A stretch of DNA of 35,132 nucleotides from positions 1-35,132 of the forward strand of contig JAAYWP010000012.1 of assembly GCA_012516535.1 (NCBI GenBank), read 5' to 3'. The stretch is from Syntrophomonadaceae bacterium. Lineage in GTDB: Bacteria > Bacillota > DSM-12270 > Thermacetogeniales > Thermacetogeniaceae. The notes under the pieces are model-generated. The model saw nothing but the letters and a program-made list of their open reading frames with translations. It was not told the origin of the DNA and searched no databases. The translations under genes were made by a program, and so were the position numbers. Below, piece by piece: positions 1-35,132 of this stretch. Numbering within the stretch: the stretch's first letter is position 1; every line of letters begins with the position of its first letter.

Positions 1-7
1 CTTATAT

Positions 8-92
8 TGATCCACTCTAATCACTCCTCTTACCCCCGTATCACTGTTTTCTATCAATTCAATGATACAGGGTATTTGATTGGAGTGGATCA
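8..92. repeat. Long imperfect inverted repeat
   Basis: The 16-nt arm at 8-23 matches the reverse complement of 77-92 at 15 of 16 positions. Inside these arms, ACCC and GTATCA on the left (about 32-44) pair with TGATAC and GGGT on the right (about 63-74), so the element can fold as one long interrupted hairpin with a loop of about 20 nt. No gene is visible in 1-180. It could be a regulatory palindrome, the 3' structure of a gene left of the window, or a small mobile-element remnant. The sequence does not decide between these. Confidence 0.55.
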
Positions 93-143
93 CTTTCGTT
101 TGATCACTAGGGCTGTTTTTGGATCAGTTTCATTTTAGCGATT

Positions 144-172
144 ATACCCCCGTTAATTGGGGGTATTTTTTG
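144..172 (+). terminator. Intrinsic terminator of a gene left of the window
   Basis: An 8-bp perfect stem, ATACCCCC (144-151) with GGGGGTAT (159-166), has a 7-nt loop and is followed directly by a run of T on the + strand. On the - strand the stem is not followed by T, so it serves rightward transcription entering from outside the window rather than the molbindin gene. Confidence 0.75.
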
Positions 173-180
173 CATAAATT

Positions 181-384
181 TTATTTAACCATCACTACAT
201 GAATTGCTTTAATCAAAGCTGTGGCCGTATCCCCCTCCTTCAAACCAGCCTCTTTAAGGGATTCAGTAGTCATTACCGAAGTTATCTCATTATCACCTAC
301 CTGCATAGAAACTTGAGACATGATATCACCTGTTTTGATCTCTGTAATCCTCCCACTCAACTGATTGCGAACTCCAGCCTGCAT
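181..384 (-). CDS. Molbindin (single TOBE/Mop-domain molybdate-binding protein)
   Basis: This 67-residue protein is a lone Mop/TOBE domain: NQLSGRITEIKTGDIMSQV, then VTTESLKEAGLKEGDTATALIKA-like strands and a VMVK end, the usual pattern of molbindins that bind molybdate or tungstate as oligomers in the cytosol. The length equals one Mop domain, with no ModE-type DNA-binding part. The ATG at 384 follows a clear GAGGAGG seven bases upstream, which fixes the start. A promoter candidate lies at 431-459, so it is probably transcribed alone. Its likely role is molybdate storage or homeostasis, by family. mobB, also a molybdenum-cofactor gene, lies at 8477-8965 but is not linked to it. I am confident of the family and less so of the ligand. 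Confidence 0.85.
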   Translation of the reverse strand: MQAGVRNQLSGRITEIKTGDIMSQVSMQVGDNEITSVMTTESLKEAGLKEGDTATALIKAIHVVMVK

Positions 385-430
385 AGTTCAACCTCCTCAG
401 CTGATTAACAAAAATAATTATTATTTAGAT

Positions 431-459
431 TATTTACATTTTTCTGCTTAGTTATGCAA
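431..459 (-). promoter_or_regulatory. Sigma-A-type promoter of the molbindin gene
   Basis: Read on the - strand, TTGCAT (454-459) and TAAATA (431-436) are 17 bp apart and lie about 45 bp upstream of the molbindin start. The palindrome AATAATTATT (413-422) sits between the promoter and the gene, in the predicted 5' UTR. Confidence 0.45.
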
Positions 460-463
460 TCTT

Positions 464-503
464 TAAAACCCCTGCTACTGCAGCAGAGCAGTAGCAGGGG
501 TTT
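464..503 (-). terminator. Terminator of small-protein cassette 1
   Basis: A perfect 16-bp stem pairs 466-481 with 488-503 around a 6-nt loop, ending in GGGGTTTT on the - strand. It lies about 40 bp downstream of the small gene at 542-706. T-rich sequence also follows on the + strand, so it may work both ways. The related hairpin at 847-885 follows the second copy. Confidence 0.75.
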
Positions 504-541
504 CTTTTCAGGCATCCGCTTTTTATCTTATATTATGTGCT

Positions 542-706
542 TTAGTCACTTTTTACGACTTCATTATTGTCTTTAATCTCTATATATGTTTTGTAATTTT
601 CGCGCAATTGAGCTGCATCCATTTCACCGCAGACTATCACAACAAGACTATCATCTACCCTTATGCGGCAATTGCATTCTCTATCTCGATCCTTATCCCA
701 ATTCAT
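542..706 (-). CDS. Small Cys-containing protein, copy 1 (54 aa)
   Basis: The ATG at 706 is preceded by AAGGAGGG at good spacing and opens a 54-codon frame ending in TAA. The protein begins MNWDKDRDRECNCRIRV and has a CNC motif at residues 11-13 and a further Cys at 26, in a hydrophobic strand (SLVVIVCGEMD), followed by NYKTYIEIK. There is no signal peptide or membrane helix. A paralogue at 982-1137 shares 20 of 37 central residues, and both the upstream TATATT region and the downstream terminator are also duplicated. I do not recognise the family. The CNC motif may bind metal or a sulfur species, but that is inference. The paired copies and strong ribosome binding sites argue that this is a real gene despite its size. 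Confidence 0.75.
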   Translation of the reverse strand: MNWDKDRDRECNCRIRVDDSLVVIVCGEMDAAQLRENYKTYIEIKDNNEVVKSD

Positions 707-741
707 CGAATTCCCTCCTTTCTTATGGATTCATCAGCCAC

Positions 742-755
742 AATATAAAATATGC
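742..755 (-). promoter_or_regulatory. Conserved -10 region of small-protein cassette 1
   Basis: GCATATTTTATATT (- strand) ends with a TATATT -10-like hexamer 36 bp before the small gene's start. The identical 14 bases occur at 1175-1188 before copy 2, at 38 bp. The -35 part is not convincing in either copy. Confidence 0.45.
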
Positions 756-844
756 AGAATGTTAAAATTTGTTAATATTGGTAACTATCATCTCGCTACC
801 GATTTCTTATAATTTATTCATCCCGATCAATCGGAAAAGAACAT

Positions 845-885
845 ATAAACCCCTGACACTGCAAGCAAAGCAGTATCAGGGGTTT
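845..885 (-). terminator. Terminator of small-protein cassette 2
   Basis: 847-862 pairs with 870-885 over 16 positions with a 7-nt loop. The single mismatch is a G-U wobble on the - strand but a C-A clash on the + strand, which supports leftward transcription from the gene at 982-1137. The stem resembles that at 466-503 in sequence. Confidence 0.7.
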
Positions 886-981
886 ACCACTGGGCATTCC
901 GGGGAGGTGCTTCGCTAGATTGATCTATTCTGCAAGTATATAGTATTTACTCTGGTCATTATCTGTGCCCATTTCACAGCG

Positions 982-1137
982 TCATTCGTCTGCATTTTTT
1001 TTGCCTTTTATATCGATAAATGTTTTATAGCTTGTGCACAAATCATTGCTGTCCATATCACGACAGATTATGATAACAAGACTATCTTTCACTTCTACGC
1101 AACAATTACATTCTCGTCTCTTTTTACCCCAATCCAT
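982..1137 (-). CDS. Small Cys-containing protein, copy 2 (51 aa)
   Basis: The ATG at 1137 follows AAAGGAGTG and opens a 51-codon frame ending in TGA. The protein starts MDWGKKRRECNCCVEVKDS and keeps the core of copy 1: E-C-N-C at 9-12, DSLV, a Cys in the hydrophobic strand (residue 25), M-D, then YKTFIDIK. It has two further Cys at 13 and 34. No membrane segment is visible. Copies 1 and 2 are about 440 bp apart in direct orientation, each with its own promoter-like region and terminator, so they look like a tandem duplication that has since diverged. The frame stays open for 18 codons past the TGA, but copy 1 ends near the same point with TAA, so selenocysteine readthrough is unlikely. Family and function are unknown to me. 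Confidence 0.72.
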   Translation of the reverse strand: MDWGKKRRECNCCVEVKDSLVIIICRDMDSNDLCTSYKTFIDIKGKKNADE

Positions 1138-1174
1138 CTGATTCACTCCTTTCCTGTAAACTCATTAAGCTAGT

Positions 1175-1188
1175 AATATAAAATATGC
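1175..1188 (-). promoter_or_regulatory. Conserved -10 region of small-protein cassette 2
   Basis: It is an exact copy of the 14-base element at 742-755, with TATATT as the -10-like hexamer 38 bp before the start at 1137. Similarity between the copies continues weakly for about 20 bp further upstream. Confidence 0.45.
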
Positions 1189-1232
1189 TGATTGCCAAAT
1201 TGTGTTAATAGAAGCAATTATTATCTTAAAAT

Positions 1233-1267
1233 AAAAAACCCCTTGTCCCTTCTAGGGTCAAGAGGTT
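1233..1267 (-). terminator. Second terminator downstream of the tRNA operon
   Basis: On the - strand, AACCTCTTGACCC (1255-1267) pairs with GGGACAAGGGGTT (1237-1249), with one wobble and one mismatch, then TTTTTTA. It backs up the stronger terminator at 1312-1343. Confidence 0.65.
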
Positions 1268-1311
1268 GCATCACAGTTGCATTCCGAATTTATGCTGCAA
1301 AGCTTTTGGGA

Positions 1312-1343
1312 AAAATAAAAAACCCCACAAATCCTTGTGGGGT
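1312..1343 (-). terminator. Main terminator of the tRNA operon
   Basis: A 9-bp perfect stem (1335-1343 with 1322-1330, loop 4) is followed by TTTTTTATTTT on the - strand. It starts 13 bases after the CCA end of tRNA-Gly. Confidence 0.85.
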
Positions 1344-1356
1344 CTTGTTTTATACT

Positions 1357-1431
1357 TGGAGCGGAAGAAGGGATTCGAACCCTCGACCCTCGCCTTGGCA
1401 AGGCGATGCTCTACCGCTGAGCTACTTCCGC
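1357..1431 (-). tRNA. tRNA-Gly (GCC)
   Basis: A cloverleaf can be drawn on the - strand: acceptor GCGGAAG with CTTCCGC, anticodon loop CTTGCCAAG giving anticodon GCC, T-loop GGTTCGAATCC, and an encoded CCA (1357-1359). It is the last gene of the four-tRNA operon. Confidence 0.95.
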
Positions 1432-1439
1432 TTGCTATA

Positions 1440-1515
<76 letters not shown>

Positions 1516-1522
1516 TCTTTAT

Positions 1523-1600
1523 TGGCGGAACTGACGGGATTCGAACCCGCGATCTCCGGCTTGACAGGCCGGTGTGTTAAACCAGCTACACCACAGTTCC
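1523..1600 (-). tRNA. tRNA-Asp (GTC)
   Basis: On the - strand the acceptor GGAACTG pairs with CAGTTCC, the anticodon loop CTGTCAA gives GTC, the discriminator base is G as expected for Asp, and CCA is encoded. It is the second gene of the operon. Confidence 0.95.
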
Positions 1601-1634
1601 GTAAAATTAATCTATCATAATAAAGATCGATATC

Positions 1635-1711
1635 TGGTGGGCGATGACAGGCTCGAACTGCCGACCTCCTGCTTGTAAGGCAGGCGCTCTTACCAGCTGA
1701 GCTAATCGCCC
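1635..1711 (-). tRNA. tRNA-Val (TAC)
   Basis: On the - strand the acceptor GGGCGAT pairs with ATCGCCC, the anticodon loop CTTACAA gives TAC, and the discriminator A plus CCA is encoded. It is the first gene of the operon, just after the promoter at 1731-1759. Confidence 0.95.
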
Positions 1712-1730
1712 TATCGCCTCTCGCTCCATG

Positions 1731-1759
1731 ATTATAACATCACTCTTCCTCTTCGTCAA
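1731..1759 (-). promoter_or_regulatory. Strong promoter of the tRNA operon
   Basis: TTGACG (1754-1759) and TATAAT (1731-1736) on the - strand are 17 bp apart, and the -10 lies 20 bp before tRNA-Val. No speB terminator is visible between 1795 and this promoter, so read-through from the polyamine operon is possible. Confidence 0.85.
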
Positions 1760-1794
1760 CATCGATTGAACAAATTCATATCTTTTTTTAAACT

Positions 1795-2664
1795 TCACTT
1801 CTGAGAAAAGGCCAAGAGCCCCTCCCTCACCAGTTTAGCCGCTAACAGCGAGGTAATACCACTCCGGTCATACACAGGAGCCAGTTCTACAAAATCACAA
1901 CCTATCACATTAAACCCCTGCAGAAACTCAAAAGTTCGGAAGAGTTCCTGTGGCAGTATGCCACCGGGCTCCGGGGTTCCTGTTCCAGGTGCATAAGAGG
2001 GGTCCACTACATCGATATCAACAGTTACATACAAAGGACGCCCTTTAAGAGACGGCAAACTGGATTCCAGACCGGGTAAAACCTGAAAAGGATAAAAATT
2101 AGTAAAGGATTTCCCATATGCATATTCATCCTTTGTCCCGGATCTGATCCCATACTGGTAAACACTATCTGGACCGATCAGTTCACAGACTCTCCTGATC
2201 ACTGTGGCATGGGAATAGATCTCACCTAGATATTCATCCCTTAGGTCTGCATGGGCATCAAAATGAAGCACAGCCAAATCCGGATAAAACTCAAAAATGG
2301 ACTTGATCACAGGAAAGCTGATCAGGTGCTCCCCACCCAGAAAAACCGGTATCTTCTTATCCAGGACCAGTTGTTTTGTGATCTGTTCGATCCGATCAAA
2401 ACATTCATTCAGGTTGCCAAAAGGCAATAAGAGATCCCCTTCATCATAAAAAGGGCAATCTGCCAGGTCTAAATTGAGATAGGGGCTGTATTCCTCCAGC
2501 CCCTCTGACGCGCTGCGAATAGCCTGAGGGCCTTCCCGAGAACCGGTGCGAAAACTGGATGTTAAATCCATAGGAATTCCCATCAATACTAGTTCTGCAT
2601 CTTCATAAGAATCCTTAGCTGCCAGGTATGACCAGTTCCGCACACAGAGATCATCTCTTTTCAC
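1795..2664 (-). CDS. speB: Agmatinase (agmatine ureohydrolase)
   Basis: It hydrolyses agmatine to putrescine and urea in the cytosol. From the GTG at 2664 the protein is 289 residues, the usual size. Mn-binding ureohydrolase motifs are in order: GGEH (110-113), HFDAHADLRD (134-143), and VDIDVVDPSYAPGTGTPEPGG with its metal-binding Asp pair at 216-218. The frame is open further upstream, but the GTG follows AGGGGGGC at eight bases and starts where agmatinases start. The longer reading would lie wholly inside speE. The start overlaps the speE stop by 14 bp, so translation is probably coupled. It is last in the pdaD-speE-speB operon and uses the agmatine made by PdaD. Other ureohydrolases cannot be excluded by motif alone, but the neighbours make agmatinase the best reading. 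Confidence 0.9.
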   Translation of the reverse strand: MKRDDLCVRNWSYLAAKDSYEDAELVLMGIPMDLTSSFRTGSREGPQAIRSASEGLEEYSPYLNLDLADCPFYDEGDLLLPFGNLNECFDRIEQITKQLVLDKKIPVFLGGEHLISFPVIKSIFEFYPDLAVLHFDAHADLRDEYLGEIYSHATVIRRVCELIGPDSVYQYGIRSGTKDEYAYGKSFTNFYPFQVLPGLESSLPSLKGRPLYVTVDIDVVDPSYAPGTGTPEPGGILPQELFRTFEFLQGFNVIGCDFVELAPVYDRSGITSLLAAKLVREGLLAFSQK

Positions 2665-3505
2665 AGAGTTTGCCCCCCTGCAATATAAACTGCTGTACAA
2701 AGTTAGGCAGCTGAAAAGCAGCCTGGTGAACACCACTATTATAATAGCGAAGCTGTTCAGTTAAACCGCTCTCCCGGGGAGGGAGCATCGGGTCATAGCA
2801 CTTGGAACCGATGGTAAAGCTCCAGATACCGCTGGGATAAGTGGGAACCGGAGCCAAATACATCCTGGTAATGGGGAAAATACTGCTTATCTCATGGTAG
2901 ACCCTGCTTATGAGTTCCTGATTCACAAAAGGTGATTCGGTCTGGGCGGAAAAAAGGCCGTCGGACCGCAGGGCCTCCCTGATAGACCGGTAAAAATCTC
3001 CACTGAACAAACGCCCGGCCTGTCCAATGGGTTCCGGTGAATCCACAAGGATCACATCATACTCATCCCTTTTCTGCTGGAGATAAGCCACCCCATCTTC
3101 AAAACGGACCTCAAGGCGCGGATCATCGAAAGCGCAGGATACCTCAGGGAGAAACTCCTTGCTCACTTCAACAACCCGGCGGTCAATCTCTACCAGGGTT
3201 ACCCTTTCTACCTGAGGATGGCGCAGCACTTCCCGGGCTGTACCCCCATCCCCACCACCGATCACCAGGATATTGCGGGGATCAGGGTGTGTATGTAAAG
3301 GCACATGAGCCAGCATCTCATGATATGTAAACTCATCACCGATGGTCAGCTGCACCATGCCATCCAGAATAAGCATACGCCCATACTGCTCTGTATCGAT
3401 AACTGCTATTTCCTGAAAAGGTGTTAATTCACGATGCAATGTTTGTAACACTTTGCAGGTTATACCCAAAGCAGGTGTCTGCCTTTCAGTAAACCATAAC
3501 TCCAT
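2651..3505 (-). CDS. speE: Spermidine synthase (polyamine aminopropyltransferase)
   Basis: It transfers an aminopropyl group from decarboxylated S-adenosylmethionine to putrescine. The 284 residues are full length. The N-terminal beta domain (1-60) contains YGRMLILDGMVQLT; the Rossmann domain shows GGGDGG (83-88), VEID (105-108), the DG at 137-138 and DSPEPIGQA (155-163), where family members usually read DSTDPVGPA. The ATG at 3505 is preceded by AAGGAG. It lies 43 bp after pdaD and overlaps speB by 14 bp. Substrate choice (putrescine or agmatine as acceptor) is not settled by motifs: with PdaD upstream and SpeB downstream, an agmatine-first route through aminopropylagmatine is also possible. 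No S-adenosylmethionine decarboxylase is present in the window. Confidence 0.93.
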   Translation of the reverse strand: MELWFTERQTPALGITCKVLQTLHRELTPFQEIAVIDTEQYGRMLILDGMVQLTIGDEFTYHEMLAHVPLHTHPDPRNILVIGGGDGGTAREVLRHPQVERVTLVEIDRRVVEVSKEFLPEVSCAFDDPRLEVRFEDGVAYLQQKRDEYDVILVDSPEPIGQAGRLFSGDFYRSIREALRSDGLFSAQTESPFVNQELISRVYHEISSIFPITRMYLAPVPTYPSGIWSFTIGSKCYDPMLPPRESGLTEQLRYYNSGVHQAAFQLPNFVQQFILQGGKLCEKR

Positions 3506-3548
3506 ATCTTTTCTGCTCCTTTATCTTTACTGCTTTCTCCACTCTTGC

Positions 3549-4016
3549 TTATCTGTACCAGAGTGGAATACCAGCAAAAACACAACCGCATTTTTCAACA
3601 CGGTGTTCAACACTGACCGCTTTGATCTCTTTTAATTCTTTTCCCCGGTACTGAAAGGCCTCAATTACCATTTGTTTAACCTGACTCTCTGCTTCTAAAG
3701 CTGCGCAGCAGCCAGAATATTCCATAATAACCCCAAATTCATCGCTCTCCGGCCCTATCCCTACTGCAACAGCTGCAGCTATCAAAGTCCCTGGTTCTGA
3801 ACTGTTGAATGCTGCATAAGCAATTGGCAGTAAAGAACCAGGAGGTATCTCCAGTTTTTCCACAAACTCTGCACCGGGAGGTAAGATACTGCTGACCCTG
3901 ATTAAATTAACATTTCCCACTCCTGCTTTAAGCAGTGCTTTATCAAATGCGTTAAGCTCTGTTTTTCCCTCTGCTGCTGCATAAACAAGTGAATATAATT
4001 GCGGTGTCGGCATCAT
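3549..4016 (-). CDS. pdaD: Pyruvoyl-dependent arginine decarboxylase
   Basis: It decarboxylates arginine to agmatine, using a pyruvoyl group made by self-cleavage. The 155-residue proenzyme matches the family length and carries the cleavage motif NLIRVSSILPPGAE: the break is expected between Ser42 and Ser43, leaving pyruvoyl at residue 43. The C-terminal part has GVIMEYSG, where the conserved Glu lies, and ends in CGCVFAGIPLWYR. It is first in the operon pdaD-speE-speB behind a clear promoter at 4063-4091. Two ATG codons stand in a row; the first is ten bases after GGGGGG and is taken. This enzyme type is typical of archaea and scattered bacteria, so the operon is an alternative to the PLP-dependent SpeA route. 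Confidence 0.92.
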   Translation of the reverse strand: MMPTPQLYSLVYAAAEGKTELNAFDKALLKAGVGNVNLIRVSSILPPGAEFVEKLEIPPGSLLPIAYAAFNSSEPGTLIAAAVAVGIGPESDEFGVIMEYSGCCAALEAESQVKQMVIEAFQYRGKELKEIKAVSVEHRVEKCGCVFAGIPLWYR

Positions 4017-4062
4017 AACCGGTTTCCCCCCATTTCCTCGCTATTGTGTGAAAACTAGAGAG

Positions 4063-4091
4063 ATTATAGCAGCAAATTATTGCTTGGTCAA
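4063..4091 (-). promoter_or_regulatory. Promoter of the pdaD-speE-speB operon
   Basis: TTGACC (4086-4091) and TATAAT (4063-4068) on the - strand are 17 bp apart, 47 bp before the pdaD start. No operator is recognised in the short leader. Confidence 0.85.
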
Positions 4092-4131
4092 TTTTAAAGT
4101 TTTATTTTCTTTTCCTCTAAATGGGCAGTTA

Positions 4132-4500
4132 TTACTCTTCATCTTCAACAACAAACTCCGCAGCTGACTTAAACCATTCAGACACAGCATCACTCAATAT
4201 TTTTTGGATATCAGCCATCACCTGTCCGAAACGGAACTCTGCCATCAGGTAATTCTGTATCGTAGGGTTGGCACTGACCAGTTCAGCCAGCTGTGACATC
4301 CTGCGTTCTGTTAGTTCATCAATCTCCTTTCGGAATGCCTTGGCTTTTTCCATCTCCCACTGGCAACGCCGGAAATCCAAAAGCATTTCCTTGTTTTTTG
4401 GATCGGCCTCCAGTTTCTTTTTTGCCTCCAGCAGGCCCTTATATTCACTGGATTCTTTTAAAGCACGTGCCAGGTTATGGGCATGATCATAGAGATTCAT
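4132..4500 (-). CDS. YlbF/YmcA-family protein
   Basis: The 122-residue, highly charged all-helical protein matches the YlbF/YmcA family: N-terminal MNLYDHAHNLARALKESSEY, then KKLEADPKNKEMLLDFRR and ANPTIQNYLMAEFRFGQVMADIQKIL. In Bacillus subtilis YlbF and YmcA act with YaaT in the RNase Y complex and in phosphorelay control of competence, biofilm and sporulation. Which branch this member belongs to is not visible. The start ATG at 4500 follows AAGGGGG. It is last in a leftward run behind the LysE-type exporter (20 bp gap), probably transcribed from the promoter at 7015-7043. No intrinsic terminator is obvious in 4092-4131. Confidence 0.8.
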   Translation of the reverse strand: MNLYDHAHNLARALKESSEYKGLLEAKKKLEADPKNKEMLLDFRRCQWEMEKAKAFRKEIDELTERRMSQLAELVSANPTIQNYLMAEFRFGQVMADIQKILSDAVSEWFKSAAEFVVEDEE

Positions 4501-4520
4501 ATGATAACCCCCTTAATAAT

Positions 4521-5138
4521 TTATATTATTGCTTTGATTCCCTGCAGAGAGAAGTACAAAGCAAGAATCATCATCAATACACCACACCCAGCAATGATCC
4601 CCTTATAGACAGCAGCTGTTAAAAATTTCTTTCCTGTGGCAGCAATAACAGCAATCAGAACATACCAGACATAATCAGCCAGTATATGCCCTGTGTAGAA
4701 AAAACCAAGCCCCAACCAGCCGTATTTTAGAGCCTCAGCAACATACATCACACCGATGGTCAGCCACCAAATGATCCAATAGGGATTGGCAGCACTGACA
4801 ATAACCCCCGCGCCTACAGCACGTCCTATTGATCCCGGTGTTATCTGCCCAGCAGGCTTGTCCCCGCCATTTAGATCTAAACCAACCCTGTCCCGCAAGG
4901 CTCCCATCAGCATGTCCGACCCCATGATGAACAACACAAGGCCGCCTATGATGCCTACAACAGCTGTTATCCACTGTAGCTGTATTACTGTGCTCAACCC
5001 CAAAGCAAAGAGGCATAAAATAGCAATTTCAGCTACAGCATGGCCTGTCGTAATAAAAAATCCAGCGGGCCAGCCCTGTTCCAGGCTCTCTTTGATTGTA
5101 ACCGCCAACATCGGACCGGGCATCAAAGCACCGGACAT
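4521..5138 (-). CDS. LysE/RhtB-family exporter (start uncertain)
   Basis: This membrane protein has five or six hydrophobic helices and the LysE-family signature SGALMPGPMLAVTIKESLEQG near its N-terminus, followed by NPYWIIWWLTIG in the second half. The family exports amino acids or related metabolites; the substrate is unknown. The ATG at 5138 gives 205 residues, but it cuts into the first helix. The same frame stays open upstream to the TAA at 5199-5201 and encodes GVYFWYSIFIAMSGALMPGP, which looks like the missing helix. No ATG, GTG or TTG occurs there, so translation may start at an ATT, or the N-terminus may be genuinely short. A purine-rich GGAGAGGAG lies at about 5185-5195. The gene sits between the CaCA exchanger and the YlbF-family gene in one operon. 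Confidence 0.8.
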   Translation of the reverse strand: MSGALMPGPMLAVTIKESLEQGWPAGFFITTGHAVAEIAILCLFALGLSTVIQLQWITAVVGIIGGLVLFIMGSDMLMGALRDRVGLDLNGGDKPAGQITPGSIGRAVGAGVIVSAANPYWIIWWLTIGVMYVAEALKYGWLGLGFFYTGHILADYVWYVLIAVIAATGKKFLTAAVYKGIIAGCGVLMMILALYFSLQGIKAII

Positions 5139-5198
5139 AGCTATAAAAATGCTGTACCAAAAATAAACACCAGCTGCACCCTTCCACTCCTCTCCTGC

Positions 5199-6188
5199 TT
5201 AATGAAGCATTACCCAAACAAAAACCCCATAAAACAAGCCGCCTGCCAAAAGTGTAAAAGAATTAAGCTTTTTCCTCAACAATAGTAATGTGTAAACAAG
5301 CCCTACAGATAGATAAGTTATGACAATTGGGGTTACTGATCCTGCTACAACCCGCCAATCTGTGAAAATAATCCCGATGCTCGGGAGGAGAACACCTTGA
5401 AAAACCATGGCCCCCGTTATATTACCCAGCGCTAAAGTGTCCTTCCCCTGAAGTAGCCAGATCACACTGTTGAACTTTTCCGGCAGCTCTGTGGCTACAG
5501 GAGCAATGAGTAAAGATAGGATGAAAGGAGAAAGCCCCAATAAATCTGAAATAACTTCCACATTATTGACAAAAAGATTAGCCCCCATAATCAATAAAAC
5601 CAAACCTACAATTACCTGAAGAATAACGAACCGAAGGCGGGGATTGTGATTGGCTCTACTGAAATAGAGAGGACTCAAATCTGCACTGTGTTCAACCTCA
5701 GCCCCGAAGCGCAGTGTGAGCCATACATAAAGGCAGTACCACACGATCAAAAAAACAGCGATCAGGCAAACAACCAAATTATTTTCGATAAGAGCAGCTG
5801 ATAAACCCAAACTGTAACCGATTAAAAAGAAAAAAAAGTCCCTTTTAATGACCCGCTCATCCACCCGCAGATGAGGAAAATCAAAACGTCTGCGGGCTTC
5901 CAGCACCACCACCATACCGCTGATAAAAAAGCCCAGTGTGCTCAGCATAAATGGCGCCCCAATGATGGCTCCGATTCCGATCTGATGCTGCTCCACACCA
6001 CCGCCTGTAACAAAAGCGATCAAAGGGATCAAGGATTCAGGCATCGCCGTACCAACAGCAGCTAAAATACTCCCCACTGCACCTTCTGTCAGGTTTAATT
6101 TCACACCAATCCACTCAATCCCATTGGTGAAAATCTGCGCTGCCAGAAGTATGACAGCGAGGCTGATAACAAGCAGCAGTATGGACAT
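5199..6188 (-). CDS. CaCA-superfamily sodium/calcium exchanger-like protein
   Basis: The 329-residue polytopic membrane protein has about ten helices and the two inverted alpha-repeats of cation/Ca2+ exchangers: GSILAAVGTAMPESLIP in the first half and SPFILSLLIAPVATELPEKFNS in the second. The acidic residue of each repeat (Glu in MPES and LPEK) is present. A hydrophilic linker at about residues 165-185 separates the halves. It probably exchanges Ca2+ or another cation against Na+ or H+ across the cytoplasmic membrane; the ion is not deducible. The ATG at 6188 follows AAGGTGG. It lies 19 bp after the PHP gene and upstream of the LysE-type exporter. Confidence 0.85.
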   Translation of the reverse strand: MSILLLVISLAVILLAAQIFTNGIEWIGVKLNLTEGAVGSILAAVGTAMPESLIPLIAFVTGGGVEQHQIGIGAIIGAPFMLSTLGFFISGMVVVLEARRRFDFPHLRVDERVIKRDFFFFLIGYSLGLSAALIENNLVVCLIAVFLIVWYCLYVWLTLRFGAEVEHSADLSPLYFSRANHNPRLRFVILQVIVGLVLLIMGANLFVNNVEVISDLLGLSPFILSLLIAPVATELPEKFNSVIWLLQGKDTLALGNITGAMVFQGVLLPSIGIIFTDWRVVAGSVTPIVITYLSVGLVYTLLLLRKKLNSFTLLAGGLFYGVFVWVMLH

Positions 6189-6207
6189 TTAGGCACCACC
6201 TTTTTTC

Positions 6208-6969
6208 TTATAGCCAAAGAAAGGATCTTTGACGCTGTGTAAAAATTGCTACCCGGCGGTATCCTGTCCGATATAACATTTCTTTAGCAAAAGCCAAATC
6301 CCTTCCAACATCACTCTCTGTATGGGCATCAGAACTAAGAGTAACCGGGATATCCAGCTCATAACACCTGAGAAGCAGGTCCTGGGAGGGATAAATTTCA
6401 GCACAGGGTTTGCGCAGACCAGCGCTATTTACTTCCACAACCAGACCGGCTCTGCTGATCGCCTGCAGGACAGGTTCGATCAAAGGTGTAGGGTCTTTCT
6501 CCGGTCGATAACCGAAAACCTTGATTACATCCAAATGCCCGACAATATCAAACAGTCCACAACAGGCCATTTTCTTTACTACATCATAATACAGTTGGTA
6601 TAATTCATCTATATCCCATTTCCTATACCCTGAGCGATATGCCGGGTGATCAAACATCCAGCCCTCAAGGTCATGAACGGACCCGATCAAAAAGTCAAAG
6701 GAAAAGCTATTAGCAACAAGTTTTATTTCCTGTTCCCTTCCTGGTCGATAGCTGATTTCTAAACCCAATTTAATCGTCAGGTCGGGAAACTTTTCTTTTA
6801 GTGAAGTGATTACACCCTCATCAATATATTCCAGATACTCATCGTGATCAGCAAAACCGATCTCTTTAATCCCTCGTTCCCGGGCAGCAAAAAGAAAAGG
6901 AGTCAATAATTCTTCCCTATATGGCTGTCCCTGATGGCCCAGGGCGTGTACATGATAATCTACATACAT
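6208..6969 (-). CDS. PHP-domain phosphoesterase, histidinol-phosphatase type
   Basis: The 253-residue cytosolic protein has the PHP metal-binding motifs in order: DYHVH (4-8), DHD (41-43), GLEISY (69-74), GSVH (96-99), GHLD (144-147), EVNSAGLRKP (179-188) and SDAH (213-216). This matches the HisK/HisJ class that hydrolyses histidinol phosphate with a trinuclear metal site. No his genes are nearby, so another phosphate monoester is equally possible. It is first in the run PHP-CaCA-LysE-YlbF, behind a promoter candidate at 7015-7043. The ATG at 6969 has a modest GGGTGA at a suitable distance. Confidence 0.85.
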   Translation of the reverse strand: MYVDYHVHALGHQGQPYREELLTPFLFAARERGIKEIGFADHDEYLEYIDEGVITSLKEKFPDLTIKLGLEISYRPGREQEIKLVANSFSFDFLIGSVHDLEGWMFDHPAYRSGYRKWDIDELYQLYYDVVKKMACCGLFDIVGHLDVIKVFGYRPEKDPTPLIEPVLQAISRAGLVVEVNSAGLRKPCAEIYPSQDLLLRCYELDIPVTLSSDAHTESDVGRDLAFAKEMLYRTGYRRVAIFTQRQRSFLWL

Positions 6970-7014
6970 ATTCTATTCACCCGAAACTATTAAATTACCT
7001 GATCATACCCCTTC

Positions 7015-7043
7015 ATTAAAACATGAAAATGGATGGTTTTCAA
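7015..7043 (-). promoter_or_regulatory. Promoter of the PHP-CaCA-LysE-YlbF operon
   Basis: TTGAAA (7038-7043) and TTTAAT (7015-7020) on the - strand are 17 bp apart, 46 bp before the PHP gene start. It lies back to back with the promoter at 7073-7101. Confidence 0.6.
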
Positions 7044-7072
7044 TACTTCTCCAGATCAGCAAAACTTGATGC

Positions 7073-7101
7073 TTGTTTATATGTAATAAAAATAATACAA
7101 T
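7073..7101 (+). promoter_or_regulatory. Promoter of the DUF1015 gene
   Basis: TTGTTT (7073-7078) and TACAAT (7096-7101) are 17 bp apart. The -10 ends 26 bp before the ATG at 7128. Confidence 0.6.
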
Positions 7102-7127
7102 AAGATAGCATACAGGGAGGGTGAGAA

Positions 7128-8417
7128 ATGCCTAGAGTAATATCTTTCCGAGGAATCAGGTTTAATCCAGATAAAATTGATGATATGGCAGCAGTTGTCA
7201 CACCACCATATGATGTTATCGACAGCGCTGCTCAAAAAAAATACTATGAGAAAAGCCCTTACAATGTCATCAGATTGGAGTTGGGCTACCAATATCCCGA
7301 AGATAATGAAAAGAACAACAGATACACCAGGGCAGCTCGTGATTACAGAGAGTGGTTGGAAAATGAGGTGCTTATCCGGGAAAGCAAACCAGCCTTTTAT
7401 CTTTATGAGCAGGAGTTTTCCCTTGCTACCGTCAATTACAAAAGGACCGGCTTCTTTGCCAGGGTGCAGTTGGAGGAGTTTTCTAAGGGGGGAATACTTC
7501 CCCATGAAGAAACACTAGTTAACCCCAAAGCCGATCGTTATGCCCTGATGTCTGCTTGTGCAGCAAATTTCAGCCCCATTTTCGCTTTTTACGTAGATCC
7601 TGAACTGACACTAGACCAAGAATTTGATAAAGTAAAAGCTTCCCAACAACCGGAAGTTCACCTCATAGATGAAGATGGAGAGAAACACCGAATATGGGTA
7701 ATGGATGATCCACAACTACAGCAAAAGGTTGATTCAGTATTCAAGCAAAAAGAGCTTTATATTGCTGATGGCCATCACCGTTATGAGACAGCCCTGGAAT
7801 TTTTCCGCAAAAACCGTGAAAAATACAAGGCTGCCGGCTATATACTCATGTATCTAGTCAATGCCTGTGACCCAGGTCTTGTTATACTCCCTACTCACAG
7901 GATTGTTCACAGTCTGCCAAGTTTTGCTCTCTCTAACTTCCTCACAGAATTGGAAAAATTCTTTGTATTGGAAAAGATCAGCAGCACTACAAAACCAGAC
8001 GCTGTTTTAAAAGAGCAGCAGGAGGCAGGAAAAATAGCCTTTGTGATGGGAACTAGGGAGAAAGCTTTATATTTACTGGTATTAAAAGACCCAGCAAAGA
8101 TGTGTGAACTATCAGCTGGCAGATCAGCTGCCTGGTGCAGCCTTGATGCAGCGGTTCTGCAAACCCTAATTTTTCAGCAGTTGCTAGGTCTGACCCCAGA
8201 ATCAATCGCCAAACAGGAAAATATAACATACACCAGGGATACAGAGGAAGCGATAGATGCCCTCAGCAAAGATGCACAGCTGGTATTTCTACTCAATCCT
8301 ACTAAAATATCTCAGATTATGGCAGTTGCTGCATCAGGTGATAAGATGCCCCAAAAATCCACCTACTTTTACCCAAAACTGCTGACCGGGCTTGTCATCA
8401 ACGATTTAAACTCTTAA
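7128..8417 (+). CDS. DUF1015-family protein
   Basis: The 429-residue soluble protein matches DUF1015, a conserved family of anaerobes and other bacteria whose activity is not established. It begins FRGIRFNPDKIDDMAAVVTPPYDVID, then YNVIRLELG, PAFYLYEQEF, GILPHEETL and the family hallmark ADGHHRYETALEF near residue 215, and ends in a STYFYPKLLTGLVINDL-like tail. The ADGHHRY and GxxPHE blocks have the look of an active site. The ATG follows GGGAGGGTG. It is monocistronic, with its own promoter at 7073-7101 and a terminator at 8434-8475 shared with convergent mobB. In other organisms DUF1015 genes often sit near serine or one-carbon metabolism genes. No such link is visible here. Confidence 0.88.
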   Translation: MPRVISFRGIRFNPDKIDDMAAVVTPPYDVIDSAAQKKYYEKSPYNVIRLELGYQYPEDNEKNNRYTRAARDYREWLENEVLIRESKPAFYLYEQEFSLATVNYKRTGFFARVQLEEFSKGGILPHEETLVNPKADRYALMSACAANFSPIFAFYVDPELTLDQEFDKVKASQQPEVHLIDEDGEKHRIWVMDDPQLQQKVDSVFKQKELYIADGHHRYETALEFFRKNREKYKAAGYILMYLVNACDPGLVILPTHRIVHSLPSFALSNFLTELEKFFVLEKISSTTKPDAVLKEQQEAGKIAFVMGTREKALYLLVLKDPAKMCELSAGRSAAWCSLDAAVLQTLIFQQLLGLTPESIAKQENITYTRDTEEAIDALSKDAQLVFLLNPTKISQIMAVAASGDKMPQKSTYFYPKLLTGLVINDLNS

Positions 8418-8425
8418 TGAATCTA

Positions 8426-8478
8426 AAAAAAAGAAACACAGCCAGGAATGGGTTCATAGCCTTAAGGCTGTGTTTTTT
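8426..8478. terminator. Bidirectional terminator between the DUF1015 gene and mobB
   Basis: A perfect 10-bp stem (8434-8443 with 8466-8475) is flanked by T runs on both strands: TGTTTTTT rightward and TTTCTTTTTTTT leftward. It ends two convergent genes. The mobB stop codon overlaps the right-hand T run. Confidence 0.85.
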
Positions 8479-8965
8479 ACTTCCTCAAGGAGAGTTTATC
8501 GATCAAAAACTCCGCCAACTGCTCTACAGATTCAGTTGAAAAGCAAGGCACCCTTTCCTGTAAATGATCATCGCTCACTACAGCTATCAGCTCATCACCT
8601 AGCTCAGGCCGCTCATCTATCCCCTTACGCACAACCTCCACTTTAGGGCCCTGTTCACTTTTGTAGCCTTCCACCAGTATGAGGTCAACACCCTCTACCA
8701 TTTCATAAACCTCATTAAATGTTGGCTCTTGATCATACAAATGGTGCATGGTCAAGGACCTGGGCCCCACAATCACAACACGACCCGCCCCCGTCTGACA
8801 AAACTGCCAAGTATCACTGTTTTCAACATCCAGGTCATATCCATCAGGGGCATGTTTGACAGCTGCCACGCGAAAACCTTTTTCCTTAAATACTTTGATC
8901 AGTTTCTTTATAAGTGAGGTTTTCCCAGTATTAGCATAGCCAGCTATAAAAACATGTTTCGCTAT
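8477..8965 (-). CDS. mobB: Molybdopterin-guanine dinucleotide biosynthesis protein MobB
   Basis: MobB is a GTP-binding partner of MobA in attaching GMP to molybdopterin. The protein shows a P-loop AGYANTGKTS near residue 8, RVAAVKHAPDGYDLDVENSDTWQFCQTGA with the usual KH and DT residues, and LVEGYK. The first in-frame ATG would start after the P-loop, at 8869, which would remove the nucleotide site. The frame is open upstream to a TAG at about 8979 and contains no ATG, GTG or TTG before the P-loop. The best start is the ATA at 8965, seven bases after GGGGGG, giving MAKHVFIAGYANTGK and 162 residues, the normal size. An AUA start is rare, so this is an inference. The gene stands alone, with a promoter candidate at 9010-9038. 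Confidence 0.85.
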   Translation of the reverse strand: MAKHVFIAGYANTGKTSLIKKLIKVFKEKGFRVAAVKHAPDGYDLDVENSDTWQFCQTGAGRVVIVGPRSLTMHHLYDQEPTFNEVYEMVEGVDLILVEGYKSEQGPKVEVVRKGIDERPELGDELIAVVSDDHLQERVPCFSTESVEQLAEFLIDKLSLRK

Positions 8966-9009
8966 TTTCTTTCCCCCCTAACAATTAATAATCGATAATT
9001 ACACAGCAG

Positions 9010-9038
9010 ATCTTACCTGACAGAAGCCAGTTTGACAA
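9010..9038 (-). promoter_or_regulatory. Promoter of mobB
   Basis: TTGTCA (9033-9038) and TAAGAT (9010-9015) on the - strand are 17 bp apart, 45 bp before the proposed mobB start. Confidence 0.6.
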
Positions 9039-9104
9039 GTTTGAATAAAAATCTTCATTTCATTGCACAATAATAGAGACACTATACTAGATGGAGGCGT
9101 GAAA

Positions 9105-9590
9105 ATGGGATCAGTAGTTTTAGGAGTTTTCGATAGCCGGGAGCAAGCAGAACGAGCTGCTCAGGAACTGCGCAACAAGGGTTTTCACAAAGAAATTTCC
9201 CTTGTGGCAAAAGGTGAAGGAGAAAAAATAGAAGAAACACGCATGGGAGGAGAAGAAGGAGATACAGCTATTGAAGGTGTCACAACAGGAGGTGCCCTAG
9301 GCGGTCTTGCCGGCCTTGCAGCTGGAGCAGGCGCTTTGGCAATTCCGGGGATAGGGCCCCTGGTTGCTATGGGACCAATAGCCGGACTCCTATCAGGAGC
9401 TGTCACAGGAGGATTGGCAGGTGGTCTTATTGACTGGGGAGTTCCCGAAGAAGAAGGCAAACAAATTGAAGAGGATATAAAACAGGGGAAAACACTCCTC
9501 ACAGTTCAGGGAAGCGAACCCCGCTTAAATGAAGCCAGTGAGATCCTGCGTAGATACGGCGCTCATGATGTAAATATCTATCATAAATGA
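9105..9590 (+). CDS. YflT-like general stress protein with glycine-rich hydrophobic core
   Basis: The 161-residue protein starts GSVVLGVFDSREQAERAAQELRNKGF, the pattern of the YflT/general stress protein 17M domain (a ferredoxin-like fold). A glycine/alanine-rich stretch of about 50 residues (roughly 55-110) with GG, GxG and AG repeats follows, resembling a glycine zipper that may insert in or coat a membrane. The C-terminal part returns to a soluble fold (GKTLLTVQG, EASEILRRYGAHDVNIY). The frame is open 14 codons further upstream, but the ATG at 9105 lies eight bases after GGAGG and starts at the domain edge. In Bacillus such proteins belong to the general stress regulon. No sigma-B-type promoter is seen here. 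Confidence 0.8.
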   Translation: MGSVVLGVFDSREQAERAAQELRNKGFHKEISLVAKGEGEKIEETRMGGEEGDTAIEGVTTGGALGGLAGLAAGAGALAIPGIGPLVAMGPIAGLLSGAVTGGLAGGLIDWGVPEEEGKQIEEDIKQGKTLLTVQGSEPRLNEASEILRRYGAHDVNIYHK

Positions 9591-9620
9591 TAGAAACTTT
9601 GAATCTAAAAAAAAGATTTT

Positions 9621-9644
9621 AGGGAGGCGGTTATCTGCCTCCCT
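9621..9644. terminator. GC-rich hairpin downstream of the stress-protein gene
   Basis: AGGGAGGC (9621-9628) pairs perfectly with GCCTCCCT (9637-9644) around an 8-nt loop, 30 bp after the stop. The sequence after it is AT-rich without a true T run on the + strand, so it may only slow transcription or stabilise the mRNA end. Confidence 0.45.
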
Positions 9645-9750
9645 GAATTATATATCTCACTTAAAAAAGCAGTTGCTCCCAGCACTTGCATTTGCTGCCA
9701 GGGGCATATCATTCAACTGTTTTCTACATAATAAGGGTGAGGTGAAAAAT

Positions 9751-9993
9751 ATGACCCTATGCCCTGTCTGCAATGGCCTAACAAATCTGGTGAAAGATTG
9801 CCCTGCCTGTGGAAATTCTATGGAAGACTGCGGGAGGATAAGCACCTTAACTGACCCCTATGGGCCCTATGAGGAAACAGCAGAATTGGAAGCAAATAGC
9901 ACGGTAACCGGTGACAGTTATTGTGTTCACTTTTTGCATTGTCCCAACTGTGATGAGAATACAAGCTATATAGTGCACAGTGATGAAATCTAA
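9751..9993 (+). CDS. Small zinc-ribbon protein
   Basis: The 80-residue protein has three CPxC knuckles: CPVC (4-7), CPAC about ten residues later, and CPNC near residue 68, with extra Cys between (EDCG, YCVHFLHC). This suggests one or two zinc ribbons. The middle is acidic and rich in Pro, Tyr and Glu. There is no signal peptide. The frame extends upstream, but the ATG at 9751 follows GGGTGAGGTG and starts directly at the first knuckle. Its stop overlaps the convergent deacetylase gene by 4 bp. I do not recognise a specific family. Binding of nucleic acid or a protein partner is possible but unproven. Confidence 0.75.
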   Translation: MTLCPVCNGLTNLVKDCPACGNSMEDCGRISTLTDPYGPYEETAELEANSTVTGDSYCVHFLHCPNCDENTSYIVHSDEI

Positions 9994-10856
9994 CTGACAC
10001 CCAGCAACTCTGAAATGGTTACAAAATCCCAACCATCCTGCCGCAGTTCATCGATCAGTGCAGGCAAAGCCTCCAGTGTCTGCGGTTTTCCTTCATGGAG
10101 AACAATGATCGCTCCCGGGGTTAACTGTTTCTTGACAGTTCTGATTATCTCAGCAGGTGTTGTATCCTTTTTCCAGTCCTGAGGGTCCACACTCCACATC
10201 ACAACCTGCATATCCAACTCAGCTGCCACTGACTTCATTTTAATTCTGTTATTGCCGCCAGGAGGGCGGACATATTTTATCTCCTGTTGTGTCCATTCCT
10301 TCAACAGACGTGAAGTACGGGATATCTGTTCTTTGATCACCCGTTCACTGATCTTTTTTATATAATGATCATAGGTATGATTGGCTATCTCATGCCCCTC
10401 TCCTGCGATCAATGTTGCCAGAACAGGGCTTTTCTGCACATTCCTGCCGATTAAAAAAAATGTTGCCTTAACCTGTTTTTCCCGCAACACATCCAGGTAT
10501 TTCATTGTGTACTTTTTTGAGGGACCATCATCAAAGGTCAAAGCCACCCTTTTCCCAGCAGAAGGAACGGACCATATGATCTCATCACTGGGGACAAGAG
10601 GATTCTTTGGATTAGGATCAGTTTGTACCGGCTTCCCTGTTTTCTCAGCTTTTTCATTGACAGATGGGTTTTCAGCTAATTGTTGTTCGGCTGATTGCTG
10701 CTGCCCCTTTTGATAATACCCACTGCAACTGTCCGCTGTCAGCAGTAATCCTATAATAAATAATTGACAGAAGAGTATAACAATAAAAGCTGTTATTCTT
10801 ACCCCGCGGCTGTGCACATTAAATCTAATGGGGATTAGAGGAGGCAAGTTTCTCAT
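9990..10856 (-). CDS. Membrane-anchored polysaccharide deacetylase
   Basis: The 288-residue protein has one N-terminal hydrophobic segment (about 19-43), a linker rich in Gln, Glu and Pro (45-90), then a NodB domain facing outside. The catalytic motifs are present: LTFDDGPS, with the base and metal Asp pair, HEIANHTYDH with the two metal His, RPPGGNN, MWSVDPQDW and IIVLHEG. It probably deacetylates peptidoglycan or another N-acetylated polymer, like PdaA/PdaB, and so acts in the wall or in sporulation; the substrate is inferred. The ATG at 10856 touches GGGAG with almost no spacing, so its translation start may be weak or misplaced. It lies 64 bp after pflA but probably has its own promoter (10878-10886). 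Confidence 0.85.
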   Translation of the reverse strand: MRNLPPLIPIRFNVHSRGVRITAFIVILFCQLFIIGLLLTADSCSGYYQKGQQQSAEQQLAENPSVNEKAEKTGKPVQTDPNPKNPLVPSDEIIWSVPSAGKRVALTFDDGPSKKYTMKYLDVLREKQVKATFFLIGRNVQKSPVLATLIAGEGHEIANHTYDHYIKKISERVIKEQISRTSRLLKEWTQQEIKYVRPPGGNNRIKMKSVAAELDMQVVMWSVDPQDWKKDTTPAEIIRTVKKQLTPGAIIVLHEGKPQTLEALPALIDELRQDGWDFVTISELLGVS

Positions 10857-10859
10857 CTC

Positions 10860-10892
10860 CCGGTAAGCTTTAACTCTATTTTATCATACCGG
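10860..10892 (-). promoter_or_regulatory. Extended -10 promoter inside an inverted repeat
   Basis: On the - strand TGATAAAAT (10878-10886) fits an extended -10 (TGnTAAAAT). It is enclosed by the inverted repeat CCGGTA (10887-10892 and 10860-10865), which could be an operator or a small mRNA hairpin. No good -35 is seen. Confidence 0.35.
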
Positions 10893-10920
10893 AAGCACAG
10901 GAAAATAGTAAAAATGATCT

Positions 10921-11649
10921 TTAATGATAAATTTCGACACCTTTTTTTACCAACTGCTGCTGAAAATCCTTGACCTGCTCAGGAGATGCAGGGGGTATTT
11001 TCTCCAGGGGATCCCGTAAACCCAACTCCCTCCATTTAACAACACCCATCTTGTGATAAGGAAGAACTTGAACCGGAACCTTCCTTTGAAATGAGCGTAT
11101 AAGTTGTGAGAGGTCCCAAACATCTCTGTCCGTATCATTGATAGTAGGTATCAACACATAACAGACAACCAGTTCTGCCGCTGAATTAACAGCCTCCTGT
11201 AGATTTTTCAGTATTTCCTCATTTCCTGTATCGGTAAGCCTTCTGTGTTTTTCCGGGTCTATCACCTTAATAGAAAAAATAATCCGATCAGTGTGGGGCA
11301 GAACCTCCAGAAAATTGCCATGACGGCAGTATCCGGAGGTATCCAGTACCCGGTGGATACCCAGTTCACCTGCTTTAATAAAAAGTTCCTTGACAAAGGC
11401 AGGCTGCAACAGGGGTTCGCCTCCAGAAACCGTTAACCCCCCACCAGACAAATCAAAAAAGGGTTTGTAATCTATCAACTGGTCGATGATCTCCTCAACG
11501 GTCACCGCTTTTCCTTTAGTTAACCAGGTATCTGGATTGTGACAGAAGCGGCAGCGCAGAGCACACCCCTGCAAAAACAGGACAAAACGGATTCCACCAT
11601 TGTCCACTGTGCCCATTGTTTCAATAGAATGGATATAACCGGTCACCAT
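10921..11649 (-). CDS. pflA: Pyruvate formate-lyase activating enzyme
   Basis: This radical-SAM enzyme abstracts hydrogen from the glycyl site of pyruvate formate-lyase, using a [4Fe-4S] cluster and S-adenosylmethionine. It has 242 residues, the usual size. The cluster motif CALRCRFC puts Cys at 29, 33 and 36, followed by HNPDTW, typical of PflA. SGGGLTVSGGEPLLQP gives the SAM-binding GGE, and VLPYHKMG lies near the end. It has no extra ferredoxin-like cluster domain, unlike activases of glycerol dehydratase or arylacetate decarboxylase. It starts 2 bp after the pflB stop and is co-transcribed with it. The cluster is oxygen sensitive, in keeping with an anaerobe. Confidence 0.95.
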   Translation of the reverse strand: MVTGYIHSIETMGTVDNGGIRFVLFLQGCALRCRFCHNPDTWLTKGKAVTVEEIIDQLIDYKPFFDLSGGGLTVSGGEPLLQPAFVKELFIKAGELGIHRVLDTSGYCRHGNFLEVLPHTDRIIFSIKVIDPEKHRRLTDTGNEEILKNLQEAVNSAAELVVCYVLIPTINDTDRDVWDLSQLIRSFQRKVPVQVLPYHKMGVVKWRELGLRDPLEKIPPASPEQVKDFQQQLVKKGVEIYH

Positions 11650-11651
11650 TT

Positions 11652-13907
11652 TTAGCTCAGCCCTCTGCTGTGAATTGTTCGCTCAATAACCTCTTCCTGC
11701 TGTTCTCGGGTTAATTTCACGAAATTAACAGCATAACCGGAAACCCGAATGGTCAGCTGCGGATATTTTTCCGGCTGGTGCATAGCATTGATCAAGAGAT
11801 CCCGGTCAAAAACATTGACATTGATATGGTGCCCTCCCCGCAAAAAATAACCGTCCAAGAGTGCGATGATATTCCTGATGCGGCTTTCCTGATCAGGCCC
11901 TAAGCCATTGGGTGTAATGGAAAAGGTGTAAGAAATTCCATCTAATGCATTACGATAAGGGAGTTTCGCAACTGATGCCATGGCAGCTAGAGCACCTTTT
12001 TTATCACGCCCGTGCATAGGATTAGCCCCAGGTGCAAAAGGCGCCCCACCCTTTCTCCCATCAGGAGTGCTGGCGGTTTTTTTCCCATACATCACATTAC
12101 TGGTGATGGTCAGAATGGAATGGGTATGATAGGCCCCACGATAGGCAGGGTGCTTTTTGAGTTCATGATCGAACAGCCGAACAAGATCCACAGCAATACT
12201 GTCAACACGGTCATCATTGTTGCCGAACATGGGGAAATCGCCATTGATGCGAAAATCTGTGATCAGGCCTGTTTCATTGAAAACAGGTTCTACCTCGGCA
12301 TATTTGATAGCACTGAGAGAATCGGCCACAACCGATAAGCCAGCCATCCCGAAAGCCATCAACCGCCCCACAAAGGTATCATGCAGTGCCATCTGCAGGC
12401 TTTCATAAGCATATTTGTCATGCATATAGTGGATCACATTCATTGTTGTGACATATTTTTCCGCCAGCCAGCCCACCATCTTTTGAAAAGCAGGCCAAAC
12501 TTCATCAAAATTCAAAGGGCCTGGACCTGCCTGATAAACATTTGGCGCTATCCTCTCACCAGAAGCCTCTTCCCTGCCTCCATTCAAAGTAAGTAAGAGG
12601 CATTTAGGCAGATTGCAGCGCGCCCCAAAGAACTGCATCTGTTCACCCAGCCGCATCGCTGAAGTGCAGCAAGCGATACCATAGTCATCACCGAAAATAG
12701 GCTCCATCAGATCATCATTTTCATATTGTAGAGAACAGGTTTCAATCGAAAGCCGGGCACAATATTCCTTGAAGCCTTGAGGGAGATTCTGTGACCAAAG
12801 AACGGTCATATTGGGTTCAGGAGCTGGTCCCAGGTTTTCCAGTGTATGCAGAAACCGAAAGGAGGTCCTACTTACCAGGGTTCTGCCATCACTGACCATC
12901 CCACCGACAGCTTCTGTAATCCAATTGGGGTCACCAGCGAACAGCTCATCATACTCTTTTGTTCTCAGGTGTCTTACAAGGCGCAGTTTGATCACAAAGT
13001 CATCGACCAATTCCTGTGCCCCTTCCTCACTTAACACACCCTCCTCTATGTCCCGCTCCAAATAAATATCCAGAAAAGTGCTCACCCTGCCTAAGGACAT
13101 AGCAGCCCCATTTTGCTGTTTGACCGCAGCCAGATAAGCAAAATAGAGCCACTGAACAGCTTCCCTAGCATCCATGGCTGGGCGGCTGATGTCAAAACCA
13201 TAACTCTCAGCCATCTTTTTTAGTTCATGGAGAGCATTGATCTGCTGTCTGACCTCTTCCCTCAGCCTCACTATTTCCTCATTATCTATCTTCATTAGTC
13301 TCGGGGAATTGAGGTCAGCTTCTTTGGCCTCTATCAAGCGATCCACACCATAAAGAGGAACTCGCCGGTAATCACCAATGATCCGGCCCCTCCCATAGGC
13401 ATCAGGCAGCCCTGTGATAATACCATAGTGGCGCAGGCGCCGCATTTCCCTGGTATAAACCATGAAAACCCCATCATTATGGGTTACCCGGTATTTGGTA
13501 AAGATTTCTTTTACCTGAGGATTCAACTCCTCACCGTACTGACGGCAGGCATTGTCAGCCATTCTTATCCCACCAAAGGGATTAACCGCCCGTTTAAGGG
13601 GTTCATCGGTCTGCAGTCCCACAATGATCTCCAAATCCCGATCTATATAGCCGGGTGGGAAGGCAGTGATCGTCTGGACTGTATCGGGATCTATTTTATA
13701 AACACCACCCCTTTTGTGCTCTTCAAGTAATAGTTCCCGGCACTTTTCCCAGAGTCTCCTTGTGCGCTCAGTGGGTCCAGCTAAAAAAGAGGAATCCCCA
13801 TGATAGGGCTTGACATTGGACAGTATAAAATCACGCACATCGATGCGTTCCCTCCAGGAAGTTCCTTGAAATGAGCGATAACAATCTTTTGTTAATGTGC
13901 CCTTCAT
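11652..13907 (-). CDS. pflB: Pyruvate formate-lyase (formate acetyltransferase)
   Basis: The enzyme cleaves pyruvate with CoA to acetyl-CoA and formate by a glycyl radical. From the ATG at 13907 it has 751 residues, the usual length. The catalytic Cys pair is in [14 protein letters not shown] (413-414), the PFL-type double Cys that separates it from other glycyl-radical enzymes. The radical site is RVSGYAV, with Gly724. The GTG at 13916, nine bases earlier, is in frame, but the ATG is placed five to six bases after GGGGTGA and is preferred. pflA follows at 2 bp. The product formate can feed one-carbon metabolism or be oxidised; no formate dehydrogenase is in the window. No FNR or Rex site is recognised upstream. 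Confidence 0.97.
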
Positions 13908-13992
13908 AAAAATCACCCCAGAACTAGCATTTCCGGGGTAGGCTGTAATAATTCCTAAATGTGCGATAATATAGAATGATTACAAGTAATGG

Positions 13993-14022
13993 TTGACAAA
14001 GGCAACCGACTCCTTGAAAATA
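13993..14022 (+). promoter_or_regulatory. Candidate promoter of the metallophosphoesterase gene
   Basis: TTGACA (13993-13998) is followed after 18 bp by AAAATA (14017-14022), a weak -10. The GTG start is about 52 bp downstream. The -35 lies in a small inverted repeat, GGTTG with CAACC (13991-14007). Confidence 0.4.
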
Positions 14023-14074
14023 AAACTGAACATCAGAAATAAGGCAAGATTCAGAATAAGGGGGCTAACAGCTG

Positions 14075-14815
14075 GTGCGTTATGCCATCATCAGTGATAT
14101 ACATGCCAATTTGGAAGCCTTGGAGGCCACCCTGAAGGATATCAAGAACCAGCATGTGGATAAAATAATCTGCTTGGGGGATGTGGTAGGCTATTACCCG
14201 AACCCCAATAAATGTGTCAGTCTCTGCAAAAAATCGGGTTTAATCAGCATCAGGGGCAATCACGATGATGCTGCCCTTGAACTATGTCCGATCGATAATT
14301 TCAATCCCATTGCCCAGGAGGCTCTCCTGTGGACCGCTGAACACCTCAAAAAGGAAAATAAGGAATGGCTGCAGCAGTTGCCGGATCATCTTGTTGTTGA
14401 TGATGATTTCCTGGCTGTCCATGGTTCCCCCTGGGATCCATATGCCTATATTTTCTCCTCAGCCGGTGCCTTGCGCTCTTTTTCTTATATGCGCACCAAT
14501 TATCCTAATATCTCCATCTGCTTTTTCGGTCACACACATCAAAAAGCACTCTATACATCAGATGAGAACAGTGTTGAGGAAGTCACCCGGGGCAGAGAAT
14601 ATATCCTGGGAAACAGCGGTTTATTCCTGATCAACCCCGGAAGTGTCGGCCAGTCCCGGGATGGGATTCCCGGTGCCTCATATATTATTTATCATTCCGA
14701 AAAAAGAGGGATAGAATTTCGTCATATCCCCTATGATATCGAAACAACCCAGCGTAAAGTTCGGGCTGCAGGTCTCCCTATGATGCTGGCTGAGCGCCTC
14801 AGCCATGGTTATTGA
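14075..14815 (+). CDS. Calcineurin-like metallophosphoesterase
   Basis: The 246-residue protein has the full dimetal phosphoesterase set: SDIHAN (Asp8, His10), GDVVGYYP (35-42), GNHDD (61-65), VHGSPWD and FFGHTHQ, and later INPGSVGQSRDG. It belongs to the YfcE/MJ0936-like branch of small phosphodiesterases with a lid domain. The physiological substrate is unknown. The GTG at 14075 is preceded by AAGGGGG at about ten bases and starts exactly at the first beta strand, MRYAIISD. Its 3' end overlaps the convergent tRNA nucleotidyltransferase gene by 17 bp, with no room for a terminator between them. Confidence 0.9.
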   Translation: MRYAIISDIHANLEALEATLKDIKNQHVDKIICLGDVVGYYPNPNKCVSLCKKSGLISIRGNHDDAALELCPIDNFNPIAQEALLWTAEHLKKENKEWLQQLPDHLVVDDDFLAVHGSPWDPYAYIFSSAGALRSFSYMRTNYPNISICFFGHTHQKALYTSDENSVEEVTRGREYILGNSGLFLINPGSVGQSRDGIPGASYIIYHSEKRGIEFRHIPYDIETTQRKVRAAGLPMMLAERLSHGY

Positions 14816-16169
14816 GGGTAGTTATGATCTTTTTCGCTTGCGATAAAAGGTACACCCGGTTGTTCTTCTCGGGATCCTCCAGCACCTCATCCCATAGTTT
14901 CCTCAAAACAACTCCTACCAGCGGCCCTGGTGTGACACCTGCTTCTTCGATGATATCTGTCCCATTTACAGCAAGTTCCCGCAGCGCAAAATCACCACCG
15001 GTCTTTAGTGTCTCTTCCAGCTTAGCAGTAAACTGTTTATACTCTTCCCAAGAACGAACCAGCTGACTTTGGCTGTGAGCCATAATATCTGCCAGACGCA
15101 CCTGCAGCAGCTGAGGAATCAATCTCCTGCCCACCCTGGCAACCAACCGGCGCTGGCCAGCCGGCCCCATCCTCAGTTCAAGCATATGTTCCCGGATCAG
15201 GGTCACAACATCCTTGATCACCCTGTTGCTGTAGCACAGCCTCCTTAAAATTTCCTCAGCCATTTCACTGCCCAGAACATTATGGCCATAAAAATGGCCG
15301 CGTCCATCTTCGCCTCTGCTGTAACAGCGGGGTTTTGCCACATCATGCAGCAGGACAGCCAGGCGCACCGTAAGATCAGCCGGAGTGTAACGCATAGCCT
15401 CTATTGTGTGGGTCAGCACAGTATATTGATGAGAAGGATGATACTGGGCAAACAGCCAACCCTCTTTGAGTTCCGGGAAAATAACAAACAACAGCCCTAA
15501 CTCCTGCATAGCTTCCAGTCCCTTAAAAAAATGCACTGCCATTAAAACACGGTCCAGTTCCTCCCGAACCCGTTCAGCAGAAATTTTAGACAGCAGTTCA
15601 ACATTTCTAATAATGGCGTGCTTTGTCTTTTGATCGATAGAAAATCCCAATTCAGCAGAAAATCTTACAGCCCGCAGCATCCGCAGCGGGTCCTCAATAA
15701 AGCGTTCTTCCGCATCCCTGACAGCCCTGATCATCTCTTTCTTTAAATCAGCCAATCCATGATATGGATCACATAATAATGAGCGCAGGGGATCATAAGC
15801 CAGTGCATTAACAGTAAAATCACGCCTGGAAAGGTCATCCTCTATATTTGTGACAAACTTAACTTTAGAAGGGCGTCGATAATCGGTATAGTCGGCCTCT
15901 TTGCGGAAGGTGGTGATCTCCAGGGAAACACCGTTGATATGTACTGTTACTGTGCCATATTTGATTCCCGTGGGTATCACCTTATATCCTTTCCTTTTAA
16001 AGATCCTTTCCACTTCACGGGGATGGGCATCGGTAGCTAGGTCCCAATCCTGAGGTGCCATACCCAATATAAGGTCCCTGATGCCTCCACCCACAACATA
16101 GGATTCCTTCTTGTTGTGAGCCAGAATTCTGCAGGCATTCAGTACCTCCTCTGGAAGGAAAAGATTCAT
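14799..16169 (-). CDS. cca: tRNA nucleotidyltransferase / poly(A) polymerase family with HD domain
   Basis: This class II nucleotidyltransferase repairs or adds CCA ends, or part of them. The N-terminal catalytic domain has YVVGGGIRD, then DWDLATDA with the metal Asp pair, RRDFTVNALAYDP, and EERFIEDPLRMLRAVRF for nucleotide choice. An HD domain follows (HTIEAMRY, LAVLLHDVAKP), which may act on cyclic or terminal phosphates. The start at 16169 (MNLFLPEE) has AGAGGAG in front; the ATG 21 bases further upstream has no ribosome binding site. It gives 456 residues. Clostridia with two such genes may split CC- and A-addition; which activity this copy has cannot be read by eye. The visible tRNA genes encode CCA, so a repair role is likely. 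Confidence 0.9.
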   Translation of the reverse strand: MNLFLPEEVLNACRILAHNKKESYVVGGGIRDLILGMAPQDWDLATDAHPREVERIFKRKGYKVIPTGIKYGTVTVHINGVSLEITTFRKEADYTDYRRPSKVKFVTNIEDDLSRRDFTVNALAYDPLRSLLCDPYHGLADLKKEMIRAVRDAEERFIEDPLRMLRAVRFSAELGFSIDQKTKHAIIRNVELLSKISAERVREELDRVLMAVHFFKGLEAMQELGLLFVIFPELKEGWLFAQYHPSHQYTVLTHTIEAMRYTPADLTVRLAVLLHDVAKPRCYSRGEDGRGHFYGHNVLGSEMAEEILRRLCYSNRVIKDVVTLIREHMLELRMGPAGQRRLVARVGRRLIPQLLQVRLADIMAHSQSQLVRSWEEYKQFTAKLEETLKTGGDFALRELAVNGTDIIEEAGVTPGPLVGVVLRKLWDEVLEDPEKNNRVYLLSQAKKIITTLNNHG

Positions 16170-16274
16170 AATACTACTCCTCTTTCCCATGATATAACAC
16201 TCTTATTTTATCTCTGTTTAATAAAGTTATTTCAATAACCATCTAGTCGTGGGGTGGTTGTTTTTACAAGCAGG

Positions 16275-16562
16275 TTAAGCATTGAGCAACCGCTTCCATG
16301 TACGAGCTTCTCTACCCTCTCGCATAATACGGTGCACCCCATCCAAAGGCACGCCTTTCTCTTCCAGCAGCATTTCTGCCTCTCTCCGTATCTCAGGGCG
16401 AACTATTATTGATACCCCACAATCAGCACTGATCTCCCGCGGTAAAGGGATCAATGCCACACAAATCCCTGCATCTTTACAGGTCTTTTCGGCTTTTAAA
16501 GCATAATGGGAAGAAGGAAAGGTCAACACATCAAAAGCAAAGCTCTCTGCCCTCTCTGGCAT
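16275..16562 (-). CDS. DUF3343-family protein (putative Se/S carrier-like)
   Basis: The 95-residue protein matches DUF3343: FPSSHYALKAEKTCKDAGICVALIPLPREISADCG, the Cys-Gly motif at the end of this block being the proposed carrier site. The family is often found with selenium and sulfur-trafficking genes and has been described as a putative Se/S carrier, but the biochemistry is not established. The last third is Arg-rich (EGREARTWKRLL). The ATG at 16562 has AGGTGG in front. It is last in the LysR-csd-yedF-DUF3842-cooT order, but separated from the CooT-like gene by 246 bp holding RNA structure and a strong terminator (16630-16669), so its expression may depend on read-through or on control of that terminator. 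Confidence 0.8.
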   Translation of the reverse strand: MPERAESFAFDVLTFPSSHYALKAEKTCKDAGICVALIPLPREISADCGVSIIVRPEIRREAEMLLEEKGVPLDGVHRIMREGREARTWKRLLNA

Positions 16563-16629
16563 ATCAACACCACCTGAACAATTTATCGGCTGGCAGTTTA
16601 ATTATATCATCTAAAAGATTTTGAAACAT

Positions 16630-16669
16630 AAAAAAAACCTAACATAATGCTTCATGCTCTTATGTTAGG
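16630..16669 (-). terminator. Strong terminator between the CooT-like and DUF3343 genes
   Basis: A perfect 10-bp stem (16660-16669 with 16638-16647, loop 12) is followed by TTTTTTT on the - strand. It lies 67 bp before the DUF3343 start, so it either ends the upstream operon or attenuates DUF3343. Confidence 0.85.
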
Positions 16670-16735
16670 CGGAAAAGGGGGATGATACCAACCCGGGTCT
16701 CCGGGCATTTGTAGGAGGTAATGCATGCCAAAGAA

Positions 16736-16786
16736 ATGACCGTGGGCACCACCCGCTTCCTGCGGGTTTTAAACCTCCACGGTCAT
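16736..16786 (-). ncRNA. Y-shaped RNA element 1 in the selenium block
   Basis: On the - strand ATGACCGTGG (16777-16786) pairs perfectly with CCACGGTCAT (16736-16745) and encloses a 6-bp hairpin ACCCGC/GCGGGT (16762-16767 with 16751-16756). The 5' side carries ACCGTGGAGGTT. The element at 17441-17493 has the same plan and the core ACCACGGAGGTT. Only a weak T-rich tract (TTTCTTT) follows, so it is not an obvious terminator. The element sits 23 bp downstream of the CooT-like gene. A cis-regulatory RNA is possible; it matches no riboswitch class that I recognise. Confidence 0.45.
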
Positions 16787-16808
16787 ATTATTCAATCATC
16801 AATTTTTA

Positions 16809-17000
16809 CTAAACTTCTTCTAAAATGATCTTGTGGTCTACCAGGGCCAATTCTTTGATCCTGGCCTTGATCATTTTGCGCTGTCCAAAGATATTTTCCA
16901 ATACCAGTTGGCCATCATCCTGTGGTTGAACCCTGTCCACATTTTCAAAAAAAAGCTCTTCTTGATCACCCTTTAACAGATAAGCATGAGACTCACACAT
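16809..17000 (-). CDS. CooT-family small protein
   Basis: The 63-residue protein matches the CooT family (MCESHAYLLKGDQEELFFENVDRVQP, then LENIFGQRKMIKARIKEL), with the conserved Cys at position 2. CooT of carbon-monoxide-oxidising bacteria is a nickel-binding dimer using this Cys. Many anaerobes have homologues away from CO dehydrogenase genes, as here. The ATG at 17000 has GGAGGTG in front and overlaps the DUF3842 stop by 8 bp, so the two are translationally coupled. Its place in a selenium block hints at trace-element handling, perhaps for [NiFeSe] or Ni/Se enzymes, but this is inference. Confidence 0.8.
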   Translation of the reverse strand: MCESHAYLLKGDQEELFFENVDRVQPQDDGQLVLENIFGQRKMIKARIKELALVDHKIILEEV

Positions 17001-17415
17001 CTTTTTTCACCTCCGCCAATTCTTTTAGTCTATTAATCAACTGTTCTACCTGGTGTGGTAAAGGTTCAGCTTGTACCCCGATCACTTCTACTTTTGACAA
17101 TGTCAGAGGCAAAAGAAACTTCCGTGCCTTGCTTTTGGCTATGGCCTCAGCCATCTTCGCAGTCAATTCACCCCTCATGGAATGAGCTAGAATAATACCA
17201 AGGGGTCCTACTATAACATCTACTTCACCTGCATTCTCAACAACAGCATTCTCCCCGCTGGCACCTTCATTGGCACCTGCCTTAAGCATCAAAGAGGTAG
17301 CAATAGAATTGGTCCCCAGAGCAATAATTTCAGTTTGAGGAAGAGCTTTCCTGAGCTGCTCGGTAATCAGCCGGCCGATGCCTCCCCCCTGACCATCGAT
17401 AACTGCAACACGCAT
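16993..17415 (-). CDS. DUF3842-family protein
   Basis: The 140-residue protein begins MRVAVIDGQGGGIGRLITEQLRKALP, a glycine-rich dinucleotide-type beta-alpha-beta start, and continues with ALGTNSIATSLMLKAGANEGASGENAVV and VIVGPLGIILAHSMRGELTAKMAEAI. It matches DUF3842, a family without known activity found in Clostridia. The second of two adjacent ATG codons is preferred, since AGGTGA lies five bases before it and touches the first. It is coupled to the CooT-like gene by an 8-bp overlap and follows yedF after a terminator-like element. A nucleotide or cofactor-binding role is suggested by the N-terminus only. Confidence 0.8.
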   Translation of the reverse strand: MRVAVIDGQGGGIGRLITEQLRKALPQTEIIALGTNSIATSLMLKAGANEGASGENAVVENAGEVDVIVGPLGIILAHSMRGELTAKMAEAIAKSKARKFLLPLTLSKVEVIGVQAEPLPHQVEQLINRLKELAEVKKDV

Positions 17416-17440
17416 CATATCACCTGTTAACTATAGTAAA

Positions 17441-17493
17441 AGAAAAAACCACGAAATCCCGTCCACTTCTGTGGAACAAGAACCTCCGTGGTT
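17441..17493 (-). terminator. Y-shaped RNA element 2, terminator with possible antiterminator
   Basis: On the - strand AACCACG (17487-17493) pairs with CGTGGTT (17447-17453) and encloses hairpin TCCAC/GTGGA (17471-17475 with 17462-17466); TTTTTTCTTTT follows, giving an intrinsic terminator after yedF. The 5' arm can instead pair locally as GAACC with GGTTC, which would break the terminator. The core ACCACGGAGGTT is shared with element 1 at 16736-16786. It stands 26 bp upstream of the DUF3842 start, so it could be a plain terminator or an attenuator. Confidence 0.6.
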
Positions 17494-17570
17494 CCTATTT
17501 TCATATCAGCTTTTATATATTTATTCTACCACAAATTAAAGATTCCTGCAGGCCATACAAAATAATTTTT

Positions 17571-18143
17571 TTAAAGTGTTATTAACCGGGCTGCAGAAGT
17601 GATCGCTTCCACAGCTGTATACATATTGGTTACCTTACCAACTGCCAGCTTGTCTTTTAAACCATAGTAATCCAAGCATGTACCACAAGATAAAATCTCA
17701 ACACCGCTTTCTTCCATTGTCTTGAGCATTTCTAAAACCTCAGACCCCTCTGTGGTAAGGAAAACACCGCTGTTCATAAATATCATCTGTTTAATATTTT
17801 CCATCTGAGTTAAAGTGTAAAGGAAACTTCTCATCAAGGTCTTGCCCAATTCTTCTTCACCCTGGCCGAACAGATTGCTGGTGACAAGAACCACAACCTT
17901 CTCTTGTTCTTCAGCAGAAGTTTCAACAGCACAAGAACTCTTGCAGATTAACAGATGATATTCCCCTTCCTTTTTCTCCACCTCCACAGAAAACCCCTTG
18001 CGCGTTGCCAGTCTTGTGACATTCTCCACTGCAGTGCGGTTATCGACAATAGTTGTGACCTGATCACTTTCTTCTAAAGCTTTTTTTGTCAGAATCACCG
18101 GTTGAGGACAGGAAAGCCCTCTGGCATCAACGACCTTCTTCAT
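17571..18143 (-). CDS. yedF: Selenium metabolism protein YedF (TusA-DsrE fusion)
   Basis: The 190-residue protein joins an N-terminal TusA/SirA-like domain (VDARGLSCPQP, active Cys at 12) to a DsrE/DsrF-like domain (VVLVTSNLFGQGEEELGKTLMRSFLYTL to SGVEILSCGTCLDYYG). This two-domain form is the YedF of bacteria that use selenium; it is thought to handle selenium or sulfane sulfur, though its exact reaction is unknown. Cys residues in SSCAV and CGTC are visible. A GTG directly before the ATG at 18143 is in frame, and AAGGGA would suit either start. It lies 42 bp after the aminotransferase gene and is followed by element 2. Confidence 0.88.
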   Translation of the reverse strand: MKKVVDARGLSCPQPVILTKKALEESDQVTTIVDNRTAVENVTRLATRKGFSVEVEKKEGEYHLLICKSSCAVETSAEEQEKVVVLVTSNLFGQGEEELGKTLMRSFLYTLTQMENIKQMIFMNSGVFLTTEGSEVLEMLKTMEESGVEILSCGTCLDYYGLKDKLAVGKVTNMYTAVEAITSAARLITL

Positions 18144-18185
18144 CACTGATCAATCCCTTTCTTTATAATAATTTCCGCTTAACAA

Positions 18186-19349
18186 TCAACCGAAAGTGCA
18201 GATTTCGTAAACAGCCCGCACAACCTTTTCCATATCCTCCGGTGTATTAAAGTAACCCGGACTCAGGCGGCAAGCCCCCTCCTTCACAGTCCCCAGTGTC
18301 CTGTGTGCCAGAGGAGCACAATGCAGCCCGGATCTGGATAAAATTCCGTATTTTTGATCCAGCAGAAAGCTTACCTCTCCACAGTCTCTGTCCTTGATAT
18401 TGAAAGAAACAACAGCTGTCTGCCGTCTGCTGTCACAGGGCCCATAGAGGATCACCCCTTCGATCTCTTTAAGGCCCTCCACTAAATAATCGGTCAACTC
18501 CTGTTCATGGTGGCGAATATTCTCAAGGCCTGTTTCCTGAATAAACCTGACTCCTGCACACAGCCCAGCAATACCAGGTGTATTGGGAGTGCCGCTCTCC
18601 AACTGGTCTGGCAGAAAATCTGGCTGGTAGGTCTGCTCTGACAGTGACCCTGTGCCTCCCTCAATCAGAGGACGGATTTTAAGACCAGGCCTGATATACA
18701 GCCCACCGGTGCCCTGGGGACCAAATAAACTTTTATGCCCTGTGAAGGCAAGGAGATCAATTTTTTGTTCCTCAACATCAAGAGGCAGTACTCCAGCACT
18801 TTGAGCCGCATCCACCATAAACAAAATACCTTTTCTGTCGGCGATTTTACCAACCTCTTCAATAGGCATAATGGTGCCGGTGAGATTGGAGGCATGGAGG
18901 AGACATATCAGACGAGTTCTTTCTGTAATAGCCTTCTCTACTGAACAGGGATCCAAACTCCCATCAGGAGCGCACTGCACAACTGTTATCTCCACACCCT
19001 GCTTTTCTAAAGAGAAGAGAGGCCTTGCCACAGCATTGTGCTCCATACTGCTGGTCACTACATGGTCACCAGGCTGCAAAATCCCCTTAAGCCCAAAATT
19101 GATGGCTTCGGTCACATTCCCTGTAAAAACGATGCGGGAGCTGTCCTTGATATTAAACAGTTCTGCCAGGGCCTCACGTGCCTCCAGCACAATCTGTCCT
19201 GCTGCTATGGTTCTACTATGGCTGCCCCGCCCCGGGCTGGCCCCAATCTTCCGGTTAAAATTATCCACAGCCTGGTAGACAGATTCCGGCTTAGGCCAGG
19301 AAGTAGCTGCATTGTCCAGATAAATCTCCTCTCTGTTATCCAACCTCAA
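18186..19349 (-). CDS. Class V aminotransferase, cysteine desulfurase / selenocysteine lyase type
   Basis: The 387-residue PLP enzyme starts IYLDNAATSWPKP and has HASNLTGTIMPI, VDAAQSAGV, FTGHKSLFGPQGTGGLY with the PLP Lys at 206, and the reactive Cys344 in SRSGLHCAPLAH. It belongs to the cysteine-desulfurase family that accompanies yedF in selenium users, and probably releases sulfur or selenium from cysteine or selenocysteine. No IscU or SufU scaffold lies beside it. The TTG at 19349 sits five bases after AGGGGG and is the most plausible start. It begins a leftward unit running to yedF, behind a promoter region at 19407-19435, and is separated from the LysR gene by a terminator. Confidence 0.88.
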   Translation of the reverse strand: MRLDNREEIYLDNAATSWPKPESVYQAVDNFNRKIGASPGRGSHSRTIAAGQIVLEAREALAELFNIKDSSRIVFTGNVTEAINFGLKGILQPGDHVVTSSMEHNAVARPLFSLEKQGVEITVVQCAPDGSLDPCSVEKAITERTRLICLLHASNLTGTIMPIEEVGKIADRKGILFMVDAAQSAGVLPLDVEEQKIDLLAFTGHKSLFGPQGTGGLYIRPGLKIRPLIEGGTGSLSEQTYQPDFLPDQLESGTPNTPGIAGLCAGVRFIQETGLENIRHHEQELTDYLVEGLKEIEGVILYGPCDSRRQTAVVSFNIKDRDCGEVSFLLDQKYGILSRSGLHCAPLAHRTLGTVKEGACRLSPGYFNTPEDMEKVVRAVYEICTFG

Positions 19350-19406
19350 TCATTCCCCCTGTTTAATCGGTATATTAACCTTTTATTATTGTTATCCGTC
19401 GCATCC

Positions 19407-19435
19407 ATTATATCCTGCTAGTTTATTAATAACTT
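19407..19435 (-). promoter_or_regulatory. Promoter region of the csd-like/yedF unit with palindrome
   Basis: TATAAT (19407-19412, - strand) lies 58 bp before the TTG start. The palindrome TTATTAATAA (19423-19432) overlaps the -35 position, which has no consensus hexamer. A weak -35 plus a palindrome suits an activator such as the neighbouring LysR protein, but no binding is shown. Confidence 0.4.
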
Positions 19436-19452
19436 TTTTTTATACATATAAC

Positions 19453-19483
19453 GAAGAAAAAAACCGGCAGACAACCGGTTTTT
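19453..19483. terminator. Terminator of the LysR gene
   Basis: AAAACCGG (19460-19467) pairs with CCGGTTTT (19475-19482) around a 7-nt loop; TTTTTTTC follows on the - strand and a shorter T run on the + strand. It lies 23 bp downstream of the LysR stop. Confidence 0.8.
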
Positions 19484-19504
19484 AAGCGTGCTAAATGGTG
19501 CAGC

Positions 19505-20413
19505 TCAAGAAGGAGTTTTATCAGCTAGATAATTTTTGAGAAAGCGGTAAAAAGATTGCATAACAGGGGTTAATGCCCTGTCATGCCGGGAGATAAAGTA
19601 TAATCCCCTTTCCAGTGAAAGATCGTCAACATGTATCAGAGCGATTTCCCCGTTCTGAACCCGCTTCGCAACAGCAAAGCCGGAAACTAGGGAAATACCG
19701 AGCCCTGCTGCCACTGCATTGACAACCGCCTCAGTACTTCCTAATTCTAATTTTATGTTGAGCCTATCAAGTGATATACCCTTTTCCTGGAGCTTTTTCT
19801 CGATAACCTGTCGGGTTCCGGACCCCTTTTCTCTGAGGATAAAAGGCTCTGCTACCAGATCTTCTAAGGCTACCATTTTCTTTTTTGTTAAGGGATGGCC
19901 CTTGGGTGCGATTATGACCAATTCATCCTGGTATATAAGTTCCTGTTTCAGTGCAGGATTATTAATAACTACACCGATCACCCCTGCTTCAATCACTCCA
20001 TCTGCAACCATCCTGGCTATATCAGTACTATCAGCAATCTCCAGCTTCACATTGACCTGGTTATTAAAACTTTGAAAACGGCCGAGAGCCGTGGGCAGGA
20101 TATATTCCCCTGGAATTGTGCTGGCACCCAATAACAGGTCACCGTGCAAGTCATTTGCCAATGCCTGTACCTCAACCAGGCTTTCTTTAACTGCTGCCAG
20201 GATCCGGCAGCTATGATCATAAACCACCTTTCCAGCTTCAGTTACCTCAACAGTGCGGCTTGTGCGGTAGAGGAGAGGCACACCGTAAAACTTTTCCAAA
20301 GAATTCAGCTGTTTGCTGACAGCAGGTTGGGTTAAATGCAGCACCTGGGCTGCCTTGGTAAGGCTTTTTTTCTCAACAATAAGAACAAAAGTCTGCAGCC
20401 AAGATAAATTCAT
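19505..20413 (-). CDS. LysR-family regulator, selenium-metabolism-associated type
   Basis: The 302-residue protein has an N-terminal winged helix-turn-helix (MNLSWLQTFVLIVEKKSLTKAAQVL..LTQPAVSKQLNSLEKFYG, 1-60) and a periplasmic-binding-like effector domain (GASTIPGEYILPTALGRF, then AEPFILREKGSGTRQVIE and VNAVAAGLGISLVSG). The IPGEYILP and REKGSGT features resemble the CysL group. LysR proteins of this kind commonly sit beside yedF and csd genes in selenium-using anaerobes, as here. The likely targets are the genes downstream at 16993-19349. The effector is unknown. The ATG at 20413 has only a weak AGAGAG upstream. A terminator at 19453-19483 separates it from its neighbours. Confidence 0.85.
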   Translation of the reverse strand: MNLSWLQTFVLIVEKKSLTKAAQVLHLTQPAVSKQLNSLEKFYGVPLLYRTSRTVEVTEAGKVVYDHSCRILAAVKESLVEVQALANDLHGDLLLGASTIPGEYILPTALGRFQSFNNQVNVKLEIADSTDIARMVADGVIEAGVIGVVINNPALKQELIYQDELVIIAPKGHPLTKKKMVALEDLVAEPFILREKGSGTRQVIEKKLQEKGISLDRLNIKLELGSTEAVVNAVAAGLGISLVSGFAVAKRVQNGEIALIHVDDLSLERGLYFISRHDRALTPVMQSFYRFLKNYLADKTPS

Positions 20414-20596
20414 AATCGATCACACTCTCTATCTGCTTTGTTATTCTTCTCTTTATTTCGATCATTTTTAGCAGAATGTTGATATTGTATCCCATATTAA
20501 GATTTTCTTCGCTTATCAAACCTTATTATCCTTTTTTCACAACAATAAAATGCTGCCGCTTATTGATCATCCAACAACAGCAGTGATTTTTCTTGA

Positions 20597-20625
20597 TTGT
20601 CTATCTCTGTTTCATCACTTACAAT
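20597..20625 (+). promoter_or_regulatory. Promoter of the DUF763 gene
   Basis: TTGTCT (20597-20602) and TACAAT (20620-20625) are 17 bp apart. The TTG start lies 18 bp after the -10, so the leader is very short. Confidence 0.55.
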
Positions 20626-20643
20626 AAACAAGAGGTGATCTTT

Positions 20644-21717
20644 TTGCGTACCGGTTATGCAGATCTCCCTTTACACGGAGGACAGTGCCCCCGCTGGCTT
20701 TTTGAGCGGATGGTCAAATTGGGCCGCTCTCTCCTACTGGTCATCGCCCAGGAGAAAGGAACGAAAAGTATCTTATCTAAACTGTCTGATCCCTACTGGT
20801 TTCAGGCATTAGGCTGTCTGCTGGGTTTTGACTGGCACTCCTCAGGTCTAACCACAACGGTCTGCGGCGCACTAAAAGAAGGATTGCGTGGCTGTGAACG
20901 GGAACTAGGACTGTTTATAGCTGGAGGAAAAGGCAAAACATCCCGTAAAACACCCCAGGAAATTATTACTTATGCCGATCAGTACAGCCTTTCTATAAAT
21001 CCGGACAAACTAGTCTATGCCAGCAAAATGAGTGCCAAAGTTGATAACACTGCTGTCCAAGACGGCTATCAACTCTATCATCATACCTTTATTTTTACCA
21101 GCAAAGGGGATTGGGCGGTAATTCAGCAGGGAATGAATGCCAGCAATAAACGGGCTCGCCGCTACCATTGGTTGGGGAGCCGGGTGGAGGACTTTGTTAA
21201 TGAACCCCATAGTGCCATCTGCTGTGATCGGCGGGAAAAACAAATCTTAAATCTGGTGGATCGAAAAAGCGATGACAGCCGACAGACCATCACCTCTCTC
21301 AGCTGTGCCAAACCCGAAGAAATAACCAAAGAATACAAAAAACTGATTCTCCCCTCCCGCCATTCCCTTGATGAGAAAGATATCCAGCCCAAAAATCTGG
21401 AACGGATCCTGCTTAAAACATATGAACAGCAGCCTGCCAATTTTGAAGCTGTCCTTTCCATATCAGGGATTGGTCCTAAGACTATCCGCGCCCTATCCCT
21501 GATCTCTGAACTGGCCTACGGAGTGCGACCCAGTTATGATGACCCGGCTAAATTCAGCTTTGCCCATGGAGGGAAGGATGGTTATCCCTATCCGGTAAAC
21601 AAAAAGGTTTACGACCAATCCATCTCCATTTTAGAGCAGGCTATCAAAGAAGCAAAATTGGGAAGGGAAGAAAAGCTAAAAGCATTCAAAAGGCTACAGT
21701 ACCTAACAGGTAAATAA
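20644..21717 (+). CDS. DUF763-family protein
   Basis: The 357-residue protein begins RTGYADLPLHGGQCPRWLFERMVKLGR, the hallmark of DUF763, a family common in archaea and scattered in bacteria. Further blocks are SKMSAKVDNTAVQDGYQLYHHTFIFT, MNASNKRARRYHWLG and, at about 280-300, VLSISGIGPKTIRALSLISELAYG, which looks like a helix-hairpin-helix DNA-binding motif. The C-terminus is KFSFAHGGKDGYPYPVNKKVYDQSI. A DNA or RNA processing role is suggested by the HhH only; the function is unknown. The TTG at 20644 follows AGAGGTGATC and coincides with the family start. The gene is monocistronic, with the promoter at 20597-20625 and the terminator at 21722-21758. Confidence 0.88.
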   Translation: MRTGYADLPLHGGQCPRWLFERMVKLGRSLLLVIAQEKGTKSILSKLSDPYWFQALGCLLGFDWHSSGLTTTVCGALKEGLRGCERELGLFIAGGKGKTSRKTPQEIITYADQYSLSINPDKLVYASKMSAKVDNTAVQDGYQLYHHTFIFTSKGDWAVIQQGMNASNKRARRYHWLGSRVEDFVNEPHSAICCDRREKQILNLVDRKSDDSRQTITSLSCAKPEEITKEYKKLILPSRHSLDEKDIQPKNLERILLKTYEQQPANFEAVLSISGIGPKTIRALSLISELAYGVRPSYDDPAKFSFAHGGKDGYPYPVNKKVYDQSISILEQAIKEAKLGREEKLKAFKRLQYLTGK

Positions 21718-21721
21718 AGTC

Positions 21722-21758
21722 AAAAACCAGGTATCACCTTGAGAATACCTGGTTTTTT
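21722..21758. terminator. Bidirectional terminator of the DUF763 gene and rnpB
   Basis: A perfect 11-bp stem (21724-21734 with 21745-21755) has TTTTTT rightward and TTTTTG leftward. It ends both the DUF763 gene and the convergent RNase P RNA. Confidence 0.85.
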
Positions 21759-21763
21759 CCTAT

Positions 21764-22150
21764 CAGCAAGCAGTCCTATAAGCCGGGTTCTGTGCCTTCG
21801 CTTCCGAAGGTGGTGATCATCTGTCTTGGACACCGGTTACCCGATGTCTCCAGCAACCTACCCGGAGGCGGAGCGGGCAACTCCAATGCCTCCCTATTCG
21901 GTCTTGCTCCGGGTGGGGTTTACCTGGCCGGCCAGTCACCTGACCGCCGGTGCGCTCTTACCGCACCGTTCCACCCTTACCCAGCACAGCTGGGCGGTTT
22001 ACATTTCTGTGGCACTTTCCTTGGGGTTGCCCCCACTGGGTGTTACCCAGCACCCTGCCCTGTGGAGCCCGGACTTTCCTCACGCACCGCTTTTCAGCTT
22101 CTGGTACGCGCGATCACCCAGACTGCTTGCCTCCAACTATTCACTTTTCA
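21764..22150 (-). ncRNA. rnpB: RNase P RNA, bacterial type A
   Basis: On the - strand the sequence has the conserved blocks of RNase P RNA: GAGGAAAGTCCGGGCTCC (P4 and flank), GGTAAGGGTGGAACGGTGCGGTAAGAGCGCACC, CAGGTAAACCCCACCCGGAGCAAGACC, and AGACAGATGATC..ACAGAACCCGGCTTATAGG near the 3' end. The terminal helix P1 forms between GCAAGCAGTC (22121-22130) and GACTGCTTGC (21766-21775). The layout fits type A. It is the catalytic part of the enzyme that matures tRNA 5' ends. The 5' limit is set from the promoter at 22160-22188 and is approximate. Confidence 0.95.
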
Positions 22151-22159
22151 GGCTTTATA

Positions 22160-22188
22160 ATTATAACACCATCCTGCTCTGGCTGCAA
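22160..22188 (-). promoter_or_regulatory. Promoter of rnpB
   Basis: TTGCAG (22183-22188) and TATAAT (22160-22165) on the - strand are 17 bp apart. The -35 lies directly after the stop codon of the sufB-like gene (22190). Confidence 0.8.
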
Positions 22189-22189
22189 A

Positions 22190-23407
22190 TCAGAAATCAG
22201 ATTCATCACTCATGGCAATGGCCTTCTGCACTTCTGCATCCAGTTCCTCAGGCAAGCCCATGATCTTCACATTGAGGAAACCGCGCACAATCATCGCTGT
22301 AGCCTCATCCTCAGTAAGTCCCCGTGCCATCAGGTACTCAATCTCCTCCTGGGCGATCTTGCCCACTGCAGCCTCATGGGAGAGTTCCACACCATCCACT
22401 CGGGCTTCCAGTTCAGGAACAGCATAGATCACGCCCTCAGGAGCAAGCATCAAACCGCGGCACTCCAGGTGTCCTTTGGCTCCTTCCTTTTCACCAACCA
22501 GACGGCCCCGGTTGACGATCCGCCCACCTTTGGTAAGGGATCTGGCGATGATCTCCGCCCTGCTGCCTTCACCCTGCAAAACCACCTGGGAACCAACATC
22601 TATATCGGAATTAGGGTAGCCGACAATGATCGAGTGATACCTGGCTACACTGTTCTTCCCCTTCAAATAAGTAGTTGGGTACATTTGGACGGTTCTGACC
22701 GGAGTCATACTGATATAGTTCGAAAGGTAAGTACCCCCCTCCTCAACTACCGATACAGTGCGAGGCCGCACAACAACCTCTTCACCCCAGTTGTGTATCA
22801 TTGTAAAAGTGAGTTTAGCGTTTTTCTTCACATAAATCTCTGTGATCCCGATATGCATGCCAGAGCCGACATGCCGTGCTGTGGTACATCCTGTAATGAT
22901 GTTCAGGTCTGAACCCTCTTCAGCAATAATGATATTATGAGCGCTCTGCAGCAAGCCCTCTCGACCGATGAACATACAGGCCTGAAGGGGGTAAACTGCC
23001 TTGGCCCCTGGCAGTGCCCTGATAAAGTAGCCCCTGTCTCCCTCTAATGCTGCTTTTGCAGTGTATTTGTCCCTATCAACCTCTACTAAATTCCAACAGA
23101 GTTCATGGAGCCAATCATATTTATCCAGGGCCTCTGCAGTACCCATCACCTCCAGCCCTTCCTGAAACACGCTGGCATGGATTACCGAATTATCTTCCAG
23201 AATAAATGTCCCTGCCCTTTCCTTCTCTGTAGCATCCACTCCAGCAACAAGCATATCCTTCTTCTCTTCTTCAGGTAGTTCCTGGATGCTTTCTAAATAA
23301 GGATGCTCCTTCCCCCCTGCCTCAAAACTGGCTATGTCTATTTCTTCTTCGCCAAGAGCATACTTATTAAGTGCCTTCAGTGCTTTTTGGCGCAGTTCCT
23401 CCCGCAT
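22190..23407 (-). CDS. sufB: SufB/SufD-like Fe-S cluster assembly protein (SmsB type)
   Basis: The 405-residue protein carries the SufB/SufD beta-helix core: EGSDLNIITGCTTARHVGSGMHIGITEIYVKKNAKLTFTMIHNW, then VQMYPTTYLKGKNSVARYHSIIVG, GRLVGEKEGAKGHLECRGLML and ELSHEAAVGKIAQEEIEYLMARGLTEDEA. The Glu and His near the C-terminus (VELSHEA) match the scaffold's active region. Only one SufB/D-type gene is present, directly after a SufC ATPase, the composition of the minimal SmsCB system of archaea and anaerobic bacteria. It probably builds Fe-S clusters on a SmsB2C2 complex in the cytosol. SufS, SufU and SufD are absent from the immediate locus. The start has AAGGAGGG in front, 13 bp after sufC. 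Confidence 0.9.
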   Translation of the reverse strand: MREELRQKALKALNKYALGEEEIDIASFEAGGKEHPYLESIQELPEEEKKDMLVAGVDATEKERAGTFILEDNSVIHASVFQEGLEVMGTAEALDKYDWLHELCWNLVEVDRDKYTAKAALEGDRGYFIRALPGAKAVYPLQACMFIGREGLLQSAHNIIIAEEGSDLNIITGCTTARHVGSGMHIGITEIYVKKNAKLTFTMIHNWGEEVVVRPRTVSVVEEGGTYLSNYISMTPVRTVQMYPTTYLKGKNSVARYHSIIVGYPNSDIDVGSQVVLQGEGSRAEIIARSLTKGGRIVNRGRLVGEKEGAKGHLECRGLMLAPEGVIYAVPELEARVDGVELSHEAAVGKIAQEEIEYLMARGLTEDEATAMIVRGFLNVKIMGLPEELDAEVQKAIAMSDESDF

Positions 23408-23420
23408 CTATATTCCCTCC

Positions 23421-24179
23421 TTATGCCAAACAGCGGGTGCAGTCAGCATATCCTAATTTACTGATACAGCCCAGAAGTTCCCGGGGGTTCATACCAGTAC
23501 ATGACAACTTCCCATCATAAAGAACATGCCCTATATCTGCAGCAACATAATCAAGAATATAGCCGGTGTGGGTAATGATCAGTCCTGCTTTCCGCCGGCT
23601 TTCTTTTGCTTCTCGCCTCGAACATACCGGTTTGTGATAGCCATCTTTCTGCAGCAAACGGTTGACCGCATCTCCTATAATGGCAATATTCTCCAGATCG
23701 ACCCCTGATTCAGGTTCATCAAGCAAAACCAGATCCGGGTTCTGCACTAGAAGCTGCAGCATTTCCGACCGCTTAACCTCCCCGCCCGAAAAACCGTAGT
23801 TCACATCCCGCTCAAGAAACGAAACCAGGTTGAGAGGCTTTGCCAATTCATTAATACTATTTTCTTTTTCATCTGTGGCTTGGAGCAAATCACCCAGAGA
23901 TACACCCCTCAGGACAGGAGGGCGCTGAAAAGAAATCCCTATCCCCAATTTTGCCCTTTCATTTACCGGAAGGGATGTGATATCCTTTCCCTTAAAAAAG
24001 ATCTTGCCACTTGTTACTTGATATCTATCAAATCCCATGATCGCTCCCAGCAGTGTTGATTTGCCAGACCCGTTAGGCCCGAACAGCACATGGGTTTCCC
24101 CCGGTTTAATGTGGAGATTTACTCCCCTTAATATAGTTTTCCCTCCCACTGCAACATAAAGATCCTCTACTCTTAGCAT
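23421..24179 (-). CDS. sufC: SufC-like ATPase of Fe-S cluster assembly (SmsC type)
   Basis: The 252-residue ABC ATPase has Walker A GPNGSGKST (34-42), a Q-loop at SFQRPP (83-88), the signature SGGE (131-134) in YGFSGGEVKRSEM, Walker B LVLLDEPESGVDLE (DEP at 154-156) and the switch His204 in IITHTG. YGFSGGEVKRSE and PESGVD are SufC hallmarks. Between Walker B and the switch there is a basic insertion (YHKPVCSRREAKESRRK, about 181-197) that classical SufC lacks, and the C-terminus ends with Cys residues (ADCTRC). Both point to the SmsC branch. The ATG at 24179 follows GAGGGAGG. It is first of the two-gene operon; no clear promoter or regulator site is seen in 24180-24330. Confidence 0.92.
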   Translation of the reverse strand: MLRVEDLYVAVGGKTILRGVNLHIKPGETHVLFGPNGSGKSTLLGAIMGFDRYQVTSGKIFFKGKDITSLPVNERAKLGIGISFQRPPVLRGVSLGDLLQATDEKENSINELAKPLNLVSFLERDVNYGFSGGEVKRSEMLQLLVQNPDLVLLDEPESGVDLENIAIIGDAVNRLLQKDGYHKPVCSRREAKESRRKAGLIITHTGYILDYVAADIGHVLYDGKLSCTGMNPRELLGCISKLGYADCTRCLA

Positions 24180-24330
24180 TGCTGCCTCCCTCTTTTAAAT
24201 AAAATACCTAATATACACAACACCTATCTTTTCTTTATTTACAGCCAAAATCCTTCTCATATCATTGGAATTTCAGTATAAACTCTAAAGGAAACATCAA
24301 ACACTTTTTATTATACATGATCAAAACAGC

Positions 24331-26082
24331 TTAAATCACACTGGCAGCACCCCGGTAAATTAACCCTCTCATACTATCAACTGTAATGGTTCCATCATCC
24401 CTCAATATTTTAGTTGCCCCATCAACCCCAACTATTGCAGGGATACCCAGGTTCAAAGCCACAATGGCGGCATGAGAGGTAAGACCTCCTTCCTCTGTAA
24501 TAACCGCTCCCGCCTTCTGCAGTGCAGGGACGTAATCCCGATCAGTGCTGACAGCAACCAGAATATCACCCACCTTAACTTTCTCCACAGCCTCATCAGG
24601 TGTTGTGCAAATGCGCACCTTGCCGATCACTGCTCGATTTCCAATGCCCTGTCCTCTGGCCAGTACCTCCCCTACAATATGCACTTTGATCAAATTGGTA
24701 GTGCCGGGAACCCCTGCTGGAACACCGGCGGTGATCACAATCAGGTCACCACATTTGATCAGCCCTTCATTTAAGCTAGTATCAACCGCTTTTTTGATCA
24801 TCTCATCAGTGTTGTTTATATCTTCTGTAGGCAAGGGCTGTACCCCCCACACCAAACATAATTTGCGGCGCACCCTTTCATCAGGACACACCGCAATTAC
24901 CGGTGCCCGAGGACGATATTTAGAAACGGACCTGGCTGTAAAGCCTGATTTGGTGGATGTTATGATAGCGACTGCTCCCAGATCCTGAGCAATAGAGCAG
25001 GAGGCATGGCTGATAGCATCTGTGGTGGTATTGGGTCTTTCTGCTGTTCTTTGCAGAAGTATGTTTTCATAATCAAGTGATTCTTCAGTCCGTTCAGCAA
25101 TCCTGGACATCATGCGGACAGCCTCTAAAGGATATTTTCCTGCAGCAGTCTCCCCAGACAGCATAACAGCATCTGTCCCATCAAGAATAGCATTAGCCAC
25201 ATCACTGGCCTCGGCTCTGGTGGGGCGCGGGTTGCGGATCATGGAATCTAGCATCTGGGTAGCGGTAATCACCGGCTTTCCAACACGATTGCACTTTTTA
25301 ATGATGGTTTTCTGAATTAAAGGAACATCCTGTGCAGGTATAACAACCCCCATATCCCCTCTGGCAACCATGATCCCATTGGATACCTTGATGATATCAT
25401 CAATATTCTTGACCCCTTCCTCATTTTCGATTTTGGAGATAATATGAATATCAGCATCCCGAGATTCCAGCAGGCGCCTGATGGCCAGCACATCACTGGA
25501 GCGTCTGACAAAAGATGCTGCTATAAAATCAACACCCTGTTCGATGCCAAAATTGATATCATCGATATCTTTCTCAGTTAATGAAGGAAGGTCAAGGGAA
25601 ACACCCGGAACATTGACATTTTTCTGATTGCCCAGTTCTCCCCCTGTGATTACCTTACAAAGAATTTCCGTATCTGTTGTAGAGATAACCTCCAGTTGCA
25701 GCATTCCATCAGCTATCATAATGGTGTTACCTGCTGCCACAATTTGCGGCAGTGTGCGATTGGTGATGGAAAACCGTTTCTCATCACCTAAAATATCTTC
25801 TGTGGTGATGACAACCTGGCTACCTTCCTTTAAAGTTACCTGATCTCCTTTGACATAGCCTGTACGGATCTCCGGCCCTTTGGTATCAAGCATCAAGGCA
25901 ATACTTTTTCCCGTTTCTTCCATAGCCTGGCGCAGTCTAATAATACGTGCCTCATGTTCTTCATGAGTACCGTGTGAAAAATTTAAGCGCGCCACATCCA
26001 TACCCGCTTCTATCATCTTCTTCATCATCTCTAGCGAATCGCTGGCAGGACCAATGGTGCAAACAATCTTGGTTTTTCTCAC
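24331..26082 (-). CDS. pyk: Pyruvate kinase with C-terminal PEP-utiliser-like domain
   Basis: The enzyme transfers phosphate from phosphoenolpyruvate to ADP, the last step of glycolysis. The protein has 583 residues: RKTKIVCTIGPAS, ARLNFSHG, MLDTKGPEIRTG, ISKIENEEGVKN with the catalytic Lys, GIMVARGDMGVVIP, TATQMLDSMI and LSGETAAGKYP are all present. After residue about 475 comes the extra domain found in Bacillus-type enzymes, with EEGGLTSHAAIVALNLGIPAIVG, homologous to the mobile phosphohistidine domain of PEP synthase, including TSHA. The TTG six bases upstream is in frame, but the GTG at 26082 is seven bases after GGAGGGG and is preferred. It follows pfkA by 17 bp in one operon. Confidence 0.96.
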   Translation of the reverse strand: MRKTKIVCTIGPASDSLEMMKKMIEAGMDVARLNFSHGTHEEHEARIIRLRQAMEETGKSIALMLDTKGPEIRTGYVKGDQVTLKEGSQVVITTEDILGDEKRFSITNRTLPQIVAAGNTIMIADGMLQLEVISTTDTEILCKVITGGELGNQKNVNVPGVSLDLPSLTEKDIDDINFGIEQGVDFIAASFVRRSSDVLAIRRLLESRDADIHIISKIENEEGVKNIDDIIKVSNGIMVARGDMGVVIPAQDVPLIQKTIIKKCNRVGKPVITATQMLDSMIRNPRPTRAEASDVANAILDGTDAVMLSGETAAGKYPLEAVRMMSRIAERTEESLDYENILLQRTAERPNTTTDAISHASCSIAQDLGAVAIITSTKSGFTARSVSKYRPRAPVIAVCPDERVRRKLCLVWGVQPLPTEDINNTDEMIKKAVDTSLNEGLIKCGDLIVITAGVPAGVPGTTNLIKVHIVGEVLARGQGIGNRAVIGKVRICTTPDEAVEKVKVGDILVAVSTDRDYVPALQKAGAVITEEGGLTSHAAIVALNLGIPAIVGVDGATKILRDDGTITVDSMRGLIYRGAASVI

Positions 26083-26099
26083 TGTCAAACCCCTCCATT

Positions 26100-27068
26100 C
26101 TAAATGGCAAGAACAGCAGCCAATTCCCAGATGCTGCGGTCCAATACCTTTTCTCGACTCAAAACATCTTCCAAATCCAAAGCCAACAATTCCCCTGCAG
26201 CAATCCCTACCATCTTTCTATTTGCTCCCTGTAATAAAAGCTCAACAGCTTTCGCCCCCATGCGGCTGGCCAGCATTCGATCCAATGCAGTAGGAGTACC
26301 ACCACGCTGTAGATGACCGAGGATAGTGATGCGGGTCTCCAAGCCTGTCCTTTTTCTAATTTCATCCCCAACCTCTATAGCACTGGCTGCACCCTCAGCA
26401 ACAATGATAATACTATGGAGTTTACCGCGGTTGATGCCTCTCTCTAACTTGAAGATCACCTCATTCATATCCAGATCTATCTCCGGAAGCAGAATGGATT
26501 CTGCCCCACCGGCAAGACCAGCATAAAGGGCAATCTGACCAGTTTTTCGCCCCATCACTTCAATAATAAAAACCCGCTCATGTGAAGTAGCAGTATCCCG
26601 GATCTTATTGATGGCATCCACCACATTGTTCACCGCAGTATCAAAACCGATAGAAAATTCAGTACCTACCAGATCATTGTCAATAGTTGCCGGTATCCCC
26701 ACTACCGGTACTCCGTATTTAGACAGAGCAAAAGCACCACGCATCGATCCCTCCCCACCGATCACAACTAATGCATCAATCCCTTCCTCCTGCAGATTTT
26801 TTACAGCAGTCCTTTGGCCCTCCTCAGTTTTGAATTCCTCACACCTGGCTGTGTGTAGAATAGTGCCCCCCCGATGAATAATATCAGCCACTGACCCCAA
26901 GGAGTAGTTGACAAATTCCTTTTTCAAAAGCCCCAAATACCCTCTTTTGATCCCAGCAACCTGCAAACCATGAAAGATGCTCTTACGGACAACTGCTCTG
27001 ATAGCTGCATTCATTCCTGGGGCATCACCCCCACTGGTAAGCACACCTATATGATTCACCTGATACAT
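26100..27068 (-). CDS. pfkA: 6-phosphofructokinase
   Basis: The enzyme phosphorylates fructose 6-phosphate. Its 322 residues cover the family fully: GVLTSGGDAPGMNAAIRAVVR, YLGLL, GGTILHTAR, GFDTAVNNVVDAI, VMGRKTGQIALYAGLAGGAE and GHLQRGGTPTALDRMLASRMG. Two normally strict positions differ. The Mg-binding motif GGDGS reads GGEGS (Glu106), and the P(G/K)TIDND motif that separates ATP from pyrophosphate enzymes reads PATIDND (Ala127); the catalytic Asp130 is kept. Gly107 favours ATP use, but Ala127 leaves the donor less certain. The ATG at 27068 has AAGGTG in front. A TATAAT near 27087 may be the -10 of the pfkA-pyk operon. A terminator separates it from the upstream dnaE group. Confidence 0.95.
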   Translation of the reverse strand: MYQVNHIGVLTSGGDAPGMNAAIRAVVRKSIFHGLQVAGIKRGYLGLLKKEFVNYSLGSVADIIHRGGTILHTARCEEFKTEEGQRTAVKNLQEEGIDALVVIGGEGSMRGAFALSKYGVPVVGIPATIDNDLVGTEFSIGFDTAVNNVVDAINKIRDTATSHERVFIIEVMGRKTGQIALYAGLAGGAESILLPEIDLDMNEVIFKLERGINRGKLHSIIIVAEGAASAIEVGDEIRKRTGLETRITILGHLQRGGTPTALDRMLASRMGAKAVELLLQGANRKMVGIAAGELLALDLEDVLSREKVLDRSIWELAAVLAI

Positions 27069-27163
27069 ATAACATCAGCACCTTTTCCAATTATATAACT
27101 ATTTTTCCCTCGTTCTCTTCCCCTATGCCAGTACTGACCAGATAACAGCAGTAAGGCCTAATG

Positions 27164-27195
27164 ACAAAAAACCTGCAGCCGGTGTTTGCTGCAGG
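27164..27195 (-). terminator. Terminator of the dnaE-mtrB group
   Basis: A perfect 8-bp stem CCTGCAGC/GCTGCAGG (27188-27195 with 27172-27179) is followed by TTTTTTG on the - strand. It lies 33 bp after the small gene at 27229-27429. Confidence 0.85.
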
Positions 27196-27228
27196 TGACA
27201 AAAGTAATAAAGCCGAATAAATTCATCA

Positions 27229-27429
27229 TCAATATACAATATTGCTCGCTAAAATTTCATGGGCTTCTTCAGCTTCCGACTCAGGTACAAGGATTTCTAC
27301 AGACCCCCCATTATCACTTTGTGATATACCAGCAGGACGAAGCCTTGCCAACACACCCTCAACCATCAGCATATTCATCAGCGATTCTGCCCGCTCCCGG
27401 TTTGGCGCAATATAAATCACTGTCCACAT
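27229..27429 (-). CDS. Small DUF2007-like protein
   Basis: The 66-residue protein MWTVIYIAPNRERAESLMNMLMVEGVLARLRPAG..VEILVPESEAEEAHEIL folds by pattern as a beta-alpha-beta unit, in the style of DUF2007-like putative signal-transducing proteins: YIAPN and ILVPESEAEEAHEIL are the typical ends. It has no Cys or membrane helix. In Clostridia such a gene often sits between dnaE and pfkA. The ATG at 27429 follows GGAGGGGGG; the longer reading would start inside the ribosome binding site. Its function is not known. It lies 85 bp after mtrB and is the last gene before the terminator at 27164-27195. Confidence 0.75.
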   Translation of the reverse strand: MWTVIYIAPNRERAESLMNMLMVEGVLARLRPAGISQSDNGGSVEILVPESEAEEAHEILASNIVY

Positions 27430-27514
27430 TGATTTTGGTCCCCCCTCCAAAATCCTCGCAGATAAATCTTAATTCGGCAATTGCCAAAATATTCCTTCTT
27501 TGTAATTAATAAAT

Positions 27515-27751
27515 CTACTCTGATATAGTGTTGATAACACCATGCCTTGTATAGATCTCAGCTTTACCCCGCACCTTGATGGCAGAGGTATTCTCAGTAA
27601 ACTGCGCGATCATTACTTCTCCCTTATCCAATTTTTCAGTATGATGAAATCTGGTATCCTTCCCTCGAGTAAGTCCAATAATGGTCACACCATTTTCTAA
27701 TGCTTTGATTGCTATATACTCCGCTTGCACAACACTGCTGTAATCATCCAT
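27515..27751 (-). CDS. mtrB: trp RNA-binding attenuation protein TRAP
   Basis: The 78-residue protein is very close in pattern to Bacillus [44 protein letters not shown] and [18 protein letters not shown] forms an 11-subunit ring that binds tryptophan and then wraps RNA with repeated GAG/UAG triplets, ending trp mRNA early or blocking translation. The residues that in Bacillus bind RNA (Lys37, Lys56, Arg58) correspond here to Lys40, Lys59 and Arg61, and the tryptophan-pocket segment GLTRGxDTxFHH is intact. A TTG six bases upstream is in frame, but the ATG at 27751 lies about eight bases after GGGGG. In Bacillus mtrB follows folE; here it follows dnaE by 33 bp. No trp gene, TRAP target or anti-TRAP gene is visible in the window. 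Confidence 0.92.
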
Positions 27752-27784
27752 CAGCAAACCCCCTTTCCTCTAAACAGGTAAAAA

Positions 27785-30700
27785 TCAGGCTGTTTCTAGA
27801 TGATCAATTCCAGCCAAATAAGCTGATTCTTTGCTCAGATAATAACAGGATCCAGGGCCGCACAATTCTTCTATCAAGTAAATCAATCTCTGATCCTTAT
27901 CCACTCCAAAGGATGAGCCGGCTCGTACCAAAGTCCGTTCTTCAACAAAATACAGTAAAACTGGGTTGAACCCCTGATGCTGAGCCAAAAGAACCCTCAA
28001 CTTCTCCAGTACCTCTGGAGTGACCGCATAGGAATTAATCCTTATATATAGATAGTGGTCAGGGTTAACAGGTACAGTTTCCAAAGGTTTTACCCCCTCC
28101 CCGAAGATGCGGTATGATTCATCCTGTATGCTTAAACGCCCCTCTACCAGCACCAGGGCATCCTTCCTCAAGTATGAGTTTTCATCAATGCTGTTTTTAG
28201 GGAAAAAGATAACATCCACACTGCCCCTCTTATCTTCTACAGTAAAATAGATCACACTGTTGCCCCTTTTGGTTGTGCTGCGTTTCAATGAGGTGATCAG
28301 GCCACCTATTTTGATATGATCCCCATCCCGGTAGCGTCCCAGTTCTCCGATACCAGTACTTGTTTTCCGGGAGAGAATATGCTCATATCCCTCCAGAGGA
28401 TGGCCGCTTACATAAAAACCCAACACCTCTTTTTCCCGTGCTAACAGTTCCCTCTTGGGATACTCAGGTATCTGGGGAAGAGTATGCTGATTATGCTCTT
28501 TTACCGGTTCACCCAGCATGTCCAGTAATGATATCTGGCCAGTTAGTTGTAGGTCCCTATCTCTCTTAGTTGCCTGGGCATTTTCCATACATTCATCTAT
28601 GATCGCCATCAGCTGTGACCTGTAGGCCCCCAGAGAATCAAAGGCCCCGCATAGGATCAGGCTTTCTATTACTCGTTTATTCACCTGATACAGATCCACC
28701 CGCTGGCAAAAATCATCTAAGGACAGAAAAACCCCTCCCTGCCTGCGGGCTTCAATAATTGCCTGGACAGCCCCTTCACCTACATTTTTTACAGCAGCCA
28801 ATCCAAACCTGATGCTGTCCCCTGCAACTGTAAAGTTTTCCAGGGACTCATTAACATCAGGGGGTAAGATATCGATCTTCAATCTGCGGCATTCCTGGAT
28901 ATAATAAGAAACTTTATCTGAATTGTTTCTGAAACTAGTCAACATAGCCGCCATAAACTCTACAGGATAATGAGCCTTCAAATAGGCTGTCTGATAAGCG
29001 ATCAGTGCATAAGCCGCAGAATGGCTTTTATTAAAACCGTAGCCGGCGAAATGTTCCATAAGATCGAAAATCTCCCCAGCCACACGAGGGCTTACTTTAT
29101 TCTTTCGAGCACCCTCGATAAATTTCTTTCTCATTGAAGCAAGAACTTCCGGTTTCTTCTTACCCATAGCCCTGCGCATAGAATCCGCCTCAGCCATGGA
29201 GAAGCCAGCTAGTTCACAGGAGATCTGCATAACCTGCTCCTGGTAAAGAATAACCCCATAGGTTTCTTTCAGTATCGGTTCTAATGTTGGGTAGAGATAC
29301 TCTACTTTAGTCTGCCCATTTTTCCTGCTGATGAAATCATCCACCATTCCACTGCCCAGTGGGCCAGGGCGGTAGAGAGCAACCAAAGCGATTAAATCCT
29401 CAAAACGCTGGGGCTTCATATTTTTTAACAGGTGGCGCATCCCTGTGCTCTCTAACTGGAACACACCGGTGGTCTCCCCTGACCCCAATAGTTCATATGT
29501 CTTTTCATCATCTAAAGGAAAATCATCAGGGTCAAGCTTGATCTGTCTCTCGGATTCGATAATCTGCAGTGTATCCCCGATCACAGTCAGTGTGCGCAAG
29601 CCTAAAAAGTCCATCTTTAAAAGCCCGATCTCCTCAACGGTCTCCTTGGGAAACTGAGTGATCACTGCCTCACCATTTCTCTGGAGAGGCAAAAAGTTTA
29701 CCAGCGGTTCCCCGGAGATCACAATTCCTGCGGCATGAGTTGATGCATGGCGGGGCATTCCTTCAATAGCACGGGCAAGATCTATGAGCTGTTTGACCTC
29801 TGGATCACTGTCATAAAGCTGTTTCAGTTCCGGGGTCTGGAGTGCTTTATCCAGGGTGACTCCCAATTCTTCAGGAACCAGTTTAGCGATCCTGTCCACC
29901 TCTGACAGGGGCAGGTTTAAAACCCTCCCCACATCACGGATAGCCGCTCGGGCCATCATTGTACCAAAGGTAATGATCTGAGCTACATGGTCCTTTCCAT
30001 ATTTGGAGACTACATAATCGATTACCTCTTCCCGGCGCTCATAACAAAAATCGATATCTATATCAGGCATGGTAATACGATCAGGATTGAGAAACCGTTC
30101 AAAAAGGAGGCCGTATTCCAGTGGATTGATATTGGTTATCCCCAACACATAAGCTACCAGCGAACCTGCCGCAGAACCACGGCCAGGCCCTACCAAAATC
30201 CCTTTCCTGCGCGCCCAGTTAACAAAGTCCTGAACGATCAGGAAATAACCGGAAAAACCCATCTGCTGAATCACACGCAGTTCATGATCCAGCCGCTCCC
30301 GGGCCACTTGTGGAACATTACCGGAAAAACGCTGAAGGATTCCTTCCTCACAAAGTTTACGCAAATAAGAATTTAGGTCAAAGCCCTCAGGAACCTGAAA
30401 CTGGGGCAGGTGCATCTGGCTAAAATCAAACTCCAGCTGGCAGCGTTCAGCGATTTCCCTGGTTATCCTCAAAGCCTCTAGATCATTGGGGAAAAGAGAA
30501 GCCATTTCCGATGCAGGTTTTAAATAGTATTCCTGCCCATCAAAACGCAAACGGTTTTCATCCTCTATGGTCTTCCCGGTCTGGATGCAGAGCAGAACAT
30601 CGTGAATCTGTGCATCTTTTCTATGGATGTAATGGGAGTCATTGGTAACAACAAGGGGGATCCCTGTCTCAGATGAAAGTTTGCGGAGTGCTTCATTTAC

Positions 30701-31258
30701 CAGCTGTTGATCAGGCATGTGGTGATCCATCATCTCCAGGAAAAAATTATCTTTACCGAAGATCTCCCGATACTCCATGGCGGTTTGACGAGCTTTATCA
30801 TAGTCTCCGTCAAGGATTAATTTGGGGATTTCTCCTGCCAAACAACCGCTTAACCCGATCAAACCTTTGCTGTGTTGTGCCAGCAGTTCCTTATCAGCTC
30901 TAGGTTTATAATAGAACCCGTCCAGATAGGCATAGGACACGATTTTTAGCAAATTTTTATATCCAAGCTCATTTTCGGCAAGAAGTACCAGGTGATGTGG
31001 GGAATCATCAATATGCGCCTCTTTATCAAAACGGCTGCGGGGTGCCATATAGACCTCACAACCGATAACCGGGTGAATACCCGCCTCTTTAGCCAGTTTA
31101 TAAAAATCTACAACACCGTACATCACACCATGGTCAGTAAGGGCAAGAGAAGGCATCTCCAGTTCTGCCGCCTTCTGTACCAGGTCCTTAATACGGGATG
31201 CACCATCCAACAGGCTGTATTCACTATGTACATGAAGGTGAACAAAATCTGAAGTCAT
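27785..31258 (-). CDS. dnaE: DNA polymerase III alpha subunit
   Basis: The 1157-residue replicative-type polymerase (DnaE class) synthesises DNA, in Firmicutes usually beside PolC for lagging-strand primer extension. The N-terminal PHP domain (HLHVHSEYSLLDG from residue 7, TNDSHY at 205-210) keeps its His and Asp residues, so it could bind metal and may proofread. The polymerase core shows GPGRGSAAGS (357-366) and the catalytic PDIDIDF (398-404), then GFNKSHSAAYALIAYQTAYLKAHYP. Helix-hairpin-helix and OB-fold parts (IKIGGLITSLKRSTTKRGNSVIYFTVED) follow towards the C-terminus. There is no inserted exonuclease, so it is not PolC. The ATG has GGAGAAAT in front. mtrB follows at 33 bp. Confidence 0.97.
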   Translation of the reverse strand: MTSDFVHLHVHSEYSLLDGASRIKDLVQKAAELEMPSLALTDHGVMYGVVDFYKLAKEAGIHPVIGCEVYMAPRSRFDKEAHIDDSPHHLVLLAENELGYKNLLKIVSYAYLDGFYYKPRADKELLAQHSKGLIGLSGCLAGEIPKLILDGDYDKARQTAMEYREIFGKDNFFLEMMDHHMPDQQLVNEALRKLSSETGIPLVVTNDSHYIHRKDAQIHDVLLCIQTGKTIEDENRLRFDGQEYYLKPASEMASLFPNDLEALRITREIAERCQLEFDFSQMHLPQFQVPEGFDLNSYLRKLCEEGILQRFSGNVPQVARERLDHELRVIQQMGFSGYFLIVQDFVNWARRKGILVGPGRGSAAGSLVAYVLGITNINPLEYGLLFERFLNPDRITMPDIDIDFCYERREEVIDYVVSKYGKDHVAQIITFGTMMARAAIRDVGRVLNLPLSEVDRIAKLVPEELGVTLDKALQTPELKQLYDSDPEVKQLIDLARAIEGMPRHASTHAAGIVISGEPLVNFLPLQRNGEAVITQFPKETVEEIGLLKMDFLGLRTLTVIGDTLQIIESERQIKLDPDDFPLDDEKTYELLGSGETTGVFQLESTGMRHLLKNMKPQRFEDLIALVALYRPGPLGSGMVDDFISRKNGQTKVEYLYPTLEPILKETYGVILYQEQVMQISCELAGFSMAEADSMRRAMGKKKPEVLASMRKKFIEGARKNKVSPRVAGEIFDLMEHFAGYGFNKSHSAAYALIAYQTAYLKAHYPVEFMAAMLTSFRNNSDKVSYYIQECRRLKIDILPPDVNESLENFTVAGDSIRFGLAAVKNVGEGAVQAIIEARRQGGVFLSLDDFCQRVDLYQVNKRVIESLILCGAFDSLGAYRSQLMAIIDECMENAQATKRDRDLQLTGQISLLDMLGEPVKEHNQHTLPQIPEYPKRELLAREKEVLGFYVSGHPLEGYEHILSRKTSTGIGELGRYRDGDHIKIGGLITSLKRSTTKRGNSVIYFTVEDKRGSVDVIFFPKNSIDENSYLRKDALVLVEGRLSIQDESYRIFGEGVKPLETVPVNPDHYLYIRINSYAVTPEVLEKLRVLLAQHQGFNPVLLYFVEERTLVRAGSSFGVDKDQRLIYLIEELCGPGSCYYLSKESAYLAGIDHLETA

Positions 31259-31369
31259 ATTTTATTTCTCCATTCATTAAATCAGTATATGGGAAATAGA
31301 GCGGTTCCCCCGGCATCTTTCATCAGTTCCGGTGGGAGTTATAAAATACCCCAGTAATTCTCTGCCAGT

Positions 31370-31398
31370 AGTCTAACACAAGCCTTATCTGTTAACAA
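31370..31398 (-). promoter_or_regulatory. Candidate promoter of dnaE
   Basis: TTGTTA (31393-31398) and TAGACT (31370-31375) on the - strand are 17 bp apart. This is downstream of the tRNA-Pro terminator and about 110 bp before the dnaE start. Confidence 0.4.
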
Positions 31399-31411
31399 GT
31401 TCCCTGCCAGC

Positions 31412-31441
31412 AGGAAAAAAACCCCTCTCTAACCAAGGGGC
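31412..31441 (-). terminator. Terminator of tRNA-Pro
   Basis: CCCCTT (31435-31440) pairs with GAGGGG (31422-31427) on the - strand and is followed by TTTTTTTCC. It lies about 70 bp after the tRNA. Confidence 0.7.
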
Positions 31442-31508
31442 ATTTATTACAGTAAGTGGTAGGTTTCTTAAAGGAATGTATTAGGGAATATCGATGGTTT
31501 GGGTGATT

Positions 31509-31586
31509 TGGTCGGGATGACTGGATTTGAACCAGCGACCTCACGGTCCCGAACCGTGCGCTCTAGCCAAACTGAGCTACATCCCG
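31509..31586 (-). tRNA. tRNA-Pro (CGG)
   Basis: On the - strand the acceptor CGGGATG pairs with CATCCCG, the anticodon stem-loop CACGG-TTCGGGA-CCGTG gives anticodon CGG, the T-loop is GGTTCAAATCC and CCA is encoded. It is transcribed alone. Confidence 0.95.
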
Positions 31587-31601
31587 AACTGTCCGTTAAC
31601 C

Positions 31602-31630
31602 ATTTTACTTCTTTTTCTTTCTACAGTCAA
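31602..31630 (-). promoter_or_regulatory. Promoter of tRNA-Pro
   Basis: TTGACT (31625-31630) and TAAAAT (31602-31607) on the - strand are 17 bp apart, 15 bp before the tRNA. Confidence 0.8.
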
Positions 31631-31842
31631 GCTCTATAGATCGCTCCCTAACTTGAATCCTTTCGTTATTACCCCTTTTCCCTGAAAAAATCATAGATTC
31701 CTATTTCAACATGATAAAGCAATTTAAATATGTCTCTCTCCGGAAAAGCTCTATTTTTCGATGTTTTTTGTAATATGCTTCGACCAGAACAGACACTTTA
31801 TTATCAATGTTTCCTGTATAATGGTGTCTGGAGGTGTGATTA

Positions 31843-32829
31843 TTGGCTGAAAAGGGAGATAATGGAATTTATTGTGACGGACAGCGGCTTATTTATGTAA
31901 CTTACAGTTTCGAAGATTATCAAACTATCTGGGGTGGCAGCCTGAGTGATTATAAAGATTTCCTGCTGGCTCGCCAGCGAAAGTTCCAACAGTTACAGGA
32001 AGAACACTTTGGTGCCTGGATTGTCCTGGTCCCTTTTGACAGAAAAGATTTTTCAAGCTGGTTAGAGGAAAACCCCCTGTATAAACAGTGCAGCAACCAA
32101 CATGCCCACTGGGCATTAAGGGTTGCCAGCGATCCATCTCATTTAGAAAAGATTCGCAAACGGCACCCGCTCCAGAACTACATTTTGAAAGATGAATCTC
32201 TCAAGGCAATTCTTTTTGCTTGGTTCCTGCCTGTGATCGCTCCCAATGCCTCTTCAATGCGCAAACTGAGAGAGCCCATCCCACAGCAGCTTGTCAACCA
32301 GATCAGACAGGAACTGATCACAGGACTACTAGCACCACTTCCCCAGTTTCAGCGCTACTCAACTACACGAGGCACCGGTGTAGCCCTCCTGCCAGGGGAC
32401 AGATTTGTCCATGCAGATACCATCGACCAGATAAGTGAACACACCATAGAATCACTGCTGCAAACATGGGATAGCTGTTCACCATACTATTTCAGCATTT
32501 CAAAACAGTACAGCTTCCCTATCTGCCCTCACTGGCATTTCCCACGGGTAGCAGTTCTCTGTTTCCCTTTAATTGTATTGGGATGTGCCTTTGATTGTGA
32601 AACAGTTACAATACGGATCAGCAGAGCTGACAGTAAAGACTTGCCCCTTCATATCTGGAAAAATTATTTTCAATACCTCAATGTGAGTTTGTACCCCGGA
32701 CGGGGCACCGATTTTGCCGCAGCCGGTTTTACAAAACACATCTACAACGAGATCCAGAGAGAACTGACCTCAGAGGCAGAACTCCTTGAGCCTTCTAAAT
32801 ACCCTGCCTATCTGTGGCGTGTCAAATAA
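31843..32829 (+). CDS. Hypothetical protein, family not recognised (328 aa)
   Basis: I do not recognise this protein. It is soluble by composition, rich in aromatic residues and His, and has no signal peptide. Visible features are an N-terminal DGQRLIYVTYSFEDYQTIWGG, a PFDRKDFSSWLEENP stretch, several Trp-His pairs (HAHWALRV, CPHWHFPR), an aliphatic segment at about 240-255 (VAVLCFPLIVLGCAF) and a C-terminal YPGRGTDFAAAGFTKHIY. It has seven Cys, not in a metal-knuckle pattern. The TTG at 31843 lies six bases after GGAGGTG, making the start convincing; a TATAAT at 31817-31822 stands just before it, implying a very short leader. It is a single gene, convergent with uppP, with a shared terminator at 32886-32905. 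Confidence 0.75.
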   Translation: MAEKGDNGIYCDGQRLIYVTYSFEDYQTIWGGSLSDYKDFLLARQRKFQQLQEEHFGAWIVLVPFDRKDFSSWLEENPLYKQCSNQHAHWALRVASDPSHLEKIRKRHPLQNYILKDESLKAILFAWFLPVIAPNASSMRKLREPIPQQLVNQIRQELITGLLAPLPQFQRYSTTRGTGVALLPGDRFVHADTIDQISEHTIESLLQTWDSCSPYYFSISKQYSFPICPHWHFPRVAVLCFPLIVLGCAFDCETVTIRISRADSKDLPLHIWKNYFQYLNVSLYPGRGTDFAAAGFTKHIYNEIQRELTSEAELLEPSKYPAYLWRVK

Positions 32830-32885
32830 AGCTTCCTCAAAAAGTGGCTTGTTTCGACAGTTTGAAATCGACAGGATTTATATAT

Positions 32886-32908
32886 AAAACCGGCCTGTCG
32901 GCCGGGCT
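32886..32908. terminator. Terminator between the hypothetical gene and uppP
   Basis: CCGGCC (32890-32895) pairs with GGCCGG (32900-32905) around TGTC. On the - strand GTTTTATATA follows; on the + strand only GCTTATTT. It best serves uppP and may serve both genes. Confidence 0.6.
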
Positions 32909-32918
32909 TATTTGGCAT

Positions 32919-33713
32919 TTACAACCAGCGCATCAGTGCCACCAGCAGCACTACAGCACCTAGTAAAAAGCGGTACCAGACAAAGGGAAGAAAGTTTTTC
33001 TTTTGCACATACTTTAATAAAAAGCCAATACTTGCTGCTCCAGACAGTGCAGAAACCAGCATTCCGATCAAAAATGGAGTATTGATCATACCGGGGTTTG
33101 CCAGAATATCAGGCACTTTGATCAAACCCGCGCCGAAAATGACCGGTGCTGACAGCAAAAAAGAAAACCGTGCTGCACCCTCCCGGGTAAGCCCAAGAAG
33201 AAGACCAGTTGTCATGGTGATACCTGACCGGGAAACACCAGGGATAATAGCCAGGGCCTGGGATATACCGATCATCAGACTCTGCCCTAGGGAAATATTA
33301 TTTACATCAGTAAGCTTTCTACCCTTTCGATCCGCCCAATAAAGTATAACACCCAGTACAATCAGCATAACCGCAATTAATACAGGATTGCGGAAAACCG
33401 TTTCCGCCTTTTCCTCCAGAAGAAGGCCCATGATAGCTCCTGGAATGGTTGCCAGCACCAGATACCAGAAAAGGCGGCCCTCCTTGCTTTTTGTACCCTG
33501 AAAAGCTCCCATAATCAATTTGACCCAGTCTCTCCAGAAGTAAGCAATAACAGCTATCAGTGTTCCGATATGCAAAGCAATATCAAAGGTAAGACCCGGA
33601 TCAAGCCAATTGAAGAACCAAGGAACCAAGACCAGGTGTGCTGAACTGGAGATGGGTAAAAACTCCCCTAAGCCCTGTACTAAGCCCATCACCACTGACT
33701 GCCAAATTGTCAC
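32919..33713 (-). CDS. uppP: Undecaprenyl-diphosphatase (BacA type)
   Basis: This membrane enzyme removes a phosphate from undecaprenyl diphosphate, recycling the lipid carrier for wall synthesis; excess activity gives bacitracin resistance. It has 264 residues with about eight helices. The hallmark motifs are present: VQGLGEFLPISSSAHLVL near the N-terminus and PGVSRSGITMTTGLLLGLTREGAARFSFLLSAP in the second half, the catalytic Glu and Arg-Ser residues included. Two in-frame GTG codons compete: the one at 33713 is eight bases after AGGAGG and is preferred to the one six bases earlier, which nearly touches it. It follows the Rad50-like C-terminal gene by 53 bp on the same strand. Confidence 0.95.
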   Translation of the reverse strand: MTIWQSVVMGLVQGLGEFLPISSSAHLVLVPWFFNWLDPGLTFDIALHIGTLIAVIAYFWRDWVKLIMGAFQGTKSKEGRLFWYLVLATIPGAIMGLLLEEKAETVFRNPVLIAVMLIVLGVILYWADRKGRKLTDVNNISLGQSLMIGISQALAIIPGVSRSGITMTTGLLLGLTREGAARFSFLLSAPVIFGAGLIKVPDILANPGMINTPFLIGMLVSALSGAASIGFLLKYVQKKNFLPFVWYRFLLGAVVLLVALMRWL

Positions 33714-33766
33714 AAACACTACCTCCTGTCATTTAGTAAATCACGATATATTCCTTACTGTATCTG

Positions 33767-34417
33767 CTAACGAATACGCCGCACACTGCTTTTTCCCTGG
33801 TGCATTTCCATCAAATATGCAATATCTGCAGAATCGGCCAGATGCTGGTTGTGGGAAACCATAATTACCTGCCGCCCCAGTGATTGGCTGAAACCCTTGA
33901 GAAATCGCGCCAACTGTGGAGCATATTCTTCAGAAACATGCTTCCCCGGTTCATCCAGGACTGCAGGCCCACCCACAGGTGTTGGAAAGGCATGGAGCAG
34001 AGCAAGCCGCAGAGCGAGAGAGATGACATCCACAACCCCTCCCCCTCGGGCGTCCTGGGGGGCAGTTTCTACCCGGTAATCACCATAATTTGAACAAACA
34101 TAAAACTCTGCCTCCGGTCGATCTCGCTTCTCCTCTATTATTACCTTGAATTCCATGTCAGCTCCAAAGACAAACTGCAGTGCCTGAGTAACCATCAGTT
34201 CCACCTGGCGGCGCCCCTGCTCCCGGGCATGTTTTGCCGCCTCCAGCAGCAGGAGGCGCACCTGTTCCAAGCATTCCTCATCCTGGCGGGCCTTTTCCAT
34301 CTCCTGCTTCAGGGAAGCTTCTTTTTCCAAAAGCTTGGCCTGTTCCCCCCGCCGTCTGTGATATACCGCTTTCAGCTGATCAAGATTCCTTTTCAAATGA
34401 TCAATACCGCCGCTCAC
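33767..34417 (-). CDS. Rad50/SbcC-like ATPase, C-terminal lobe as a separate protein
   Basis: The 216-residue protein starts with a coiled coil (about 1-80: HLKRNLDQLKAVYHRRRGEQAKLLEKEASLKQEMEK) and ends with an SMC-type C-terminal ATPase lobe: a degenerate signature QDARGGGVVDVISLALRLALL (123-127 for ARGGG), Walker B GPAVLDEPGKHVS (LDEP 154-157) and switch VIMVSHN (188-190). There is no Walker A, so it needs an N-terminal lobe from another chain, probably the gene entering at the right edge. The GTG start at 34417 overlaps the previous stop as GTGA, with AAAAGGAG in front. It likely works in DNA end processing, possibly with an Mre11/SbcD-like nuclease outside the window; that is inferred. 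Confidence 0.75.
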   Translation of the reverse strand: MSGGIDHLKRNLDQLKAVYHRRRGEQAKLLEKEASLKQEMEKARQDEECLEQVRLLLLEAAKHAREQGRRQVELMVTQALQFVFGADMEFKVIIEEKRDRPEAEFYVCSNYGDYRVETAPQDARGGGVVDVISLALRLALLHAFPTPVGGPAVLDEPGKHVSEEYAPQLARFLKGFSQSLGRQVIMVSHNQHLADSADIAYLMEMHQGKSSVRRIR

Positions 34418-34692
34418 CGGGAACGCTCCTTTTCTAACAGATCCCATGGAATCAGCTCATTTGCTTCATCCAAGAGCTGCTCCATCTCCTGCTTCAAGCT
34501 CGCTATTTTGGCCCCCAATTCCTCTGGTTTAACACCATACTCAGCAGCCTTCTGGTAGAGCCTCTCTCTCTGTTGCTCCAGCAGTTCCTTTTTACTTAAA
34601 GCTCGCTCCCTTAAGTCACGGGACCTGCGCAGAGCCTCTTTCAGATGATTGATCTGCTTTTCATACAGAGCTTGCTCCTTAGATTCGGCCAT
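34414..34692 (-). CDS. Short coiled-coil protein between Rad50-like halves
   Basis: The 92-residue protein is charged and helical almost throughout (KEQALYEKQINHLKEALRRSRDLRERALSKKELLEQQRERLYQKAAEYGVKPEELGAKIASLKQEMEQLLDEANELIP), with heptad-like spacing of Leu and a break at YGVKPEELG. It has no Cys and no catalytic motif. It sits 12 bp after a gene that ends just past a CPVC zinc-hook-like motif and overlaps the ATPase-lobe gene by 4 bp. The simplest reading is that it is a piece of the Rad50 coiled coil encoded separately. It could instead be an independent accessory subunit. The ATG at 34692 has GGGAGGGG in front. Confidence 0.65.
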   Translation of the reverse strand: MAESKEQALYEKQINHLKEALRRSRDLRERALSKKELLEQQRERLYQKAAEYGVKPEELGAKIASLKQEMEQLLDEANELIPWDLLEKERSR

Positions 34693-34704
34693 ATCTTCCC
34701 CTCC

Positions 34705-35132
34705 CTATCTATATTCATCCAATACCCTCTCCACAGCTTCCTGATCCAGTTCTCCATAACAAACTGGACACCTCTCAATCTTCAGCAAGAACTCCCTGAA
34801 TTTCTCCAAATACTGGTTGATTTCCTTTTGATAGCGCTCTGCTGCCAGACAAGACCCCCGGTAGGTCTTTTCTAATTCCTGCCACTCCTGTCGCATTTCC
34901 TGATAAACTGCCAATCTGCGTCCGTTTTTCTCCATTTTTTCGAGATTATTTTCTACCTTTTCCAATTCTTTTGTCCGCTCTTTGATAAACAATATTTTCT
35001 TCAGATAGCGGTCTATATTTTCCAGTTCAACCTGTACCCGGCTGAGCTCCCTCCACTTCTGAAAAAGCGGATCAACCTTCTGGAGATGAGCATCGATCAC
35101 TGGTACCTGTGCGGTTTCATTAATTACCTGTA
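34705..35132 (-). CDS. Rad50/SbcC-like protein, coiled coil with zinc-hook motif (5' end outside window)
   Basis: The frame is open to the right edge, so the N-terminal part is missing; at least 141 residues are visible. They are coiled-coil throughout (KKILFIKERTKELEKVENNLEKMEKNG and later YQKEINQYLEKFREFLLKIE) up to CPVC at 111-114, counted from the GTG at 35100, then YGELDQEAVERVLDEYR and the stop. CPxC after an ascending coil is the Rad50/SbcC zinc hook, where two molecules share a zinc ion. Here the chain ends 17 residues past the hook instead of returning. The N-terminal Walker A lobe is expected to the right. The GTG at 35100 is an internal codon, not a start. Confidence 0.7.
   Translation of the reverse strand, partial: QVINETAQVPVIDAHLQKVDPLFQKWRELSRVQVELENIDRYLKKILFIKERTKELEKVENNLEKMEKNGRRLAVYQEMRQEWQELEKTYRGSCLAAERYQKEINQYLEKFREFLLKIERCPVCYGELDQEAVERVLDEYR

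Follow-up and report, generated by a model that had tools for sequence, protein, structure and literature searches.

Rad50 occurs as three separate chains in a large group of Firmicutes, and the split into three genes is real biology and not a sequencing error. The most likely reading is that these chains and an Mre11-like nuclease form a heteromeric end-processing complex of the Mre11-Rad50 type, which has HerA-NurA as a partner in the family of the window and stands in for SbcCD. The window is the whole stretch of DNA analysed, 35,132 nucleotides from a Syntrophomonadaceae bacterium, and its right end at position 35132 is also the end of the contig. Three leftward ORFs adjoin this end and encode part of an N-half (N), a small coil protein (S) and a C-half (C) (Table 1). 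Only the C-terminal 141 residues of N lie in the window and comprise arm repeats, the hook and a short tail; in a congener whose N-half is complete, residues 294-434 correspond to them with 84% identity. The zinc hook matched the Pfam model Rad50_zn_hook with E 9e-5, just under the cut-off of the model. The stop of N and the start of S are separated by 12 nt with a strong ribosome-binding-site-like stretch, and C begins with GTG, overlapping the S gene as GTGA. No Walker A motif was present in the C-half sequence. The Walker A lobe (N-lobe) was found neither in the window nor elsewhere in its own assembly, a fragmented draft of 162 contigs that is 82% complete. The sequence-only reading had described three leftward genes at these positions with a CPVC motif, a 92-residue coil and a GTGA overlap, a break 17 residues after the hook, and a C-half with Walker B and switch His and no Walker A. 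All of this held, and all ORFs were confirmed.

Table 1 Positions of the three-chain Rad50 genes, their motifs and fused forms (numbers without a locus prefix refer to the window)
Feature	Position	Strand	Remark
Rad50 N-half, C-terminal part	34705-35130 (to contig end 35132)	-	ORF open at contig end
CPVC zinc-hook motif of N-half	34759-34770	-	followed by 17 residues, then N-half stop
S, 92-residue helical coil protein	34414-34692	-	invariant Pro56 at helix break
Rad50 C-half, 216 aa	33767-34417	-	short coil and C-terminal ATPase lobe
Altered ABC signature R-GGG of C-half (RGGGV vs LSGGE)	34037-34048	-	ungapped alignment to P. furiosus Rad50
Walker B VLDEP of C-half	33947-33961	-	Asp155, Glu156 and Pro157 invariant
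Altered D-loop KHVS of C-half (VS for LD)	33932-33943	-	Ser162 invariant
Switch histidine His189 of C-half	33851-33853	-	invariant
Mre11 + N-lobe + C-lobe fusions, ~700 aa	L202:4152-6254, L203:4083-6170	-	next to addAB-like genes
Mre11+N fusion, S and separate C	L151:5627-9663		218,948-bp contig

The junctions between N, S and C are identical in all four genomes of the window's genus (its own and three others). Comparison with congeners gave dN/dS values of about 0.22-0.34 for N, 0.08-0.16 for S and 0.05-0.11 for C, all well below 1. Because all three are under purifying selection and share their junctions within the genus, we regard them as real genes. The same split arrangement was found in a one-contig genome of the window's family (G007).

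A first search covered 61 genomes and gave C matches in 30, a few of them weak matches to SMC proteins. The Mre11-like nuclease, N-half, S and C-half occurred together as separate genes in 26 of the 26 relative loci fetched, and S was present in all 27 loci of this first set. The usual order is nuclease, N-half with Walker A, S and C-half, often after NurA and HerA; the phage-like locus L063 departs from it, with an extra gene separating S from C and with the nuclease downstream of C. A wider scan of species genomes comprised 276 relatives, of which 80 were kept, plus 17 viral loci. No single ORF containing both N and C was found among these 80 relatives and 17 viral loci, and wherever the arm was present in the loci examined, N and C were encoded by separate genes. 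In 15 loci, from Acetivibrio, Pseudobacteroides and kin, C was present without N within the fetched stretch; in the loci read, this unlinked C lay after a folD-like gene and, in several, before an rny-like gene. The N-half was located elsewhere in the genome in 8 of 8 searched clostridial genomes with unlinked C, and adjoined Mre11 and S in the 6 of 6 loci read. In the 6.9-Mb Pseudobacteroides assembly, N lies at 1.47 Mb and C near 0.39 Mb. No recognisable S was seen beside N and C in one cellular locus, and S was absent or too weak in two viral loci (loci with N and C in which S was unrecognisable or too weak to call: L144, L155, L161).

Profile searches connected the separate chains to the lobes of a single known protein. 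Against the PDB, the N profile matched the N lobe of P. furiosus Rad50 (E 2.5e-12) and the C profile its C-lobe (E 6.5e-12), and such matches to two lobes of the same solved protein support one split Rad50-type ATPase. The C-half also matched the NCBIfam archaeal Rad50 models (E 2e-7), the closest sequence relatives being archaeal Rad50. The nuclease profile matched Mre11 (E 1.4e-9), and all phosphoesterase metal-ligand motifs are invariant in the Mre11-like nuclease. In the N-lobe of relatives, the Walker A motif GPSDxGKS has invariant Gly, Asp (Asp34), Gly and Lys, and Gln136 of the Q-loop is likewise invariant. Walker B Asp155-Glu156 and switch His189 of C are invariant and aligned to P. 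furiosus Rad50.

Two motifs depart from the canonical form. The signature of C is RGGGV, with Gly at the Ser position and Val at the Glu position, and does not meet LSGG[E/Q]; its GGG is invariant (alignment A1) and the change is common to the whole family. In the D-loop, Val-Ser stands for the canonical Leu-Asp, again family-wide and with Ser162 invariant. The signature and the D-loop are the two motifs that act across the Rad50 dimer, and both are altered in the whole family. In canonical Rad50, mutations of these motifs disturb ATP-driven dimerisation or hydrolysis (PMC7247530, PMC7049730), and D-loop and signature mutants lose ATP-driven dimerisation while end tethering is still possible (PMC7049730). 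The family-wide pattern leads us to infer an adapted rather than a broken chemistry, in which ATP hydrolysis itself is inferred. A replacement of the signature Ser by Arg, as in the inactive Rad50 S793R (PMC7247530), was considered and rejected: in the ungapped alignment the Ser position is occupied by Gly and not by Arg, and a fused lineage has Cys or His at the position of the window's Arg.

The coiled arm is carried by N. CPxC is invariant in 36 N-halves, and the N-half has this hook instead of the globular hinge that lies between the coils of SMC proteins; the window's genome also encodes a separate 1199-aa SMC-type ORF. The arm is built from 47-residue repeats, with a lag-47 autocorrelation of 0.215 against -0.629 +/- 0.022 for shuffles and a second peak at 94 (an example of such an arm is L066:7409-8713). 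Across 76 loci the hook lies near residue 410, 456 or 503, i.e. in steps of whole repeats, and the lengths of S and C stay constant as the arm varies (Spearman -0.04, p 0.73, and -0.16, p 0.16, respectively; 76 loci). At about 235-330 aa, the N arm is longer than the tail, S and the C coil together (about 155 aa). With these lengths, cutting a Rad50 coil into three pieces is not enough to explain the arm. In canonical Rad50/SbcC one chain has matching outgoing and returning coils, which is not met here, since the genes are separate and only the arm varies in length. AlphaFold2 predicted a Rad50-like lobe for N (mean pLDDT 80, pTM 0.37) with helices that are broken or of low confidence near the repeat joints, and the best Foldseek match of this model was P. 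furiosus Rad50. For S it predicted a helix at 2-51, a break at 52-55 and a helix at 56-80, the break being at the invariant Pro; a structure search with the S model gave no matches. Two simple arrangements did not hold up. That S is a copy of the 47-residue arm repeat is unsupported, as S scores no better than reversed S, and the tail, S and C coil do not tile exactly along the arm, as N varies in units of 47 residues at constant length of S and C.

In most loci of the window's family, NurA and HerA are encoded directly upstream of the block, although this adjacency is not universal among relatives. In the window's own genome, NurA, HerA and the beginning of the Mre11-like protein are encoded on another contig (C47). 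This contig ends at a position homologous to L041:6970 and the window resumes at about L041:8699, so that about 1.7 kb is missing; from this homology we infer that the contig should abut the window across the gap. Co-occurrence was assessed across the phylum in 300 genomes, all but the window's own with a completeness of at least 90%; of these 300, 51 have C, 124 SbcC, 224 AddA and 60 NurA. SbcC was present in 2/51 genomes with C vs 122/249 without (Fisher p 1e-10), and NurA in 44/51 vs 16/249 (p 8e-32), both uncorrected for phylogeny. AddA is absent from 32 of the C-bearing genomes; NurA was found by Pfam in 31 of these 32 and by the family profile in the remaining one (G018). In families f14 and f16 some genera have SbcC and others C. 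As co-occurrence, and without correction for phylogeny, the three-chain form nearly excludes SbcC and tracks NurA.

Natural fusions join Mre11, the N-lobe and the C-lobe and thereby tie these components to one function. Mre11 is fused to N, with C separate, in four viral contigs and in the Paenibacillus polymyxa plasmid pSC2, where the order is Mre11+N fusion, S, C and a HerA homologue. In family f44 (G070, G295) a single chain of about 700 aa comprises Mre11, N-lobe and C-lobe without arm, hook or S. In public plasmid records the C-half is mostly annotated as "hypothetical protein". In Bacillus phage vB_BboS-125 an AP2-domain gene (L211:5149-5721) lies between the N and S genes, an insertion reminiscent of gene splitting by homing endonucleases.

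We propose a Rad50-type ATPase assembled from three polypeptides that would work with the Mre11-like nuclease encoded just upstream; physical assembly is inferred. The N chain, with Walker A, Q-loop and repeat-built arm, would pair with a second N chain through zinc at the CxxC hook, this dimerisation again being an inference. The C chain carries signature, Walker B, D-loop and switch His on a short coil. Since N supplies one set of motifs and C the other, each ATP head would be an N+C composite. The role of S is inferred: it may be a helical arm component, probably packed against the N arm in the stretch from the C coil to the hook. In terms of pathway and activity, both inferred, the complex would most likely bind DNA ends, which the nuclease would trim or nick under ATP control and which may then be handed to HerA-NurA for resection before RecA, the complex standing in the place of SbcCD. 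Gene order, conservation, motifs, separateness of the genes and co-occurrence are observed directly. What speaks against this reading is the family-wide replacement of the signature Ser and D-loop Asp, the arm-length mismatch and the missing S in a few loci, and all evidence comes from sequences and models without biochemistry. We therefore describe the complex as a divergent variant of Mre11-Rad50 and not a standard member, as it fails on signature, D-loop and single chain; it probably works like Rad50, with the activity inferred.

The earlier proposal that the ATPase is assembled from separate subunits is thus supported by the conserved split and by the Mre11-like nuclease and Walker A lobe directly upstream in relatives. 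The checks it had named included a profile search, which matched C and N to Rad50 lobes and the nuclease to Mre11; conservation of the split, which was confirmed in relatives; the upstream gene, which in relatives is not unrelated; and frameshifts, excluded by conserved junctions, selection and unlinked N and C. Its "degenerate" ARGGG signature is refined to a family-wide trait with invariant GGG, accompanied by the D-loop change. Its much shortened return coil held only in part, as the coil is not simply shortened and the N arm grows in 47-residue steps beside fixed S and C. Of the two functions it had offered, DNA end processing or defence, repair and end resection with HerA-NurA is the better supported.

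Three rival explanations were weighed against this. That sequencing or assembly frameshifts, or pseudogene formation, cut a normal single-chain Rad50/SbcC could be argued from the fragmented draft of the window genome; against it stand the constant boundaries across the genus (four genomes), the purifying selection acting on N, S and C, and the one-contig genome with the same split. N and C genes are moreover unlinked in eight genomes, which refutes this reading and leaves it all but excluded. A mobile anti-phage or anti-plasmid defence complex, not acting in repair, is unlikely. In its favour are copies on phages, plasmids and prophage-like loci (including L063 and L064), PADLOC MADS models that match C (mad3, E 2.6e-11) and HerA of L042 (mad8, E 1.4e-24), and weak matches of several SMC-like defence ATPases to N. 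However, the genes occur as a single chromosomal copy in conserved places across families (with nurA-herA, or between recA/cinA-like and rny-like genes), the three-chain form replaces SbcC, and the PADLOC matches are partial or generic, with no specific full-length match to the proteins of a named system.

We also doubt that the complex is mainly a structural tether of DNA ends in which ATP-driven head closure is weak or lost and catalysis is left to the nuclease and HerA-NurA. The family-wide replacement of Ser by Gly in the signature and of Asp by Ser in the D-loop would fit, as canonical Rad50 mutants at these motifs can still tether ends (PMC7049730). Against it, the invariant Walker A Lys, Q-loop Gln, Walker B Asp-Glu and switch His suggest retained catalysis, and the f44 lineage retains the heads without arm and hook, whereas a pure tether would be expected to preserve arm and hook. 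Beyond the preferred end-processing reading, one may go further and picture a variable repeat-built N arm onto which separate helical chains pack, namely the C coil and one or perhaps several copies of S, with a two-chain head and non-canonical closure. We lean slightly against this bolder reading; if true, head opening could involve exchange of the C-lobe chain.

Like archaeal Mre11-Rad50 and bacterial SbcCD, the module pairs a calcineurin-type nuclease gene with an adjacent ABC-type ATPase that has a CxxC-hook coiled arm, Walker A and Q-loop in its N-terminal part and Walker B and switch His in its C-terminal part. It differs in its three chains, in the replaced signature Ser and D-loop Asp, and in a 47-residue-repeat arm without matching return coil in N. 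The Mre11/SbcD-like partner is recognised by its adjacent gene with metal-ligand motifs and by natural fusions; formation of a complex is inferred. The adjacency of nurA, herA, mre11-like and rad50-like genes resembles the archaeal HerA-NurA-Mre11-Rad50 cassette (Constantinesco 2004, cited in PMC9960219), except that it occurs in Firmicutes and that its Rad50 is split; published work describes bacterial NurA-HerA as confined to a few groups, e.g. Deinococcus-Thermus (PMC9960219). Separate N and C lobes forming one head are also seen in crystallographic Rad50 (PDB 1ii8, 3qkr; chains A and B), but there the two chains are an engineered construct, whereas in the three-chain family they are the natural state. 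Fusions of Mre11 in front of Rad50 are known (Yoshida 2011, PMC3175470), and in the fusion protein of Bacillus phage 0305phi8-36 one P-loop segment was not observed (Yoshida 2011, PMC3175470). By the size of its contig, L151 may be this phage; if so, its separate C gene would be the missing segment. PHROGs has phage homologues of N (family 16465, E 4e-72), S (family 18563, matched by copy L063 with E 3e-14) and C (family 15167, E 1.5e-59) as separate families under the entries "exonuclease", unknown and "ATPase", without a link that would mark them as pieces of a single ATPase. Searches of the open-access literature gave no account of a split Rad50, which, with this restriction, is weak evidence of absence. 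Apart from function, the similarity of the C-half and HerA to mad3 and mad8 makes a shared origin of MADS and the three-chain module conceivable.

The mechanics of SMC and Rad50 proteins have been argued from the assumption that a single chain forms both the outgoing and the returning coil of the arm, with the hook at the turn. A widespread family with the return half as separate chains, together with an armless lineage of about 700 aa, provides natural experiments on arm, hook and head closure, and how a composite Rad50 head and arm is assembled and works can now be asked. For many Firmicutes without SbcC, and often without AddA, an end-processing system linked to HerA-NurA is added.

Elsewhere in the window, the gene downstream of the C-half is one which we take to be uppP/bacA-like. 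Beside it, a 328-aa ORF of unassigned function (31843-32829, forward strand) has homologous ORFs in the same place in several relatives. Five tRNA genes are present, for Gly, Phe, Asp and Val in a cluster at 1357-1711 and for Pro at 31509-31586, all on the reverse strand.
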